Source: Rudanella lutea DSM 19387 | Lineage (GTDB): Bacteria > Bacteroidota > Bacteroidia > Cytophagales > Spirosomataceae | Direction: 5' to 3' | NCBI RefSeq assembly: GCF_000383955.1 | Contig: NZ_KB913013.1 | Location: 4,359,694-4,423,693 of the forward strand | DNA length: 64,000 bases | In this document: positions 1-64,000 of the stretch, one piece after another | How the letters are laid out: the number at the start of each line of letters is the position of its first letter | Numbering within the stretch: the first letter of the stretch is position 1 | Made by a program: the position numbers and the translations under genes | The notes under the pieces: model-generated | Told to the model about the DNA's origin: nothing | The model's input: the letters and a program-made list of their open reading frames with translations, nothing else | Databases searched by the model: none

Positions 1-1346
1 TGCGGGTAAGAAGTCTCTAAGAGGCTTCTTATTTTTCCTGTTTTTTCGTAAGTGCTAAAAGCATTACTATCTGAGTTGGTAATAAGATCATTTACATTGC
101 GTAACAAACAAGGAGTCTGCCCCTCAGCAGTGTTATTCCATCCTATTGACTTTATTGAAAAAGAAGAATCTGTCACTACCGCCCCAACTTGTCTGGATAT
201 ACAACCGGAGTTGTATTTGGCCGTATAAGCAATTTGCATACAGCGTTCTGTTGGTGTTGGTGTTATTATACCAGGCTGTAAGATCAATGCTAAGTATCTT
301 ATTAATGATTGTTTGAGTGTTCTACGAGTATCCCCGCTATTTGCATCATCGGTTGGGTTATAAAGGTATATATCGGAAGATTGGATACAACTTTTAATGT
401 CTTGTTTATAAAACTTTTCGTGAGCCTTAACATCATCATCATACTCTTGGTCTAAACGTTCTAATTCTCGTTTATTATAATGACTATCTAAGCGTTTGTA
501 GCGGTGTTCATTGTCAGTATTGATAGCAAACAGATAAAACGACGAGTAGCGCTCTTTGAAATAAAAAGCCTCCAATGAATTACGGATAGAATCTATAACT
601 ATCCATGTTTTCTTTCCCGTAAGCTTGTTTCTGCTACGTGTTGTCTCAATTATTTCATCTAATATTTTGGGGATTTTGTAGTAATCATCCGATTGCTTAG
701 AATTATCAATGGCGTTTCCTGACATCCTTATATTATTGCCAAAGTATTGATATGGTGATGCCTTTTCTGAGCTTTTGAGCCCATCAATCAGTACACGCTT
801 TATGGACTCTGCAAATTTTGACAACCTTCCGTCTTCTACATAAAACTTATAAGCTAAATCTTTCTTTCGTTCAACATCAGCACAATCACCACTTTTATCG
901 TCGACTGCCTCTATTGCAAGCTTTTCAATACGAAGCTCCTCGTATTCTTTTCGCAAAGTATTTCCATTGTGAACTATTTCTTTGTCTAGCCAACTTGTAA
1001 TATCGCTAGCACCTTTTTTGTACTCCTTGGCTAAATATGAAATAACAGCATCTAATTCATTCTCAAGAAGTATAGCAGTAATTATATCACTAGCGCGAAT
1101 TAGCGTAAATGGATCCCAATTGGATTGCATGAAATTATAAACTATACGATACTTCCTAGCTTCATTGTTGGTAAAATCCCGATTGATAGGTTGAGGGAAA
1201 TTGCACGCAGAAAAGGTCTGACTTCTTAATAGTTTAGCAACTTCTGTGCAGCCTGACCCAAGGCGGCCGGTAAGGCCGATTACCAGGAAGTCTTTTCTCA
1301 GATTGTACAGCTTATCCAAAGATGTCCCTTGCTTAGTAGTTTCCAT
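1..1346 (-). CDS. anti-phage dCTP deaminase-like protein (DCD/AvcD type), 3' part missing
   Basis: An open frame of 448 codons runs from ATG at 1346 off the left edge with no stop. The N-terminal part has a P-loop, GLTGRLGSGCT, at about residues 20-30. It is followed by a long nucleotide-kinase-like region containing TWIVIDSIRNS and, further on, the stretch FAINTDNEHRYKRL. From about residue 380 a cytidine/deoxycytidylate deaminase fold begins: CMQIAYTAKYNSGC, then SRQVGAVVTD and IGWNN. This order is that of anti-phage dCTP deaminases, which deplete dCTP/dCMP during infection. The catalytic HAE and PCxxC zinc motifs would lie beyond the window, so activity cannot be judged. It is the cargo gene of the island, downstream of the serine recombinase. 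A deaminase fused to a different kinase-like domain is the alternative. Confidence 0.78.
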   Translation of the reverse strand, partial: METTKQGTSLDKLYNLRKDFLVIGLTGRLGSGCTEVAKLLRSQTFSACNFPQPINRDFTNNEARKYRIVYNFMQSNWDPFTLIRASDIITAILLENELDAVISYLAKEYKKGASDITSWLDKEIVHNGNTLRKEYEELRIEKLAIEAVDDKSGDCADVERKKDLAYKFYVEDGRLSKFAESIKRVLIDGLKSSEKASPYQYFGNNIRMSGNAIDNSKQSDDYYKIPKILDEIIETTRSRNKLTGKKTWIVIDSIRNSLEAFYFKERYSSFYLFAINTDNEHRYKRLDSHYNKRELERLDQEYDDDVKAHEKFYKQDIKSCIQSSDIYLYNPTDDANSGDTRRTLKQSLIRYLALILQPGIITPTPTERCMQIAYTAKYNSGCISRQVGAVVTDSSFSIKSIGWNNTAEGQTPCLLRNVNDLITNSDSNAFSTYEKTGKIRSLLETSYP

Positions 1347-1656
1347 TTGTAGTTTTGCTTGGTAGTGGTGGACGAATGTGTGAAGACAACTTTATTTTGT
1401 TATTCATTTACGAAACTGCCATGTTCTCCCAGGCTAACATAGGTCAGTACAAGGTGCGGTAGGCGCGTATAGAATCCGTTCAAAATGGGAAAATACGATA
1501 TTTCATGAATTAAATCCCATAGGTAGTTAACAAGAACCATTAAGTTCTTTACATACGGCAGCTTAAATTGATGGATTCATCCGATGTCTAAACCGGCAGC
1601 AATACCGCTATGCTACAGTGTCGGTAGTGATTTAGTGGCATTCTATTCAAGGGGAA
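1347..1656 (-). other. 310-bp leader between recombinase and dCTP deaminase gene
   Basis: No open frame of note is present. The stretch is AT-rich and holds a small perfect hairpin, AAGAAC at 1532-1537 with GTTCTT at 1544-1549. In described AvcID systems the inhibitor AvcI is a small RNA encoded just upstream of avcD, so a leader of this length in this place is a candidate for such an RNA. I see no clear promoter consensus, and the RNA itself is inference. Confidence 0.3.
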
Positions 1657-2493
1657 TTACACGCTTTCAGCTGTAGGTGGATTGGTACGCAGCCAGGCTG
1701 CTTTTACTTTCTCAACGGTTGCCTTAGAAACCTCGCGGTATGAAGCAATACGCCGGATGCTGTCACCTTTACGCAAATCGCCAACAATGCTTGAATACTC
1801 CTTTAACAGACTATGGTCAGACTTTATTGAGCCCTTGGGTCGCCCAATGTGTTTACCGTCCAATACCGCTTTCTGTTGGCCACTAATTATACGCTCTGAG
1901 CTACGCTCTACCTCCTGAGCTGCCATTTCTACCATAATTGCCCGCACCATCGCTGTTCCCGGATTGATACGACCGTTGAACAATAGGGTTTCCATCCCCA
2001 GATTGTGAGCATATATAGAAACCCCCAGCTCTGTTATTTCATCAATGACTTGTGGTGTCTCCCCACGTAGCCGCCCCAGTCGGGAAAACTCGGTAACAAG
2101 AACCTTCTTGATCGCCCCTGATCGGCACAGCTCTAAAAGCTTGGTAAGCTCGGGGCGATTAGCCAACCGACGTTTGGTTGCAGAGCCCTTTTCTTCAATG
2201 ATGTGAGTGACTGTCCAGTCTTGGCGTTTTGCAACTGGTAATAGATCGGCTACCTGCCGGTCATAGTTTTGAGATTTTTTACTAACTCTTACAAAGAGAG
2301 CAACAGGGATTAATTGGTTTTTAGGATTACTCACTACCATTACCCCTTCGTCATTGTAGTGATGCCAGACGCCGTTAATCTTAACGTTGGCCAGTTTATG
2401 GTTAGGGTTCAGGTAAGGAGTAGGCTCTTCATAGGGGTCCTTTTCCGAAGTCTTCTTTTTCCTGGTGCTGGGTATCTTTTTGGGTTGGTTCAT
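1657..2493 (-). CDS. serine recombinase (resolvase/invertase family)
   Basis: 278 residues. The resolvase domain starts near residue 64 with LFVRVSKKSQNYDRQ; the serine at about residue 71 is the expected nucleophile. The later EFSRLGRLRGET stretch is the conserved arginine-rich active-site helix of the family. A helix-turn-helix follows at the C-terminus (SIRRIASYREVSKATVE). Unlike typical 180-200-residue resolvases it has an extra N-terminal segment of about 60 residues, lysine-rich and then containing GVWHHYNDEGVMVVSN, whose role I do not recognise. It may resolve or invert DNA of the island, and it sits between the repeat array and the defence gene. The start is ATG at 2493; no upstream alternative is better. 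Confidence 0.85.
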   Translation of the reverse strand: MNQPKKIPSTRKKKTSEKDPYEEPTPYLNPNHKLANVKINGVWHHYNDEGVMVVSNPKNQLIPVALFVRVSKKSQNYDRQVADLLPVAKRQDWTVTHIIEEKGSATKRRLANRPELTKLLELCRSGAIKKVLVTEFSRLGRLRGETPQVIDEITELGVSIYAHNLGMETLLFNGRINPGTAMVRAIMVEMAAQEVERSSERIISGQQKAVLDGKHIGRPKGSIKSDHSLLKEYSSIVGDLRKGDSIRRIASYREVSKATVEKVKAAWLRTNPPTAESV

Positions 2494-2577
2494 AAACAGT
2501 CACATTCATGGATGCGTGGATAGCAAGCTTGATTGCTACCGGTGGTATGCGAGGCTTACGGCGCGTCGGTAGGCTTC

Positions 2578-2591
2578 GGTATAAATATACC
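2578..2591. promoter_or_regulatory. GGTATA-AA-TATACC palindrome upstream of the serine recombinase
   Basis: A perfect 6-2-6 inverted repeat lies about 85 bp upstream of the recombinase start. Read on the minus strand it contains TATATTTA, one base from the Bacteroidota -7 box TAnnTTTG. It could be a promoter with a built-in operator. The arms also share GGTAT with the neighbouring GGTATTACC array. Confidence 0.3.
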
Positions 2592-2741
2592 AAAGTGTCC
2601 TAAAAAAAGTGTTGCATGAATTGGCTTTGTTTCCGGTCAGATTTGCCCTAAAAACAAGGCTTAATTCTGGCTTGCGAAAACCACTTGCTTTTTTCAGGAC
2701 GCAACACCAGAAGGGACTGGGGAGCTTTAGGTTCTGCCAGC

Positions 2742-3197
2742 GGTATTACCCACTTTGTCTTTTGTCCTTCACCGGTACTACTTTGGTAATACCTGCTTGT
2801 TTCAAGGAAGGGGCAGACGGTAATACCAGCGGTATTACCCGGCCGGTATTACCTGAAACCTTGGTATTACCGGCTGGTATTACCCGGCCGGTATTACCAG
2901 CGGTATTACCTGAAATCTTGGTATTACCTGGCCGGTATTACCGGCGGTATTACCTGAAATCTTGGTATTACCCGGCCGGTATTACCGCTGGTATTACCCG
3001 AAATCCTGGTATTACCCGGCGGTATTACCGGCGGTACTACCCGAAATCTTGGTATTACCCGGCCGGTATTACCTGAAATGTCGGTATTACCCGGCGGTAT
3101 TACCCAAAATCCTGGTATTACCCGGCCGGTATTACTAGCGGTATTACCTGAAATGTCGGTATTACCCGAAATCCTGGTATTACCTGGCGGTATTACC
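2742..3197. repeat. GGTATTACC repeat array (about 26 direct copies, 2 inverted)
   Basis: Units of GGTATTACC begin at 2742, 2831, 2845, 2863, 2876, 2890, 2902, 2920, 2934, 2946, 2964, 2979, 2990, 3009, 3021, 3051, 3065, 3083, 3096, 3114, 3140, 3159, 3176 and 3189. Single-base variants are at 3033 and 3129, and inverted copies GGTAATACC are at 2785 and 2819. The central part has a higher-order period of about 44-45 bp made of three units spaced roughly 14, 12 and 18 bp, with TGAAATCTT-like spacers. The last unit supplies the stop codon of the primase gene. Dense short direct repeats beside a replication protein suggest iterons of an origin. The spacing does not fit CRISPR. Confidence 0.9.
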
Positions 3198-3972
3198 CAG
3201 CAAAACAGGCCCGCGCTTTACGAATACTCCGCTCGATATAGCTATGCACATGTCTGCCTTTTCGTTGGATGAGGTTAGGGCTGTGTTGGAGCAAATGAGC
3301 GGTAATTTGCGTGTCAGTACGTCCCAGCTTTATCAGACCGCAGATAATTCCAAAATCATGTTCGCTTTCACTATTGAGCTGGGTAGCATGAATAGAAGAA
3401 GGCATCGCCTGTATTGATACATCCTCTTTCGGCACGCCCCCCCCCGAGGGGTAAAAAGTAGACAGGCGGTAGTGCGCTTTGCACAAGCGGACAAAAGGGT
3501 AATAGCCGTTAGCTTGCCGATGTTTCTCCTTACGATTCGTAAATCCAGGCAGACGGCCAACATGGTCGGGCTCAGCGCTGGCTAGGTCACCGCCTAGTTG
3601 CTCTGCTAGCTGGCGACAATTGGCCAGGGCGTTGGCTCGGTCGGGGGGGAGTTCGGAAAGAATCAACCAGGCTTGGTAATTGGCTGGACTAGTCTCAATG
3701 AGCAGACAAGGTTTTAGAGAAGCCAGCGCCGTAAGCGACGACCGAGTAAGGTCATCGAGCAGCACGTACTGCCACCCTATTGGGCGAACATAAATATTGA
3801 AGCCTTGTCCATTCTTGTACCGCAAATAGCTAACGGACCGAAGTAATTGCTCGGGAGTGTACTCGACCCAAAAGGCATCTTCTGTTTGGGGATGGTGCAC
3901 TTGAATCTTATAGCGTTCAGCTCGTAGCGCGTCCGCAAAAGTTTGCACGATAACCCCGGTTGCTGTTGTCAT
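3193..3972 (-). CDS. RepB-like DNA primase of a mobile element
   Basis: 259 residues. The pattern FNIYVRPIGWQYVLLDDLT, then LLIETSPANYQAWLILS, then GDLASAEPDHVGRLPGFTNRK is that of the RepB-type primase/polymerase domain found in plasmids, satellites and phages (archaeo-eukaryotic primase-like). The two aspartates in LLDDLT and the His-Val-Gly-Arg-Leu-Pro-Gly-Phe block are the conserved core. The C-terminal 80 residues form a helical tail. Its likely job is priming replication of the excised island, together with the VapE-like ATPase encoded upstream in the same direction. Repeat fields lie on both sides of the gene, and its stop codon falls inside the last GGTATTACC unit. Confidence 0.8.
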   Translation of the reverse strand: MTTATGVIVQTFADALRAERYKIQVHHPQTEDAFWVEYTPEQLLRSVSYLRYKNGQGFNIYVRPIGWQYVLLDDLTRSSLTALASLKPCLLIETSPANYQAWLILSELPPDRANALANCRQLAEQLGGDLASAEPDHVGRLPGFTNRKEKHRQANGYYPFVRLCKAHYRLSTFYPSGGGVPKEDVSIQAMPSSIHATQLNSESEHDFGIICGLIKLGRTDTQITAHLLQHSPNLIQRKGRHVHSYIERSIRKARACFAG

Positions 3973-4050
3973 AATTTTTTACCCCTGGTGGGGGGCTGTG
4001 TTGAAGAAAAACATAGCTAATTGCTCGATGAATTTTTTCGAAAAATAGTC

Positions 4051-4325
4051 TGACTACACTGACTACTGACTACAAAGCCGGTTTGGAGCCCGTAGAGGCA
4101 CTTTTTGGAGTGTAGTCAGTCTTTTTTGTAGTCAGCAAAAGGGTAAAAAAGGGCTAAAAACGCCCATTTATGGCCCTAAATGCGCTCAAAATGATCGTTT
4201 TTTTGATTAAATGTAGTCAGATGTAGTCAGCTTGTAGTCAGCAAAAAATAGCAATGTCTGACTACAAAAAAAGGCGTTTAGAGCCTGGGAACGGCGTTTT
4301 TGGGGTTTGTAGTCACTGTAGTCAG
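4051..4325. repeat. TGTAGTCA/TGACTACA repeat field, candidate origin or operator region
   Basis: Direct TGTAGTCA(G) units start at 4111, 4127, 4212, 4222, 4233, 4308 and 4317. Inverted TGACTAC(A) units start at 4051, 4060, 4067 and 4259. They fill the 380-bp gene-free stretch between the VapE-like gene and the primase gene, in a background with A/T runs (for example 4139-4210 and 4260-4272). Clustered short repeats with AT-rich tracts next to a primase gene are typical of a replication origin. Binding sites for a repressor of the primase gene are the alternative. Confidence 0.8.
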
Positions 4326-4354
4326 CAAATAATTAGAAAAAAAGAAAATTAGTG

Positions 4355-5605
4355 CTATTCCATGATGACCCAATACCCCTGAATAGAGTAAGATTTCTGG
4401 CCTTTGTGACGATTGCTTATGCGTTTACCACACTGGGCCTTGATGGCTGTTTGCAGTTTGTAAACATTGATAGGGGCACGAGTTTTAGTGGCTAGTCGAT
4501 TGTAGATGTCAGTGGCGGTGAGATGTTCAGCTCCAGGGGCATGTGGTTTGCTCGGCTTTATATACTGTTCGACTAACTCTAGCTCATAGCTGCGGACCAT
4601 GAATTCTTTATTCTTCTTTTCGGAGTACTTAATTTCTTCGCCTGTGAGTTCGGCAGCATACCCCCCTTTACACAAGGCATAAGCTTGAGCCCAGACCAGG
4701 TCAATGTCAATATTCTGACTGTAGCCTTTCTCGCCACCATAGTCATGGAGAATCTTTCGCACGTCGAAAACGAGCCAGCGAACATTGCCTGTTGTATCGG
4801 TGAGAAACTCATCTTGATTGGTGGTGCCAAAGAAACTAGCTCGGCGTCTATCAAGGTGATCACGCTTGCCAAAAGGTCTTCGTAATTTGATGGTGGCAGT
4901 GGTCAACATGGCTTTTATTTTGCCAATGTTGGGTTCTGGCATCTTATCCATGTCGTCCAGGAAAACGAATAGGTTTGTGGCCAGGCTGATGTAGCCATCC
5001 TTGCTCTGAAAATCAATGAATTCAGTAGCGTAACGCTGCATGGCAGGAGGGAATAAGAAGCGAACAAATGATGTTTTACCGTCATTTTGCTCGCCTTTTA
5101 AAATAAAGCAATGTTTGTTGAAGGGAAGGCTACCGATGCCACAAGCCACTACTCGTACAAGCATCTTTTTAAACATACTTTCAAACCATTTTTGGTCTGT
5201 TGTTTTGACAAAGCCTGCTAATTGACGTATGTAATCGGGTTGGGATTCATCCCACTTGGGAAGCTGCTCGAAGTAAGCCGCGAGGGGATCATAACGCGGC
5301 ACGTAACTAGAGCCAAGCAACGCTGACAGGGGTTTGTCGAACGCTTTATAGTTGGCTTCGTAAAGTTGGCAGTTGAGATCGTCCGGGTTAAGTACCAGCC
5401 AGTCTGCTGTAGAACGAGCGGGTTTAGCTTCGAGATCATTGGAAACGATGTTGAGCCGGAAGGTATATCGCGCGTTGAGAAAGTTTTTGAGCCGTACAAT
5501 GAGCGGTTCTTCTCCCTTATAATGCTTGACTGTTGAATTCTTAGGTTTGCCCGATTCGGGTTCAATAGCGATAATAGCCATATCGTCAGTGAGCGTTTTG
5601 TTCAC
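4355..5605 (-). CDS. VapE-like (virulence-associated E) superfamily-3 helicase-type ATPase
   Basis: 416 residues. A Walker A motif, GEQNDGKTS, lies near residue 172. A Walker B motif, LFVFLDDMDKM, lies near residue 215. The sensor/arginine-finger region RRASFFGTTNQDEF is followed by GNVRWLVFDV. This order matches the VapE/VirE family of mobile-element P-loop ATPases, which act as replicative helicases in phage satellites and ICEs. The frame opens with GTG at 5605; the ATG at 5581 is an alternative start that loses 8 residues. It lies upstream of the primase gene in the same direction, separated by the TGTAGTCA field, and together they form the replication module of the island. Confidence 0.82.
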   Translation of the reverse strand: MNKTLTDDMAIIAIEPESGKPKNSTVKHYKGEEPLIVRLKNFLNARYTFRLNIVSNDLEAKPARSTADWLVLNPDDLNCQLYEANYKAFDKPLSALLGSSYVPRYDPLAAYFEQLPKWDESQPDYIRQLAGFVKTTDQKWFESMFKKMLVRVVACGIGSLPFNKHCFILKGEQNDGKTSFVRFLFPPAMQRYATEFIDFQSKDGYISLATNLFVFLDDMDKMPEPNIGKIKAMLTTATIKLRRPFGKRDHLDRRRASFFGTTNQDEFLTDTTGNVRWLVFDVRKILHDYGGEKGYSQNIDIDLVWAQAYALCKGGYAAELTGEEIKYSEKKNKEFMVRSYELELVEQYIKPSKPHAPGAEHLTATDIYNRLATKTRAPINVYKLQTAIKAQCGKRISNRHKGQKSYSIQGYWVIME

Positions 5606-5795
5606 GGTTGTAGGAACGCAGTTAAAATCAAATTGGGGATGGGTAAGCGGTAGCTAGAATGCTCGATGTCCGTAATCGGCCGTTGAGGGAATGCGACTTG
5701 GAAAAGCACTAAGTAAGGTGCTGCTAGAAAAAGTAGAATTGAGCCTACTTTGAAGTGGATAGCCATTGGTCAGGGGCTCTGCTTCACCGTAGAAC

Positions 5796-5975
5796 TTAGA
5801 TGGGTTCGTGGCTAATCTGGCTTTGCACATAGTCAAGAATTGTCTTGGCTACTTCGGAAATATGCTGTGTTTTGCGCGTTCGACTGCGCCAAAAGCCAAA
5901 GGCAATTAAACGTTTCAATGGCTTGATGTACGTGCATTCAGAGGCACTGTACTGGGTTTTTCGGTTGCGGGGCAT
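5796..5975 (-). CDS. small basic protein of unknown function
   Basis: About 59 residues from ATG at 5975 (an in-frame ATG at 6017 would add 14). The protein is rich in Lys and Arg, beginning MPRNRKTQYSASECTYIKP and ending in a helical segment, VAKTILDYVQSQ. I recognise no family. It lies upstream of the VapE-like gene in the same direction, with a 190-bp gap that contains no other credible gene. A small DNA-binding or regulatory protein of the element is plausible but unproven. Confidence 0.4.
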   Translation of the reverse strand: MPRNRKTQYSASECTYIKPLKRLIAFGFWRSRTRKTQHISEVAKTILDYVQSQISHEPI

Positions 5976-6008
5976 AGTGTGCAGAAACTTACTTATACTA
6001 TGTATGAG

Positions 6009-6036
6009 GAAGCCCATCGACTGGTCGATGGGCTTC
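6009..6036. terminator. perfect 13-bp hairpin between two small island genes
   Basis: GAAGCCCATCGAC at 6009-6021 pairs perfectly with GTCGATGGGCTTC at 6024-6036. A short TTT follows on the plus strand and there is no clear T-run on the minus strand. It lies just beyond the stop of the 65-residue gene at 6051, so it may end or attenuate that transcript. Confidence 0.5.
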
Positions 6037-6050
6037 TTTGGACTAGCAGC

Positions 6051-6248
6051 TTACAGAGCTGTTCTTTGGGGGTCGGTGCTAGATGCCAGTGGGCTCTTTT
6101 GACTTGTCAATTGAGCAATGAGAAGGTCGATCTGGCGGTTCTTAGTTGCGATAATGGCGTCCTTGCGCCGGTTTTCAGCCCGAAGGCGAACAATTAGGAT
6201 TGGCTCAGGAAGTTTGCTCCCGAATTGTGCATCCGTTAGTTTTGCCAT
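6051..6248 (-). CDS. small helical protein of unknown function
   Basis: 65 residues from ATG at 6248 (MAKLTDAQFGSKLPEP). The middle, IVRLRAENRRKDAIIATKNR, followed by QIDLLIAQLTSQ, looks like a short coiled coil. I recognise no family. It is encoded in line with the other island genes and is preceded by a cluster of hairpins at 6263-6343. An ATG at 6266 is a longer alternative start. Confidence 0.4.
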   Translation of the reverse strand: MAKLTDAQFGSKLPEPILIVRLRAENRRKDAIIATKNRQIDLLIAQLTSQKSPLASSTDPQRTAL

Positions 6249-6262
6249 GTTACATAATCTTT

Positions 6263-6348
6263 GCACCGCTAGGTGCTTTTTGGCTCCTTGCCGGTCCCTC
6301 CGGCACAGGCATTAGACGGTCAAGTGCTGCCCTACTTGACCGTTTTTC
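6263..6348 (+). ncRNA. candidate structured RNA or terminator cluster: three successive hairpins
   Basis: Three hairpins follow one another. The first is GCACC 6263-6267 with GGTGC 6272-6276, then TTTTT. The second is TGCCGG 6289-6294 with CCGGCA 6300-6305. The third is ACGGTCAAGT 6316-6325 with ACTTGACCGT 6334-6343, then TTTTTC. The T-runs follow the first and third hairpins on the plus strand, opposite to every gene of the island. This could be a counter-transcribed RNA or a terminator protecting the island from readthrough. It also overlaps the 5' leader of the 65-residue gene. No known RNA family is recognised. Confidence 0.4.
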
Positions 6349-6599
6349 TTAATTCCATCTAGATGAGTTGAATGCCGTTCAAGGCATACTCAGGACCTGA
6401 TCTAGCGCAGACTAACAACGTTTAGTTAGTTGGATGAGAATTACATTGCGATCTTGTATGCGACTGTATATTAGTGCCTTACAGGGTCTAGTGTCTTCGT
6501 AAGCTGCGCTGAAACGACATGGCGATGCCACACGGCCATAGCGAATAGCTATCCATAAGTAGGTCGTTAAGCCCTTAAGCAGTAATTAAATGAGAAGAT
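6349..6599. other. gene-free stretch upstream of the small island genes
   Basis: About 250 bp without a credible open frame or strong hairpin. It probably contains the promoter of the leftward genes, but I see no clear TAnnTTTG box. Confidence 0.3.
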
Positions 6600-6854
6600 T
6601 TATTCGGATAGAGCTTTGGCTAATTGCTCAGGCTTGATACCAGTGAGAAAGAATCGTTCAACCTCGGAACGGCGGAATCGTGTAAGCCTACTATTAGGGG
6701 TTGGGTCTGGCCGGTAAGCCTTAATGTAGCCGTTTGCTACCAGCTGCCAGAATTTCGTGTTACTCAGCTTGAATATACGTTTGCATTCAGCTGGTGTTAA
6801 CCATTCACTTATCTCGATGGCTAAGGGCTTTACCTGGGGGATATGCTGTGTCAT
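6600..6854 (-). CDS. excisionase-like helix-turn-helix protein
   Basis: 84 residues. The segment WLTPAECKRIFKLSNTKFWQ followed by LVANGYIKAYRPDP and SRLTRFRRSEVERFF is the winged-helix pattern of MerR/HTH_17-type excisionases and AlpA-like regulators. It is a short basic protein encoded near the integrase, as expected for a recombination directionality factor. It may also regulate the genes to the left. The start ATG at 6854 is followed directly by a plausible N-terminus. Confidence 0.75.
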   Translation of the reverse strand: MTQHIPQVKPLAIEISEWLTPAECKRIFKLSNTKFWQLVANGYIKAYRPDPTPNSRLTRFRRSEVERFFLTGIKPEQLAKALSE

Positions 6855-6944
6855 GCTCTGAGAAGGTTATTTAGTCCTTCAAGAGCAAATGTAAAGCCCA
6901 TAGGTTCATTACAAAAGGAAAGGTGAAATAAAATTTTATTTATT

Positions 6945-7865
6945 TCACCTTTCCTCGGCATCCTTAAAAGCCATTGCTATCTCGGAGTCGTTCATTAGCA
7001 TTTTGTTGATGCCTATTTTTATCCCTTCAAGAGCCCTTGAATCGCCTATAACCCTCATAAACTGATCCTCAAAAGAACCGGTTACCCATTCACGTATAGT
7101 GAATAATTCTCTACGAACAATTGGTGGAATGTATTTAGGATCATATTGCCCGGATTCGTTCCTCATGATATCAATGTAGTATTGTAATTGCCAAAATGAA
7201 GGAGGGTATTCGTTTCTTAAATCTCTAACTTCTTTTATGAAGTGGCTGTATAGAAAGACCATTGCAGCAACAGTGCGGGGTGATTCCGGTAAGATTTCCC
7301 CAAAATGTAGTAAAGCAGTCTCTACTAAGTCACCTTCATCTTCAGATTCTGGATCATGTACCCACACCTGGTGTATTATCTCATCAATGTTAATCCACTC
7401 TTGATCATTGTGGTACACCTCCGTTGCAACTTCTTGAAAGACATTATTAACTCTACTTCGTAAGTACGAGTTGACCGCCGTATCAAGCAAATAGGGGGGC
7501 CAATAGTGAAAATTCCAATGAACTGCAGTATTTAAATTAAAATTTGGATTGTCAAACGGTTTTTGCTTGAGTATCTGTTGTATAATAATGTACTCTTCAT
7601 TCTCTATATCTTGAATTAGCGGACTATAATGAGGAAGTGGATTCTCACCTTGAATATGAGCAAATACATCTTCAGAATAGTACTCTGTTAATTTGCTCTT
7701 CAAGCGGGTTAGTTGTCCTTTGACTTTTATCCTAACATAGATCGGATAAAGATGGATTTCCTCATATCCATCCTCATTTGTTTGTACGCTTAACTTGGGT
7801 TTCAAGTTAGTATTGAGATAATGCTTTACAGAAATCTTCTGTCCGTGTTTATTATCGTGCTGCAT
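6945..7865 (-). CDS. unknown protein with integrase-arm-like N-terminus
   Basis: 306 residues. Residues 10-55 (ISVKHYLNTNLKPKL, then LYPIYVRIKVKGQ) resemble the N-terminal arm-binding domain of Bacteroidota tyrosine integrases, but no catalytic domain follows. The rest is acidic, rich in aromatic residues and mostly helical, with no family that I recognise. The gene is strikingly AT-rich. It ends 90 bp from the HTH gene and starts 18 bp downstream of the integrase stop, so the three are probably one transcript. It could compete with or assist the integrase at arm sites, but this rests on a weak similarity. Confidence 0.6.
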   Translation of the reverse strand: MQHDNKHGQKISVKHYLNTNLKPKLSVQTNEDGYEEIHLYPIYVRIKVKGQLTRLKSKLTEYYSEDVFAHIQGENPLPHYSPLIQDIENEEYIIIQQILKQKPFDNPNFNLNTAVHWNFHYWPPYLLDTAVNSYLRSRVNNVFQEVATEVYHNDQEWINIDEIIHQVWVHDPESEDEGDLVETALLHFGEILPESPRTVAAMVFLYSHFIKEVRDLRNEYPPSFWQLQYYIDIMRNESGQYDPKYIPPIVRRELFTIREWVTGSFEDQFMRVIGDSRALEGIKIGINKMLMNDSEIAMAFKDAEER

Positions 7866-7883
7866 AATCGTCGTGGGGCGCTC

Positions 7884-9149
7884 TCACAAATCCTTGGGGA
7901 GCGTTTTTGATGTTTGTGGGCTCTTGGCATTGGAGCCGGTATTCCATTCTGTCCTGGAAAGTATCTTAACCACATCATGATTGGTCAAATGCACGTACTT
8001 CATCGTCATTTGTGGCTTTGAATGCTGAGCCAGGCGTTGAACAACGTGCATAGGAATCCCTATCTCCAGCAAAAAGGTGATGCCTGAGTGTCTTGCGGTG
8101 TGGAAATAAGCTGGCTTGTTAATTCGGGCCATTCGGAATAGAACCTTCAAATTCCGATTGATAACCTGGTCTGTACGGCCGAACAATGGTTTCTGATCAT
8201 CGCGGGTGTATCGCTTAATCAACTGCACAGGTTTGCTCTGACCATTTTCATCAAGGTGCAGTTCGTAAAGAGGTATCCAGTTATGTTTCCCCGTCTTCTT
8301 CGCTTTGAGATCGATACACAACCCTCTTTCCGTCTCTATCAAATGAGACTGCCGTAGGCGTGTTATGTCGCTAATACGCAACAACGTGTAATAGCCGAAA
8401 AGATAGGCATCCCGGTAGATGGCATACCTTGAGTTTTCACCAGTGAGATCTAATTGTTCTAAACGACGTATTTCATTGGGTTGTACTACATCGATGATAG
8501 ACTCCCCGTTTTTGATGGCGAAGTTCAAATAGGGGTTAGTATTTGCATCAAACAGGCCCTTGCGAGTGGCTAAGCTTAGATACTTCTTAATCCCCTTATG
8601 GTGTTTGTAAATAGTAGACTTCTCTTTGGCCCGCCCAGATGCTCGTAGCCATGATTCAAAGCCTTCAACGAAGTCGTATGTGATGTCTTTGAATTGTACA
8701 GGTACGTCTTTGTTGTAAAGCTTCAGATATTCATTGGTACGCAAATAGCGTTGGGTTGTATCCTCAGAGACTTTGTGCTTATCCTGCTCACACTGTCTGA
8801 TGACAAATTCTGTAAATGTCAGTGCTGGAGCTTTTGAGTCAGAAGACGATTGGTTATCTGTAGAGCTGTCAAAATCGTCTAATGTGAATGGACGTCCGAA
8901 AATGGCTGGGAAGCGGAGCTCAAAGGTTTCCAACTCGCGGATGCGATCTCGAATCAGCGTGTTATATGATGGATTACCTTTCACTTCGTTTTTTCGTTTA
9001 TCCCATTCAGCTGGTTTCAGCCTGATACCTGTTTTGAAGTACCGACGTCGACCATTCATCATGGCCTCAATAATCACTGATGCTTTACCCTGTGTGTCGA
9101 GTCGATTGGCCCGATTGTAGAGAACTCGATACGCTACTTTTCCTGTCAT
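7884..9149 (-). CDS. tyrosine site-specific integrase
   Basis: 421 residues. An arm-type N-terminal domain (VIIEAMMNGRRRYFKTGIRL, then KPAEWD) is followed by a SAM-like core-binding domain and a C-terminal catalytic domain. Catalytic residues are visible: Arg in YTLLRISDITRLR, His and Arg in FHTARHSG, His in RLAQHSK, and Tyr in MKYVHLTNHD. It lies 168 bp from the 3' end of tRNA-Asp, pointing away from it, so it most likely catalysed insertion there. Length and domain order are usual for Bacteroidota element integrases. Confidence 0.93.
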   Translation of the reverse strand: MTGKVAYRVLYNRANRLDTQGKASVIIEAMMNGRRRYFKTGIRLKPAEWDKRKNEVKGNPSYNTLIRDRIRELETFELRFPAIFGRPFTLDDFDSSTDNQSSSDSKAPALTFTEFVIRQCEQDKHKVSEDTTQRYLRTNEYLKLYNKDVPVQFKDITYDFVEGFESWLRASGRAKEKSTIYKHHKGIKKYLSLATRKGLFDANTNPYLNFAIKNGESIIDVVQPNEIRRLEQLDLTGENSRYAIYRDAYLFGYYTLLRISDITRLRQSHLIETERGLCIDLKAKKTGKHNWIPLYELHLDENGQSKPVQLIKRYTRDDQKPLFGRTDQVINRNLKVLFRMARINKPAYFHTARHSGITFLLEIGIPMHVVQRLAQHSKPQMTMKYVHLTNHDVVKILSRTEWNTGSNAKSPQTSKTLPKDL

Positions 9150-9280
9150 GGTTGCCGTTGTTTGTCAGTAACGGCTCAAACATATAGCGAAAATTTGTGT
9201 ATCAAATCTGTATCAAACAGGGCGAATTCTATGGTACTAAATGATACAAAAAAACTTTTTTAGTGCACGTGAAAACCGAA

Positions 9281-9313
9281 AAAAGCCCCTCAGTTTGCAC
9301 TGAGAGGCTTTTT
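9281..9313 (-). terminator. terminator downstream of tRNA-Asp
   Basis: AAAAGCCCCTCAG (9281-9293) pairs with CTGAGAGGCTTTT (9300-9312) with one mismatch. Read on the minus strand the stem is followed by TTTTCGG. It lies directly after the tRNA and probably belongs to the chromosome or to the element end. Confidence 0.6.
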
Positions 9314-9316
9314 GAG

Positions 9317-9345
9317 CGGTGCGGACGGGACTCGAACCCGCGACC
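9317..9345. other. candidate attachment site at the tRNA-Asp 3' end
   Basis: Tyrosine integrases of tRNA-borne elements usually recombine within the 3' half or T-arm of the tRNA, which stays intact at the integrase-proximal end. The T-arm and acceptor sequence here would be the shared att core. The second copy must lie left of the window, so the exact core cannot be set. Confidence 0.4.
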
Positions 9346-9390
9346 CCCTGCGTGACAGGCAGGTATTCTAACCGACTGAACTACCGCACC
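9317..9390 (-). tRNA. tRNA-Asp (anticodon GTC)
   Basis: On the minus strand the acceptor arms GGTGCGG (5' end at 9390) and CCGCACC pair perfectly, with discriminator G at 9317. The anticodon arm is CCTGC-CTGTCAC-GCAGG with anticodon GTC. The T-loop TTCGAGT and the D-arm AGTTCAGTCGGTTAGAAT are normal. CCA is not encoded. It is the likely integration target of the island. Confidence 0.97.
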
Positions 9391-9436
9391 ATTTTTTCTG
9401 ATTAAGTTTCCGTTGCCGTTGTCCTTAATCGTGGTG

Positions 9437-9467
9437 CAAAAGTAGTGCGTCGGGCTATTCAACGCAA
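9437..9467 (-). promoter_or_regulatory. promoter of tRNA-Asp, Bacteroidota type
   Basis: Minus strand: -33 element TTG (9467-9465), a 20-nt spacer, and the exact -7 box TACTTTTG (9444-9437), matching TAnnTTTG. The expected transcript start is about 40 nt upstream of the mature tRNA. Confidence 0.75.
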
Positions 9468-9574
9468 GAGAGCGCCTAAAAAAAAGTGAAAAAACTTTCT
9501 CCGAAAATGGCCAATACAGACGTTAAAGAAGGGTATGCGTTTGAAAACCACTTGATTATTTCCGCGAAAAAAAA

Positions 9575-9605
9575 TTGACAATGAACCCTATTCATCGTAG
9601 TTTTC
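9575..9605 (+). promoter_or_regulatory. promoter of the PAS-domain gene
   Basis: TTG at 9575-9577, a 20-nt spacer, then TAGTTTTC at 9598-9605, one base off TAnnTTTG. The predicted start of transcription falls about 24 nt before the ATG at 9636. Confidence 0.5.
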
Positions 9606-9635
9606 GAATTGGTTCACCTCCTCTTACACGATCTC

Positions 9636-10181
9636 ATGAATGTCTCTGAATCATACGTCGAAATGCTGAATCGGTCATTTCGGCCTTCCCAACAGGAGGG
9701 CTGTCGGCCGTTTCCGATTGCCAGCCTGGAAATTACCCTCTTACACGAAGCTCAACAACGAGCTAAAGAACGGGAGAAAGCCCTGTTTGCCCGGCTGTGC
9801 CGCATTTTCGACTGGAAGCTCACCCGGCAGCAGCGCCGGTACTACGCCCAAAGCTTGCAGGACGGCATGACCCTCGTGCTGACTGACCTATCAAAAAGTA
9901 TTCTGTGGACAAGCCATAGTTTTCTGACGCTGACCGGGTACACCATGGGTGAGGTGCTCGGCCGCACGCCCTCCTTGTTGCAGGGCAGCGATACGAATAT
10001 GTCGTTGATGCGGAAGGTAGGGGAGCAGCTACGCCATGCCCGACCCGTGAATATTACGACCCGTAATCACCGCAAAAACGGCGAATCGTATCTGTGCCGA
10101 ATTATGATCAGCCCAATGCGCAACACACAGGGCGACCTGACGCACTTTCTGGCAGTGGAACACGAAGTAGCCGAAGCCTGA
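9636..10181 (+). CDS. PAS-domain sensor protein, LOV-like but without the flavin cysteine
   Basis: 181 residues from ATG at 9636; a TTG 27 bp upstream is less likely. The N-terminal 80 residues are helical and charged. The C-terminal half is one PAS domain with GYTMGEVLGRTPSLLQGSDT and then NHRKNGESYLC and ISPMRN, which is the LOV-like PAS pattern. In true LOV photoreceptors the stretch reads GRNCRFLQG; here the cysteine position is not conserved, so blue-light adduct chemistry is not expected. There is no output domain, so it may bind a partner. It stands alone next to the tRNA, outside the island. Confidence 0.75.
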   Translation: MNVSESYVEMLNRSFRPSQQEGCRPFPIASLEITLLHEAQQRAKEREKALFARLCRIFDWKLTRQQRRYYAQSLQDGMTLVLTDLSKSILWTSHSFLTLTGYTMGEVLGRTPSLLQGSDTNMSLMRKVGEQLRHARPVNITTRNHRKNGESYLCRIMISPMRNTQGDLTHFLAVEHEVAEA

Positions 10182-10212
10182 GAGGCTCGTGCAATCGGTA
10201 GACTCAGACGTT

Positions 10213-10806
10213 ATGAAACTGGTAAAAAAGGCTCTCGGGCTGCAGTTGCTGTGGCTCCTCTTCTTCTATCAATCATACGCGCAGCAAGGCAATCCGCCCC
10301 CTTGTTCTAACGTGCAGGAAATAAAGCTCGACACCGACCCGCTGCGAAGACGCATTCTAGCCGATTTCCTGGGGGCTTGTATCCGTAACAAAGAATTTTT
10401 GCCCAAATACGATAAGGGAATTATTCACCTCTACCAGTATCAAAACGCACATGGGGAGGAGTGCTGGCTCCTTATGCCTTTGATAGATGATAGCTACAAG
10501 GATAATCCGCCAACCCGGTTTAGTGATTTTAATGGCGATATAATTTTGGTGTACGATGCCGACTCGGTTGGGCATCCTTACAAAACAACGGGTGATATAG
10601 CCGCGCGCAACCGTTGCCTGGAGCAGATTATCGGTGATCGCGTATTTACTCGCCCCCCAAAGCGAACGCGTTGGACGAGTATGGTATTACCGATTTCAAA
10701 CAGAAGAATGAACGAGGGAAACAGGCGGAACTTAACAGGTAATGGTGGAGATGTGATTATCATCTTCGATAAAAAGGGCGGTTACCGAAAGTCAATTCCA
10801 GTCTGA
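10213..10806 (+). CDS. secreted protein of unknown function
   Basis: About 197 residues from ATG at 10213. A clear signal peptide is present (MKLVKKALGLQLLWLLFFYQ, cleavage probably after SYAQ). The mature part has two early cysteines (PPPCSN and ACIRNK) and ends in a basic region. I recognise no family. It follows the PAS gene by about 30 bp and could share its transcript. An in-frame GTG at 10189 is a less likely start because it would precede the signal peptide. Confidence 0.65.
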   Translation: MKLVKKALGLQLLWLLFFYQSYAQQGNPPPCSNVQEIKLDTDPLRRRILADFLGACIRNKEFLPKYDKGIIHLYQYQNAHGEECWLLMPLIDDSYKDNPPTRFSDFNGDIILVYDADSVGHPYKTTGDIAARNRCLEQIIGDRVFTRPPKRTRWTSMVLPISNRRMNEGNRRNLTGNGGDVIIIFDKKGGYRKSIPV

Positions 10807-10886
10807 TAGGCGGGTAAACCGTTAAAAATGGCCTCTCCGTTGCATGATTTGTGTTTACTGCTCAACCACCCGTCGGGTTGAATGTT

Positions 10887-13800
10887 TTACCGATCCAGCG
10901 ATGACTTCTCCAGCTGAACCGACACGCTTCGCCGACCCGACGAAACCGGATTTCGGGTTACCGGAAGTGACAGGCCCGGCAGAGGCTCGCCAGCGGGGTC
11001 GGCTTTGGGCGTTTGCCCGGCATTGGGCACCGATACGCCCGGGGCGGGTTTACGGGAGCCGCCAAACAACCGGTTGAACGTACGAGTGTATTGCAGACTG
11101 ATGCCCCCGCCCGTGGTGAGGGTACTGTTGGTGGTGGCCTGGCTCAGCACGTTCTGCTGGTTGCGGTTGTACATCTTGGCCCGGAACCGACCGTCGGGCG
11201 TTACCCAGTATTCGAGGGTCCACTCGCCGAGCAAACTGGCCGCGCTGGTTTGCGTTTGGCCCGCCCCATTCTGTCCGTATGTAAAACCACCATCACGGCT
11301 GATGCGAAACCGGTCGTTGAGGAACCGGTACGAGAACCGGAGTTGCAGGTTATTCAGCAGGTTTTCGTTGTTGGTGTTGCTCGTAAAGCCGCCAAACGAC
11401 ACGCCCACGTCCAGATTTTTGTCGATGTTTGAAGCAATGCGGCTTATCTGGTTAGAAAGCAGTTCGCCCACGCTATTAGCCAAACCGCTGTTTACATTGC
11501 CCTGATCAAACAGGCTCGAACCTTCGGGTAGTAGTTGGCTGAACAGCAACACGCTGCTCACCTGCCGGGTCAGTTCCTGTTCGTTGGCCTGCAAGCGGGC
11601 TTCGAATGCCGTGACGGCCTGCCGGAAGTCCGACGAAGCCGGGTACTCTTTCACCTCGAGATCGTACGTAACAGCGGGCGACTGCAACTCGCCATCCAGA
11701 TTGATAATCAGATCGACGGGGTACCGCCGGTTGCCGTCGGGGTTGCGGCTGGCGCCCGACGAGGCCCCATTATACAGGCTCGTGAGCAGGGGTTGCAGGG
11801 AGGTGTACTGCGTATAAGCGGCCGACACGTTAAGCAACGCCCGGTAGGGGTCGCCGGTCCAGGTGATGCGGCTGTTGGGCCGAATCTGGAACCGCTTGTT
11901 GATCACGTTTTCGAACGTAAAGGTGTATTCGCCCTGCTGAATCTCGTAGTTGCCCGTCATGGAAAACGCCCCTTTTGTGTCGATCTGCATGTTGATTCGG
12001 CCCGCCCCGTTCGACTTGATGATGTCGCCGGTTTGGCGGTCGAGCTGGATTTCGCAGTACGCATCGGGCGTAATATCGAAGTTGAAGTCCATTTTGATGC
12101 CCGACAGATCGAGGGTCGGCTCGGCTTTGTCGATGTTGGCGAGGGCGTTACTGGTGCTGACCGCCGTGGTCGATACTGGCGTGCGGTCGACAAACTGGAC
12201 GAAGTCGTCTTCGGCCGACGATACGGAGGTGGCCTGATCGAGCGGAATGTAGATGCGGGTTCCTTTGTTGCTGGTCACATCAGCCCGAATAGTCAGGTTG
12301 TCGATGGGGCCGTACAGTTCCGCTTTCCCGGTGGCAAAGGCGGCTCCGTAAAACAGGTCGTTATCCTTGGCCGCGGTGTTCATGATCCGGAAATTGCGCA
12401 GGTCGGCATCGAACCGCAGCTGAAAATACCGAAACTGATCGTGGTACACCCCGCCCCGGAGGTTCATGATGTTGCCGAGCGGGTCGCGCAAGGTGAGCCG
12501 ACGGGCAATAATCTCGCCATCACCGAAATACACCCGGTCGTCGAAGGTCGCTTCGGCTTTGAGGTAATCCATCGTCAGGCGGCCTTTCTGGACGTCCAGT
12601 GCCCCTTTCAACACGGGTGCTGTAGCCGGCCCGGTGAGGTCGATGGTGCCGCTTGCCGTGCCGCCAATATTGGAAAACAGCCCCTCGGTGAACGGTTCGA
12701 GCACGCGCAGGTCGGCATTGGTAAACACAGCTTTCAGATCAAAAGCCTCGTCGGTGTTGACGGGTGTATAACTGCCCCGCAAGGTGAGCGCATCGACTCC
12801 ATCCCGGTTGAGCCGGGCGTCGATGTTGATTCGCTGACCGCTTGGGTCATACACCCCCAGGCCGTTGACGTTACCAATCAGAAAATCGTCGTACCGCAGC
12901 CGGTCTACGGTCAGGTTGCTCTCCACGATCGGGGTCTGGTACACGTTGCGGATCTTGGCGGTGCCGTCGAGCGTACCCGCCAGCCGGGTATTCAGGAGCG
13001 GGTTGAGGGTTTCGAGCAGGAAGTTATCGGCCTGAATCCGAAGCACGGCGGCTGTATCGGTGCCAACCCGACCCGAGGCCATCACGCGCTGATCGCTGTG
13101 CGAGAGCATGAGGTCAGTAAGGGTGTAGTTGCGCCCGACTTTCCGCACCAGACCATCGGGGCTGACGGTCCAGGTGCTGTCGAGAACCCGAACTTTCGAG
13201 TTGTGAAACATCAGATCGAGCGCGTTGCCGCTGAACCGAAGTTCTCCGTTCAGGTCGGCCCGGTTGGTGCTGTTCTGTTGCTGCACACTGCTCGAAAAGT
13301 CGATGTGATCTACGTCCCAGGCGGCTTCAATCAGCAGATTCTCGGTTGGGGCAAGGCTACCCAGGGCCTGTTTTTGCGACGTGGCTACTACCGAGGCCAG
13401 TACCTCCTGATTATCGACAAACTTCGACGTGGTCAGGTCCACTTCGCTCGCACCCAGCCGAATGTCGCCGATCCGGAGCGAGTCGGTTTGTACGTTGGCG
13501 GTGAGCAGGGCTGTCCGGTCGACCGAGAAACGGCCTTCCACCGTGGTACCCTGCGCTACCCGTACCGAAGGCAGGGCAAAATCGAGCAGGGGTTGCAGAT
13601 TGCGGGTCGCGAATCGGTACTGAATATCGTACCGGTCTGAGGGGCCGGTTTTGGCCCGGTTGAGCTTGCGGTAGTAGTAGGCCTGCCGGGTGTTGAGGTC
13701 GCCCGTAAAGTAGAGGGCGTACTCTTTGGCGAGCGTGGTCAGGTCGTTGACGGTTTGATTGGGGAGGAAATTACCCCGTAGCTCGGCCGTCAGAAAATCC

Positions 13801-15629
13801 GAATCGACCGTCAGCAGGCGACCGTTGGGCTGAATCGCCGACAGCACCTGTAGCGTGTCGATGTTGAGGGGGCGCCGGTTGAGTACCAGCATGGCGTTGC
13901 GGAAATTGGCCCGCCCTTCGAGCTGATCAATCGTGTTGCCGTCCATGATTACGTCCAGCTCGGTGCTGACCGTGAGGGTGTCGCTGGTGTAGCCCAGAGC
14001 ACGCAGGTTGGCGTGTTGCACCGCGCCCCGGATGTCGAAATGATTACGGGGACTGCCCAGGTCACTCTCGCCGTCGAGGTCGAAACTCAGGTTTGGGTCG
14101 CGTAGGCTTACCTGCCCGTGGAAAAAGGCTTTCTGAAGATTGCCGCGTACCGTAAAGTTACGGTAGTCGTAGCCCTGAAAGCCGAACCGGGTCAGCTTGC
14201 CGTCGATGTCGACGGAGGCTTTGGTGAGGTCGAGGCCACCCCGGCCCGTAATGCGACCTTGCCCGTCGAGTTGCCCAATCAGATCGGGCTGATTGATAAG
14301 TTTACCGAGCGCAAAGTTTTCGCCCCGTAGGTTGGCGGTGTAGGTGGTCTGTGCCGACTGCTCGCCCAGCTTCAGCTTCAGATCGCCCGTAACGTTGCCG
14401 AGAGCCGTACGGAAGGTACCGGCTGTTTTGAAATCGTCGAACAGCCCGGCAAACGTAGCCGCAAACGTAACGGTGCCCAGTTGCTGCACCACGTCGTTAA
14501 AGGCCTTGTCGGGGTAATACTGCCGAATATCAGCCATGTTCACCTCCGAAGGCGTAAAGTCAAAATCGGTGATGATGTTGTCGGTGCGGGGCAGATTTTT
14601 GAATCCGATATTGCCCGCTAACCGGCTCCGAAGGCCGGGCCCGAAGCGGAGGTCGGTACGCCGGAGCTTGAAATTATCGACCGTGCCCACAAAGTCGGTA
14701 GTGAGGGCCCAGGTTTCGCGCAGGTTCCGCAGGTACTCCGAAAAATACCCCAGATCGGCGGAGGTAACGAGACTGTTGCGGAGCCGCCCGATCATGGTTA
14801 CTTCCCGGTTGAAATCGCCGAAGGCTGAAGGACTATCGTACAGAAACACAATTTGTTCGCGCACCGTCGACTCGTTGATGCGGGCGTATAAATCGTTCAT
14901 TTCCATCTTTTTGGCGCACCACAAAAACTGCGTGTTCAGCTTGTGTACCCGCAATCGCGAATCGCGGTCGACGGTTTTGAGGTTGCTGATGTCGAGGGCG
15001 ATGGTGTCGCCGAGGGCCAGAAAGTTGCGAACGTTGCCGTTGATGCGTTCGAGCCGAAAGTGGTAGTAGTCGAAGTACCGCCGGTCGTTCATCCGGGCCT
15101 GCCGGGGATCATCGAACTGAAACGATCCATCGGCCACGGTAGCCCGGCCAATCGTAAACGGCACATTGTTGTCGGGCTTTTGGGGCTGGGTGGTGTCGGC
15201 CGCGAGCAACTCGCCAATGCGGGCAATAAATTCGTCGATGTTGAGGTCGCCGGTGCGTGGGTTTTTCACCAGCCGTACATCGGGCTGATACAGCAGCACC
15301 TCATCCAGGTGAATGTTGTGCGCCGACGAGTCGATGAGGTTGCGCAGGTTGTAGTTCACTTCCAGCCGTTCCACGTCGATCATGGGGCGTTGCTGCCGGT
15401 CTTTGACGGTGACGCCTTCGAGCACCATCGAATCGAACCATTTGATCGAAACGTGCTGAATATCAATCGGAAACTGCATCTTGGCCGACACCCACCCAGC
15501 CAACTGACGCACGGCCTTCGTTTGTACTGCCGGAATCTGCAACCCAATCGCCACGGTCAATACCAAAGCCACTACCGCCATCAGGGCGTAGCCGATTGAT
15601 TTGACAAGTATGGCGAAGAAATCACGCAT
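10887..15629 (-). CDS. tamB: TamB-like translocation/assembly module protein
   Basis: 1580 residues. One N-terminal membrane anchor (about residues 10-32, SIGYALMAVVALVLTVAIGL) is followed by an AsmA-like start (FPIDIQHVSIKW, LEVNYNLRNL). A very long series of beta-strand repeats comes next, then the C-terminal DUF490/TamB domain (INMQIDTKGAFSMTGNYEIQ, then GEYTF). TamB spans the periplasm and is thought to help move lipids or assemble outer-membrane proteins. In Bacteroidota it usually lacks a TamA neighbour, as here. It is divergent from tsaD. The antisense strand of this GC-rich gene is open for long stretches but looks non-coding. Confidence 0.9.
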   Translation of the reverse strand: MRDFFAILVKSIGYALMAVVALVLTVAIGLQIPAVQTKAVRQLAGWVSAKMQFPIDIQHVSIKWFDSMVLEGVTVKDRQQRPMIDVERLEVNYNLRNLIDSSAHNIHLDEVLLYQPDVRLVKNPRTGDLNIDEFIARIGELLAADTTQPQKPDNNVPFTIGRATVADGSFQFDDPRQARMNDRRYFDYYHFRLERINGNVRNFLALGDTIALDISNLKTVDRDSRLRVHKLNTQFLWCAKKMEMNDLYARINESTVREQIVFLYDSPSAFGDFNREVTMIGRLRNSLVTSADLGYFSEYLRNLRETWALTTDFVGTVDNFKLRRTDLRFGPGLRSRLAGNIGFKNLPRTDNIITDFDFTPSEVNMADIRQYYPDKAFNDVVQQLGTVTFAATFAGLFDDFKTAGTFRTALGNVTGDLKLKLGEQSAQTTYTANLRGENFALGKLINQPDLIGQLDGQGRITGRGGLDLTKASVDIDGKLTRFGFQGYDYRNFTVRGNLQKAFFHGQVSLRDPNLSFDLDGESDLGSPRNHFDIRGAVQHANLRALGYTSDTLTVSTELDVIMDGNTIDQLEGRANFRNAMLVLNRRPLNIDTLQVLSAIQPNGRLLTVDSDFLTAELRGNFLPNQTVNDLTTLAKEYALYFTGDLNTRQAYYYRKLNRAKTGPSDRYDIQYRFATRNLQPLLDFALPSVRVAQGTTVEGRFSVDRTALLTANVQTDSLRIGDIRLGASEVDLTTSKFVDNQEVLASVVATSQKQALGSLAPTENLLIEAAWDVDHIDFSSSVQQQNSTNRADLNGELRFSGNALDLMFHNSKVRVLDSTWTVSPDGLVRKVGRNYTLTDLMLSHSDQRVMASGRVGTDTAAVLRIQADNFLLETLNPLLNTRLAGTLDGTAKIRNVYQTPIVESNLTVDRLRYDDFLIGNVNGLGVYDPSGQRINIDARLNRDGVDALTLRGSYTPVNTDEAFDLKAVFTNADLRVLEPFTEGLFSNIGGTASGTIDLTGPATAPVLKGALDVQKGRLTMDYLKAEATFDDRVYFGDGEIIARRLTLRDPLGNIMNLRGGVYHDQFRYFQLRFDADLRNFRIMNTAAKDNDLFYGAAFATGKAELYGPIDNLTIRADVTSNKGTRIYIPLDQATSVSSAEDDFVQFVDRTPVSTTAVSTSNALANIDKAEPTLDLSGIKMDFNFDITPDAYCEIQLDRQTGDIIKSNGAGRINMQIDTKGAFSMTGNYEIQQGEYTFTFENVINKRFQIRPNSRITWTGDPYRALLNVSAAYTQYTSLQPLLTSLYNGASSGASRNPDGNRRYPVDLIINLDGELQSPAVTYDLEVKEYPASSDFRQAVTAFEARLQANEQELTRQVSSVLLFSQLLPEGSSLFDQGNVNSGLANSVGELLSNQISRIASNIDKNLDVGVSFGGFTSNTNNENLLNNLQLRFSYRFLNDRFRISRDGGFTYGQNGAGQTQTSAASLLGEWTLEYWVTPDGRFRAKMYNRNQQNVLSQATTNSTLTTGGGISLQYTRTFNRLFGGSRKPAPGVSVPNAGQTPKADPAGEPLPGLSLPVTRNPVSSGRRSVSVQLEKSSLDR

Positions 15630-15723
15630 TCGCTGAGGAAGCTGGGTGTCCGACCGATGGACTTTAGATGGATTTGACCCTCCTTTGTTTAATGGATATG
15701 CCTAAAAAAGGGGTGTTGCTACA

Positions 15724-15731
15724 CAAAACTA
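15724..15731 (-). promoter_or_regulatory. -7 box upstream of the tamB-like gene
   Basis: Minus-strand TAGTTTTG matches TAnnTTTG exactly, about 95 nt before the start codon. No TTG is found at the right spacing, so confidence is low. Confidence 0.35.
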
Positions 15732-15799
15732 CATTCTAAACGCAAAAGCGCCCATTGCTGGTGCGCAACCGATTGAACGGTAACTTGTATTTTTGTCCG

Positions 15800-16798
15800 G
15801 TGAATTTACTAGCAATCGAATCTTCCTGCGACGAGACGTCGGCGGCTGTTCTGGTGGACAACCAGATTCGCTCGAATGTCATTGCCGCGCAACTCATCCA
15901 CGAACAATACGGCGGTGTTGTTCCGGAATTGGCTTCGCGTGCCCACCAACAACACATCGTGCCGGTGGTGGAGCGGGCCCTTGCCGATGCAAAGATACCG
16001 AAAACCGCACTGGATGCCATTGCCTTTACGCGCGGACCGGGCCTTTTGGGTTCGCTGCTGGTGGGGGCTTCGTTTGCCAAGGCGCTCGCTCTCGGGCTCA
16101 ACATCCCGCTTATCGAGGTAAACCACATGCAGGCGCACGTATTGGCCCATTTTATCGGCGATACCAATCCGGCGTTTCCGTTTTTGTGCCTCACCGTGAG
16201 CGGGGGCCATACCCAGATTGTACTGGTGCGGGCTCCGCTCGATATGGAAGTGATTGGCCAAACGCAGGACGATGCCGTGGGCGAAGCCTTCGACAAATCG
16301 GCGAAGTTGCTCAACCTGCCGTATCCGGGCGGGCCGCTCATCGACCGGTACGCCCGGCAGGGTAACCCGCTGGCGTTTCGGTTTCCGCTCGCCGAAATGC
16401 CCGGTCTCGATTTCTCGTTTAGTGGTATCAAAACGGCTATCCTGTATTTTCTGCGCGATCAGACCAAAAACAATCCCCAGTTTATCGACCAAAACCTGCC
16501 CGACATTTGCGCCAGTATCCAGCACACGCTCGTGCAGATGCTGCTGACCAAGCTCAAGCGGGCGGCCCGCGAAACCGGCATCCGCGACATTGCCATTGCG
16601 GGCGGGGTGTCGGCCAATAGTGGGCTGCGGGAGACTCTGCAAAAAACCGGCCAGGAATTGGGTTGGCGGGTTTTTATCCCGGCCTTTGAGTACTGTACCG
16701 ATAATGCCGCTATGATTGCTATGGCGGCCAAGTTTAAATTTGACCAGTCGGACTTTGTGGGGCAGGACGTAAGCCCGTTGCCGCGCATGAGTTTTTAA
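15800..16798 (+). CDS. tsaD: tRNA N6-adenosine threonylcarbamoyltransferase
   Basis: 332 residues. TsaD transfers the threonylcarbamoyl group to A37 of ANN-decoding tRNAs together with TsaB and TsaE. The N-terminus LLAIESSCDETSAAVL, the metal-binding NHMQAHVLAHF and the SGGHTQIVLV stretch are all present, as is the C-terminal ASM/ATP motif region GGVSANSGLR. The GTG at 15800 gives the family-typical N-terminus; an ATG at 15755 would add 15 unrelated residues. An exact -7 box TATTTTTG lies at 15788-15795, only 5 nt before the GTG, which would make the mRNA almost leaderless if it is used. The next gene starts 12 bp downstream. Confidence 0.96.
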   Translation: MNLLAIESSCDETSAAVLVDNQIRSNVIAAQLIHEQYGGVVPELASRAHQQHIVPVVERALADAKIPKTALDAIAFTRGPGLLGSLLVGASFAKALALGLNIPLIEVNHMQAHVLAHFIGDTNPAFPFLCLTVSGGHTQIVLVRAPLDMEVIGQTQDDAVGEAFDKSAKLLNLPYPGGPLIDRYARQGNPLAFRFPLAEMPGLDFSFSGIKTAILYFLRDQTKNNPQFIDQNLPDICASIQHTLVQMLLTKLKRAARETGIRDIAIAGGVSANSGLRETLQKTGQELGWRVFIPAFEYCTDNAAMIAMAAKFKFDQSDFVGQDVSPLPRMSF

Positions 16799-16810
16799 CC
16801 CTTCGCGTGT

Positions 16811-17680
16811 ATGAGACTTTCTCAACTGGTGCTGTACCCGGTAAAATCGCTGACGGGTATTTCGGTGACCGAAGCGACGGTCGAAGAACGGGGTTTCCGG
16901 CACGACCGCCGGTTTATGCTCGTAGAGCCGAAACGGGTCGACGGGCTGCCGATAGGCCGGATGATGACGCAGCGGCAATACCCCAACATAGCTTTGCTCG
17001 ACGTGGCTTTCGGACCGGGCGAAACGCTCCAGATTAACCACCGGCACCAACCGGGCTCGGTACTGACTGTGCCCCTGACCCCCGCAGCCGGGGGCGGCAC
17101 CGTATCGGTACAGGTATGGGACAGCGCCCCGTTTGAAGGACAATTGGTGAGCCCCGAGGCCGACGCCTGGTTTAGTCAGATGCTCGGCACGGTATGTCAG
17201 TTGGTGTATATGCCTGACACGGTTACCCGGCCCGTTTCCTCAGGTTATCGGGTTCCTCGCCACCAGAGTCATCCACCGGCGGTTAGCTTTGCCGACGGGT
17301 TTCCGTATCTGGTGGCAAGTGCCGAGTCGCTGAATGAGTTGAACCGACGGCTGGCGGAGCCGGTCAGTATGAGCCGGTTTCGACCCAATCTGGTTGTATC
17401 GGGTACGGCAGGCCCGCACGATGAGGACGGCTGGGGGCATTTTCGGGTGGGCGACGTATCGTTTTTTGGGGTGAAGCCCTGCGTTCGCTGCACCATGACG
17501 ACGATTGACCCCGAAACCGCGCAGAAAGGCAACGAGCCCCTCCGAACGCTGGCTACCTATCGCCAGATCGACCATAAGATTTTGTTTGGGCAAAACGCGG
17601 TGCTCCAGCCCGGTGCGGGCGGTGTTGTGCGGGTAGGCGATCTGGTGTCGGTGATCGAACATCTGGAGGCCCGACTGTAG
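16811..17680 (+). CDS. MOSC-domain protein (YcbX/mARC-like)
   Basis: 289 residues. An N-terminal beta-barrel domain (LSQLVLYPVKSLTGISVTEA) is followed by a MOSC domain with the conserved cysteine in GVKPCVRCTMTTID. Proteins of this kind bind the molybdenum cofactor and reduce N-hydroxylated compounds with an electron-transfer partner. The C-terminal 2Fe-2S domain found in YcbX is absent here. It starts 12 bp after tsaD and is probably co-transcribed. Confidence 0.87.
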   Translation: MRLSQLVLYPVKSLTGISVTEATVEERGFRHDRRFMLVEPKRVDGLPIGRMMTQRQYPNIALLDVAFGPGETLQINHRHQPGSVLTVPLTPAAGGGTVSVQVWDSAPFEGQLVSPEADAWFSQMLGTVCQLVYMPDTVTRPVSSGYRVPRHQSHPPAVSFADGFPYLVASAESLNELNRRLAEPVSMSRFRPNLVVSGTAGPHDEDGWGHFRVGDVSFFGVKPCVRCTMTTIDPETAQKGNEPLRTLATYRQIDHKILFGQNAVLQPGAGGVVRVGDLVSVIEHLEARL

Positions 17681-17716
17681 CGAGCCGGATTACCCGCTCA
17701 GAACGAAGTACTATTT

Positions 17717-17806
17717 AATGAATAATGTACAGTGTAGAATGGATAAACAATCTGACAGTCAAGGGAATAAATTGTTTTCAGTTGTGCATTATTCATTGTA
17801 CATTCA
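17717..17806. repeat. intergenic imperfect palindrome, AATG-ATAATG family (copy A)
   Basis: AATGAATAATG at 17717-17727 pairs exactly with CATTATTCATT at 17787-17797, and both arms continue into related words (GTACA, AGAATG). The spacer is about 60 nt. It belongs with copies near 20123, 41006 and 51091. Confidence 0.75.
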
Positions 17807-17859
17807 CTTACAACCGATTGAGACCACTTTATACCTTTAATTATCTGAGCCTGCCTGTG

Positions 17860-18666
17860 GTACTGGGGGCTGTGTTGTCGAACCGGATGGCGGCCCGGCT
17901 CTCCGACGTAGTGCCTATTCATTGGGCTACGTCCGTTGTGCTGGCGCTGGTGGTCTGGATTATCTACACCGTCGATCGTTTGCTGGATGTACGCAAAGCG
18001 AGTGGCCCGCAAACACCCCGGCATACGTTTCACCGTACGCATGCTAACCTATTGGGGCAGATAGTTGCGGGGGCAGCCCTGCTGGCGGGTATTCTGGTTT
18101 TTTTTCTGCCTAAACCGGTCTGGAAATTCGGATTGGTTCTCGGTGGTATTTGTGCCGGCTACGTGCTGGCCGTGTTTCGGTTGCCGACCCGGCACCCGGC
18201 GCTCCTGCTCAAAGAGCCGCTGGTGGCTATTCTGTTTTCGGCCGGTGTGTGGGGGAGCGTGTGGGCGCAACGAGCGTCGATTTCGGCCGTCGAGTGGACC
18301 GAAGGACTCATGTTTACGGCCATCGCGTTTCAGAATCTGCTCCTTTTCGATCTGTTCGAACAAACTGAACCGTACACGGGTGCCCGGCCCTATTCTCTCG
18401 CTACGGCCTGGGGGTCGATGGCCTGCGACCAAATTCTGCGCTGGCTCACGTTTGGCGTGGTGGCGGCTGCGTTTGGTATATGCCTCATGGCCGACAACGG
18501 CAGCGTAGGGGGCGGTTTGCGGTTTGCGCAACGGTCGGCCCTGATGCTGGGGATCATGAGCGTGGTGCTGTACGTGATCCAACGGTATCCGGGCTATTAC
18601 AGCAAACACGAGCGCTACCGCTGGCTTGGCGATGCCGTGTTCTGGTTGCCCGCTCTGGTGCTTTAG
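17860..18666 (+). CDS. polytopic membrane protein, UbiA-like fold suspected
   Basis: The hydrophobic core begins at SLPVVLGAVLSN, and up to about eight membrane segments follow. The stretch VVWIIYTVDRLLDVRK resembles the first Asp-rich motif of UbiA prenyltransferases, but the second is not clear, so function is uncertain. The open frame extends upstream to 17725 through palindrome A; residues encoded there look non-coding in character, and the true start is uncertain. The coordinate given here is approximate (no strong ATG exists before MAARLSDVVPIHW near 17887). It lies 180 bp after the MOSC gene. Confidence 0.6.
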   Translation, partial: VLGAVLSNRMAARLSDVVPIHWATSVVLALVVWIIYTVDRLLDVRKASGPQTPRHTFHRTHANLLGQIVAGAALLAGILVFFLPKPVWKFGLVLGGICAGYVLAVFRLPTRHPALLLKEPLVAILFSAGVWGSVWAQRASISAVEWTEGLMFTAIAFQNLLLFDLFEQTEPYTGARPYSLATAWGSMACDQILRWLTFGVVAAAFGICLMADNGSVGGGLRFAQRSALMLGIMSVVLYVIQRYPGYYSKHERYRWLGDAVFWLPALVL

Positions 18667-18742
18667 GCGAGCGCCTGTAAATCGGGCCCCGATCTGATTA
18701 TGTCACGGCGAGTTTAGGCTTTACGGGTAAACGCCTACTCCC

Positions 18743-20107
18743 TTGATCGCAACTCCGCCCTCCGACCTGTACACCCTCACGCCCGAACGTGTGCGGGATG
18801 CCCCCCCTACGTTTCTGAAAAGCCTTCGTCACCTCGGCCCCGGCTTCATCATGTCGGCCGCTATTGTGGGCTCGGGCGAACTGATTGCCACCACGGCGCT
18901 GGGGGCAAAAGCCGGTTTTATCACATTTTGGGTGATTCTGGTGAGCTGCTTTGTGAAGGTGGCCTTACAGCTTGAGTTTGGCAAAAACGCCATTTACACC
19001 GGCGTGCCCACCATGCAGTCGATGAATCGGTTGCCCGGCCCACGGTTGGGGCAGGCCAACTGGACTATCTGGCTCTGGCTGAGTTTACAAACGCTCAAGG
19101 TATTGCAGGTGGGCGGTATTGTCGGGGGCGTGGCACTGGTGCTGCACATGGCGTGGCCGGGGCTGCCAGTCTGGTCATGGGCGGTGATTTCGGCGGGGTC
19201 GGCGGCCGGGCTTATTGCCACCGGTCGCTACGGCTGGGTTGAGTCGGGTTCGCTCGTAATGATTCTGCTGTTTACCAGTCTAATTCTGTTGTCGTTGTTT
19301 TTGCTCCAGCAAACGGCTTTCGCCATCAGCGGAGCCGATCTGGCCAGTGGATTGTCGTTTTCGCTACCGCCCGAAACGGTGGGCGTAGCCCTGGCGGCTT
19401 TCGGGATTACGGGCGTCGGGGGCGACGAAATCATGTACTACAATTACTGGTGTATCGAAAAAGGGTACGCGGCTTATACCGGCCCCCGCGACGACTCGGC
19501 GGAGTGGACCGAGCGGGCCCGTGGCTGGATTCGGGTCATGACCTTCGACGCCCTTTGCTCCATGGTCGTGTACACTACCGTAACGGCTGCGTTTTACCTG
19601 TTGGGGGCCTCGTTGCTGCACGCGCAGGAGGGGCAAGTGCCCGAAGGCTACGCCATGGTCGAGACGTTGTCGCGGTTGTTTACGGCCACCCTCGGCGATG
19701 GGGCGCGGGTAGCGTTTATGGTGGGGGCTTTCTTTGTTCTGTATTCGACTCTTTTCACGGCTACGGCCAGTTGGTCGCGGATCTTTGCCGATGCGTTTGG
19801 CGAACTGGGCTGGCTGAACTTTACTAACCCACAGGCCCGCACCCGCGCCGTGGCGCAGTTGTCGTGGGCGTTCCCGGCGCTGTGGTGTGTGTTGTACCTG
19901 TTTATCAAACTGCCTGTGCTGATGATTCTGCTGGGTGGTGTTGCTACCTCGGTGCTGTTGCTGGTGGTTGTTTGGGCGGCCCTTCAGTTTCGGTATCGGC
20001 AATTGCCGCCGAGTTTGCAGCCCTCGCGGGCCTACGATCTCTGGCTCTGGCTCAGCGTATTGGCTATTCTGGGGGTTAGTGTCTACGGGGTATGGCAAGT
20101 ACTATGA
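18743..20107 (+). CDS. Nramp-related metal-ion transporter without DPGN motif
   Basis: 454 residues, about 11 membrane segments. The start of the first segment, LGPGFIMSAAIVGSGELIAT, aligns with Nramp TM1, but the metal-binding DPGN motif reads GSGE. The TM6 region (VGVALAAFGITGVGGDEIMY) lacks the usual MPH. It is therefore an Nramp relative of changed specificity, perhaps comparable to the Nramp-related magnesium transporters, which also lack the DPGN. The frame begins with TTG at 18743; the next in-frame ATG would delete TM1, so the TTG is kept. It stands alone on the plus strand. Confidence 0.8.
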   Translation: MIATPPSDLYTLTPERVRDAPPTFLKSLRHLGPGFIMSAAIVGSGELIATTALGAKAGFITFWVILVSCFVKVALQLEFGKNAIYTGVPTMQSMNRLPGPRLGQANWTIWLWLSLQTLKVLQVGGIVGGVALVLHMAWPGLPVWSWAVISAGSAAGLIATGRYGWVESGSLVMILLFTSLILLSLFLLQQTAFAISGADLASGLSFSLPPETVGVALAAFGITGVGGDEIMYYNYWCIEKGYAAYTGPRDDSAEWTERARGWIRVMTFDALCSMVVYTTVTAAFYLLGASLLHAQEGQVPEGYAMVETLSRLFTATLGDGARVAFMVGAFFVLYSTLFTATASWSRIFADAFGELGWLNFTNPQARTRAVAQLSWAFPALWCVLYLFIKLPVLMILLGGVATSVLLLVVVWAALQFRYRQLPPSLQPSRAYDLWLWLSVLAILGVSVYGVWQVL

Positions 20108-20122
20108 ACGGAGTCGAAATAA

Positions 20123-20214
20123 AATGGGTAATGCATAATGTAGAATAAATAAATAATAGACTGATAATCAAATAAATAAGTCGTTGTCCATTGTGCATTT
20201 TTCATTCTGCATTC
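20123..20214. repeat. intergenic imperfect palindrome, AATG-ATAATG family (copy B)
   Basis: Left arm 20123-20146 (AATGGGTAATGCATAATG...) and right arm 20188-20214 (...GCATTTTTCATTCTGCATTC) are imperfect complements. The spacer is an AT-rich stretch of about 40 nt. The element ends 4 bp before the ATG of the next gene. Confidence 0.7.
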
Positions 20215-20218
20215 AGGT

Positions 20219-21232
20219 ATGAATACTAAATATGTCTTCCGAAGAATCTGCTTGTGCTTCCTGTTGGTCTGGTCGACGGTTGGCTTTGGTCAGATACCGA
20301 ATTTGAAGGTGTCTGTCGTAGCGCAACCACCCACTGCCAACGTCGTGGCTTCGTATGACGGTTACGATACCGGGGGCAATACATCCGTCGCGTTCGATGG
20401 GGAGAATAGCTACAAATGGTCGGGAACATCGCCGTACAAGGCAGAGCCGTGGGGATATTTTACGCCCGATGGCCGTGAAATACCCTACATCAAACGGGAT
20501 CGGGATCTGGGGCAGACGTTTACGTATGCTGGGCCCGTGGCCCGACAGTTGACCGCCATCACGGTGTCGACCGGATACGGAACCAACGTGGTTCGTGCAG
20601 GCATGTATGGCCGAGGCATATCGCTGCAACTGTTTGAAGTGACCGGCGAACCCATACGGCACACCAACGGCTCCGAAGGGGCAACGAACGCGTTTCACGG
20701 GTTTCCGCACAATCGGCCCGCCTTGCCCATCCCTGCCGAACGAGACGACTATCTGGTGGGCGAGGAGTACCGGTCGCTGGGGGTGTTTTCGGGGGCTGTT
20801 TTCCCGGATAAAGTGGCCTTTGGCTTTGCCTCGGCCGACGTGCCTGTCCCGCCCGATCATCCCAGCCTGAAAGGTCGGTATTTGCGCTTTGTGTTTGCCG
20901 ATGCCAAACCGATCTGGCTACAGCCGGGTAAACGCTATGCGTTTCTGGTAATGCTCGACCAGATGGGGCTCGATTGTGGCTTTACCTTAGCCAATCACTA
21001 CACGGGGAAGTATGCAGCGGGTCATGCTATCCGGCGCGATGGTAACGGTCTGTTCCCGCCCGTCTCCGCCGATCCCCGTCAGGATTTTACGCACCCTGCC
21101 AATGCCCAGGCGCTCGCGTCGGCTCATTTTCCAGCCGATTTTAGCCAACGAGTTCAGATTCTGCCCGGTACCAATGGCTACCCGGATGTAGATACCTGGC
21201 GCGACCTTCTGTTTTACGTAGAAGCCCGGTAG
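20219..21232 (+). CDS. secreted protein of unknown function
   Basis: 337 residues with a signal peptide (RRICLCFLLVWSTVGFGQ). The mature part is rich in beta-strand-type residues, with GQTFTYAGPVARQLTAITVS and a DxDTWRDLLFYVE ending, suggestive of a jelly-roll carbohydrate-binding fold. I recognise no family with confidence. The start ATG at 20219 lies directly beside palindrome B. Confidence 0.65.
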   Translation: MNTKYVFRRICLCFLLVWSTVGFGQIPNLKVSVVAQPPTANVVASYDGYDTGGNTSVAFDGENSYKWSGTSPYKAEPWGYFTPDGREIPYIKRDRDLGQTFTYAGPVARQLTAITVSTGYGTNVVRAGMYGRGISLQLFEVTGEPIRHTNGSEGATNAFHGFPHNRPALPIPAERDDYLVGEEYRSLGVFSGAVFPDKVAFGFASADVPVPPDHPSLKGRYLRFVFADAKPIWLQPGKRYAFLVMLDQMGLDCGFTLANHYTGKYAAGHAIRRDGNGLFPPVSADPRQDFTHPANAQALASAHFPADFSQRVQILPGTNGYPDVDTWRDLLFYVEAR

Positions 21233-21275
21233 CCAATTGGGCCTTTAAGGCCGTTGGTAAATAAAGTTGGGGCAA

Positions 21276-21500
21276 CTACCGGCGTCGGAGCATCCGAACG
21301 TACAGGTCTTCAACTTTTTGCCGGGCCCAGGGCGTTTTACGCAGAAACGTAAGGCTCGATTTAATGCTGGGGTTGCTCTGAAAGCAGTTGATCCGAATGC
21401 GGTCGCCGAGTTCATCCCAGCCGTAATAGTCGACCAGCTCGTTCAGAATTGCTTCGAGAGTTTTGCCGTGCAGAGGGTTGTTGGGCTGTTGGGGCGTCAT
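21276..21500 (-). CDS. VF530-family (DUF2132) DNA-binding protein
   Basis: 74 residues. [34 protein letters not shown] and [20 protein letters not shown] are the hallmark stretches of the VF530 family, small SAP-like proteins with DNA-binding structure and poorly known role. It is the last gene of a leftward pair with the DUF3298 lipoprotein gene, 9 bp apart. Confidence 0.9.
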
Positions 21501-21509
21501 GGGCGTACA

Positions 21510-22307
21510 CTACTTTTCTTTCCGCAAAAGCGCTTTCAGCTGAGCGTAAGGCACCGTCAGCTCAATAGGTCCGACTGCGTAAGCCGCAATTTCGTAGGGA
21601 TTGTACAGAAAAATGAGCCCTTCGCGGCCTATGCCGAACGTACCGGGCAGAAAGAACTGCCCATCGCGCAGGAAGTAGCCAGCGGCTTCGAGGTCCCCAT
21701 TGGCCGGAATCTCCTGTTGTCGCCGAAACGCCCGTTCGACCAGCGGGAGCAAGGCTGTTGTGTCCGACACCACTTCGGTCAGCTTGAGGGCATGGCCGGT
21801 GCGCCGGTCAAAACTTTGCAGTGTCGTTTGGGTATTGGGGTGGGCACCGCCTGAGTAGGTAAACGTGGCCTGCCGAACGGTCAGAATTTCGGGGCTGCTG
21901 TAGATCGAATCACAGTGAATTTCCAGTTCCCAGCAGCCGCCAAACATACGGCCTTCTTCGCCCATTTGCCGGTAGCTCTCCCAGAATAGGGCGGCCCCTT
22001 TGCCCAGATCGGTACGGGCAGCGGGTGTCTGCGCCAATGCCGTACTATCGACCCAGTTGATGATGCCCGTAGCCACCATCGCCCGCAGAGAGTCGTTGAT
22101 GCTTCGGGTGGCGGGCGACGTACCCACCAGTTCGAAATACTCTGCCGATACCTTTACCCCCCGGTTCTTAGCCGTGTCGCACCGGCCCTCGCCGGTGTAT
22201 TCGTAGGTAATAGGTTTGAGTGTAGTTGTCGACCCATCGTCCGATTGGTTGCAGCACCAAAGGGTTGTTAGCAGGCCAAAAAAGAAACCGAAAATAGGGA
22301 TGCGCAT
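21510..22307 (-). CDS. DUF3298/DUF4163 lipoprotein (RsiV-like)
   Basis: 265 residues from ATG at 22307. A short hydrophobic N-terminus ends in LWCCNQSDDGS, a lipobox-like site. The middle holds the DUF4163 part and the end the DUF3298 part (TFTYSGGAHPNTQTTLQSFD, LFLYNPYEIAAYAVG reading as FLYNPYEIAAYA). Proteins of this fold bind lysozyme or act as anti-sigma sensors in other bacteria; here no sigma factor is adjacent. It follows the LytTR pair in the same direction. Confidence 0.85.
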   Translation of the reverse strand: MRIPIFGFFFGLLTTLWCCNQSDDGSTTTLKPITYEYTGEGRCDTAKNRGVKVSAEYFELVGTSPATRSINDSLRAMVATGIINWVDSTALAQTPAARTDLGKGAALFWESYRQMGEEGRMFGGCWELEIHCDSIYSSPEILTVRQATFTYSGGAHPNTQTTLQSFDRRTGHALKLTEVVSDTTALLPLVERAFRRQQEIPANGDLEAAGYFLRDGQFFLPGTFGIGREGLIFLYNPYEIAAYAVGPIELTVPYAQLKALLRKEK

Positions 22308-22350
22308 GGACAGAAGCACCGGCGCGGCCAAACCGACCGCGCCAGCGTTC

Positions 22351-23091
22351 TTACAAACTTAGTAAATCCTTGAATCGAATAGCCTGTCGGCGGCTGATTT
22401 CAATTTTGTCGCCCCCCCGCAGGGTCACCAGCAAGCCCCCGCTAAACCAGGGTTCGATTTTCTCGATCCAGTTGAGGTTGATGATGTGCTTGCGGTTAGC
22501 GCGGAAGAACGTAGCCGCATCGAGTCGGTCTTCGAGGGCATTCAACGACTTGAGTACGAGGGGTTTCTGATCGTCGAAGTAAAGCCGGACATAGTTGCCC
22601 ATCGACTCAAAAAGCCGCACTTTGCCCAGTTTAACGAACCAGCATTTCTCGCCGTCTTTCACAAACACCTGATCGTTTTCGCCCAGAATTTTTGTGCCGG
22701 GCTCCGAACTTGGGCGCGGGGCCTCGGTTGGGTGACTCTGCAATTCTTCTTCAACCCGGTGAATAGCCTCCGTAAGCCGGTTCAGCTCGATGGGTTTGAG
22801 CAGGTAGTCGAGCGCGTTGAACTCAAACGCTTTGATAGCGTACTCGTCGTAGGCCGTTGTAAACACCACATCGGGGGCTTTGCCTTCGATAGCCTGTAGC
22901 AGCTCGAAGCCATTTTTGCCCGGCATCTGGATATCCAGAAACAATAGGTCGGGCTGAAGATCCTCGATCAGGGGCAGGGCTTCGTCGGCATTGGCCGCTT
23001 CACCCACAATGTCAATTTTGGGGAAGTTCTCAAGCAGTCGGCGCAACTCATTCCGCGCTAAACGTTCGTCATCAACAATCAGGGTTCGCAT
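22351..23091 (-). CDS. LytTR-family response regulator
   Basis: 246 residues. The receiver domain has the phospho-acceptor Asp in LLFLDIQMPG (about residue 57) and the K in YLLKPIE. The C-terminal LytTR DNA-binding domain spans about residues 145-245 (FVKLGKVRLFESMGNYVRLY and FFRANRKHIINL). The sensor kinase gene lies 80 bp upstream in the same direction, so the two form a LytS/LytR-type pair. The target is unknown. Confidence 0.95.
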   Translation of the reverse strand: MRTLIVDDERLARNELRRLLENFPKIDIVGEAANADEALPLIEDLQPDLLFLDIQMPGKNGFELLQAIEGKAPDVVFTTAYDEYAIKAFEFNALDYLLKPIELNRLTEAIHRVEEELQSHPTEAPRPSSEPGTKILGENDQVFVKDGEKCWFVKLGKVRLFESMGNYVRLYFDDQKPLVLKSLNALEDRLDAATFFRANRKHIINLNWIEKIEPWFSGGLLVTLRGGDKIEISRRQAIRFKDLLSL

Positions 23092-23174
23092 GGTTGGTAT
23101 TTGTCAGATAATCAAGTTCAGATTCAGGCCGTTGTCATAGGGTACGACAACAACTTACCGGGTCGCACCGGGTT

Positions 23175-24275
23175 TCAGGCGGCCTGAGAGGTTATGTTTT
23201 TGGTGTCATTCTTGCGGAAAATGGTGTCTGACTGGCTGGGAATGACAATCTCAGCGCAAACAACATCTTCTTTTTCCTGCACGATATGGAAGCTGGCGGG
23301 TGAGCCATACAGCAGGTCGAGCCGCTGGGCGGTATTTTTCAGACCGAAGCCGTCCGAAGCTTCTTTGTCGCCCAGAACCCCCGTGTTGCGGATACGGATG
23401 TGCAGTAGGTCGTGGTCTTTGGCATCGGCTTCGAGCCAGGAGGTAACTTCTACAAAACCACCGCCCACGGCCTTCTGAACCCCGTGTTTAATGGCGTTTT
23501 CGACCAGGGTCTGGAGCATCATGGGGGGCACCTGCCAATACAGTGTCCGCATATCGAGGTCGATATGGGCGTTGAGCCGGTCTTCGTACCGAATTTTCTC
23601 CAGCGCCAGATAATCCTCTACGGTCTTGATTTCTTCGCGAAGTTCGACGGTTTTACGCCGGTCGGCCAGGAGGGAGTTGCGCAAAATGTTGGATAGCTGC
23701 GTGATACCCTGCTGCGCCTTCGTGGGGTCTTCGTACACCAGCGCCCGAATGCTGTTGAGGGCGTTGAAGATAAAGTGCGGGTTCATTTGCGAACGCAGCA
23801 CTTTGGCTTCGGTTTCGCGGATGCTTGTTTTAAGGAGCAGCTTTTCGATCTCGGCATCGCGGGTTCGCTCCACGTAGTGATAGGCTGTGTAACTCAGCAC
23901 CCACGCAAACATGGTTTTGCCCCAGCTCATGAGGTAGCCGAACAAAACAACCGGCTCATTAATAAAGAGTTCGGGGTAAAGCGTGCGGTCGAAAGGTAGA
24001 TTCACAAACGTCATGATACTCGCCAGTACCAGCACTGACAGGAGTACGCGGGGGGCGAGCCGGAAAAACGGTAGGCGAACCCAGTTCCAGCGCCGGATCA
24101 CATGCCGGTAGGCGTGTGTCAGCGAAATGCCCAGTACGATGTTAGCCAACGCCAGATAGATCGTATCTGGGTTGTAGCCATCATCCAGCCAAAAGGCCAG
24201 CCACTCGATCATGATGACGAGTGTCCAGCCAAATATCTGGCAAAACCAATATATCTTATGTTTCGGATAACCCAT
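23175..24275 (-). CDS. LytS/YehU-type sensor histidine kinase
   Basis: 366 residues from ATG at 24275 (MGYPKHKIYW); a longer frame to 24335 adds a low-quality N-terminus. Four membrane segments occupy about residues 1-140. The His_kinase domain has the phosphorylated histidine in SQMNPHFIFNALNSI. The ATPase N-box is ENAIKHGVQKAVGGG. It signals to the LytTR regulator encoded downstream. Such kinases sense cell-envelope state or small metabolites. Confidence 0.93.
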   Translation of the reverse strand: MGYPKHKIYWFCQIFGWTLVIMIEWLAFWLDDGYNPDTIYLALANIVLGISLTHAYRHVIRRWNWVRLPFFRLAPRVLLSVLVLASIMTFVNLPFDRTLYPELFINEPVVLFGYLMSWGKTMFAWVLSYTAYHYVERTRDAEIEKLLLKTSIRETEAKVLRSQMNPHFIFNALNSIRALVYEDPTKAQQGITQLSNILRNSLLADRRKTVELREEIKTVEDYLALEKIRYEDRLNAHIDLDMRTLYWQVPPMMLQTLVENAIKHGVQKAVGGGFVEVTSWLEADAKDHDLLHIRIRNTGVLGDKEASDGFGLKNTAQRLDLLYGSPASFHIVQEKEDVVCAEIVIPSQSDTIFRKNDTKNITSQAA

Positions 24276-24352
24276 CTCAGTATGTCCCTTTTTCGGGTGT
24301 GTCCCTTTAAGGGTCAATAAGCGAAGATAGGACATCTACGCAAAAACCCCGG

Positions 24353-24513
24353 CAGAAAAGGACGAAAGGGAGGAAACGGGGAAGAAAGGAGAAAAGGAAG
24401 GAAGGGAGGGAAGGAGGGAAGAAGGGAAAAAAGGAGAAGGGACAAAGAAATGAGCGTGCTATAAGTTACTCATTTTCTTTGTCCCTTCTCCCTTTCCTCC
24501 TTTCTCCTTTTCT
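24353..24513. repeat. polypurine/polypyrimidine intergenic palindrome
   Basis: The left half (24353-24454) is nearly all A and G; the right half (24469-24513) is its complement. The core arms, 24433-24454 and 24469-24491, are complementary over 22 positions with a single inserted base. The spacer is only 14 nt, so a strong cruciform or RNA hairpin is possible. It lies between the kinase start and the phosphatase stop. Confidence 0.75.
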
Positions 24514-25147
24514 ACGCCATGACCAACGAAATAAGGTGGGCGGTGTTATTGGCCAGTTCGATGGTAAACTGCCCGGTTTCGTAATCGTAGTCCAGTTTGT
24601 ACAGGCAGAGGTTGCTGTGCTCGTAATTGTCCATTTGCGAAAGGGGCTCGTTCATGAGCCAGGAGAGCAGAATCCGCATGGCCCGCCCGTGCATGGCGAT
24701 CAGAACCGGATTTTCGTCCCGGCGCGACAGAATCAGATCAATTACGGGCTTCTGCCGGTCCCGAACCTGCTCCGGGCTTTCGCCCCCTTCGGTTGAGCGG
24801 GCTGTGTTGCCCGACGACCAGCTCTCGGTCAGGTCGCGGTAGTATTCATCGTCAACGTTGCCCGGCACTTTGCCTTCCATAATGCCCCAGCTGATCTCGT
24901 TGAGGCCCGTGTGTCGTTCGTACGGAATGCCAAGATCAATAAACGGCTGGGCGGTCTGAAGCGTCCGTTTCAGGGCCGATATGTACACTTTGCTGAACGG
25001 AACATGCTGGTAAGCCGCGAAAAAGGCTTGTGCCTGTGCGCGGCCCATATCATTCAAATCGGCGTCGACCCCGCTGCCTTGTACTACTCCCCGACGGTTG
25101 TAGTCCGTTTCGCCGTGCCGAATTATATAAATACTTTTATGTCCCAA
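24512..25147 (-). CDS. histidine phosphatase family protein
   Basis: 211 residues. The catalytic motif YIIRHGETDYN lies at about residues 7-17, and the second histidine is in LIAMHGRAMRIL, as in phosphoglycerate-mutase-like phosphatases. The substrate cannot be told. The only possible start is TTG at 25147: a stop lies six codons upstream and the next ATG would remove the active site. This start sits beside a palindrome (25161-25241). Confidence 0.88.
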   Translation of the reverse strand: MGHKSIYIIRHGETDYNRRGVVQGSGVDADLNDMGRAQAQAFFAAYQHVPFSKVYISALKRTLQTAQPFIDLGIPYERHTGLNEISWGIMEGKVPGNVDDEYYRDLTESWSSGNTARSTEGGESPEQVRDRQKPVIDLILSRRDENPVLIAMHGRAMRILLSWLMNEPLSQMDNYEHSNLCLYKLDYDYETGQFTIELANNTAHLISLVMA

Positions 25148-25160
25148 GCGCCCGTCAGTA

Positions 25161-25241
25161 GTTTATGGCTTATGGTTTTGGGGGCGGTCGTACCCTGCTG
25201 AAACGTGGGCAATGACGTGTCCAAAACCATAAACTCTATGG
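25161..25241. repeat. intergenic palindrome, TATGGTTTTGG arms
   Basis: TATGGTTTTGG at 25171-25181 pairs exactly with CCAAAACCATA at 25221-25231, flanked by further related words (GTTTATGGC, AAACTCTATGG). The arms resemble those of the palindrome at 46120-46184. It separates the divergent phosphatase and thioesterase genes. Confidence 0.65.
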
Positions 25242-25279
25242 TCAAATCGGGTGCAAAATTACACAAAACCAATCGCATT

Positions 25280-25696
25280 ATGAAAGCTGGATTTGATCTG
25301 AGTTCGTTGCAGTTCGCCCACACCGATTCCATGGTCAAACATCTTGGTATTGAGTTTACAGAGGCTGGTGAGGGCTACCTCGAAGCCCGTATGCCCGTGG
25401 ATGGTCGCACGCATCAGCCCTTCGGGATTCTGCACGGCGGGGCCTCGGTAGTACTGGCCGAATCGCTCGGGAGTACGGCCTCGTTTATGCTGCTCGACGA
25501 CCCCGCCAAACAACGGGCTGTCGGGCTGGAGATCAACGCCAACCACCTGCGGGCCGTGCGCGATGGGTGGGTGTACGGCCGGTGTACGCCTATTCACCTG
25601 GGCCGTACCACACACGTTTGGGACATTCGTATCCGCGATGAGCAAGGGCGCTCGGTTTGCGTGAGCCGCCTTACGGTTATGATTGTAGGTGGTTGA
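25280..25696 (+). CDS. menI: hotdog-fold thioesterase, MenI/YdiI-like
   Basis: 138 residues from ATG at 25280. ILHGGASVVLAESLGS carries the catalytic glutamate of the PaaI/YdiI/EntH group, and LEINANHLRAVRDG is the matching second motif. YdiI-type enzymes hydrolyse 1,4-dihydroxy-2-naphthoyl-CoA in menaquinone synthesis. The isochorismate synthase gene 4.5 kb to the right supports that reading, but EntH-like proofreading or another acyl-CoA is possible. The 3' end overlaps the convergent flavoprotein gene by 20 bp. Confidence 0.7.
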   Translation: MKAGFDLSSLQFAHTDSMVKHLGIEFTEAGEGYLEARMPVDGRTHQPFGILHGGASVVLAESLGSTASFMLLDDPAKQRAVGLEINANHLRAVRDGWVYGRCTPIHLGRTTHVWDIRIRDEQGRSVCVSRLTVMIVGG

Positions 25697-26795
25697 TAAC
25701 TGCGGAATCAGCGTTGAGCCGTGCCTGCCAGAAAGGGGCCGATGGCCAACGCTGTTCCTGCCGGTAATACATGGTTTGGTTGGTCAGAAAGGCCTCGTAC
25801 AGGTGGTGGAGGGCGCGCGCATACGATGGAAGGGCGTCTGCGCCGGCTCGCTCGCTTAATATGGCTTTGGCTCCCAGAATACCCGTGTAGAGGGCGCTCA
25901 GGACCCCTTGTGCCGACAACGGATCGAACCGAAGGGCGGCATCGCCCACGGCCAGCCAACCCGACCCAGTAGCCTGGGCCAGCCGGCCGCTCCGGGCATC
26001 GGCGGCTACGGGTGGCCCCTGAAGTTGATACCCGTATCGGTGGAGCCGCTCGGCTATGTGGGTAGTTTGCCGAACCAGCGTGCTGAACCCGGCTGGTGTT
26101 TTAGCCAGCTTACTGGCCGGGAGGTGACCGTCGGTGAAAAACGAAACCACGCGCTTTCCGGTAGGCAGCAGGGCCGTATGAAACCACCCGTCGGCCACCG
26201 ACTCAATCAGAGTAGTACCCTCTTCGTCGGGTGGGGTGCCGTTGGCAATCGTAAACCAACCCATAAATGCAACCTGCCGGTCGTGGTGCTCAATCGGAAT
26301 GCCCAACGCCCGGCCTACCAACGCCCGGCGCCCACTCGCGTCGATCAGGAAGCGGGCGGTCAGGGGGCTTTGGGCGGGGTCGTCGGGCATAACGAGCCAA
26401 CCGGTCTGCTGCCGGGCAATTTTCGTGATCCGTGTCGGCAGCAAGGTGGCACCAGCCTGCCGGGCCACTTGTCGTAAACAGTCGTCGAACCGGGGCCGGT
26501 CGAGGTGCCAGCCATTGCCGAAGGGCGAGTGAATAAACGACCGATCGGCCAGGTGGCTGCTGCCCCAGGCCGATGTGTTGCCATAACAAACCCGGTGCGC
26601 GTCGGCCTGAAAAGCCGCCCACGCCCCGAGTTCGACCAGCATGGGTTTTGCCGAAGGGGCGAGGCTCTCCCCTCCGGCAAATAATGGTCCGCCTGGGTCG
26701 TACACCAGCCCAACCGACAGGCCCGCCCGGCTGAGCAGGCTCGCCGACGCGGCTCCGGCGGGGCCACCACCCACAATCAGTACATCGTACAGCAT
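25677..26795 (-). CDS. LodB-like FAD-dependent modifying flavoprotein
   Basis: 372 residues. The FAD dinucleotide fold VLIVGGGPAGAASASLLSRA is at residues 5-24, and the second FAD motif is GDAALRFDPLSAQGVLSA. The family is the tryptophan-halogenase/LodB-like flavoprotein group. LodB-type proteins act on the LodA precursor to form cysteine tryptophylquinone. The gene starts 2 bp after the stop of the LodA-like gene, as in lodAB operons, which is the main reason for this assignment. The overlap with menI at the 3' end is convergent. Confidence 0.85.
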   Translation of the reverse strand: MLYDVLIVGGGPAGAASASLLSRAGLSVGLVYDPGGPLFAGGESLAPSAKPMLVELGAWAAFQADAHRVCYGNTSAWGSSHLADRSFIHSPFGNGWHLDRPRFDDCLRQVARQAGATLLPTRITKIARQQTGWLVMPDDPAQSPLTARFLIDASGRRALVGRALGIPIEHHDRQVAFMGWFTIANGTPPDEEGTTLIESVADGWFHTALLPTGKRVVSFFTDGHLPASKLAKTPAGFSTLVRQTTHIAERLHRYGYQLQGPPVAADARSGRLAQATGSGWLAVGDAALRFDPLSAQGVLSALYTGILGAKAILSERAGADALPSYARALHHLYEAFLTNQTMYYRQEQRWPSAPFWQARLNADSAVINHLQS

Positions 26796-26797
26796 GG

Positions 26798-28735
26798 CTA
26801 TCTCCGCCGGGCGGCCCGACCTACCCGACCTACGTACAACCCCTGATCGTCGGGAATTTGGGTGGCTTCGTCGGCCAGGTTTTTCCGGATTGCGTCTATG
26901 TGATCGGCCATGAGTACCCCCGCATCGGGTGTTTCGCCCGGCGCAAACGGGGGCGACTCCACGTACATCGCAGGCGGAAAATCAGGATCGTCGGGCAGGC
27001 CCGGTTGGTGGCCAATCACGCCCAGATCGCCGAACTTGTCGACCATATTGACCAGCGCATCGAGGTAACCAGGGCCGAGAATCCGGTACCAGCTGGCCCG
27101 ACGATTGAACGCGTCGAGCCGCTCTGATCGGTCGCGGGCTGTGTCCATGACCACGTCGTAATCAGCCTGTTTCAGAACCGTGTTGGGTACGCGGGCGGGC
27201 CAGAACGTCGGCACCAGCGGATCGTACTGCGATTCGTACCCGGCCCGGCAGCTGGCGGTGTCGCTCTGCCAGGGGCAGGCCATCCAGCGGGTCAGGTCGC
27301 CGGGGCCGTTCCAGAAAATACCGGGTGGCGTGGTGAATACATCGCTCAACAAATCGGGCGAGAGCAGCGGGCCGTAGTCGGGCTCGGGGTAGTTGGCCGG
27401 CCGCCGACGAATCCGAAACGGGCCACTGTACATGCCTACCTGTCGCATGGGCCAGGTCATTTCGCAACCGGGGTGGAACGGGCCACCGAGGCAGTACCAA
27501 AGTGCGGCTTTGGTCAGGGTGTCGGCTTGTTGCTGCGGAGTACTGACGTCCGCCAGGGATTGGGGGGGCTGGTAATTCGGGTCCCAGTCGGGCGTAAAGT
27601 TTCCGTTTACCCAACTGGTCAGGTAGCCATACAGGGTTTTGGTGAGCGTGAAGTAGGCATTGGGTGTCGAGGCTGGCACGTTCATATTGTCACCGTACAT
27701 CCAGGGCCACCGCTGAGGCTCAATCTGAGTTGATTTGGGCGAGCGGAAGTAATTGAAAATCTGTCGGCGGTACTCCCGGTAATCGTCGGTTACGTTGCCA
27801 TCGGCATCCGTCGTGATCGTCGATAGTTTGTGCAGCAGGCCGGGCTGGGTGAAATCGTAGGCCTGTCCGTGTCCGTAGGCCACAAAAAAGCCCTGATTAA
27901 CCCACTGATTTTGGCTGAATTGATCCAGAATGGGCAGAATATCGTGCTGAAACGAGGGACGCGTGGTTGTGGGCGTGTTGAAATACCCGCTGATGGCGTC
28001 GGCCACCACATCGTACATGGTCTGCACCGAGATAATGTCAGGTGCGTAATTGGGCGGTCCGCACACAACCCAGGCCCCTTCAACGGGTAGGTTCTGGCCC
28101 TCATACGTCACCATGGCGTCCACCGGACCGTCGGAGGTGTCGTCGTGCCAGCCGTTGTTGTTGGCAAAGGTCGTAGGGGTGTTGCCGGGGTAGGGCGTGT
28201 TCGATACGCCATGCCCGCCCAGGAACAGCAAGTGGCCCGTTTCGTCGGTGCGTAGCTCGCCCAGATACACCGATTCACCCAAAAACTGCCCTTTGTCAAA
28301 CGCATATTGCGGGCCGCTTTCGTTGGTGCCGGTGATCGACACGGGCCCCGGATCAATAATCAGCTGCTGCCGGTCGCTGCCCTGAAAATTGGCGTTACGA
28401 AGCGGTACGGGCTTGGCCTGCGGAATATCCATAGCCACGTCGAACTCGTACCAGGCTGCTTTTTTATTGGCCACATGGGCCGTCCAGGTGATGGAGGCAT
28501 TCGACGCGTTCAGCTCCTGCACCACCTGCCCCTGCGCGTTGAGGCCAAATACCCGAAACCGGGCGGCCTGCCGTTTGAGTGCTCCACGCCGGTCTTTGTA
28601 GAAGGCTGCGGGCTGCCGGGCGGGGGCCAGTACCTCGGGGCCAATGAAATACGAATCGGGGCTGTTGCCTACGCGGGCAACGCCAATGGCGGGGTAGATA
28701 GCCGCCCGCACAATTGTCTGGTCAATAGAAGACAT
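26798..28735 (-). CDS. LodA/GoxA-family CTQ-dependent amino-acid oxidase
   Basis: 645 residues. The N-terminus AAIYPAIGVARVGNSPDSYF, the FLGGHGVS stretch and the C-terminal half (CLGGPFHPGCEMTWPMRQVG near residues 415-435, CPWQSD and FWPARVP near 490-515) are conserved in LodA/GoxA oxidases. These enzymes carry a cysteine tryptophylquinone made from their own Cys and Trp and oxidise amino acids such as lysine or glycine, releasing ammonia, a keto/aldehyde product and H2O2. Which Cys and Trp form the cofactor cannot be proven by reading; the Cys near 416-425 and the Trp in FWPARVP are candidates. No signal peptide is seen. It is the middle gene of a three-gene operon. Confidence 0.9.
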   Translation of the reverse strand: MSSIDQTIVRAAIYPAIGVARVGNSPDSYFIGPEVLAPARQPAAFYKDRRGALKRQAARFRVFGLNAQGQVVQELNASNASITWTAHVANKKAAWYEFDVAMDIPQAKPVPLRNANFQGSDRQQLIIDPGPVSITGTNESGPQYAFDKGQFLGESVYLGELRTDETGHLLFLGGHGVSNTPYPGNTPTTFANNNGWHDDTSDGPVDAMVTYEGQNLPVEGAWVVCGPPNYAPDIISVQTMYDVVADAISGYFNTPTTTRPSFQHDILPILDQFSQNQWVNQGFFVAYGHGQAYDFTQPGLLHKLSTITTDADGNVTDDYREYRRQIFNYFRSPKSTQIEPQRWPWMYGDNMNVPASTPNAYFTLTKTLYGYLTSWVNGNFTPDWDPNYQPPQSLADVSTPQQQADTLTKAALWYCLGGPFHPGCEMTWPMRQVGMYSGPFRIRRRPANYPEPDYGPLLSPDLLSDVFTTPPGIFWNGPGDLTRWMACPWQSDTASCRAGYESQYDPLVPTFWPARVPNTVLKQADYDVVMDTARDRSERLDAFNRRASWYRILGPGYLDALVNMVDKFGDLGVIGHQPGLPDDPDFPPAMYVESPPFAPGETPDAGVLMADHIDAIRKNLADEATQIPDDQGLYVGRVGRAARRR

Positions 28736-28761
28736 CGTTACGTGTTGGTTTAGGAAAGAGT

Positions 28762-29790
28762 TTACTTCGAAGCCGGTTGCGGAATCACGTTGGACGGCGG
28801 ATGGGGTGGCCGGTTGACCGTAGGTTCGCCAACGGGTACGCCGTTGAGGTAGCGCCGGAGTTCGGCCGAGGCCTGATACACCACCTTTCGAACCTCGTTG
28901 AGACTACCCACTGGGGCGTGTTCGGGCAGGGCGTGCCATGAATTAAACGCCAGGTTTTCGCCGAAAGCCGCCTGACCGGGGGCGTCGATGTCCTGTACCG
29001 GCAGCGTGATGGTAGCGACCGGAACCGGGGGCGACTCCTGCTCGCTCCAGGCCACAGTGGCATCGTCGAGGGGCATGGTGGCCGGGTTGCGCCGAAACTG
29101 CACCGAAAACGTCAGCGTGACAGGCTGCTCCAGCAATCGGCCACGCAGGCGGTCATGGAGGTAGTTGGGGTTGTTGGTCGGTACGTCGCCCGGCTGGTCG
29201 GCAACCGAAGCCGTTACCTTGTATTTCACGTATTCGCCTTCGCCAAAAGCATAAGGAAGACAACTCCAGTAGGGCGTGGCCAGCACATCGGGAAACGACT
29301 TGTCCATCTCGTTCAGGATCGCCTGCGTAACCGGGTGCGAATTCAGGTAGGTATCGTAATTGTGCCCCACCACCCCAGCTTGGGTGAACGCGCACATTTC
29401 AGTCGCGTTTGGCACAAAAAACCGGTCGATGAACTGGAGGGTAAAATCCTGTGTGGTGGCGTCTTCTTCGCCGGGGAGCAACTTGCGGCCGGGCACATCA
29501 ATTAGCTTGATCGACAGGCCCAGCGTAGTACCCTGATCGGGCAGTAGGGGTAGAGTATCGGACGAAAACCGCACCCAGCACGCAAATGAGGGGTAGCTGA
29601 AAACCCCGATTTTGAGCGTATCGGGCAAGTCGGGGTTAACGGTAAATGTGCCGTATGCAACGCCGTGCGGGCGCAAAAAAACCGCCCGTCGGACGGGTTG
29701 CTGGCCCGCCAGAATCCGCGGGCCCATTGTCTTGTCGACGAACATCTGTTTAAGCGACCCGATGGGGTCGGCTGAGCAATCGATAGCCAT
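28762..29790 (-). CDS. catalase-like haem protein
   Basis: 342 residues. The ending FNSWHALPEHAPVGSLNEVR followed by KVVYQASAELRRYLNG is typical of catalase-related proteins, as is the early part FLRPHGVAYGTFTVNP and FACWVRFSSDTLP. A histidine in RPHGVAYG sits where the distal catalytic His is expected. The usual proximal tyrosine stretch (RLFSYxDTQ) is not visible, so catalase activity is uncertain. It is upstream of the LodA-like gene by 26 bp, same strand, and could remove or use the H2O2 made by that oxidase. No signal peptide. Confidence 0.8.
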   Translation of the reverse strand: MAIDCSADPIGSLKQMFVDKTMGPRILAGQQPVRRAVFLRPHGVAYGTFTVNPDLPDTLKIGVFSYPSFACWVRFSSDTLPLLPDQGTTLGLSIKLIDVPGRKLLPGEEDATTQDFTLQFIDRFFVPNATEMCAFTQAGVVGHNYDTYLNSHPVTQAILNEMDKSFPDVLATPYWSCLPYAFGEGEYVKYKVTASVADQPGDVPTNNPNYLHDRLRGRLLEQPVTLTFSVQFRRNPATMPLDDATVAWSEQESPPVPVATITLPVQDIDAPGQAAFGENLAFNSWHALPEHAPVGSLNEVRKVVYQASAELRRYLNGVPVGEPTVNRPPHPPSNVIPQPASK

Positions 29791-30177
29791 AGAGGTATTG
29801 GTTTTGAGGAAAGAGAAAAGCAGACGCGATCCGAACGGGTCCAGGATACCCCTGGTCAGGGGTAGGAATACACGATCAGTCGGCAGGTATTACGAATCCG
29901 GACGAAGTAGATGATAAAACGCATGGGGGTAAGGTCTTAATTGTGAATGGCTTGCGGTAGAATTCGGATCAATATATGTGATGCTGTAGATGGCCGACGG
30001 GCTTTTCTGACAGATGGTATCTTTTTCATTGATTTAGGGGCTCCGCGTCAATTATTTGTACCGAATTGGGATAGAACTGCACCCAACGCATTGATTTTGC
30101 CCGTGCCGTGACTTTTTCGGTGCACAAACTGTTATCCTCTTAACCGGCTGACTCTGTTGGTCGTCGGTCCGTTGATT
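29791..30177. other. divergent intergenic region, catalase-like operon / isochorismate synthase
   Basis: 387 bp without a credible gene. It must hold promoters for both directions. A near match to a -7 box (ATTATTTG, near 30049-30056) is on the plus strand, without a matching TTG. Nothing else stands out. Confidence 0.4.
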
Positions 30178-31455
30178 ATGCAAGTAGAGGCAATGGATAT
30201 TCGGCCAGACTTCGCGCAGCCCACCGCGACAGCCTGGTGGGAGGTAGCCCGGCAGGCTGGTTATCCGGCTGCGCTGTGGCGGCTACCCAATCAGACCGAA
30301 AAACACCTGATCGTTCACCTCGACCCGACGCCCGCTATGGTGTCGGTCGATCTGGAAGAACTACCCGCCGGGTTTGTAATGAGCCCGTTCAACAATTTTG
30401 ACTATGGCACCGGTGCGCCGTTTGAGGCTCCGTTCCTGCGCGCTGACCTGCACGTGAAGCAGGCGGGTCGTGGCTGGGAACTCGCCGGGCCCGTAACCTC
30501 GCGCCGGGCCGAAGAACTCATCGGGCAGGTGCAGGCCTACCGACCAACCGGCCGCCCCGTAGCCCAGATGGTCGACGACTCGGCGGCCGACCAAATCAAC
30601 AGCGTAGCCCAACAGCGTTTCGAGCAGAGTGTAGAAGAGGCTGTCTCGGCGATGCAGCAGGGCGTATTCCGGAAAGTGGTGCTATCGCGTACCAAATCGG
30701 TCTGGTTCAACGAAGAGCCCGATGCCGTGGCCCTGTTCGACCAACTGTGCGTAGCCTACCCAACCGCATTTGTTGCGGCTGTATGGCTCCCCGACCGGCG
30801 GCAGGTCTGGATCAGTGCCAGCCCCGAACGGCTGGTAAGCGTGGATGCGGCCGGTATATTTCGTACCATTTCACTGGCCGGCACTCAGTCAGCCTACGAT
30901 GCCGGGGGGCGGCTTAAGCGCACTTCGGAGGCTCTGTGGGCACAGAAAGAAATTGAGGAGCAGGCCCTGGTGAGCCGCTACATCATTGAGTGCTTTAAGA
31001 AAATCCGTTTGCGGGAGTACCTCGAAGAAGGTCCCAAGACCATTCTGGCGGGGAATCTGATGCACCTGGGCAGCCATTTTACGGTAGACACGCAGGCCGT
31101 GCGCTACGGGCAACTGGGCACCGTGATGATCCGGCTGTTGCACCCAACCTCGGCTGTGTGCGGGATGCCGCGCACAGCCGCGTTCAACTTCATCAACGAA
31201 CACGAGGGCTACGACCGTGAATTTTACAGTGGTTTTCTGGGGCCGGTCAACATGACGCCCGATGGCGCCACCGAGGGTACCGAAAGCAATCTGTTCGTGC
31301 ATATTCGGTGCATGAAGGTAGAAGGCAGCCAGGCAACCCTATTTGCCGGTGCTGGCCTGACCGAAGACTCCGACCCGCAAAAAGAGTGGAAAGAGACCGA
31401 GATGAAATGCCAGACATTGCTCTCGGTGATGAAGAGCCTGAATGCCGGACAGTAG
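30178..31455 (+). CDS. menF: isochorismate synthase (chorismate-binding enzyme)
   Basis: About 425 residues from ATG at 30178 (an ATG at 30193 is close behind). The C-terminal chorismate-binding domain has SLAGTQSAYDAGG, QKEIEEQALVSRYI, LLHPTSAVCGMPRTAAFNFI and YSGFLGPVNM, the signature of isochorismate synthases (MenF/EntC/DhbC). It converts chorismate to isochorismate. With menaquinone as the only quinone in most Bacteroidota and a MenI-like gene nearby, MenF is preferred over a siderophore role; no other siderophore gene is seen. Confidence 0.85.
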   Translation: MQVEAMDIRPDFAQPTATAWWEVARQAGYPAALWRLPNQTEKHLIVHLDPTPAMVSVDLEELPAGFVMSPFNNFDYGTGAPFEAPFLRADLHVKQAGRGWELAGPVTSRRAEELIGQVQAYRPTGRPVAQMVDDSAADQINSVAQQRFEQSVEEAVSAMQQGVFRKVVLSRTKSVWFNEEPDAVALFDQLCVAYPTAFVAAVWLPDRRQVWISASPERLVSVDAAGIFRTISLAGTQSAYDAGGRLKRTSEALWAQKEIEEQALVSRYIIECFKKIRLREYLEEGPKTILAGNLMHLGSHFTVDTQAVRYGQLGTVMIRLLHPTSAVCGMPRTAAFNFINEHEGYDREFYSGFLGPVNMTPDGATEGTESNLFVHIRCMKVEGSQATLFAGAGLTEDSDPQKEWKETEMKCQTLLSVMKSLNAGQ

Positions 31456-31495
31456 CCGGATCGCCCTATCTTTACGGAACCTCTCTCCGATAGTC

Positions 31496-32884
31496 ATGGT
31501 AGCATCCGAAACCTCCACACCCGTACACCCGGGTTGGCCCGTGGTGGGCAACACCCTTGAGTTTGCCCGCAATCCGCTGGCGATGTTTTCCCGGCTCTCG
31601 CAGCAATACGAGCGGGTGGTGCGTATTGCCATTGGCGGCCGAAAGCAGTTTGTGGCGCTCCGCCCCGAAGATGTGAAGTACGTGTTTCAGGAAAACAACC
31701 GGAACTACGTGCGGTCGCCTGCCTTTCTGATACTCAAACGGTTTCTGGGCGAAGGCCTGCTCACGAGTGATGGCGATTTCTGGCGTCGGCAACGGCGACT
31801 GGCCCAACCTGCGTTTCACCGGCAGAAATTGGCCATGCTGGCCCAAACGATGGTAGAGGAGGCCGTGGGTTGGGTGGATGAGTTGAGGGTGGGTGTAGAG
31901 GCTAATCCCGGTGGGCCGGTCAATGTGTCGCAGTCACTCATGGACGTGACCATGCGGATTGTGTGCAAAACGCTGTTTGGCACGGAGTACACAACTGTAT
32001 CGGGCACGGGCCGAACCGAGGGGCTTTCGCACTCGCTCGAAACGCTCAATTACCTGGCTAATCAGATGCTGCTGACGCCTGTTAAGGTGCCGCGTTCGTG
32101 GCCCACGCCCAACAATGTCCGGTTCAGGAAGGCAAGCGCGCTGGTCGATACCCTGATTTACGGGTTTATTGCCACCCGACGCCAAACGGGCGAGTCGCGC
32201 GATGACCTGCTCGATATGCTGCTCCATGCCGTCGATGAAGAAACCGGGGCCGTAATGTCGGATACGCAACTGCGCGACGAGTGCGTGACCCTGTTCACGG
32301 CCGGGCACGAAACAACGGCCGTATCAATGGCCTGGACACTCTCTCTGCTGGCTACGCACCCCGACATACAGGCCCGTGTGCAGACCGAAATTCGGGAGAA
32401 ACTCGGTACCGACCGGGTGCCAGGTGCCGATGCCTTCCGGTCGCTGACGTACACGCTGCAGGTTATTCAGGAATCGCTGCGGTTGTACCCACCGGCCTGG
32501 GCTATGAGCCGTATGGCCGTTACCGACGATCAGCTCGGCCCGCATCGGGTTCCGGCGGGCGCTACGGTGCTGGTATCGCCCTACGTGTTGCACCGCGACC
32601 CACGCCATTGGGACAACCCCGACCGGTTCGATCCTGACCGGTTTGCGGCCGGACGCGAAAAAGAGCGGCATCCGTACGCGTACCTGCCGTTTGGGGGCGG
32701 TCCCCGGCTTTGCATTGGTAATCAGTTTGCCCTGATGGAGATGCAGATTCTGCTCGGGCTGTTACTTCGCGACTTTACACTGCAACGTCCCGAAACCCCA
32801 CCGGTTCCGCAGCCACTTATTACGTTACGCCCCAAAAAACCGCTGCATCTGGTGATGCAACGGAACACCAACTGGTTCTCCTGA
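31496..32884 (+). CDS. cytochrome P450
   Basis: 462 residues from ATG at 31496, 40 bp after the isochorismate synthase stop; the frame is open further upstream. The I-helix FTAGHETTAV, the ExxR motif in QESLRLYPP and the haem-binding loop FGGGPRLCIGNQFA (the Cys ligates the haem) are all present. The overall layout is of the fatty-acid/bacterial CYP102-like or CYP4-like soluble type. No redox partner gene is adjacent, so the substrate is unknown. Confidence 0.93.
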   Translation: MVASETSTPVHPGWPVVGNTLEFARNPLAMFSRLSQQYERVVRIAIGGRKQFVALRPEDVKYVFQENNRNYVRSPAFLILKRFLGEGLLTSDGDFWRRQRRLAQPAFHRQKLAMLAQTMVEEAVGWVDELRVGVEANPGGPVNVSQSLMDVTMRIVCKTLFGTEYTTVSGTGRTEGLSHSLETLNYLANQMLLTPVKVPRSWPTPNNVRFRKASALVDTLIYGFIATRRQTGESRDDLLDMLLHAVDEETGAVMSDTQLRDECVTLFTAGHETTAVSMAWTLSLLATHPDIQARVQTEIREKLGTDRVPGADAFRSLTYTLQVIQESLRLYPPAWAMSRMAVTDDQLGPHRVPAGATVLVSPYVLHRDPRHWDNPDRFDPDRFAAGREKERHPYAYLPFGGGPRLCIGNQFALMEMQILLGLLLRDFTLQRPETPPVPQPLITLRPKKPLHLVMQRNTNWFS

Positions 32885-32933
32885 ACAATCGGGCCTGTTC
32901 GCTGGTAAAGTAAGTGCACACATAATCAGCGTT

Positions 32934-33731
32934 ATGGCACAAGAAAAAGAACTGGAAGGCCGGGTAGCCGTAATTACGGGTGCCGGATCGGGGATTGGTA
33001 AAGCGGCCGCCCTACGACTGGCCCGCGAAGGGGCAAAGGTGGTGGCCGTGAGTCGTTCGGACGACGAAATAAAACAGACTGTTGCCGAAATCGAACAGGC
33101 GGGGGGTGAGGCCATCGCCGTTGCCGCCGATATTTCGAAAGAACCCGATATGAAGGCGTTGTACGAGCAGGTTGAAAAAAGCTACGGCCGACTCGACATT
33201 GTGTTTGCCAACGCGGGCATTAACGGAGTTTGGGCCCCGCTCGACGAAATTGAACTCGACGAATGGCAGAAAACAATTGATATTAACCTGACCGGTACGT
33301 TTCTGACGGTCAAGCACGCCTTGCGGCTTCTCAAGCAGGCTGGCAAAGGCTCCATCATCGTCACGGCATCGGTCAACGGAACGCGTATTTTTACGAATAC
33401 GGGTGCCACAGCCTACTCGTCAACCAAGGCCGCGCAGGTGGCCTTCACCCAGATGATCGCCCTCGAACTGGCCAAGCACAAGATTCGGGTCAATGTAGTT
33501 TGTCCGGGGGCTATCGAGACTAATATTGAAGAGAATACCGAACACCGCGATCTCGAACGGGTAAAAGAGCCCGCCGAGTTTCCGGAGGGTAAAATCCCCC
33601 TAACCGATGGCAAGCCGGGTACGAGCGAGCAAGTTGCCGATTTAGTCTTGTTTCTGGCCTCCGACCGGGCGAGTCATATTACGGGTACACCCATCTGGAT
33701 CGACGGAGCCGAATCGCTGTTATTGGGTTAA
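32934..33731 (+). CDS. SDR-family oxidoreductase
   Basis: 265 residues. Rossmann motif ITGAGSGIGKAAALRLA, FANAGI, catalytic Ser in IIVTASVNG and the YSSTK active-site motif make a classical short-chain dehydrogenase. The substrate cannot be told. It follows the P450 gene by 49 bp and may be co-transcribed. Confidence 0.92.
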   Translation: MAQEKELEGRVAVITGAGSGIGKAAALRLAREGAKVVAVSRSDDEIKQTVAEIEQAGGEAIAVAADISKEPDMKALYEQVEKSYGRLDIVFANAGINGVWAPLDEIELDEWQKTIDINLTGTFLTVKHALRLLKQAGKGSIIVTASVNGTRIFTNTGATAYSSTKAAQVAFTQMIALELAKHKIRVNVVCPGAIETNIEENTEHRDLERVKEPAEFPEGKIPLTDGKPGTSEQVADLVLFLASDRASHITGTPIWIDGAESLLLG

Positions 33732-33737
33732 AATACG

Positions 33738-33763
33738 TAGAGACGCCAGTAGGCGTCTCTACA
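33738..33763. terminator. convergent terminator hairpin, GTAGAGACGCC type
   Basis: GTAGAGACGCC (33738-33748) and GGCGTCTCTAC (33753-33763) form a perfect 11-bp stem with a 4-nt loop, placed between the stops of two convergent genes. There is no T-run. The GTAGAGACGC word is one that I know from dispersed palindromes in other genomes, so it may be a mobile repeat used as a terminator. Confidence 0.6.
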
Positions 33764-33768
33764 GGTTA

Positions 33769-35556
33769 TTACAGCGCCAGCTCTTTCTCCGATACGATCG
33801 TCAGCACCTCAGGGTCTTTCAGGCGGGCCGCCAAACCGAGGGTTTTGGGCACTTCGTAGTGGAAGAAGAACTTCATCGTGTGGATTTTACCCTCGTAGAA
33901 CGCCAACTCGTCACCCTGTGGGTTTTGGGTAAGCAACGCCTGTTTGGCAACTACGGCCTGCTTAAGCCACTGCCATGCCACGGTGACGATGCCGAGCATT
34001 TCGAGGAACAGGGTAGCGTCGGAGAGGTAGCGCTCCACATCGCTCATGGCGTGCGGCATCAGGGCCATAAATACCTCCTGCGCCTGCTTTAGTTCGCGGT
34101 TGAGCTTGTCGGCATAGGGCTTCAGGTCGTCGTAAGCACTCGCTTCGGCAATACTCTTACCTATTTCAGCAAACAGCAGCTGGGCCGCTTTGCCGCCCTT
34201 CATGGTCATTTTCCGACCGAGCAGATCCTGCGCCTGAATCCCGGTGGTGCCTTCGTAGATCGGCGTAATCCGGATATCACGGTAGAGTTGTTCCACCGGG
34301 AAATCTTCGGTGAACCCGTACCCGCCAAAAGTCTGCACGCTTTGGCTGGTGGCCTGTACACCCATTTCAGAGGGATAGGTTTTGGCCATAGGCGTCAGAA
34401 TTTCGAGCAGTAGGGTGTTGTTTTCTTTTTCTTCGCCTTCGGTCACCTGCGCCAGGTCGAACAGGCGAGCCGTTTCGAGCAGCAACGACAGCGACCCCTC
34501 GGTTACGGCTTTCTGGAACAGCAGCATCCGGCGCACATCGGGGTGGTTGATAATGGGTGTTTGCGGGGCGTCGAGCGCGTGTTTCTGATTCAGTCGGCGG
34601 CTTTGCGGGCGTTCCTTGGCGTATTGCAGGGCTGCATGGTAAGCGGCCGTGGCAATGGCGGCCGCTGTCATACCTACCCCAATGCGGGCCTCGTTCATCA
34701 TCTGGAACATGTACGAAAGCCCCATGTGCGGTTGCCCCACCAGATACCCGATACAATCGTCGTTTTCGCCGTAGGTCAGGTGCATAGCCGGTACACCCCG
34801 CTGCCCCATTTTGTGGTACACGCCCGTAGAGGTCACGTCGTTGGGCGCGCCATCGGTCCGGTACTTGGGTACCACAAACAGCGAAATGCCCTTGGTGCCT
34901 TTGGGGGCTCCGTCGATACGGGCGAGCAGCAGGTGAATGATATTGTCGGTGGCATCGTGGTCACCGGCCGAGATAAACACCTTTTGTCCCCGGATTTTGT
35001 AAGTGCCGTCAGGCTGCGGAGTGGCCGACGTGACCACGTCTGAGAGCGAGCTACCTGCCTGCGGCTCGGTGAGGGCCATAGTGCCCTGCCACTTACCCGA
35101 CAGCATATTTTCGACGTAGGTTTTCTGGAGTTCCTCGGACCCGAACGACGTGATAAGATGAGCCGCACCAGAGGTAAGGCCGGTGTACATCATGCCATTG
35201 TTGGCTGCCATCAGGATAAAGCCCACCGTCGAGTTGATCAGCTCAGGCAGCTGCTGACCGCCGTGGTCGTAGCTAAAACCGGCTCCAATGAGGCCAGCCT
35301 CGCCCATAGCCTTCAGGTATTCCTTGATTTTCGGATGCACCGTTACCTTTCCGTCTTTTAGTTCGGGCTGGTTTTTGTCGGCTTCTTTGAGGTACGGGTA
35401 CATGAGCGTATCGGCGATGTGGGTCACCGAATCGAGCACCATGTTGAAGGTCTCTTTGTCGTGTCCGCTAAAGTATTCGTATTGGGCCAGTTGCTCGGCC
35501 TGAAATACTTCATGGAGCAGAAACTGTAGGTTGCGTTTGCTGAAATAGGTTGCCAT
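33769..35556 (-). CDS. acyl-CoA dehydrogenase
   Basis: 595 residues. N-terminal, middle (MALTEPQAGSSLSDV) and C-terminal flavin domains of the acyl-CoA dehydrogenase superfamily are present, with the catalytic glutamate in the YEGTTGIQAQDLL motif. An extra C-terminal helical domain makes it longer than the 380-residue short-chain enzymes. This fits the FadE/DmdC-like long form used for long-chain acyl-CoA or related substrates. It is monocistronic, with a palindrome in its promoter region. Confidence 0.93.
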   Translation of the reverse strand: MATYFSKRNLQFLLHEVFQAEQLAQYEYFSGHDKETFNMVLDSVTHIADTLMYPYLKEADKNQPELKDGKVTVHPKIKEYLKAMGEAGLIGAGFSYDHGGQQLPELINSTVGFILMAANNGMMYTGLTSGAAHLITSFGSEELQKTYVENMLSGKWQGTMALTEPQAGSSLSDVVTSATPQPDGTYKIRGQKVFISAGDHDATDNIIHLLLARIDGAPKGTKGISLFVVPKYRTDGAPNDVTSTGVYHKMGQRGVPAMHLTYGENDDCIGYLVGQPHMGLSYMFQMMNEARIGVGMTAAAIATAAYHAALQYAKERPQSRRLNQKHALDAPQTPIINHPDVRRMLLFQKAVTEGSLSLLLETARLFDLAQVTEGEEKENNTLLLEILTPMAKTYPSEMGVQATSQSVQTFGGYGFTEDFPVEQLYRDIRITPIYEGTTGIQAQDLLGRKMTMKGGKAAQLLFAEIGKSIAEASAYDDLKPYADKLNRELKQAQEVFMALMPHAMSDVERYLSDATLFLEMLGIVTVAWQWLKQAVVAKQALLTQNPQGDELAFYEGKIHTMKFFFHYEVPKTLGLAARLKDPEVLTIVSEKELAL

Positions 35557-35581
35557 CGGACGGGCTGATTTTTGGTTAATC

Positions 35582-35595
35582 GTATGCGTGCATAC
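35582..35595. promoter_or_regulatory. palindrome GTATGC-GT-GCATAC before the acyl-CoA dehydrogenase gene
   Basis: A perfect 6-2-6 inverted repeat lies 26 bp upstream of the start codon, just downstream of a -7-like TTATTTTTA on the minus strand. It is well placed for a repressor, possibly a TetR- or FadR-type regulator encoded elsewhere. Confidence 0.4.
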
Positions 35596-35791
35596 TAATT
35601 ATTGGATAAAAATAAGGTGAAGTTGTTCAATCCTGCAAGTAAGCGGCTGCATATTTGGCGGCTAAGGAGCTCCTTTAAACCTTTTGTGCGTCCATCTGTC
35701 CATAAAGGGCGCAATTAGCGGGATTCTAAACAACAATTTGAGTAGACAGCCGTTTACGTTGCGTTGTTAATACAAACCACTTTTTACAAAC

Positions 35792-36325
35792 ATGAAAAAA
35801 TTTAGCGCATTCATTCTGCTGCTGTTAACCACCCTGACGGTGGCCATGGCCCAGGGTCAGAAAGCCCCCGCCAGCCCCCGTATCACGGCTGAGAGCCCGA
35901 ACAAAAACATTAAAGTTGTGTACGGTCAGCCTTCAAAGCGCGGCCGGGTCATCTTCGGACCTGAGGGTTCAGCCAGTCTGGAGAAGTACGGTAAGCCCTG
36001 GCGTACCGGTGCCAACGAAGCTACCGAGGTGACGTTTAAAAACGACGTTATGTTTGGCGGTAAGCACGTTAAGGCAGGCACCTACACGCTGGTTACCTTC
36101 CCCGGTGAAAAAGAGTGGGGAGTTGTGCTCAACTCAACGCTCGGACAGTGGGGGGCGTATGAGTACGAGAAAAACAAAGCTAACAATGTGGTTGATGTGA
36201 AGGCCAAAGTATCGAGCAACAAAACGCCTATCGAGAAGCTGACCATCACGCCTGCCAACAACAGCATTGCGATTGCCTGGGATAACATGACGGTATCAAT
36301 TCCGGTGATGGACCACGGTAAGTAA
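35792..36325 (+). CDS. DUF2911 secreted protein
   Basis: 177 residues with a signal peptide (FSAFILLLLTTLTVAMAQ). The mature part shows the DUF2911 pattern: SPRITAESPNKNIKVVYGQP, KYGKPWRTGANEATEV, GTYTLVTFPGEKEWGVVLN. This family is common in Bacteroidota and its function is unknown. Confidence 0.93.
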   Translation: MKKFSAFILLLLTTLTVAMAQGQKAPASPRITAESPNKNIKVVYGQPSKRGRVIFGPEGSASLEKYGKPWRTGANEATEVTFKNDVMFGGKHVKAGTYTLVTFPGEKEWGVVLNSTLGQWGAYEYEKNKANNVVDVKAKVSSNKTPIEKLTITPANNSIAIAWDNMTVSIPVMDHGK

Positions 36326-36361
36326 GCACACTGGTTTGATTTAGTGCGTCGGGTCGGGGCC

Positions 36362-36388
36362 AAAACGGTTCCGGCCCGTTTTGTTTTA
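36362..36388 (+). terminator. terminator of the DUF2911 gene
   Basis: CAAAACG (36362-36368) pairs with CGTTTTG (36378-36384), followed by TTTT. A GC-rich alternative pairing of GGGCC with GGCCC is also possible. Confidence 0.6.
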
Positions 36389-36405
36389 GGGCTATCCGAC
36401 TACGC

Positions 36406-38100
36406 TCAGGGTCGGCTACGGACCTCGGCCAATACTTTGGGTTTCAGGGTTTGCGCGCGGGTCTGATGGTTCAGAAATTCGCCGGTGAGCTTGGTGACGT
36501 GGAAAAAGTTGAACGTGTCGATAGGGGCCACCCGCCAGCCATCTTGCCGGAGGGTATCCAGGTGGGTAGGACTCGTCAGAATCCAAACGGGCTCTTTGTC
36601 GGCTACGGCTTTCAGGTCAGCCTTGGTACGCCAATAGTAAGCCCGCTGCTTCAGGTAAAACTCAAACGAATACTGGTCTTCGACGTACATACCCGCCAGC
36701 CGCATACCGCCGGGTTGCTCGGGGGTGTTGTGTTCGTTGATGTAAAAAGCCGCTTCGCCACCAGCCTGGTAGGGCATCAGTTGGGGGTACAGAAACAGGT
36801 TGTAAAAACCCAACGCCAGCACCGAGCTACCTACGGCCCAGCCCACCAGGGCCGTAAGCCAGCGCCCCCGCGCCAGTACGGCCGTGACCACGGTGACCAA
36901 CACGGCCCAGATAATGGCCCCCGCCATAGGTTGTGGCCGAAAATACCAGATAAGCCCGCCTACAATAACCAACAGTAATTGGTACTGTATTTGGATGGTT
37001 CGGAGCCAGCGCCGATGGGTTACGTTGTTGCGCAGGGTAGTCAGAAAATGGGCGGTGAGTACGGCGTAAAAAGGAAAAACAATGTTGAGGTAGTGCGGTA
37101 ATTGAAACCCCGACAGCGAAAACAGAAGAAAGGTCATCAGCCCTGACCCCAGCGAAACGTATTCGGGCAGGTACGGTATGCGCCCAATCAGCCGCAGAAC
37201 GGCGCGCCCTACGGCGGCATACAACAGTAAGGCCCAGGGGGCAAATGCCCACAGGGTGGTGTGCAGGAAAAATGTCTTCTCGCCCGACCCTTTGATGGGG
37301 CCGGTGTTGAAAAACCGCCCGAACTGACTATCCCAGAAGAAAAACCGGATGCCGGAGTTGCCCGTTTTACCGAACACTACTTTCTCGGGGTGCAGGTCAA
37401 ACTGAAGGTAAAGCGTGTACAGTTCGGGCAGGCAAAACAGCAGTGAGAGCACAATTGCCAGGTACCAGCGTAGTTGTAAAAACTCCCGCCATTGGCCGGT
37501 GAGTACAATATGAATAAACAGCCCGGCCCCAATCGGAACAACCACAAAGGGCCCTTTGGTCATCAGGGCCATACCCGTCCAGAGAGCACCCAGCACCAGA
37601 TCCAGCGGGCGGTCGGAGCGGTAAAGCCGGAAAAAATGAAACACCGCCCCGATCACCTGAGCGGTCAGGTACGGCTCGGCCCGTACATCATTGTTAGAAA
37701 TAACGAGGTGTAAAGCCGTGAGCATCACCAGGGTCGAAATCTGGGCTACCAGCCGACTATACGCCAACAGGGCAAACTGATAGGTGTACCATACGCTCCC
37801 CAGAAAAAACAGAAACGCCGGAAACTTATAGGCAAACGAGTTGATGCCGAAAATTTTGTAGCTGATGGCCGCCACCCAGAACGGGAAGTGCGGTTTGTCG
37901 AGCCAATCCCGATCTTCCACGATCAGGTTCACAAAATCACCTGATTCTGCAACGGTTTTGGCAATGGTTGCGTACAGTGCACCATCGGGCTCCATAATCA
38001 AGCTGAACAGTCCCAGTGCGTTAAGGACAATCCCAACGGTTACTAAAATGTTGAAAAAAAAATCGGGCAAAGCAGGAGCGGAGCTACGGGCGTAATTCAT
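36406..38100 (-). CDS. GT39-like membrane glycosyltransferase (ArnT/PMT family)
   Basis: 564 residues from ATG at 38100. About 12 membrane segments, with the first periplasmic loop DRDWLDKPHFPFWVAAISYK typical of the ArnT/PMT superfamily: acidic residues followed by the K-P-P/H-F stretch. These enzymes transfer sugars from polyprenyl phosphate to lipid A or proteins. No other glycan genes are near, so the acceptor is unknown. Confidence 0.88.
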   Translation of the reverse strand: MNYARSSAPALPDFFFNILVTVGIVLNALGLFSLIMEPDGALYATIAKTVAESGDFVNLIVEDRDWLDKPHFPFWVAAISYKIFGINSFAYKFPAFLFFLGSVWYTYQFALLAYSRLVAQISTLVMLTALHLVISNNDVRAEPYLTAQVIGAVFHFFRLYRSDRPLDLVLGALWTGMALMTKGPFVVVPIGAGLFIHIVLTGQWREFLQLRWYLAIVLSLLFCLPELYTLYLQFDLHPEKVVFGKTGNSGIRFFFWDSQFGRFFNTGPIKGSGEKTFFLHTTLWAFAPWALLLYAAVGRAVLRLIGRIPYLPEYVSLGSGLMTFLLFSLSGFQLPHYLNIVFPFYAVLTAHFLTTLRNNVTHRRWLRTIQIQYQLLLVIVGGLIWYFRPQPMAGAIIWAVLVTVVTAVLARGRWLTALVGWAVGSSVLALGFYNLFLYPQLMPYQAGGEAAFYINEHNTPEQPGGMRLAGMYVEDQYSFEFYLKQRAYYWRTKADLKAVADKEPVWILTSPTHLDTLRQDGWRVAPIDTFNFFHVTKLTGEFLNHQTRAQTLKPKVLAEVRSRP

Positions 38101-38197
38101 GGCGCAAAACAACAAAAAACCGGGGGGAGTGCAAGTGTGGAAGACCAATACAGTAGTTACTCCAGTGCTGTATTATCTCTACGAATGGCACTCGTCA

Positions 38198-38228
38198 TTG
38201 TACTGACTCCCAAGTTTGTGTAAACTTG
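38198..38228 (+). promoter_or_regulatory. promoter of the sugar dehydrogenase gene
   Basis: TTG at 38198-38200, a 20-nt spacer, then TAAACTTG at 38221-38228, one base off TAnnTTTG. Transcription would start about 35 nt before the ATG. Confidence 0.45.
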
Positions 38229-38268
38229 TGGTTGATTTTTGTAGCCCCTCCGTAACGACACATTAACT

Positions 38269-41001
38269 ATGCTCCATTTTACCCGTATCTGTGTACCGAT
38301 TTCTCGGGTGCTACACGCTTCGTATGGCCTACTTCTCTGGCTCTTTTTGCTGACTGGCACCGTTCTCAACGCACAGAGTTTACCCGCGGGATTTAATCTG
38401 GTTCAACTTAGCGACGGACTCAGTACCCCCACTGCCATGGCGTTTGCCCCCGATGGGCGCATTTTCATCACAGAGCAAGGCGGTACCGTTCGTATTTTTA
38501 AGGATGGAGCCTTGTTGCCAACGCCGTTTCTGGAGCTTACCGTCGACAGCAACGGCGAGCGGGGCCTCGATGGTATCACCCTCGACCCCGACTTTGCCAG
38601 CAACGGCTACGTGTACCTCTACTACACCGTGCCGGGCAGCCCGGCCCATAACCGGGTTAGCCGGTTTACGGCCAACGGCGATGTGGTAGTTGCCGGTAGC
38701 GAGACTATCCTACTGGATCTGGAACCACCGCTTTACGGTGAATTTCATAATGGTGGGTCGATGCGGTTTGGCGTTGACGGAAAATTGTACATCGGCATTG
38801 GCGACCATGCCTCGCCCCTTAACGCCCAGGATCCCGATAGCCACTGGGGTAAGCTGCTACGGATCAACCCGGACGGGACCATACCATCCGATAATCCTAA
38901 TCAAACCGGATCGGAGGCCCGGCAGCGAATTTGGGCTATGGGCTTACGCAACCCGTTTACCCTCGCGGTGCAGCCGGTTACAGGTCGTATTTTTGTCAAT
39001 GATGTGGGTTTTTTGAATTGGGAAGAGATCAACGATGCTACCCAACCGGGCCATAACTTCGGTTGGCCACAGGCCGAGGGTGTGGACTATAACCCGGCCT
39101 TCACCAATCCGTTTTATACATACGGGCATGGCGATGGCGATAGTGTGGGCTGCGCTATTACAGGAGGCACGTTTTTCAATCCGGTGCAGACCAGTTATCC
39201 AGCCGAGTGGACAGGGCGCTATTTCTTCCATGACTACTGTAACCAGTGGATCAACTACCTCGACCTGTCCGGGCCAACACCCGTACGGGGTTCGTTTGCA
39301 ACGGGCATACCCTCATCGCCCCTCGGTATCAGCACCGGCCCCGACGGAAACCTGTATTTCATCACCCGGGATAGCGGCCATCTGTACCGGATTATTTACA
39401 GCGACCAACTGGCCCCGGCTATTACGGCTCAGCCGGTGAGTGTATCGGCCTTCGATGGGCAACCGGCCTCGTTTGGGGTTTCGGTATCGGGGGCCACACC
39501 CATTACCTACCAGTGGCAGCTGAATGAAGAAGATATTCCTACTGCTACCGGCTCCTCGTACACGATACCGAGTGTATCGTCGGCTGTGGCGGGAAATTAC
39601 CGCGTGATTGTTAGCAACGGCTACGGTAGCGTCACCAGCAATACGGTGAGCCTCGTTAGCTTGGGCTATAATGCCGCGCCGGTGCCCGACATCCTTACGC
39701 CCGCCAACCATACCAAATATACGGCGGGCACAACCATCAGTTTCTCGGGTACCGCCGTCGATGCTGAAGACGGGGTGTTGCCTCCCAGCGCGTTTACCTG
39801 GCGGGTGTACCTCTACCACGACACGCACTATCACGATGGACCTCCCATTGCCACAGGGGCTGCGAGCGGCACATTTACGATTCCGAATCAGGGCGAAACG
39901 GCTGTTAATGTCTGGTACCGGCTTATTCTGACTGTGACCGACTCGAAAGGCCTATCAGCTCGCGACACTGTTGATATTGACCCGACTATTGTGAAGCTGA
40001 CGGTTGCTACCAACCCGCCTGGTATGCAGATTAACCTCGACGGCCACCCGCATACGGCCCCGTATAGTCAGTCGTTTGTGGTGGGTATGCGAATCAATCT
40101 GGCAACCACGGGTGTACAGATGCTGGCCGACAGTGCCTACGAGTTTACCGAATGGTCGCCCGCTGTACCGGCCGATGGATATGTTGTGATCCCTCCGAAG
40201 GATACAACCTACGTAGCTTCGTTTACGGTATTGCCCGACGGCCCGCGTGTGTTTACGCTCGTGCAGCCGTTGTACAACTGCCAAACGGGCGCGCTCACGT
40301 TCCGAACAACGGGTGGCGATGGCTCGCCCATTGAATACATGGCGACAGGGATTACTGGCTGGACGTCGGAACCTACGCATATCATCGACGCCGAGCTGCG
40401 AAGCGACCCTGGCCTGATTACCCTGATGGCTCGTCAGAACGGAGTGGAAGTTTCGCGGCCGTTCGATCTGACAGCTGTGTGTGCTAATCTTCCGCCGGTG
40501 GTTTATGCGGTGCCCGCCCCCCTGTCGGCAACGGTTGGGATGTCGTTCTCGTACACTGTGCCCGATAGCACCTTCGCCGATCCCGAAAATGGGTTATTGG
40601 CCTGGTCGGCTACTGGACTACCCGCTGGGCTGGTATTCAATAAAACCACGCGGGTCCTGTCGGGCACGCTTACGCAAGCGGGTAGCCAGACAATCGTAAT
40701 TTCCGTTGTAGATCCGTATGGCGCATCGGCCAGTACAACGCTGACACTCGTTGTGAGCGAACCGGCCAACCACTGTATGGAAGGTATGGAAGGCCCCGAA
40801 ATCAGTAGCGTCAAAGATGGCGACTGGAATAGTCCGGCAACCTGGTCATGCAGCTGTGTACCAGCGGCCTGTAACCCCGTCCGGATTGGCCACCGGGTCA
40901 CGGTAACCGTGCAGCAGATGGCCAACGCCAAAAAGCTCATTTACGCCATCGGTGGACACTTGATTTTGAACGAAGCCGCCATGCTTCATTTGGGGCATTA
41001 G
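38269..41001 (+). CDS. PQQ-type glucose/sorbosone dehydrogenase with Ig-like domains
   Basis: 910 residues. A signal peptide is followed by a six-bladed propeller of the GDH/sorbosone type (LPAGFNLVQLSDGLSTPTAM, GERGLDGITLDPDFASNGYV, FGVDGKLYIGIGDHA). From about residue 385 there is an Ig-like domain (GQPASFGVSVSGATPITYQW), then further beta domains and a putative-Ig (He_PIG-like) domain near residue 770. The last 60 residues resemble the start of a G8-like repeat (DGDWNSPATWSCSC). It is probably secreted or surface-bound and oxidises a sugar with PQQ. No obvious T9SS sorting domain is seen at the end. Confidence 0.88.
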   Translation: MLHFTRICVPISRVLHASYGLLLWLFLLTGTVLNAQSLPAGFNLVQLSDGLSTPTAMAFAPDGRIFITEQGGTVRIFKDGALLPTPFLELTVDSNGERGLDGITLDPDFASNGYVYLYYTVPGSPAHNRVSRFTANGDVVVAGSETILLDLEPPLYGEFHNGGSMRFGVDGKLYIGIGDHASPLNAQDPDSHWGKLLRINPDGTIPSDNPNQTGSEARQRIWAMGLRNPFTLAVQPVTGRIFVNDVGFLNWEEINDATQPGHNFGWPQAEGVDYNPAFTNPFYTYGHGDGDSVGCAITGGTFFNPVQTSYPAEWTGRYFFHDYCNQWINYLDLSGPTPVRGSFATGIPSSPLGISTGPDGNLYFITRDSGHLYRIIYSDQLAPAITAQPVSVSAFDGQPASFGVSVSGATPITYQWQLNEEDIPTATGSSYTIPSVSSAVAGNYRVIVSNGYGSVTSNTVSLVSLGYNAAPVPDILTPANHTKYTAGTTISFSGTAVDAEDGVLPPSAFTWRVYLYHDTHYHDGPPIATGAASGTFTIPNQGETAVNVWYRLILTVTDSKGLSARDTVDIDPTIVKLTVATNPPGMQINLDGHPHTAPYSQSFVVGMRINLATTGVQMLADSAYEFTEWSPAVPADGYVVIPPKDTTYVASFTVLPDGPRVFTLVQPLYNCQTGALTFRTTGGDGSPIEYMATGITGWTSEPTHIIDAELRSDPGLITLMARQNGVEVSRPFDLTAVCANLPPVVYAVPAPLSATVGMSFSYTVPDSTFADPENGLLAWSATGLPAGLVFNKTTRVLSGTLTQAGSQTIVISVVDPYGASASTTLTLVVSEPANHCMEGMEGPEISSVKDGDWNSPATWSCSCVPAACNPVRIGHRVTVTVQQMANAKKLIYAIGGHLILNEAAMLHLGH

Positions 41002-41005
41002 GGGG

Positions 41006-41138
41006 AATTGGATGGATAATGGGTAATGTAAAATGGATAATGCATAATGTAAAATGCACAGTGAATAATGCGTTCCCGGGTTGATTTCAGCTGATACATT
41101 ATTCATTTTACACTGTACATTATCCATTAATTGTACAG
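41006..41138. repeat. intergenic imperfect palindrome, AATG-ATAATG family (copy C)
   Basis: The longest copy. The left half (about 41006-41065) consists of repeated words such as GATAATGGGTAATGTAAAAT; the right half (about 41092-41138) is its imperfect complement (ATTATTCATTTTACACTGTA). It lies directly after the stop of the sugar dehydrogenase. Confidence 0.8.
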
Positions 41139-41162
41139 GCAACGAGAGCAACCATTCTAAAC

Positions 41163-41197
41163 AAAAAAGCCCGTTTCCAGAGAGGAAACGGGCTTTT
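41163..41197 (-). terminator. terminator of prs-rplY
   Basis: AAAAGCCCGTTTCC (41165-41178) and GGAAACGGGCTTTT (41184-41197) form a perfect 14-bp stem with loop AGAGA. A T-run follows on the minus strand, after the rplY stop. Confidence 0.9.
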
Positions 41198-41235
41198 CGT
41201 ATCTATTAGCCTTACAATTAGTCTTGCGACAAAAA

Positions 41236-41805
41236 TTACTTGCCTGCCATCTGGCCCCGCAGTGCACGTGGGATTTCGATAGAAGCAACTGGGTTTGATG
41301 CACTTTCCAGAATAACGAAATTACCAGCCTGAATCTGGCCAACCCGTACTGATTTACCCAGATCGAGGTCGCTTACGTTTACATCAATATAATCAGGGAT
41401 ATCCTGTGCCAGACCCCGTACACGCAGTTTGCGAACGCGGGTTACCAGCTTACCACCTTTTTGTACGCCTGGTGCATTACCAACCAACCGAACGGGTACC
41501 GATACCTTGATGGGCTTGTTCTCTACAATTTGCAGGAAGTCAGCGTGCAGCAGGTTGTCGGCTACCGGGTGGAATTGCGTTTCCTGCAACACCGCCTGAT
41601 ACTCATCGCCTTCGATGTTCAGCGTCACTTCGTACACGTCGGGCGTGAACAGCAGCGGGCGGAACAGAATAGCGGGTGCGTAGAAATGAATTTGCTCTGA
41701 GCCTCCGTACAATACGCACGGAATGTTGCCTTCGTTACGAATGGCCTGAGCCTGAGTGGGGCCGAGATTCGCTCGTTTGTACCCTACAATCTCGATTTTC
41801 TTCAT
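41236..41805 (-). CDS. rplY: 50S ribosomal protein L25/general stress protein Ctc
   Basis: 189 residues from ATG at 41805 (MKKIEIVGYKR). The N-terminal L25 domain binds 5S rRNA. The C-terminal TL5/Ctc beta domain is present (VSVPVRLVGNAPGVQKGGKL, LPDYIDVNVSDLDLG-type ending DIPDYIDVNVSDLDLG). Length and order match the long CTC form. It is downstream of prs in the same direction, a common pairing. Confidence 0.95.
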   Translation of the reverse strand: MKKIEIVGYKRANLGPTQAQAIRNEGNIPCVLYGGSEQIHFYAPAILFRPLLFTPDVYEVTLNIEGDEYQAVLQETQFHPVADNLLHADFLQIVENKPIKVSVPVRLVGNAPGVQKGGKLVTRVRKLRVRGLAQDIPDYIDVNVSDLDLGKSVRVGQIQAGNFVILESASNPVASIEIPRALRGQMAGK

Positions 41806-41822
41806 GATGCAAAAAATAAAAA

Positions 41823-41898
41823 AGTGAAAGATCGAACGAGCAAAAGAGCGAATCAGTGACGGAGCCAACTCGCTCTCTCACTGTTTCGATCTTTCACT
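41823..41898. repeat. intergenic palindrome between prs and rplY
   Basis: AGTGAAAGATCGAA at 41823-41836 is the perfect complement of TTCGATCTTTCACT at 41885-41898, with related inner words (GAGCGA, CTCGCTC). It lies inside the prs-rplY transcript and could attenuate or process it. Confidence 0.7.
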
Positions 41899-41905
41899 CG
41901 TTCGC

Positions 41906-42847
41906 TCAGTGTTTTATAAAAAGCGAACTAATAGATTCGTGATCACGGATGCGGCCGATGGCTTTGGCAAAAAGCTCGGATACCGACAGCACCTTAATTT
42001 TTTCGTTCATCTCCCGCATCGGGATCGTGTCCGAAACAACCAACTCTTCCAGCACCGAGTTCCGAATGTTCTCGTGCGCTTTGCCCGACATAACCGGGTG
42101 CGTACAGATGGCCCGCACCGACTTGGCCCCCTTGTCCAGAATAATCTGGGCGGCTTTCGCCAGTGTGCCCCCCGTATCAATCAGGTCGTCGATGAGTACC
42201 ACGTTGGCCCCTTCAACATCGCCAATCACCTGCATCGAAGCAATTTCGTTGGCCCGCTTGCGGTGCTTGTCGCAGAGCACAATGTCGGCGTTGAAATGCT
42301 TGGCAAACGTACGGGCCCGGTTAGCACCACCTACGTCGGGTGAGGCAATGACCAGATTGTCCAGATTCAGGCTTTTGATGTACGGAACAAAAACCGATGT
42401 TCCCTCCAGATGATCGACCGGAAAGTCGAAAAAGCCCTGGATCTGCCCCGCGTGCAGGTCAATCGTCATCAGGCGGTCGGCACCGGCTGCAGCGAGCATG
42501 TTGGCCACCAACTTAGCCGCAATGGCCACCCGGGGTTTGTCTTTCCGATCCTGCCGGGCGTACCCGAAGTACGGAATCACCACGGTTACGTAGTGGGCTG
42601 AGGCCCGCCGGGCGGCATCCACCATCAGCAGGAGTTCCATCAGATTGTCGGCGGGCGGGAGTGTGGATTGTACCAAAAACACGTCGCAACCGCGAACTGA
42701 TTCTTCAAAGCTGGGCGACATTTCGCCGTCGCTGAATCGGCGGCAAGTATAGCCGCCTAACTCTTTACCGTAGTAGTGCGCAATCTTCTCAGCGAGGTAG
42801 GTTGACTGACTCCCCGAAAAGATTTTCACCGGATTGAACGAAGCCAT
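41906..42847 (-). CDS. prs: ribose-phosphate pyrophosphokinase
   Basis: 313 residues from ATG at 42847 (MASFNPVKIFSGSQ). The enzyme makes PRPP from ribose 5-phosphate and ATP. It has DLHAGQIQGFFDFPVDHL, the DVGGANRARTFA loop and the PRPP-binding VVLIDDLIDTGGTL motif. Length is normal. rplY follows downstream. Confidence 0.97.
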   Translation of the reverse strand: MASFNPVKIFSGSQSTYLAEKIAHYYGKELGGYTCRRFSDGEMSPSFEESVRGCDVFLVQSTLPPADNLMELLLMVDAARRASAHYVTVVIPYFGYARQDRKDKPRVAIAAKLVANMLAAAGADRLMTIDLHAGQIQGFFDFPVDHLEGTSVFVPYIKSLNLDNLVIASPDVGGANRARTFAKHFNADIVLCDKHRKRANEIASMQVIGDVEGANVVLIDDLIDTGGTLAKAAQIILDKGAKSVRAICTHPVMSGKAHENIRNSVLEELVVSDTIPMREMNEKIKVLSVSELFAKAIGRIRDHESISSLFIKH

Positions 42848-42868
42848 CGTGTGCCGGAAAAATTTCCG

Positions 42869-42876
42869 CAAAGGTA
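42869..42876 (-). promoter_or_regulatory. -7 box of prs
   Basis: Minus-strand TACCTTTG matches TAnnTTTG exactly and would start transcription about 15 nt before the ATG. No TTG is found at the expected spacing. Confidence 0.45.
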
Positions 42877-42978
42877 CGGAAAAGATGGGCCAATTCCTTC
42901 GAATGCTTTAATCCCAACCGACACTTTAACCCGAACAGGCAAAAAACAACGTATTGTGCAAGTTTTCCGAGGCAGAGT

Positions 42979-43437
42979 TTAATCCGAGATGTGCTCGCTA
43001 GCGAGTTTATGGGCGAATCGGCAGTTGGCAAAGATGGTTTCCAGGGAGTGCCGGAGTTGATCAATGTCGGCTTGCGCAAGCCCATCGAGGGCAATGGACC
43101 GGTTGCGGCTGATGATAGGGGCCACCGCTTCGAGCAGTTGTTTGCCTTCCTTGGTAAGCTTTCGCACAATTCGACGACGGTCGGTTTGGCTCGCTGTTTG
43201 GTGCAGCAGATTCTTTTTAACCAGCAACTCGATAATACGGGCTACCGATGCCTGATCTTTAAAGACCCGATCGGCTATTTCGGCCTGCCCCGATTCGGGC
43301 GACTCTCCAATCACGGTTAGTACCAGCCACTGATCAATGGTAATGTCAAAACCAGCCCGATCAATATTGGCTTGTGCAAATTGTCGGTATTGCTTGATCG
43401 TTTTGTCAAGCGTATAAAAAATAATGTCGTTCAGCAT
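42979..43437 (-). CDS. MarR-family transcriptional regulator
   Basis: 152 residues from ATG at 43437 (MLNDIIFYTLDK); an in-frame ATG at 43452 is possible. The winged helix has the usual MarR order: ITIDQWLVLTVIGESPESGQ, IADRVFKDQASVARIIELLV, KKNLLHQTASQTDRRRIVRK. The DxRR wing motif is intact. It is divergent from the TonB-type receptor gene with about 155 bp between, where a perfect palindrome lies. It probably controls that receptor or itself. Confidence 0.92.
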   Translation of the reverse strand: MLNDIIFYTLDKTIKQYRQFAQANIDRAGFDITIDQWLVLTVIGESPESGQAEIADRVFKDQASVARIIELLVKKNLLHQTASQTDRRRIVRKLTKEGKQLLEAVAPIISRNRSIALDGLAQADIDQLRHSLETIFANCRFAHKLASEHISD

Positions 43438-43566
43438 GGAGATAGCCGTCAAATCTGGGAAGGCGCAAGTTTAAATAAAATGCTCGGGATTCGACCGTTT
43501 ATCCCGGATTTAGCTCATTCAACCAATAGATGCGCGCTCGAGCCCGCAACATACGTCTTTTATTTA

Positions 43567-43578
43567 ATGATATATCAT
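43567..43578. promoter_or_regulatory. ATGATATATCAT palindrome, candidate MarR operator
   Basis: A perfect 12-bp palindrome lies between the divergent MarR and receptor genes. It abuts the -7 box TAGATTTG (43578-43585), an exact TAnnTTTG match, for the receptor. A protein bound there would block that promoter. Confidence 0.5.
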
Positions 43579-43593
43579 AGATTTGCTGTCGCT

Positions 43594-46101
43594 ATGCAAA
43601 CGTTATCCTCATCTCAGCCACAGCCCACCTCGTTGGGCCATCTGTTAAAACCAGTACGGACCGTGCTGGCATCTCTATTGTTCATCCTGTTTTTTGTGCC
43701 AATGAGCCATGCGCAAACCGGTGCGCAACTAAGCGGTTTGGTGCAGGACGAAGCCGGTAAACCGCTGGAGTTTGCCACCGTAACGCTACACCGGGTGGCT
43801 GATTCGAGCGTGGTGAAAGCGGAGTTTTCTGATGCACAGGGTACGTATCGGTTTTCGCTGCCAGTGGCCGGGAAGTACCGGGTGTCGGCTTCGCAGGTGG
43901 GCCTCAACCGGATGTGGTCGGCGCCGATTACGGTGGGTACCGAGCCGGTTACGGTTGAGGCCCTGAAACTGTCGGCAGCGGGTAGTACGACCCTCAAAGA
44001 AGTCAAAGTAATTGGCCAGAAACCCCTCTACGAGCGTTTAGCCGACCGCACGGTGGTCAATGTGGAAGGGAGCCCGCTGGCGGCTGGCAACACGTCGCTC
44101 GATATTTTGGCGCGGTCGCCGGGCGTGACCGTCGATAACAACGATAACCTCGCTCTGCGCGGTCGGCAGAATGTGCTGGTACTGATTGATGGCAAACGGC
44201 AGCCTATGACCGGTACCGAACTGGCCGATTACCTGCGTGCCCTACCGGCCGATCAGCTGAAAAGTATTGAATTGATTACCAACCCGCCCGCCAAATACGA
44301 TGCACAGGGTACTGCCGGAGTCATTGCCATTAATCTCAAGAAAGACGGACGAATGGGCACCAATGGCTCGGTGCAGGCCAGTTACGGCCGTAGTCAGTAC
44401 GACAAATACACGGCCGGGGTTACGCTCAACAACCGGCAGGCTACCCGGCCGGGACAGTCGGTTAACCTCTTTGGGTCGTACAACTACTCAGACCGGAGCG
44501 GAATCTCGATGCTCGATATGCACCGCGACTTTTTTGCCGTGGGCCCCAACCGGACCCAGACCCTGACAGGTACGAGCGATCAGTCGAACCGGATGCCGAT
44601 GGCGTTTAAGTCGCATTCGGTGCGGGCCGGTATCGATTACTCCCTGTCGAAACAAACGGTGTTGGGGGCAGTGGTCAATGCGCAGAAAGTAGTGGGCCCT
44701 GCCCGTAATGGTCTGAATCAGACGAGCCTCTTCGATGAAAAGGGTACGCTTACGGACCGGTACGAGGCCCGGAGCACGCGCTCGTTCGATGCGCCTAACC
44801 TGTCGGCCAACCTGAATTTTAAGCATAACGTTTCGGCCGATGCCAACAGCCCCGAACTCACCGCCGACGTCGACTACGCCCGTTACACCTCCGACCGCTT
44901 GCAGGAGCTGACAACGCTGTACAAACTAACGGGGCGCTCGGTATTGCTGGTGGGCGATCAGCAGGGCGACCTGACCATCTGGTCGGGTAAGACCGACTAT
45001 GCGCGCCCGTTGAGCAACGGCGGCCGACTGGAGGCCGGTGCCAAGTTTAGCCGGGTATCGTCGGACAACGACGTGGTATTTCGGTTCACTGAAGGCGATA
45101 TAACCACCATTGACCCCAACCGAACCAACCGGTTCAAGTACAACGAGTCGATCACGGCGGGGTACGTCAACTGGAACCGCACGGTGGGTAAGTGGAATTT
45201 GCAGGCAGGTTTGCGGGCTGAGCATACCTTGGCCGAGGGGCGGCAGGTGGTGGGCGACAGCAGTTTCACGCGCCGGTACGCTCAGTTGTTTCCGAGCGCG
45301 GCTCTGAAGCGGGCATTTGGTAAAAACCATGAGCTCAACCTGACTCTGAGCCGCCGGATCAACCGGCCTTCGTACGGGCAACTGAACCCGTTCCGAATCA
45401 TTATCGACCCCACAACCTCAGGCTCAGGTAACCCCAACCTACGCCCCGAAACGAGCTATAATCTGGAGTTTTCGCATACGTTCAAAGGCAAGTACACCAC
45501 CGGTCTGAGCTACAGCCGCACTTCACTGCCCATGATCAGTGTGGTTCAGCCCGAAACCGACTCAACAGTCATCTCGACCAATGTGAACCTCGACCGGCAG
45601 GATTACTTTGCCTTGACGTTTACTGTACCGGTGCAACCCGCCAAGTGGTGGCAGATTTACAATAACGCGGTGTTCTACTACAGCCATTTTGTGGGTAATC
45701 TGGCTGGTACGGCCCTGAACAAAGGTCGCCCGGCGTTTAACCTGAGCAGCAACCACACGTTTACATTCGGTAAGGGGTGGTCGGGTGAGCTGAACAGCAG
45801 CTTCCAGTCGGGCGAGCAGTACGGTTTTCTGCGGGTCCGGCCCAACGGACAGGTGACGGCCGGAGTGCAAAAAGCCCTGTGGGATCGTAAGGGTTCGCTC
45901 AAGTTCAGTGTGGCCGACTTGTTTTTCACGAACAAAGTGCGGGCGACTTCGGCCTACGACAACTTTGTGGAGCGGTTTTACCAGCGTCGCGATTCGCGGG
46001 TAGCTACCCTGTCGTTCTCGTACCGGTTTGGCAATGATAAAGTGGCACCTACGCGTCGGCGGACGGGCGGAGCCGAAGACGAAAAACGCCGGGCTAACTA
46101 A
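43594..46101 (+). CDS. outer-membrane beta-barrel (TonB-dependent receptor-like) protein
   Basis: 835 residues from ATG at 43594, with a signal peptide (VLASLLFILFFVPMSHAQ). A carboxypeptidase-like regulatory domain comes first (LSGLVQDEAGKPLEFATVTL). A plug domain follows (ARSPGVTVDNNDNLALRGRQ, VLVLIDGKRQPMTG). A large barrel with the OMP_b-brl_3-type pattern completes it (SGNPNLRPETSYNLEFSH). It should take up an unidentified ligand through the outer membrane. No SusD partner is adjacent. Confidence 0.92.
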   Translation: MQTLSSSQPQPTSLGHLLKPVRTVLASLLFILFFVPMSHAQTGAQLSGLVQDEAGKPLEFATVTLHRVADSSVVKAEFSDAQGTYRFSLPVAGKYRVSASQVGLNRMWSAPITVGTEPVTVEALKLSAAGSTTLKEVKVIGQKPLYERLADRTVVNVEGSPLAAGNTSLDILARSPGVTVDNNDNLALRGRQNVLVLIDGKRQPMTGTELADYLRALPADQLKSIELITNPPAKYDAQGTAGVIAINLKKDGRMGTNGSVQASYGRSQYDKYTAGVTLNNRQATRPGQSVNLFGSYNYSDRSGISMLDMHRDFFAVGPNRTQTLTGTSDQSNRMPMAFKSHSVRAGIDYSLSKQTVLGAVVNAQKVVGPARNGLNQTSLFDEKGTLTDRYEARSTRSFDAPNLSANLNFKHNVSADANSPELTADVDYARYTSDRLQELTTLYKLTGRSVLLVGDQQGDLTIWSGKTDYARPLSNGGRLEAGAKFSRVSSDNDVVFRFTEGDITTIDPNRTNRFKYNESITAGYVNWNRTVGKWNLQAGLRAEHTLAEGRQVVGDSSFTRRYAQLFPSAALKRAFGKNHELNLTLSRRINRPSYGQLNPFRIIIDPTTSGSGNPNLRPETSYNLEFSHTFKGKYTTGLSYSRTSLPMISVVQPETDSTVISTNVNLDRQDYFALTFTVPVQPAKWWQIYNNAVFYYSHFVGNLAGTALNKGRPAFNLSSNHTFTFGKGWSGELNSSFQSGEQYGFLRVRPNGQVTAGVQKALWDRKGSLKFSVADLFFTNKVRATSAYDNFVERFYQRRDSRVATLSFSYRFGNDKVAPTRRRTGGAEDEKRRAN

Positions 46102-46119
46102 GAGTTCGTGGCGACCGAC

Positions 46120-46184
46120 GTTTTGGGTTTATGGGTAGCATTCGCGGAACTGTTTCGGCGTACTCATAAACCCAACTCCAAAAC
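46120..46184. terminator. convergent palindrome between receptor and PAP2 genes
   Basis: GTTTTGGGTTTATG (46120-46133) is complementary to CATAAACCC (46165-46173) plus CCAAAAC (46178-46184), with a short insertion in the right arm. It separates two convergent genes and may end both transcripts. The arms resemble those of the palindrome at 25161. Confidence 0.5.
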
Positions 46185-46187
46185 GGC

Positions 46188-46763
46188 TCAGAGGGCCGCA
46201 ATGCGGAGGTGGGCGGGAGTGAACTGGCGGTAGAGAGTGACGCTCAGGGCCGCCATCCCGACGCCGATGCCCGCACCCGCCAGAACGTCGAGTGGGTAGT
46301 GGGCACCCACGTAAATGCGGCTGTAAGCAAGCAGAAACGCCCACACGAATGTCCAGCGAAGCCACCCGTAACGTTGGCCCAGCAGGAGCCACAATCCGGT
46401 AGCCAGGGCAAAGGCATTGGCAGCATGAGATGACGCAAACCCGTACTGCCCTCCGCACGGCAGCACCGGATGGATGAGCGGTTGTAAAGCCGAAACATGA
46501 CAGGGGCGGAGCCGTAGGGTAAGGGGCTTGAGCAGGGCTGAGGCCGTCTGATCGCTCAGGGCCACGGCTACGGCGAGGGTCAGAATAAGCGGAAGGGCTT
46601 GCCAACGGAACCGGTACCCGAGCCAGCCCAGCAGCAGGGCGTAGAAGGGAAACCAGGAGTTACGCTCCGTAATCCAGACCATAATCGGGTCGAGCCAGGG
46701 GGCGTACAGCCCGTTGAGCCGCAGAAATAGGTCAGTATCGAGCTGATGAAGAGTTTCGAGCAT
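46188..46763 (-). CDS. PAP2-family phosphatase
   Basis: 191 residues, about five membrane segments. The three phosphatase motifs are visible: KPLTLRLRPC, ASSHAANAFAL (SSHA instead of PSGH) and YSRIYVGAHYPLDVLAGAG. Likely substrates are undecaprenyl pyrophosphate or phosphatidate. It lies downstream of pgk in the same direction but is separated by terminator hairpins. Confidence 0.92.
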   Translation of the reverse strand: MLETLHQLDTDLFLRLNGLYAPWLDPIMVWITERNSWFPFYALLLGWLGYRFRWQALPLILTLAVAVALSDQTASALLKPLTLRLRPCHVSALQPLIHPVLPCGGQYGFASSHAANAFALATGLWLLLGQRYGWLRWTFVWAFLLAYSRIYVGAHYPLDVLAGAGIGVGMAALSVTLYRQFTPAHLRIAAL

Positions 46764-46778
46764 ACAAAGGCCAAGTTA

Positions 46779-46867
46779 GCGATGACATCTTTCCGAACAA
46801 GATGTCATCGCTTGTGCAAAGACCGGAAAAGGGATGACAGCTCGCTGGGAGAGCTGTCATCCCTTTT
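46779..46867 (-). terminator. two tandem hairpins downstream of pgk
   Basis: First: GCGATGACATCTT (46779-46791) with AAGATGTCATCGC (46799-46811). Second: AAAAGGGATGACAGCTC (46827-46843) with GAGCTGTCATCCCTTTT (46851-46867). Both stems are perfect. The second is followed by TTTTCC on the minus strand, as a pgk terminator should be. Both share the word GATGACA. Confidence 0.85.
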
Positions 46868-46884
46868 TTCAAGGTTGTGTTATG

Positions 46885-48072
46885 CTACTGCAAAGCGGCT
46901 ACACCGGGGAGGGTTTTGCCTTCCATGTATTCGAGCAGGGCACCGCCACCGGTCGAGACATAGCTAACCCGGTCGCCATAACCGGCCTGATTTATGGCCG
47001 AGGCCGAGTCGCCCCCGCCAATGAGTGAAAACGCGCCGTTTTCTTCGGTTGCTTTCACTACCGCTTCGGCAATGGCGTTGGTGCCCGTTGCGAAGTTTTC
47101 AAACTCGAAAACGCCCATCGGGCCGTTCCAGAGGATGGTTTTTGAGTTGGCAACTACCTCCGTAAACAGCTTTACTGTTTCGGGGCCAATGTCGAGACCT
47201 TCCCAACCGTCGGGAATTTGGCCCGCTGCCACGGTTTGCCGGTTAGCGTTGTTCGAGAAGTCGTCGGCGCAAACGTTATCAACGGGCATGATAATCTTCA
47301 CGCCTTTTTCGGCCGCTTTTTTCAGAATATCGAGAGCCAGATCCTGTTTGTCGGCTTCGAGCAGCGATTTACCGATGTTGCCGCCCTGCGCTTTCACGAA
47401 GGTGTAGGTCATACCCCCGCCGATAATCAGGTTGTCGACTTTGTCGAGCAGGCGCTCAATGATCAGAATTTTGTCGGAGATTTTGGCCCCGCCCATGATC
47501 GCCGTAAATGGCTTTTCGGCGTTGTTCAGGATTTTATCGGCGTTTTCAATTTCGGCCAGCATCACGTAGCCGCACACCCGATCCTGAAAAAACTGCCCTA
47601 CTACGGCCGTGCTGGCGTGGGCCCGGTGCGCCGTTCCGAAGGCGTCGTTTACCCACACATCGCCCAGTTTTGAGAGCTTTTCGGCAAACTCGACATCACC
47701 TTTTTCTTCCTGCTTGTAAAAACGCAGGTTTTCGAGCAACAGAATTTCGCCCGGTTGCAGCGAAGCCGCGAGGTCGGTAGCCGATTGGCCAATGCAGTCA
47801 TCCGCAAATTTCACGGCCCGGCCAAACGTTTCCGACAGGGTGGGCACCAGGTGTTTAAGGGAATATTTTTCCGTGGGGCCGTCTTTGGGCCGCCCGAGGT
47901 GCGACATCAGAATAGCCGAACCACCGTCGTTCAGGATTTTGGTGATCGTTGGAATGGTGGCCTTGATGCGGGTATCATCGGTGATGTTGTACTGTGCGTC
48001 GAGGGGCACGTTGAAGTCTACCCGAACGAGCGCCTTCTTGCCGGCGAAATTGTACGAATCAACTGTTTTCAT
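46885..48072 (-). CDS. pgk: phosphoglycerate kinase
   Basis: 395 residues from ATG at 48072 ([18 protein letters not shown]). Substrate-binding [16 protein letters not shown] and the nucleotide-binding [13 protein letters not shown] stretch are present. It makes ATP from 1,3-bisphosphoglycerate in glycolysis. The frame opens 41 codons earlier, but that part has no family similarity. Confidence 0.97.
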
Positions 48073-48219
48073 GGACGAATAAAGAGCGAAAGAGTGAACG
48101 TGTGCGGTTGGGCCGCCGAGCCTGTGGGGCTTCTCCCGAGACACACGAAAGGAATATTTTCGGATGTAAAATTGGTGGAAAAAACCATGTGACAAGCCCT
48201 GTATTAGAAAAGGTTAACA

Positions 48220-48248
48220 TTGTCGCGGAATAATAAAAAATCTGTTTG
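48220..48248 (+). promoter_or_regulatory. possible promoter of the M28 peptidase gene
   Basis: TTG at 48220-48222, an 18-nt AT-rich spacer, then TCTGTTTG at 48241-48248, one base from TAnnTTTG. Confidence 0.4.
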
Positions 48249-48279
48249 CTAACTTGCCTTTTTCTTCCCCTCTACCTGA

Positions 48280-50628
48280 ATGCTCTCTCTTCCGAAACGG
48301 GTCGCTCTGCTGACCCTGCTGTTGCTGACCGGCTTGGCGCTGGGTCTGATTCAGCTCATGCAGCCTCCCAAACCTCTGCCAGCCACTGCACCCACGACCG
48401 AATTTTCGGCCGAACGTGCTTTTGTACACGTTAAGGCCATGTCGGTGGCCCCGCACGCGATGGGCACGGCCGCGCACGCGTCGGTGCGTGCGTACCTGCT
48501 GGATCAGATGCGGGCGCTGGGCCTCAACCCGCAGGTGCAGGAAACGCCCGTAGCGGGTCGGCGCGGGGGTAGCGTGGGGTACGTGTACAACCTGCTGGGG
48601 CGGTTGCGGGGGCAGCAACCGGGCAAAGTGGCCCTGCTGATGGCGCATTACGATTCGCAACCCAACGCCATTGGAGCTGCCGACGACGCATCGAGCGTGG
48701 CCGCGATCCTGGAAACCGTACGGGCCCTGCGCGCGGGGCCGCCCCTGCCGCACGACGTGATTGTGCTTATTACCGACGGGGAAGAGTACGGCCTCTATGG
48801 CCCGCAGGCATTTTTGCGGCACCCGTGGGCGGGTGAAGTGGGGTTTGTGATGAACCTCGAAGCGCGGGGCACCCGTGGCCCGAGCATGACGTTTGAGATC
48901 AGCCCGCAAAACGGCTGGGCCGTAGAAGCGTTTGCCAAAGCGGCCCCGTACCCACTGGCGTCGTCGCTGATGTACGAAATTTACCGGAGCCTGCCCAACA
49001 ATACCGATTTCACCATTTTTCGAAACGCGGGCTACACGGGCATCAACTCGGCTTACATCGACGGCTTTGTGCATTACCACAAACTGACCGACTCGCCCGA
49101 AAACCTGGACCTCGGTAGTATGCAACACCACGGTAGCAATCTGCTGGCTATGACGCGCTACGTGGCGAGCCAATCGCTCGAGCAGACCAAAGCCCCCGAC
49201 AAAATTTTCTTCAATACGCTCGGGTATCATTTTGTGCAGTACCCCATGGCCTATAATTGGGGGCTGGTGGCCTTGCTCACGGCCGTACTGGCCTTTACGC
49301 TGGCGACGGCCCTCCGCAAAAAGGTGCTTACCGTGGGGCAAACTCTGGCCGGTGCGGGCCTGTTTTTGCTGATGCTGATATTGATTTTGGCGTTGTTCTG
49401 GCCCATTACGGTGGGCGTACGGGCTTATCTGCCACCGGCTTACCACCTGACTCTCTGGGAAGGCCCCTTGTTTTCGCTCTCGGCGTACATCAACGGTATC
49501 TACGGTTCCGACCGGTTTCTGGTCGCTTACACCCTGCTTACGGTAGGGGTATTTGGCTTGCTGACCCGGCTGGTACTGCGCTGGATTCGGCCGTTTGCGT
49601 TTGTGATGGGCGTGTATTTTTTTCTGTACGGACTTATTCTGTGGCAAGCGGTTGCGTTGCCCTCGGTTACCTTTCAGCTTTTGTTTCCCTTGCTGTTCAG
49701 TGCGTTGGGTACGCTACTCGTGCTTCGGTCGGAGGGGTATCAGCGTCGGTTTTCGCCCAAACAGGCATTGCTGGGTGTACTGACCATGCTGCCCACGCTG
49801 CTGCTGATTCCGTTGGTGCGGCTGCTGTTTGTCACGTTCGACCTGCAGCTCCCCATCGTGATAGCCGTGTTGGGGCTGGTAATTACCCTCGGTTTGCTGT
49901 TGCCGCTTGGGCTGCGAATTGAGCAGGAGTTGCGCTGGCGCAATGGCCCCACCGTGCCGCTGCTGGCGTTGGTGGCCGGGCTGGCTCTGACGGTCTGGGC
50001 GGTGCGGGCCGAGGCCCCGAGTGCTACCCAGCCGCTGCATTCACACGTGAGCTACTACCTCGATGCCGACGCAGGCCGGGCGTACTGGGCCACCGAATCG
50101 CTCGAAATGGACCCCTGGAAAAAGCAATTTTTTGCCACCGACAGCGTGGGGCTGTTCAAGGCGTTTTACCCGGCTACCGGGCGTCGTCGGCGCTGGAGCG
50201 AAGGCCGCGCCTTAGCCATACCGGCGCCTACGGCCGAGTTATTGCGGGATAGCAGCACGGCTACTGGCCGAACGGTACAACTCCGGCTGCGTTCGGTGCG
50301 GGGAGCGGCCGGGTTCGAGATTGGGCTACTGACGCCCGACACGACCACCATCCGGTCGGTTCGGATAAACAACGAGCCGGTGAAACCCACAGTGGCATCG
50401 GCGGGGCAGCAAACCCTGTCGACGGTGGTGTGCCACGGCCTGCCCGTCAACAAAGAAATGACGCTCACTGTGCAGCTGCGACCGGGAGCGTCATTCCAAT
50501 TGTTGTTATACGATGAATCGAACGAGTTACCCGCCGATCTGATTCGGGTGCCTCGTCCGGCTGAGGTTGTTTTCGAGCAGGGGCGGGGCAGTAATCAGAC
50601 GGTGGTGCGGAAACGATTCCAATTTTAA
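48280..50628 (+). CDS. M28-family membrane metallopeptidase
   Basis: 782 residues. An N-terminal membrane anchor is followed by an M28 domain with zinc-ligand and catalytic motifs: LLMAHYDSQPNAIGAADDAS (His and Asp), ITDGEEYGLYG (Glu-Glu), NLEARG and GFVHYHKLTD. From about residue 330 there are about eight membrane segments, then a C-terminal beta-rich periplasmic domain. The layout resembles the vacuolar membrane protease/ERMP1 type. Peptide substrates are unknown. It overlaps the convergent YtxH gene by 4 bp. Confidence 0.92.
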   Translation: MLSLPKRVALLTLLLLTGLALGLIQLMQPPKPLPATAPTTEFSAERAFVHVKAMSVAPHAMGTAAHASVRAYLLDQMRALGLNPQVQETPVAGRRGGSVGYVYNLLGRLRGQQPGKVALLMAHYDSQPNAIGAADDASSVAAILETVRALRAGPPLPHDVIVLITDGEEYGLYGPQAFLRHPWAGEVGFVMNLEARGTRGPSMTFEISPQNGWAVEAFAKAAPYPLASSLMYEIYRSLPNNTDFTIFRNAGYTGINSAYIDGFVHYHKLTDSPENLDLGSMQHHGSNLLAMTRYVASQSLEQTKAPDKIFFNTLGYHFVQYPMAYNWGLVALLTAVLAFTLATALRKKVLTVGQTLAGAGLFLLMLILILALFWPITVGVRAYLPPAYHLTLWEGPLFSLSAYINGIYGSDRFLVAYTLLTVGVFGLLTRLVLRWIRPFAFVMGVYFFLYGLILWQAVALPSVTFQLLFPLLFSALGTLLVLRSEGYQRRFSPKQALLGVLTMLPTLLLIPLVRLLFVTFDLQLPIVIAVLGLVITLGLLLPLGLRIEQELRWRNGPTVPLLALVAGLALTVWAVRAEAPSATQPLHSHVSYYLDADAGRAYWATESLEMDPWKKQFFATDSVGLFKAFYPATGRRRRWSEGRALAIPAPTAELLRDSSTATGRTVQLRLRSVRGAAGFEIGLLTPDTTTIRSVRINNEPVKPTVASAGQQTLSTVVCHGLPVNKEMTLTVQLRPGASFQLLLYDESNELPADLIRVPRPAEVVFEQGRGSNQTVVRKRFQF

Positions 50629-50960
50629 ACCTGATCGGGTGCCGGATTGGGCGACGTCGGGGACGGGTTGGGTGTTTCGGTGGTTGGGAGTTCAGGTTTC
50701 TTGCCGAGGATGTCGTTGATGGCCTGTTCGGCGTTGGGGAAATTGTTTTTGAGCATATCGGCCAACTGATTGCGCAGATTGTCGAAATACTCAGGGGCAT
50801 TATCCACAGCGGCCTCGGCTTCCGACTTAAACTGGTTGCCTTTTTCCTTCAGGTCGGCCATGAGTTTTTCGCCTTCTTCGGTTTGCAGATACTTGGTCAG
50901 AGCCGCCCCGGCGGCAGCACCCAGAATAAAGGTGGCGAGGTGTTTTGCATTGACAGCCAT
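50625..50960 (-). CDS. YtxH-domain protein
   Basis: 111 residues. An N-terminal hydrophobic Gly/Ala segment (HLATFILGAAAGAALTKYLQ) is followed by a charged amphipathic coiled region and a Pro/Thr-rich tail (TETPNPSPTSPNPAPD). This is the pattern of YtxH stress-linked membrane proteins. Function unknown. Confidence 0.88.
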   Translation of the reverse strand: MAVNAKHLATFILGAAAGAALTKYLQTEEGEKLMADLKEKGNQFKSEAEAAVDNAPEYFDNLRNQLADMLKNNFPNAEQAINDILGKKPELPTTETPNPSPTSPNPAPDQV

Positions 50961-51090
50961 TGTGATAATCAGTTAAGGTTACAGAAGCGAATGTAGGTGG
51001 TTTCGGTCTCTGAAGAAAAGAAATCTACGTCAATGGCCCTTTGCCCGCCGGAGCGGAGTAAATAGGTCTACAGACGGTGCGAGTCTACAA

Positions 51091-51175
51091 GGAATGGAGA
51101 ATGAATAATCAATGATGGTTTATGTGTTTGACTATCAGTATATTATTCATTTTCTGCACTATACATTATACATTT
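51091..51175. repeat. intergenic imperfect palindrome, AATG-ATAATG family (copy D)
   Basis: AGAATGAATAAT at 51098-51109 pairs with ATTATTCATTTTCT at 51142-51155 (2-nt bulge), flanked by further AATG and CATT words. It ends 19 bp before the ATG of the next gene. Confidence 0.7.
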
Positions 51176-51193
51176 AACTCTAAAGTCCCCTCC

Positions 51194-52477
51194 ATGAACA
51201 ACTCTATGAATCGCCGGGCGTTTTTGCAGCAAAGCAGTGCAGCCGCCCTCAGTTTGGCCCTGTTGCCGAGTTTCAAACGACGCGTGGCCCCCTCCGACAA
51301 AGTGCGCGTGGCCCATATTGGCCTCAACGGCATGGGTACCGCTCACCTCAACTGGTTTGCCAAACTGCCCGATGTAGACGTGGTGGGCCTGTGCGACGTG
51401 GACGAAAATCACCTAAACAAAGCGCTCGCGACGCTCAAAGGGCATCACCCCAATACGACGGCCAAAACCTACGCCGATTTCCGGTATCTGCTCGACCGCA
51501 ACGACATCGACGCCATCACCTGCGCTACCCCCGACCATTGGCACGCGCAAATTGCCATTATGGCGTTTCAGGCGGGTAAAGATGTGTACGGGGAGAAACC
51601 GCTCTCGTACAACGTGCGCGAGGGGCAGCAGATGCTCAAAGCCCAAAAACGCTACAACCGTATTTTTCAGCTGGGCACCCAGATTCATGCCGGCGACAAT
51701 TACCACCGGGTTGTCGAACTGATCCGGGCGGGCGCCATCGGTAAAGTGCATACCGTGCGGCTTTGGCGAACCGGCACCCCGCCCGTATTGGGCCCGGCCA
51801 ATTACCAGACTCCACCCAGCACACTTAACTGGGACATGTGGCAGGGACCCGCGCCCGCGTCGCTCTACACGCCGGAGCGTTGCCATTTCACGTACCGGTA
51901 CTTTCTGGATTACTCCGGCGGGGTGTTTCAGGACTTCTGGTGCCACATTGCCGATGTGGTCTGGTGGGCGCTGAACCCAACGGGGCTACGGACGGTACGC
52001 GCCAGGGGAGAGGCCCCCGAGGGCATTGGCGATGCCCCGAAATGGATTGACATCGACTACGCGTTCGAGGGGCTGAACCTGCACTGGACAAGTACGCCCC
52101 CCAACGTGCCGGGTGCCGAAAAACGGGGCATTGGGGCCTATTTTGAGGGCGACAAAGGCACTCTACTCTGTGATTACAGCACCCGCGAAATCACGATTAA
52201 TGGGGTCACGATGAACGATGTGCCTGAGGTTCCGATTACGCTCGAACGCTCGCCCGGTCATCAGCAGAACTTTATCGACTCGGTGAAGTCGCGGAAGGAA
52301 CCCGAATCGAATCTGGCCTACGCCCGGCAGATGACCCTGCCTATGCACCTGGGCCTGATTGCGTGGCGGCTCGGCGAAACCCTGGAGTGGAATCCCCGCA
52401 AAGAGAAGTTCCGGCACAACCGGGCGGCCAATGCGCTGCTCTCCCGCGAAAACCGGAAGGGCTGGGATTTGGTATAG
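51194..52477 (+). CDS. Gfo/Idh/MocA-family oxidoreductase with Tat-type signal
   Basis: 427 residues from ATG at 51194. The N-terminus MNNSMNRRAFLQQSSAAALS has the RR-x-F-L twin-arginine pattern. The Rossmann part is VRVAHIGLNGMGTAHL, and EKPLSYNVREG is the EKP motif of the family. The C-terminal domain is of the GFO type. Exported members act on sugars or glycans. The substrate is unknown. Confidence 0.92.
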   Translation: MNNSMNRRAFLQQSSAAALSLALLPSFKRRVAPSDKVRVAHIGLNGMGTAHLNWFAKLPDVDVVGLCDVDENHLNKALATLKGHHPNTTAKTYADFRYLLDRNDIDAITCATPDHWHAQIAIMAFQAGKDVYGEKPLSYNVREGQQMLKAQKRYNRIFQLGTQIHAGDNYHRVVELIRAGAIGKVHTVRLWRTGTPPVLGPANYQTPPSTLNWDMWQGPAPASLYTPERCHFTYRYFLDYSGGVFQDFWCHIADVVWWALNPTGLRTVRARGEAPEGIGDAPKWIDIDYAFEGLNLHWTSTPPNVPGAEKRGIGAYFEGDKGTLLCDYSTREITINGVTMNDVPEVPITLERSPGHQQNFIDSVKSRKEPESNLAYARQMTLPMHLGLIAWRLGETLEWNPRKEKFRHNRAANALLSRENRKGWDLV

Positions 52478-52514
52478 TTCCGCAAATCGGAATTATTTTT
52501 TACTTTGCGAACTA
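52475..52514. promoter_or_regulatory. inverted repeat upstream of higBA
   Basis: TAGTTCCGCAAA (52475-52486) and TTTGCGAACTA (52504-52514) are complementary with one extra base. The repeat lies 37 bp before the higB start. HigA-type antitoxins bind such repeats to repress their own operon. The left arm begins at the stop codon of the upstream oxidoreductase. Confidence 0.5.
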
Positions 52515-52550
52515 TTTGCCCCCGTCACTTGTGATCTTAATGCCTTGCTC

Positions 52551-52859
52551 ATGGTCATCATCAGCAAAACAATATTGAATGAGTTTGCCCAACGGCACCC
52601 CGATGTCGCCAATGCCCTCAATGAGTGGTATGATATAGTGAGCCGTGCCGATTGGCAATCGTTCGCTGATGTCAGGCAAACGTTTAATCATGCTGATTAC
52701 GTAGGGGATAAGCGTATTGTTTTCAACCTGAAAGGGAATCAGTATCGTCTGGTAGCCTTGACGTTTTTTTCTGTAAGGACTGTCTATATCAAATTCATCG
52801 GTACTCACACAGAGTATGACAGAGTTGATGTTAAAACCATAGACCAAAAAAAGCAATGA
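52551..52859 (+). CDS. higB: HigB-type mRNA interferase toxin
   Basis: 102 residues from ATG at 52551. EFAQRHPDVANALNEWYDIV, RADWQSFADVRQTFNHADYV and FNLKGNQYRLVALTFF followed by VYIKFIGTHTEYDRV form the RelE/HigB fold of the HigB_toxin family. It cleaves ribosome-bound mRNA. The stop overlaps the start of the antitoxin gene by 4 bp (ATGA). Toxin-first order is typical for higBA. Confidence 0.93.
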   Translation: MVIISKTILNEFAQRHPDVANALNEWYDIVSRADWQSFADVRQTFNHADYVGDKRIVFNLKGNQYRLVALTFFSVRTVYIKFIGTHTEYDRVDVKTIDQKKQ

Positions 52860-53227
52860 CAATCACAGACGCCATAGAATGTAGCGCTGCATTTGCTGAA
52901 TTGGATAAGCTGATTGCCGAAGGCTTCGAGGGAGATAAAGAGCGGGAAGCCCGGTTCTTAGTCCTGGCAAAAGCTATTGAAGCCTACGAAGACAGCATCC
53001 CTATTATGCCATTGCCCGTGCCGCCCCCGAAAAATCTGGTGGATATTCTGGAGCACAAAATGTACGAGCAGCGGATGAAACAGCGCGACCTGGCGCGGAT
53101 TCTTAACGTATCGGAAGCGCGCTTATCGGATGTGCTGTCGGGAAAGCGCAAGCCCAATCTGGATCTGGCAAAACGAATACACTTACGGCTCGGTGTCGAC
53201 GCTGAGACTGTACTGAGGTTGGCCTAA
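52856..53227 (+). CDS. higA: HigA-type antitoxin
   Basis: 123 residues. The C-terminal XRE helix-turn-helix is clear (MKQRDLARILNVSEARLSDV, then LSGKRKPNLDLAKRI). The N-terminal 60 residues probably bind the toxin. It overlaps higB by 4 bp, so the two are translationally coupled. It likely represses the operon through the inverted repeat at 52475. Confidence 0.93.
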   Translation: MTITDAIECSAAFAELDKLIAEGFEGDKEREARFLVLAKAIEAYEDSIPIMPLPVPPPKNLVDILEHKMYEQRMKQRDLARILNVSEARLSDVLSGKRKPNLDLAKRIHLRLGVDAETVLRLA

Positions 53228-53231
53228 GAAA

Positions 53232-53337
53232 GTTTACAGTCTTCAGTTTATAGTTTTCAGTTGCGCAAAGCGGTCTGATCACGCGTTAGCCAACTGTAAA
53301 CCGTACACTGAAGACTGTAAACCAGAAACTATAAACC
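53232..53337. repeat. intergenic palindrome, GTTTACAGTCTTCAGT arms
   Basis: GTTTACAGTCTTCAGT (53232-53247) is the perfect complement of ACTGAAGACTGTAAAC (53307-53322). Flanking words are repeated within each arm (TTTATAGTTTTCAG, AAACTATAAACC). The element runs to the base before the ATG of ltaE. Confidence 0.75.
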
Positions 53338-54354
53338 ATGACAATTGACCTTCGTAGCGATACCGTTACGCAACCGACGCCCGCCATGCGCGAGGCTATG
53401 TTTTCGGCCCCGCTGGGCGATGATGTTTTCGGCGACGACCCTACCGTAAATGCGCTGGAGACGAAAGCCGCTGAACTGTTTGGTATGGAGGCTGCCCTGT
53501 TCTGCCCCAGCGGAACCATGACCAATCAACTGGCTATTCGAACGCACACACGTCCCGGCGACGAGGTAATCTGCGATCAACTCTCGCACATCTACCTGTA
53601 CGAGGGGGGCGGTACCATGGCAAATGCGCTGGTGTCGGTGGCCTTGCTGCCGGGTGTGCGCGGTAAACTAACCCCGGAGCTGATTCGCGATGCGGTGAAC
53701 AACCCCGCCGATCCGCACCGGCCCCTGTCGCGGCTGGTGTCGCTCGAAAACACCATGAACAAAGGGGGCGGCTGTTATTATACCGTGCCCGAAATTGCCG
53801 CCATTCAGCAGGTGTGCAAAGACCATAAGCTGGTGCTGCACCTCGACGGGGCCCGGCTCTTTAACGCCCTGATCGAAACCGGCGATAGCCCCGAAGCCTA
53901 CGGCCAACTGTTCGACTCAATCAGTATTTGCCTCTCGAAGGGGCTGGGGTGCCCGGTGGGCTCACTGCTGCTGGGTAAGCGTGATTTTATCGCGCAGGCG
54001 CGTCGGTACCGGAAACTGATGGGGGGCGGCTGGCGGCAGGCTGGTTTTCTGGCGGCCGCGGGCATCTACGCCCTCGATCACCACGTGAACCGGCTTAAAA
54101 TTGACCACTCCCGCGCCCGCAAAATCGGGGCGATACTCGAAAAACGACCTGAGGTCGAAGAGATTTATCCGATTGACACAAACATCGTTATTTTCCGGTT
54201 GCCCGAGTCTATTCTGGCCGCTGACTATGTGGATCAGTTGGCCGAAAAGGGCATCCGGGCGGTTACGTTTGGCAAACACCTGGTTCGGTTTGTGACCCAC
54301 CTCGACTTCACCGACGAGCACCTGACCGAGCTGGAAAAGCGGCTGGCCGTGTAG
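53338..54354 (+). CDS. ltaE: low-specificity L-threonine aldolase
   Basis: 338 residues. The PLP lysine is in [12 protein letters not shown], and the N-terminal [17 protein letters not shown] and the middle [10 protein letters not shown] are the family hallmarks. It splits threonine or allo-threonine to glycine and acetaldehyde. Monocistronic, with a palindrome covering the whole 5' leader. Confidence 0.95.
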
Positions 54355-54390
54355 CACGTGGTGCGGTGCGTTGATCGCAGAAATGGCCCG

Positions 54391-55122
54391 TTAGAACGTA
54401 AACCCGGCGCGGATAGCTACCCGGTTAAAATCGGCCGATTGGCGCGAACTCCGGTCGGGCTGTTCAATGATGGACCGTTGAAGATAGTACCCACCGCTCA
54501 ACAGGAAGCTGGTGTTGCGCACAAACGGAAACCGCAAGCCTAACCCGGCTGAGGTGTAGGCCCCACCAATGTAGTTCAGGCCGGGGGTGTCGTTTACGGT
54601 TGCGTTGAAACTGTAGCCGCCATCGACGAAATAGAAAGGCACCGGCCCCTGCCGTAGCGAAGGCCCCGACAAGTCGCCCCGGACAGAGGCAAAAAACGGT
54701 ACAAACGTCTGGGTTGCGTACAGGTCGACCCCGGTGCCGAGGCCAGCGTATAGCCAACGGCTAAACCGAAACCCGTTGATGATGTGAAACGTGATAGCGG
54801 CTGTTGTAACGGCCTGCGCCGTTGTGTTGCGAGCCGCCAACGGACCGAGTTCAACAAAAAGACCATAGCCCCGGCTGCGTGTAGTCGGGGCTTTCTCGTG
54901 CCGTATGCTCAGGACGTCGGTTTGCGGAAAGACAAACCGGTTGCCATCGCGGGTTTCAATGGTCACGCTGGCGTCTGAAGGGGCCGACAGTAGCCGTCCG
55001 CGTAGTACCCAGCCATTACGGAGAGCTAGTACATCGGTTGTTTCGGGGGCGGTTGTTATTTGGGCGTAAACGGTAGAAGTAACAAAAAAGGCAACGAGGA
55101 GAGTGAGTACGGGATGGCGCAT
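54391..55122 (-). CDS. putative outer-membrane beta-barrel protein
   Basis: 243 residues with a signal peptide (HPVLTLLVAFFVTSTVYAQ). An N-terminal SH3-like strand region (DVLALRNGWVLRGRLL) is followed by strands with alternating aromatic residues ending in VAIRAGFTF, a typical C-terminal barrel signature with terminal Phe. Function unknown. Confidence 0.8.
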   Translation of the reverse strand: MRHPVLTLLVAFFVTSTVYAQITTAPETTDVLALRNGWVLRGRLLSAPSDASVTIETRDGNRFVFPQTDVLSIRHEKAPTTRSRGYGLFVELGPLAARNTTAQAVTTAAITFHIINGFRFSRWLYAGLGTGVDLYATQTFVPFFASVRGDLSGPSLRQGPVPFYFVDGGYSFNATVNDTPGLNYIGGAYTSAGLGLRFPFVRNTSFLLSGGYYLQRSIIEQPDRSSRQSADFNRVAIRAGFTF

Positions 55123-55174
55123 CGGATTGAGAACAGTGGATAGTTGACATACGGGCGCGGGCGCCCTCGGGTGG

Positions 55175-55939
55175 CTATTGCTCCAGCCACGCTTTAAACT
55201 CGGGGACCCGCTCGCGGCTCACAAACACCTCGTCGTCGGGGGCGGGCTGAAAGTGCAGGCGCAGGCGGCCACCCACGTTGGTCCGAATATCCCGAATAGT
55301 GTTGATACGGGCCACTACCTTGCGGTTTACCCGGAAAAACTGCCGGGGGTCGAGCTGCATCTCGAGTTCTTCGAGCGTGTAGTCGATCACATACCGGCGG
55401 TTGTCGGTCGAGACGAGGTAAACAATCTTGCCGTCGGCATAGAAGTAGGCCACGTCGTCGGTATTCCGAAACTGGAGGTGGTCACCAAATTTGACCAGAA
55501 ACCGGGTTTTGTAGGCCCGTGAGAGGTGCGCAATATCGCGGCTCAACTGACGGATCAGATCAGGAGCCAGTACCGGAACCGGCATCAGCCGACTGCGCCA
55601 TTTATTCAGCGCCCGGCCCAATTGCGTGGGGTCAACGGGTTTGAGCAGGTAGTCGACGCTGTTGACCGAGAAGGCGCGCAGGGCGTACTGATCGTAGGCG
55701 GTGGTAAAAATAACCGGACAGTGCACCGACGTGCGGTTGAAGATGCTGAAGCTAAGACCGTCGGAGAGGTGAATATCCAGCAGCAACAAGTCGGGTTGGG
55801 GGTGAGTCGCAAACCAGTCGACGGCATCGTCGACCGAATCGAGCGGCCCCAGAATGGTCAGGCTATCGTCGTGCTCCCGGATCAGCTTGGCCAGCCGTTC
55901 GGCCGCCAGGTCTTCATCTTCAATCAGCAACACATTCAT
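55175..55939 (-). CDS. LytTR-family response regulator
   Basis: 254 residues. Receiver Asp in LLLLDIHLSDG, Lys in DYLLKPVDPTQL, then a C-terminal LytTR domain (LVKFGDHLQFRNTDDVAYFY, FFRVNRKVVARINTI). It overlaps the kinase gene by 4 bp and is the second such pair in the window. The LytTR domains of the two pairs differ, so the targets probably differ. Confidence 0.95.
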   Translation of the reverse strand: MNVLLIEDEDLAAERLAKLIREHDDSLTILGPLDSVDDAVDWFATHPQPDLLLLDIHLSDGLSFSIFNRTSVHCPVIFTTAYDQYALRAFSVNSVDYLLKPVDPTQLGRALNKWRSRLMPVPVLAPDLIRQLSRDIAHLSRAYKTRFLVKFGDHLQFRNTDDVAYFYADGKIVYLVSTDNRRYVIDYTLEELEMQLDPRQFFRVNRKVVARINTIRDIRTNVGGRLRLHFQPAPDDEVFVSRERVPEFKAWLEQ

Positions 55940-56970
55940 GGTTTGGAAAGGCGGATCAGTGGAAGAGTAACCCGAAACGTGCCGTCTTGCTGCACCACCG
56001 ACACGTCGCGTTGCGTAATAAACCGATACCGTTGGCTAATGTTTCTGAGGCCCACCCGCGTAGAGCCCTCGACTTCGGTTTTGGGCTGTACATTGTTGGT
56101 TACCACTAAGCCGGGCGAATCTTCGACCGAGACGTTGATAGTAAGCGGGCGATTGTGGGAGCTTATGTTGTGTTTGATGGCATTTTCCAGCACCATTTGC
56201 AGGGCCGCCGGCACAATGTAGTAGTGGCGGTACGGCTCCGGTACGTTTAGCTGAATACGTAGACCCCCATTGAAACGGGTTTTGAGCAGATAGCTGTACG
56301 ATTCAAGAAACTGCATCTCCTCGCTGAGCGATACCAGTTCGCGGTTGCTCTGATCGAGCACGTGCCGGTACACGTTGGACAACTGCTGAATAAACTCCTT
56401 GGCCGAAGCAGGGTCTTTGTCGACCAGCGAACTCAGTACGTTGAAGTTGTTGAACAAAAAATGCGGATTCACCTGCGCTTTCAACGCCTGGAGTTCGGCC
56501 TGAACGGTGGTTTTTTTCAACTGTTCGGCCTCCAGCTGCGACTGGCGGTACTGACGAAACAGAAACTCGACAGCGTTCAGGATATTAATAAACAGGTTGA
56601 CCCGGTAGCCAAACACCAGGCACAGCTTAAACACCAGCACGAGGTTGGTGAGGCTATGCCCCTCGAAGGCCCCGCCCACAAACCACACGATTGGCACAAT
56701 CACAACCAGCACCAGCAGCAGGCTCAATACAAAATGGATGAGCAGCGGATGCCAGGGCCACGGCCACCGACGTTGCGCGGCCGGAATTCCCCGACTCAAC
56801 AGATGATTGCCCTCCCAGATAAGCCAGACAATAGCCAGCACAACCCCGGCCGCTACCCAGTTGGGAGCCGTAATCTGATAGCGGGGCAGGGTGTCGAGAA
56901 AATGTAGATTCAGGTACGAGTAGCCTGCCAGCAAGGCTACAAACAAGTACCGGTAACGATGCGCAAACAT
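55936..56970 (-). CDS. LytS/YehU-type sensor histidine kinase
   Basis: 344 residues. Four membrane segments in the first 130 residues. The phospho-acceptor is in KAQVNPHFLFNNFNVLSSLV and the ATP-binding N-box in QMVLENAIKHN. Co-translated with the LytTR regulator downstream. Confidence 0.94.
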   Translation of the reverse strand: MFAHRYRYLFVALLAGYSYLNLHFLDTLPRYQITAPNWVAAGVVLAIVWLIWEGNHLLSRGIPAAQRRWPWPWHPLLIHFVLSLLLVLVVIVPIVWFVGGAFEGHSLTNLVLVFKLCLVFGYRVNLFINILNAVEFLFRQYRQSQLEAEQLKKTTVQAELQALKAQVNPHFLFNNFNVLSSLVDKDPASAKEFIQQLSNVYRHVLDQSNRELVSLSEEMQFLESYSYLLKTRFNGGLRIQLNVPEPYRHYYIVPAALQMVLENAIKHNISSHNRPLTINVSVEDSPGLVVTNNVQPKTEVEGSTRVGLRNISQRYRFITQRDVSVVQQDGTFRVTLPLIRLSKP

Positions 56971-57089
56971 GGTGGATAAGGAGTGCTCTAAAAAGCAGGC
57001 AATAAGCTACTTTGTTTGCCAGCGCCTAAAAAGGGAATACCACCCCCACGGCGGAGGGTGGCATTACCTGTTGAAGGTGCGAATAGAAC

Positions 57090-58064
57090 TTAGGGAAGAA
57101 GAACGCGGTCGATTACGTGCACAACCCCGTTGAGCGTGGGCACGTTGGCGATCACCACGTTGGAGGCCATGGCGTTGCTACGGCCTTTTACCTGTACACC
57201 ACTACCCGAAACGGTGGTGCGGAGCGTTGCCCCGTTGAGGGTCGGTACGTCGGCGTTGTTGGGTACATTGGGCGAGTACACCTGCTGCCCCAACACGTGG
57301 TAGGTCAGGATATTGGTCAGCACGGCCGGGTCGGCGGCACGAATGGCGTCGATGGTAGCGAAACCTGCATCGATAAAAGCCTGGTTGGTGGGCGCAAATA
57401 CCGTGAGCAGCGGGGTTGTACCCAATACGCGCTGCACGTCTACCGATCCTTGCGAAGCCCGTTGCACGGCTGCCACCAGATACGTCAGGTTGGGGTTGCC
57501 CGCAGCTACTTCGACAATGTTACCGGCCGGTGGCAACAATACGCTGTTGAGGATATGAATAACCCCGTTGGAGGCCAGCACATCGGCCTGCGCCACAGGA
57601 ATCCCGTTGACGGTAACGCCCATGCCGCGACGGGTTACGTGAAACTGCGGAGAAATAAGTGTGTTGAAGCCTACTTCGACCTCCGGGAAAATATCCGAGA
57701 AAAACCGATTGCCGGGAATAACGTGGTAGCCCAGAATCCGGCGCAGAGCCGGAATGGGCGCGCTATTGATGGCGGCTTCGTTGGGGAAGCCGGCCGCCCG
57801 GAAGGCGTCGTCGGTAGGGGCAAACACGGTGAAATCGCCGGGGTTGCTCAGCGTACCTGCCAGGCCGGCCCGGATCACGGCGGCTTCGAGCAGGGTATGA
57901 ACCGGACTGTTGATTACGATTTCGGCCAGGCTTTGGGTACCTACGCGGGCTGCACCCTGACGGGTGGGGCGAAGGTCGGCAGCGGGTTCGCGCTCACAGC
58001 TGCTTAGTGGTAATAACAGGCCCGTGAAGACTATGGCAATGACAAACGTGAAGGTTTTTTTCAT
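57090..58064 (-). CDS. fasciclin (FAS1) domain lipoprotein
   Basis: 324 residues from ATG at 58064. A signal peptide with lipobox (LLLPLSSCERE) is followed by two FAS1 domains. Both have the FAPTDDAF/FAPTNQAF H1 motif and YHV plus NGVIHILNSVLLPP or NGVVHVIDRVLLP endings. Such proteins are attached to the cell surface and involved in adhesion. Confidence 0.95.
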   Translation of the reverse strand: MKKTFTFVIAIVFTGLLLPLSSCEREPAADLRPTRQGAARVGTQSLAEIVINSPVHTLLEAAVIRAGLAGTLSNPGDFTVFAPTDDAFRAAGFPNEAAINSAPIPALRRILGYHVIPGNRFFSDIFPEVEVGFNTLISPQFHVTRRGMGVTVNGIPVAQADVLASNGVIHILNSVLLPPAGNIVEVAAGNPNLTYLVAAVQRASQGSVDVQRVLGTTPLLTVFAPTNQAFIDAGFATIDAIRAADPAVLTNILTYHVLGQQVYSPNVPNNADVPTLNGATLRTTVSGSGVQVKGRSNAMASNVVIANVPTLNGVVHVIDRVLLP

Positions 58065-58304
58065 GGCTACTCCTATGTTGAAGAATGTGGTAAAAAAATA
58101 GACAATCACGGCTATAACCGGCCCGCCTAAACGCTTGTCGGGCCGCGGGGAGTGAATGGACAAAACAAAGGAGTAAACCGCTCAAAGCAGGGTGTAAACC
58201 GGGGTAAAACCTCAGCCCGTTCGGAACCACCGACAAGCCTACAGTGGTTAGTAAAGGCATGTAGCTCTGGCGAGCCGACAGCGATTGACAAACGACCGAC
58301 ACGT

Positions 58305-59894
58305 ATGCGCATTGATACCCGAAACTTACGGAGAGAAGATTACGCCGACCTGAAAGAGGCCATGATTGAGTCATACAGTGGCATCGGGGGCGATTATTGG
58401 GAGAAAAACCTCATCGACAAGCTGCTGCGGGTGTTTCCGGAAGGGCAGTTGTGCGTGGAGGTCGACGATAAAGTGGTGGCCTGCGCGCTCGCTATCCGGG
58501 TAAAGTATTCTGATTTTGGCGATAACCACACCTACGAGGAAATAACGGGCGGCTATACCTTCAGCACGAACAACCCCAAGGGCGATTGGCTTTACGGTAT
58601 CGAGGTGTTTGTGCATCCCGATTACCGCGATTTACGGCTCGGCCGACGCCTGTACGACGCCCGCAAGGAGCTGTGCGAGCAACTGAACCTGAAGGGTATT
58701 ATGGCTGGGGGCCGGATTCCGAATTACGCCAGCTACGCCGACAAACTCTCTCCCCGCGACTACATCGCCAAGGTCCGGCAAAAGGAAATTTACGACCCCA
58801 CGCTCAGTTTTCAGCTCTCCAACGACTTTCACGTGAAGAAAGTCCTGCGCGGCTATCTGCCCGGCGATACCGAGTCGAAAGAGTTCGCGACCCTGTTGGA
58901 GTGGAACAACATTTACTACGTGGATGAGAAGAAAAAACGCTCTCATTCCGATGCCATTATCCGGCTGGGGGTGGTGCAGTGGCAGATGCGCCATTTCCCG
59001 ACGCTTGAAGCGTTTTTCGATCAGGTTGAGTTCTTTGTGGATGTAGTGAGCGATTACAAGGCCGATTTTCTGGTGTTGCCTGAGTTTTTTAACACACCCC
59101 TGATGGCCGAGTTCCGAGATATGCCCGAGCCCAAAGCCATTCGGAAACTGGCCGAGTACACCGAGGAGGTTCGCGAACGGCTGGTGAAGTTTGCGATCTC
59201 GTACAATGTCAATATCGTGGGGGGGTCTATGCCGCTCATGGACGACGGGAAGCTGTACAACGTGGCTTATCTATGCCGTCGCGACGGTACCTGCGAGGAA
59301 TACCGTAAAATTCATATCACGCCCAACGAGGTGAAGTACTACGGCATGGTGGGTGGCAACGAGGTGCGGGTGTTTGATACCGACTGCGGTAAAATCGGGA
59401 TGATGATCTGCTACGATGTCGAATTTCCGGAACTGGGGCGGATTCTGGCGGCTCAGGGGGCCCAGATTCTATTTGTGCCGTTTCTGACCGATACCCAGAA
59501 TGGCTACTATCGCGTGCGGAACTGTGCTCAGGCGCGGGCCATCGAAAACGAGTGTTACGTGGCTATTTCGGGTTGCGTGGGTAACCTGCCCAACGTACCC
59601 AATACCGATATTCACTACGCGCAGTCGGCGGTATTTACGCCCTCTGACTTCCAGTTTCCCAACAACGCGGTCAAAGCCGAAGCGACCACCAACACCGAGA
59701 TGGTACTCTTCGCCGACGTCGACCTGTCGCTGCTGAAAGAGTTGCACGAATACGGATCGGTGCAGAACCTCAAAGATCGCCGACCCGATTTGTACGAAGT
59801 AAGCCTGAAGAAGGCATCCCGGCGCACGGCCAAAAAAGCCTCACACGATAACGACCCTGAATACGTTGCGCCCATTCAGATTGTAACGCCGTAA
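58305..59894 (+). CDS. GNAT acetyltransferase-nitrilase fusion (carbon-nitrogen hydrolase)
   Basis: 529 residues from ATG at 58305. Residues 1-200 form a GNAT-like N-acetyltransferase domain (LYGIEVFVHPDYRDLRLGRR). From about residue 225 there is a nitrilase domain whose catalytic triad is visible: Glu in LVLPEFFNTP, Lys in YRKIHITP, Cys in GMMICYDVEFPELGR. Both activities could act in sequence on one amine/amide substrate. The frame is open upstream to 58152 without family similarity. Fusions of this kind occur in other bacteria with unknown physiological role. Confidence 0.92.
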   Translation: MRIDTRNLRREDYADLKEAMIESYSGIGGDYWEKNLIDKLLRVFPEGQLCVEVDDKVVACALAIRVKYSDFGDNHTYEEITGGYTFSTNNPKGDWLYGIEVFVHPDYRDLRLGRRLYDARKELCEQLNLKGIMAGGRIPNYASYADKLSPRDYIAKVRQKEIYDPTLSFQLSNDFHVKKVLRGYLPGDTESKEFATLLEWNNIYYVDEKKKRSHSDAIIRLGVVQWQMRHFPTLEAFFDQVEFFVDVVSDYKADFLVLPEFFNTPLMAEFRDMPEPKAIRKLAEYTEEVRERLVKFAISYNVNIVGGSMPLMDDGKLYNVAYLCRRDGTCEEYRKIHITPNEVKYYGMVGGNEVRVFDTDCGKIGMMICYDVEFPELGRILAAQGAQILFVPFLTDTQNGYYRVRNCAQARAIENECYVAISGCVGNLPNVPNTDIHYAQSAVFTPSDFQFPNNAVKAEATTNTEMVLFADVDLSLLKELHEYGSVQNLKDRRPDLYEVSLKKASRRTAKKASHDNDPEYVAPIQIVTP

Positions 59895-59935
59895 ACGATG
59901 ACATCTTGCCGGAGCGGTCTTAATCGTGTAAAAAA

Positions 59936-59964
59936 AACAGGGCTACCCAGCGGGTAGACCTGTT
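59936..59964 (-). terminator. terminator of the GDPD gene
   Basis: AACAGG-G-CTACCC (59936-59948) pairs with GGGTAG-A-CCTGTT (59952-59964) with one mismatch, followed by a run of eight T on the minus strand. Confidence 0.85.
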
Positions 59965-59973
59965 GCGTTGAGT

Positions 59974-60852
59974 CTACTGGCGGACCGCCCGGAATACCTC
60001 CAGCGGGCGGTCGGTACTCATGATATCGGCTCCGTTTTGGGCCCATTCCTTGTAGAGGCCGTCGCCTTTGGTGGCGGCCTGCTTGTCGAGGTTACCCAGC
60101 GTACCCAGAATACAGGCGATACCTTTGGCGTGCAGAAACTCGTACAGCGCTTTGTCGGGTTCGCGGACGCCCACAAACGCCACCATCCGGTTGTCGGGAA
60201 TGTCCAGCTCGCGTAGCCGGTCGTACTCGGCCTGATTCCGAATAGTCACCGAAATCATCAGTTCGGGGGCCATCTTGTGGAGCCGGGCCGCATCGGCCGC
60301 ATTGTAGGTGATAACGGCCGCAATGTCGCCCGTACCCGTTTGCCGAACCATGTTCACCACTTTGTCGAAGCTCACGTTGCGCTTTACATCGAGGGTGAAA
60401 TAAACACCCGCCTTGCGGCCCCAGCGGAGTACTTCTTCCAGCTTCGGAATTTTGTATGGGGTAGGCGTCCCCAGATTATCCTCGAGCCGGTACTGCTGAA
60501 TCTGCGCGTAGGTCTGCTCAATCAGTTTGCCGGTACCGGTGGTGGTGCGGTCGAGGGTAGCATCGTGCATCATGACCAGTACACTGTCTTTGGTCAGGTC
60601 GATGTCGCACTCAATGATGGCTGGGGCTTCCCGCGTCCCGATTTGCCGGGCCACATACGCAAACGATTCGATGCAGTTTTCGGGGTACCCCTTCAGATCG
60701 CCCCCGCCCCGGTGTACCGAGATGCGGGCCGTTTGGCCGGGTTTGTAGGTAAAAAACTCATAAGCCCCATTGCCCGGTGTGCGCAGGCTTGCCTTGGGAG
60801 TACAGGTTACCAGCGAAACGGCCAGCAGGGTAAAAAGAAAGGTATTTTTCAT
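59974..60852 (-). CDS. glycerophosphodiester phosphodiesterase lipoprotein
   Basis: 292 residues from ATG at 60852. Signal peptide with lipobox (LLAVSLVTCTP). The GDPD motifs are SVHRGGGDLKGYPENCIESF and ECDIDLTKDSVLVMMHD, with His, Arg, Glu and Asp residues of the active site. It hydrolyses glycerophosphodiesters to glycerol 3-phosphate. It is preceded by the MFS/spermidine-synthase gene in the same direction. Confidence 0.94.
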   Translation of the reverse strand: MKNTFLFTLLAVSLVTCTPKASLRTPGNGAYEFFTYKPGQTARISVHRGGGDLKGYPENCIESFAYVARQIGTREAPAIIECDIDLTKDSVLVMMHDATLDRTTTGTGKLIEQTYAQIQQYRLEDNLGTPTPYKIPKLEEVLRWGRKAGVYFTLDVKRNVSFDKVVNMVRQTGTGDIAAVITYNAADAARLHKMAPELMISVTIRNQAEYDRLRELDIPDNRMVAFVGVREPDKALYEFLHAKGIACILGTLGNLDKQAATKGDGLYKEWAQNGADIMSTDRPLEVFRAVRQ

Positions 60853-60883
60853 AGCAAATAAATTCAAACACACCCATCAAAGT

Positions 60884-63163
60884 TCAGAGTTTGTCCCGCT
60901 GCCGGATGCTGTACTCGTCTTTGGGAAATAGATCCGTATTGATTTCGGGACCTACCGGTACGTTGCCCGGCAGGGTACGCGTGTGCGATTGATATTTGGC
61001 CAGTAACCCCCAGAGATCAATTCCTGCCGAGCGGTAATGGGCTTGTGTGTAGGGGCTTTCGATCCGCTGCCGAATGGCCGCCCAGTCGACCTTAATAGGC
61101 TCATTACTACCAATCAACACCAGTTGGTCAACGTACACCACGTACGGGAATACCGACTGAAACGTGTTGCGAATGCGGGTGGTGGGTGCCCACGTAACCG
61201 CGTAGCCACCCGGCCGGAGCCGCGACCGCAGCAACTGAAAATACTCGCGGGAGTACACATTACCCGAAAAGGCCGACGACGGCCGGAGCGCATCGGCCTC
61301 GATCACGTCGTAGCGCTCGTCGCTGTGTTGCAGGGCGTAGCGGCCATCGCGAAAGATCAGTCGTAACCGCTTGTCGATGAGTAAATTGTTTACGGCGCTA
61401 TCGTTGGCTTCGGCACCGTAGTCGGCCACAATCTGGGCTTGGTTGCTCACAATCTCGAAGCAGTCGATTCGGCGGGTTTCGGCCCGGCCGGCCATGCCGT
61501 GCACCGTTCCGCCCGACCCCAGCCCGATTACGGCGACCCGCTCAGGGTTGGGGTGAATCATGACGGGCAAGGCTCCCAGCAGGGTGTGTACCGGGTCGAT
61601 GGAGAAGGGCAGGCCACTTTGCCCCAGCCCATTCACAAACACCACACCCGATTTATGATTGGGCAGCAGTTTGATAACCGATACGCCAGATGCGTTCTCG
61701 TTGAACAGGATGTCTTCGGGTACATCAACGCCGTTGAGCCGTTGCCAGAATCGGGTATTGTCGGGAATGAGCAGCAGGGCAAGGACCTGCGCTACCGTCA
61801 GCACCGAAACGGCCAGCGTGTTGAGGTGTTTCCGGGCAAACAGGACGAAGCCGTACACCACGCCCAGCCCCGCAATCAGTTTGAGCAGGGCCGCTGTGCC
61901 CAACACCGGAAACCCGATCCAGGTAACCCACCACGCCCCAATAGCCGAACCAACAATGTTGACAAACTGAAGCCAGCCGACCTTACGGCCTACTTCCTCG
62001 AACCGATCCTGAATAAGCGATTGCGATACGGCAAAGCTCAGGCCCATCAGAAACGTAGGTACAAAGAGCAAAAATAGCGGCATGAGCCCGTAGGTGAAAA
62101 CGGCAAAACCCGGCGACAGAACCGGCTCGCCACTTTTGAAATACTGCCACAGAAAATCGAGCGACGGTACCCGGCCAATGGCGTTGACAAACACCCCGAC
62201 AGAGGCCGCCGTGTACACGTACAAAACGGTTTGCGCCCACAAAAACAGCCGCTCCCGCGAGGCCGGGGCCTTAAAACGAGCGTTGCGGCCCAGCCCCACG
62301 CCAACCAGCGTGCCGAGGGCCATGGAGCCAAGGTACACCGCCAGTAACACCGAGAACGTGAGCGATACCGACTTAATGAGGGTTTCGAGAACCCGGAACC
62401 AGATCAACTCCAGCGACAGGGCCGCCAGCCCCGATATAAGGTATTGCACCGACCAGACTGTGAGCGCGGGCGTAAAGCGCATCGGCTCGGTGGCTACGTC
62501 TGTCTGAATGGTTGCTGTTTCGGTTTCGGTGCTCCAGCCTCCGCGACCCATCCCCCAGGCACCCACCACGCACAGACCGTTAAACAAAACACCCACCCAG
62601 ATCGCCGATTCGTACCCCATCTGCCGAACCAGCACAAAGCCCGTGATAAACGCGCCCACGGCCGCACCAAGGGTATTGACAAAGTAGAGCAGGCTGATGT
62701 AGCGTGCCTGGGCGGGGCCGTCGCTGAACCGAAATCCCCGCGAGAGAGCCGGCAGCGAAAACCCCATCAGAAACGTGGGCAGCAGCAGCACCAGAAATAC
62801 CACCACATACATCACCACCGGGCTACTGCTATCAACCGGGTTGTTCACGTACAACACATCGTACAGGACCCATTTGCTCAGAGCGGCAAAGCCCATAATA
62901 CCGGCTTCGGCCAGAAGAAAATACCGGAGGTTGCGGGCGGCCGAGGCCCGGTCGGACAGGCGGCCACCCACCAGATAGCCGAGACCCAGTCCCGTCATGA
63001 ACGCTGACACAATCAGGCTGATACTAACGGTGTCGGAGCCGGTGTAAAAAACAATGAGCCGCTGCCAGATAACCTGATAAAGCAGGGCCGCAAAACCGGA
63101 CAGGAAAAACAGGGCGTAAAGGAAAAATAAGGAGGAGCGAGACGGATGGGTAGAATTCTTCAT
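60884..63163 (-). CDS. fused MFS-type/spermidine-synthase-like membrane protein
   Basis: 759 residues from ATG at 63163 (MKNSTHPSRSSLFFLYAL); the frame continues upstream without similarity. The first 500 residues form about 12-14 membrane segments (YQVIWQRLIVFYTGSDTVSI). The C-terminal part has a spermidine-synthase-like Rossmann fold (VAVIGLGSGGTVHGM, VIEADALRPSSAFSGNVYSR). Substrate unknown. The stop lies 31 bp from the GDPD start, so they may be one transcript. Confidence 0.88.
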   Translation of the reverse strand: MKNSTHPSRSSLFFLYALFFLSGFAALLYQVIWQRLIVFYTGSDTVSISLIVSAFMTGLGLGYLVGGRLSDRASAARNLRYFLLAEAGIMGFAALSKWVLYDVLYVNNPVDSSSPVVMYVVVFLVLLLPTFLMGFSLPALSRGFRFSDGPAQARYISLLYFVNTLGAAVGAFITGFVLVRQMGYESAIWVGVLFNGLCVVGAWGMGRGGWSTETETATIQTDVATEPMRFTPALTVWSVQYLISGLAALSLELIWFRVLETLIKSVSLTFSVLLAVYLGSMALGTLVGVGLGRNARFKAPASRERLFLWAQTVLYVYTAASVGVFVNAIGRVPSLDFLWQYFKSGEPVLSPGFAVFTYGLMPLFLLFVPTFLMGLSFAVSQSLIQDRFEEVGRKVGWLQFVNIVGSAIGAWWVTWIGFPVLGTAALLKLIAGLGVVYGFVLFARKHLNTLAVSVLTVAQVLALLLIPDNTRFWQRLNGVDVPEDILFNENASGVSVIKLLPNHKSGVVFVNGLGQSGLPFSIDPVHTLLGALPVMIHPNPERVAVIGLGSGGTVHGMAGRAETRRIDCFEIVSNQAQIVADYGAEANDSAVNNLLIDKRLRLIFRDGRYALQHSDERYDVIEADALRPSSAFSGNVYSREYFQLLRSRLRPGGYAVTWAPTTRIRNTFQSVFPYVVYVDQLVLIGSNEPIKVDWAAIRQRIESPYTQAHYRSAGIDLWGLLAKYQSHTRTLPGNVPVGPEINTDLFPKDEYSIRQRDKL

Positions 63164-63272
63164 CCTGCAAGATATAGCGCGCACGGTAGGATGGCAAAAA
63201 CACGGGCTCGGCTTTCTGGTTTCATGGTCAGTAGGCCTCTGATTTGGCCTAATACCTACGCAACCGATTGGC

Positions 63273-64000
63273 ATGGCAGAACATAAATTAAGTGGGCAAA
63301 CAGCCCTTGTTACCGGAGCGAGTTCTGGAATTGGAGCTGGTGTGGCCCGGGCGCTCGGACAGGCGGGGGCCAATGTGGTGGTCAACTACGTCAGCAACGC
63401 CGATGAGGCTGAGGCCATTGTGGCCGAAATTAAGCAACAGGGCGTGGAGGCCATAGCTATCCGGGCCGATGTGTCGCAGGAACATCAGGTACAGGCCATG
63501 TTTCGGCAGGCCGTTGAGCAATTCGGGACGATTGATATTCTGGTGAATAATGCCGGGCTTCAGCGTGATGCTCCCTTTCATGACATGACCCTGCAACAGT
63601 GGCAAACCGTGATCGACGTGAACCTGACAGGGCAGTTTTTGTGCGCTCGTGAGGCTATCCGCGAGTTTTTGCGCCGAGGGCCGCGCCCGGAGGTGTCGCG
63701 GGCTACGGGTAAAATTATCTGCATGAGTTCGGTGCATGAACTAATTCCGTGGGCGGGCCACGTGAACTATGCCTCGTCGAAAGGGGCCATCAAAATGCTC
63801 ATGCAGTCGCTGGCGCAGGAGTACGGCGACCGGCAGATTCGGGTCAACAGCATTTGTCCCGGTGCCATTCAGACGCCTATCAATACGGCGGCCTGGAGCA
63901 CTCCGCAGGCGTTGAACAGCCTGATGACGCTCATCCCGTACAACCGCATCGGCCAACCCGACGACGTGGGAAAACTGGCCGTTTTTCTGGCTTCCGATGA
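63273..64000 (+). CDS. SDR-family oxidoreductase (glucose 1-dehydrogenase-like), 3' end missing
   Basis: An open frame of 242 codons starts at ATG 63273 (MAEHKLSGQTALVTGASSGI) and runs off the right edge. It has the Rossmann glycine motif TGASSGIG, NNAG, the catalytic Ser in ICMSSVHE and YASSK. It resembles the glucose 1-dehydrogenase branch of the SDRs. The last residues of the domain lie outside the window. Confidence 0.9.
   Translation, partial: MAEHKLSGQTALVTGASSGIGAGVARALGQAGANVVVNYVSNADEAEAIVAEIKQQGVEAIAIRADVSQEHQVQAMFRQAVEQFGTIDILVNNAGLQRDAPFHDMTLQQWQTVIDVNLTGQFLCAREAIREFLRRGPRPEVSRATGKIICMSSVHELIPWAGHVNYASSKGAIKMLMQSLAQEYGDRQIRVNSICPGAIQTPINTAAWSTPQALNSLMTLIPYNRIGQPDDVGKLAVFLASD

Follow-up and report, generated by a model that had tools for sequence, protein, structure and literature searches.

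A probable anti-phage deaminase of a separate deep branch on a tRNA-Asp island of Rudanella lutea

An intact deaminase gene on an island at tRNA-Asp

The stretch of DNA analysed here, hereafter the window, comprises 64,000 nucleotides of Rudanella lutea DSM 19387 (G000:C1:4359694-4423693; genome of 6.5 Mb in 4 contigs). Its left edge cuts a 448-codon open frame on the reverse strand (3-1346), which begins with an ATG at 1346 and stays open past the edge. The DNA to the left was analysed as L002, whose coordinates become those of the window on subtraction of 15000. A further 235 codons from beyond the edge complete an intact protein of 683 residues with no internal stop in its frame (L002:14295-16346, reverse strand; window -705 to 1346). 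The features of the window that bear on this gene are:

1..1346, reverse strand: dCTP deaminase-type gene, 5' 448 of 683 codons, continuing to window -705; PF00383, PADLOC and NF041025 matches
1347..1656, reverse strand: upstream gap of 310 bp, with no sign of a structured or conserved RNA
1416..1434, reverse strand: upstream copy of a 19-bp direct repeat, 18/19 identical to the copy in the gene's last codons
1657..2493, reverse strand: serine recombinase (Resolvase PF00239; Pfam)
3193..3972, reverse strand: RepB-type primase (PF16793, PF22448; Pfam), putative role in island replication
4355..5605, reverse strand: VapE-like protein (PF05272; Pfam), putative role in island replication
6600..6854, reverse strand: HTH_17 protein (Pfam), putative excisionase/regulator-like role
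7884..9149, reverse strand: island-borne tyrosine integrase (PF00589, PF13102, PF17293; Pfam)
9279..9332, no strand: right att core of 54 bp, 98.1% identical to its partner at L002:6823-6876 (window -8177 to -8124)
9316..9390, reverse strand: tRNA-Asp(gtc), the integration target, its 3' end within the att core

The 54-bp core, made up of the 3' end of the tRNA-Asp gene and adjoining DNA, bounds an island of 17.5 kb at both ends. In the congener G157 we found the empty site, at which a single core (L183:16014-16067), preceded by about 100 bp that have no match, joins both flanks (86.7% identity on the left, L002 1-6811, and 87.6% on the right). As these flanks stand on either side of one core, the island was inserted as one piece, and the two att cores together with the empty site bear out the preliminary description of the deaminase gene as cargo of a tRNA-Asp island. 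Two further congeners are uninformative on the empty site: only the right flank of G158 was matched in the stretch compared, and G159 is fragmentary. The deaminase gene has a G+C content of 38.1% as against 55-56% in both flanks. The remaining cargo encodes P0002 (655 aa), P0003 (119 aa), an Hsp70-like protein (828 aa), a GmrSD-type restriction protein (598 aa) and an HTH protein; the genes for the first three have 38-41% G+C and the GmrSD gene 50.9%. Between the integrase and the HTH_17 protein lies the gene for a 306-aa island protein with no Pfam match (window 6945-7865, 37.9% G+C). An array of GGTATTACC-type units (window 2814-3199; periods of about 44, 57 and 75-87 bp), possibly the replication iterons of the island, separates the serine recombinase gene from that of the RepB primase and extends into the 3' end of the latter.

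The downstream copy of the 19-bp repeat (L002:14303-14321, window -697 to -679) encodes the final codons of the deaminase gene, and the exact 15-bp core of the repeat occurs at 2 places in the whole genome. The upstream copy, translated in frame, gives the terminus of a lost gene (AWENMAVS*); both copies here and one in G111, a genome of another genus, read A[GW]ENMA.. with a stop two codons later. An unrelated ORF of G111 ends in a way similar to the last ~30 residues of the deaminase; its tail is joined to a helicase fragment and lies directly before the same P0002 gene (L044:9077-9418). These last residues of the deaminase look like the scar of a neighbouring or lost gene, which might affect the protein, and the position ahead of P0002 has probably received new genes on more than one occasion, making it a site of gene turnover within the island. 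Since in-frame translation of the repeat copies yields the last codons of a lost gene, replacement of genes by recombination is the better reading. Two other candidates were set aside. The sole pointer to the serine recombinase as the mover of the deaminase gene is the 19-bp repeat, and nothing comparable flanks nine relatives: an exact flanking repeat of at least 13 bp occurs in 0/9 in the stretches compared, the longest being 12 bp, in L009. A helicase as the lost gene was likewise rejected, as the ORF of G111 joins the beginning of a helicase to this tail, and the complete helicases of L070 and L078 end otherwise.

The neighbouring genes P0002, P0003, Hsp70-like and GmrSD-type form a block (L002:7334-14206, reverse strand; window -7666 to -794), which is kept in G111 (L044:9496-16231) at identities of 49, 72, 81 and 79%, respectively, and lies there near a CBASS-type cyclase gene (SMODS). 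P0002 has one likely membrane helix, as judged by eye. The pairing of Hsp70 with P0003 recurs elsewhere, accompanied by a P0002-like gene (BLAST) at L049 and L072-L074 and, at L072, by a TerB-family gene; in a different family, two more genes with DUF262-like starts (L074:14030-17953) are seen by eye about 5 kb from another Hsp70/P0003 set. Counting its own genome, the GmrSD gene has matches in 3/222 genomes at E <= 1e-60. This Hsp70 is unmatched at the same threshold in the third of them, G112, so that the GmrSD/Hsp70 pair is not obligatory. The four genes might possibly constitute a chaperone-linked restriction unit; CoCoNuT type IV systems contain Hsp70-like domains, and GmrSD is a common neighbour of one type of them, according to PMC11090510. 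A functional link between the block and the deaminase was considered and rejected: no match to P0002-P0006 was seen at the loci of deaminase relatives (tblastn on L003-L009; blastp of island frames of at least 80 aa against the frames of L003-L009 and L019-L026), and G111 has the block with no match to the deaminase. The deaminase and the Hsp70/GmrSD genes thus look like separate cargo.

Domain make-up and family assignment

The preliminary description, drawn from the part of the frame within the window, had reported a P-loop and the start of a deaminase domain, and all its motifs lie where it placed them. The P-loop-like GLTGRLGSGCT spans residues 24-34 of the 683-aa protein, with Cys33 at the position of the Walker lysine, and the deaminase domain begins at about residue 365, with CMQIAYTAKYNSGC at residues 369-382 and SRQVGAVVTD at 384-393. 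The HAE and PCxxC pair, which that description had expected within about 150 residues leftward, is present about 40-72 residues past the edge (HAE at 488-490, PCELC at 516-520). The stop or different C-terminal domain just left of the window, which would have contradicted it, is absent, the frame staying open over the 235 codons with a complete deaminase signature. H488, A489, E490, P516, C517 and C520 are invariant in 11/11 aligned proteins, and the protein thus has both motifs, HAE and PCxxC, by which zinc-dependent deaminases of the CDA fold are recognised.

A Pfam search with the 683-aa protein recovered PF00383 at 56.6 bits (cut-off 25; E 2.6e-15), along with sub-threshold matches to MafB19-deam and, in the middle of the protein, AAA_18. 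In the PADLOC set the sole family at E <= 0.01 is dCTPase (PDLC02373; 431 bits, E 2.2e-129). These matches, together with five relatives in other genera (53-63% identical across about 610-640 residues) and two more at 44-45%, rule out a chance frame. NF041025, the NCBIfam equivalog for anti-phage dCTP deaminases, aligns over its entire length (1-437 of 437) with residues 20-580 at 365.3 bits, under the curated cut-off of 400. The anti-phage dCTP deaminase family is therefore the best match among defence-system profiles, as had been anticipated. The dCTPase profile is matched by all 10 further proteins scanned, namely seven of the long form, which has PCELC, and three of the short form, which has PCHxC. 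With NF041025, 3/3 short-form proteins score above the cut-off; of the seven long forms five score below it (347-392 bits) and two, from E. coli and Pantoea, above (425-433). The cut-off hence divides the long branch (347-433 bits across the eight long forms scanned), and annotation by NF041025 names only a part of it.

A search of PDB sequences with an 18-row profile recovered dCMP deaminases and, at profile positions 14-119, the dephospho-CoA kinase 2grj (E 0.002). An AlphaFold2 model was built for the closest relative, the L007 protein (63% identical to the window protein), from an 18-row alignment (mean pLDDT 75.6, pTM 0.68). Among the Foldseek matches listed for it dCMP deaminases rank first (4p9c, E 4e-5, TMt 0.75), including those of the phages S-TIM5 and T4, while within the best 50 of 522 matches the dCMP/dCTP deaminase of PBCV-1 ranks 21 and dephospho-CoA kinases rank 39 and 42, matching the other part of the protein. 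Within the same best 50 of 522 the structural matches of the kinase-like part are weak (TMt about 0.5). An earlier 7-row model (mean pLDDT 69.7) gave the same picture. The invariant motifs and the fold match together point to deaminase chemistry, and from the family the substrate would be dCTP or dCMP. The dCMP deaminases of S-TIM5, T4 and human resemble the C-terminal domain in fold and zinc motifs but are devoid of the kinase-like half and have a metabolic role.

Two deep branches of dCTP deaminase-type proteins

Of 77 loci taken, we set aside four in which the motif filter gave no complete frame (L088, L111, L112, L168) and L086, which is the window gene itself. The 72 remaining rows, which include near-copies and were recovered with NF041025 and with the window protein or an alignment of it, divide into 39 with PCELC (37 distinct sequences) and 33 with PCHxC. 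The P-loop of the PCELC rows is GSGC[ST] in 37/39, GAGCT in one (L171, read by eye) and GSGST in one (L092), placing Cys at the Walker lysine position in 38/39, Ser in 1/39 and Lys in 0/39; this long-form pattern is seen in 0/33 PCHxC rows. The GxxxxGK[ST] of an active P-loop kinase, with its Walker A lysine, was found upstream of the deaminase in 0/72 rows.

A tree of the deaminase part only (63 rows once identical stretches were removed) splits 31 PCELC from 32 PCHxC rows by one branch with 100/100 support, and places the window protein among the former rather than in the AvcD-like PCHxC group, which is represented here by sequences from E. coli, Zymomonas, Pseudosulfitobacter, Bacteroidota and viral contigs. 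The branch lengths separating the two groups are 2.7 and 2.0 changes per column; as the PCxxC motif lies inside the treed stretch the tree depends partly on the motif label, but the separation far exceeds what four columns could give. The groups also differ in length. SRQVG follows the P-loop by 326-369 residues in 38/39 PCELC rows (rows where the pattern matched). Its offset in the stop-to-stop frame is 356-433 for PCELC rows with a closed 5' end, as against 248-314 in 22/29 such PCHxC rows, amounting to about 100 extra residues ahead of the deaminase in the long branch. The preliminary description had ascribed the late start of the deaminase to a long kinase-like middle. This stands, with two corrections: the protein is by its sequence a member of a separate deep branch rather than a stretched or plain AvcD, and its P-loop is without the catalytic lysine. 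At such a distance from the AvcD-like branch the function of the long one may have drifted.

With NF041025 and the PADLOC dCTPase (PDLC02373) the window protein has in common the order of a kinase-like part followed by a deaminase, the full-length profile match, the catalytic motifs and a mobile and defence context; it differs in its score below the cut-off, PCELC in place of PCHxC, the ~100 extra residues and its separate branch. The long forms of E. coli and Pantoea, which RefSeq names 'anti-phage dCTP deaminase', have the same motifs and belong to the same branch (Pantoea L170 in the tree), but the window protein is only 38% identical to that of L100 and 38.9% to that of Pantoea, and the island and neighbours differ.

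Distribution and genomic neighbourhoods

The gene is patchily distributed. Within the family of this genome, 9/222 genomes have a match at E <= 1e-20 (its own included), of which eight are of the long form and one (G151) of the short; in a phylum sample NF041025 has hits at E <= 1e-20 in 10/335 genomes (this one among them), four of them above the cut-off. In E. coli a long-form DNA query matched 42/5426 genomes, 32 with at least 80% cover, and the long form of strain E47 has 99.8% DNA identity to L100. Both of the E. coli loci inspected adjoin an integrase and a CI repressor, and one of them also a second integrase; we read the former arrangement as P2-like and the extra genes of the one locus as a P4-like satellite. 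A published scan of E. coli for defence systems had dCTP deaminase on its list (PMC10121019), and the terms 'deaminase' and 'dCTP' are absent from the main text of PMC9122126, on P2/P4 hotspots.

Type I restriction-modification genes lie within about 10 kb of 6/9 long-form relatives (L003, L004, L006, L009 and L024 by Pfam; L007 with an HsdR fragment only), and by tblastn none were seen near L005, L008 and L025. Counted by tblastn, they occur at 5/9 long-form loci versus 0/8 Hsp70 loci of the same family, a contrast to be read with the fact that the queries came from four of the five positive loci, L009 alone being independent. At one Hsp70 locus outside this control set, L073, Hsd-like genes are apparent by eye. 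Farther afield, a relative in Picosynechococcus adjoins a methyltransferase and a restriction gene, that of Pantoea lies near two recombinase genes, and that of Eubacterium eligens is surrounded mostly by metabolic genes. In Geminocystis the relative, which is 43% identical and was left unclassed by the motif filter, is encoded on plasmid pGM01 (L168, 6362-9884) beside a divergent dGTPase gene, such that two nucleotide-draining enzymes adjoin.

Discussion

From the intact gene, its domain make-up, the conservation of its motifs, the island and its empty site, and the defence neighbourhoods of its relatives, we consider it likely that the gene encodes an anti-phage effector that acts alone, a dCTP deaminase belonging to the long branch. 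Its C-terminal half would be a zinc-dependent dCMP/dCTP deaminase domain (HAE...PCELC), preceded by an N-terminal half that is apparently built like a dephospho-CoA or NMP kinase. Phage infection would switch the deaminase on, upon which conversion of dCTP/dCMP to dUTP/dUMP would starve phage replication. The kinase-like half may serve as a nucleotide-binding sensor or regulator that holds the enzyme off before infection: a conserved P-loop minus its lysine suggests binding without catalysis, and phosphorylation by this half is unlikely. The island probably carries the deaminase to protect both the host and the element itself from competing phages.

The principle of defence by a deaminase is shared with the AvcID system of Vibrio, consisting of the deaminase AvcD and the RNA AvcI (PMC10511110; PMC9455884). 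In AvcID control is by RNA (PMC10511110), and AvcI is encoded upstream of AvcD (PMC9455884). One may hence ask if the window gene, too, is a type III toxin-antitoxin, with a small RNA made just upstream that restrains the deaminase and decays upon shut-off of transcription by the phage. Membership in the same superfamily, the mechanism published for AvcID (PMC10511110) and the 310 bp of non-coding DNA upstream of the gene are in line with this, but several approaches gave no sign of an AvcI-like RNA: Rfam at gathering scores has no match in L002, the upstream RNA has no excess stability over shuffles (z 0.45; 63/100 at least as stable), and no similarity was found among the upstream regions of 10 loci (400 bp, E 0.05). 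Two relatives, L007 and L006, have no room for such an RNA, the gap to the preceding gene being only 10 bp and 25 bp, respectively. Moreover, RNAalifold found next to no common structure in 12 long-form upstream regions of the E. coli/Pantoea-like type (10 from viral contigs), a weak test as the alignment mixes near-identical and unalignable rows. We therefore regard AvcID-type control as improbable for this gene, though an unstructured or fast-evolving RNA would be compatible with these results. Nine of these 12 regions share a block resembling, by eye, the 3' end of tmRNA; the annotation table of E. coli E47 lists no tmRNA there, and the block is probably an att remnant.

The same P-loop that suggests a regulator could instead belong to a kinase-like half with an activity of its own, such as nucleotide phosphotransfer or hydrolysis, which together with the deaminase would make a two-step dNTP-draining enzyme. 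Its retention in 39/39 long-form rows does call for a constraint; however, with Lys in 0/39 rows and Ser in one, a non-catalytic nucleotide-binding site explains the conservation equally well, and we rate an active kinase half as quite improbable. It is also very improbable that the scar at the 3' end has left the deaminase non-functional. Although the last ~30 residues are like the ORF tail of G111, no aligned relative ends in this way and 19-bp repeats flank the gene, the catalytic motifs are all intact in a frame without internal stops, and conservation fades after about residue 628 with the tails of relatives varying, which puts the scar beyond the conserved part. We give the least credence to a housekeeping or element-serving dCMP deaminase that feeds dTTP synthesis for host or island. 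The nearest solved structures, among the matches listed, are dCMP deaminases, and phages do carry such enzymes; but patchy occurrence (9/222), 38% G+C and residence in an island absent from a congener speak against this, as do the large kinase-like half and the defence neighbours of relatives. The genome, moreover, already possesses thymidylate synthase and, at L191:1447-1983, a small dCMP deaminase-like gene apart from this one (178 aa; PF00383, motifs by eye).

Returning to the stand-alone effector, a bolder version of it, which we put forward only tentatively and hold to be rather unlikely as a whole, is that the PCELC branch represents a second, mechanistically distinct kind of defence by nucleotide depletion. 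It would be RNA-free, and a pseudokinase half, with its Walker Lys replaced by Cys, would sense a phage-altered nucleotide and gate the deaminase within one polypeptide. If the long branch works as a defence, the label 'dCTP deaminase defence' would cover two old lineages, which differ in their active-site motifs and probably also in how they are controlled. Control by an RNA antitoxin, as published, could then not explain the long lineage, and the question of how the phage is sensed would become testable on a single protein.
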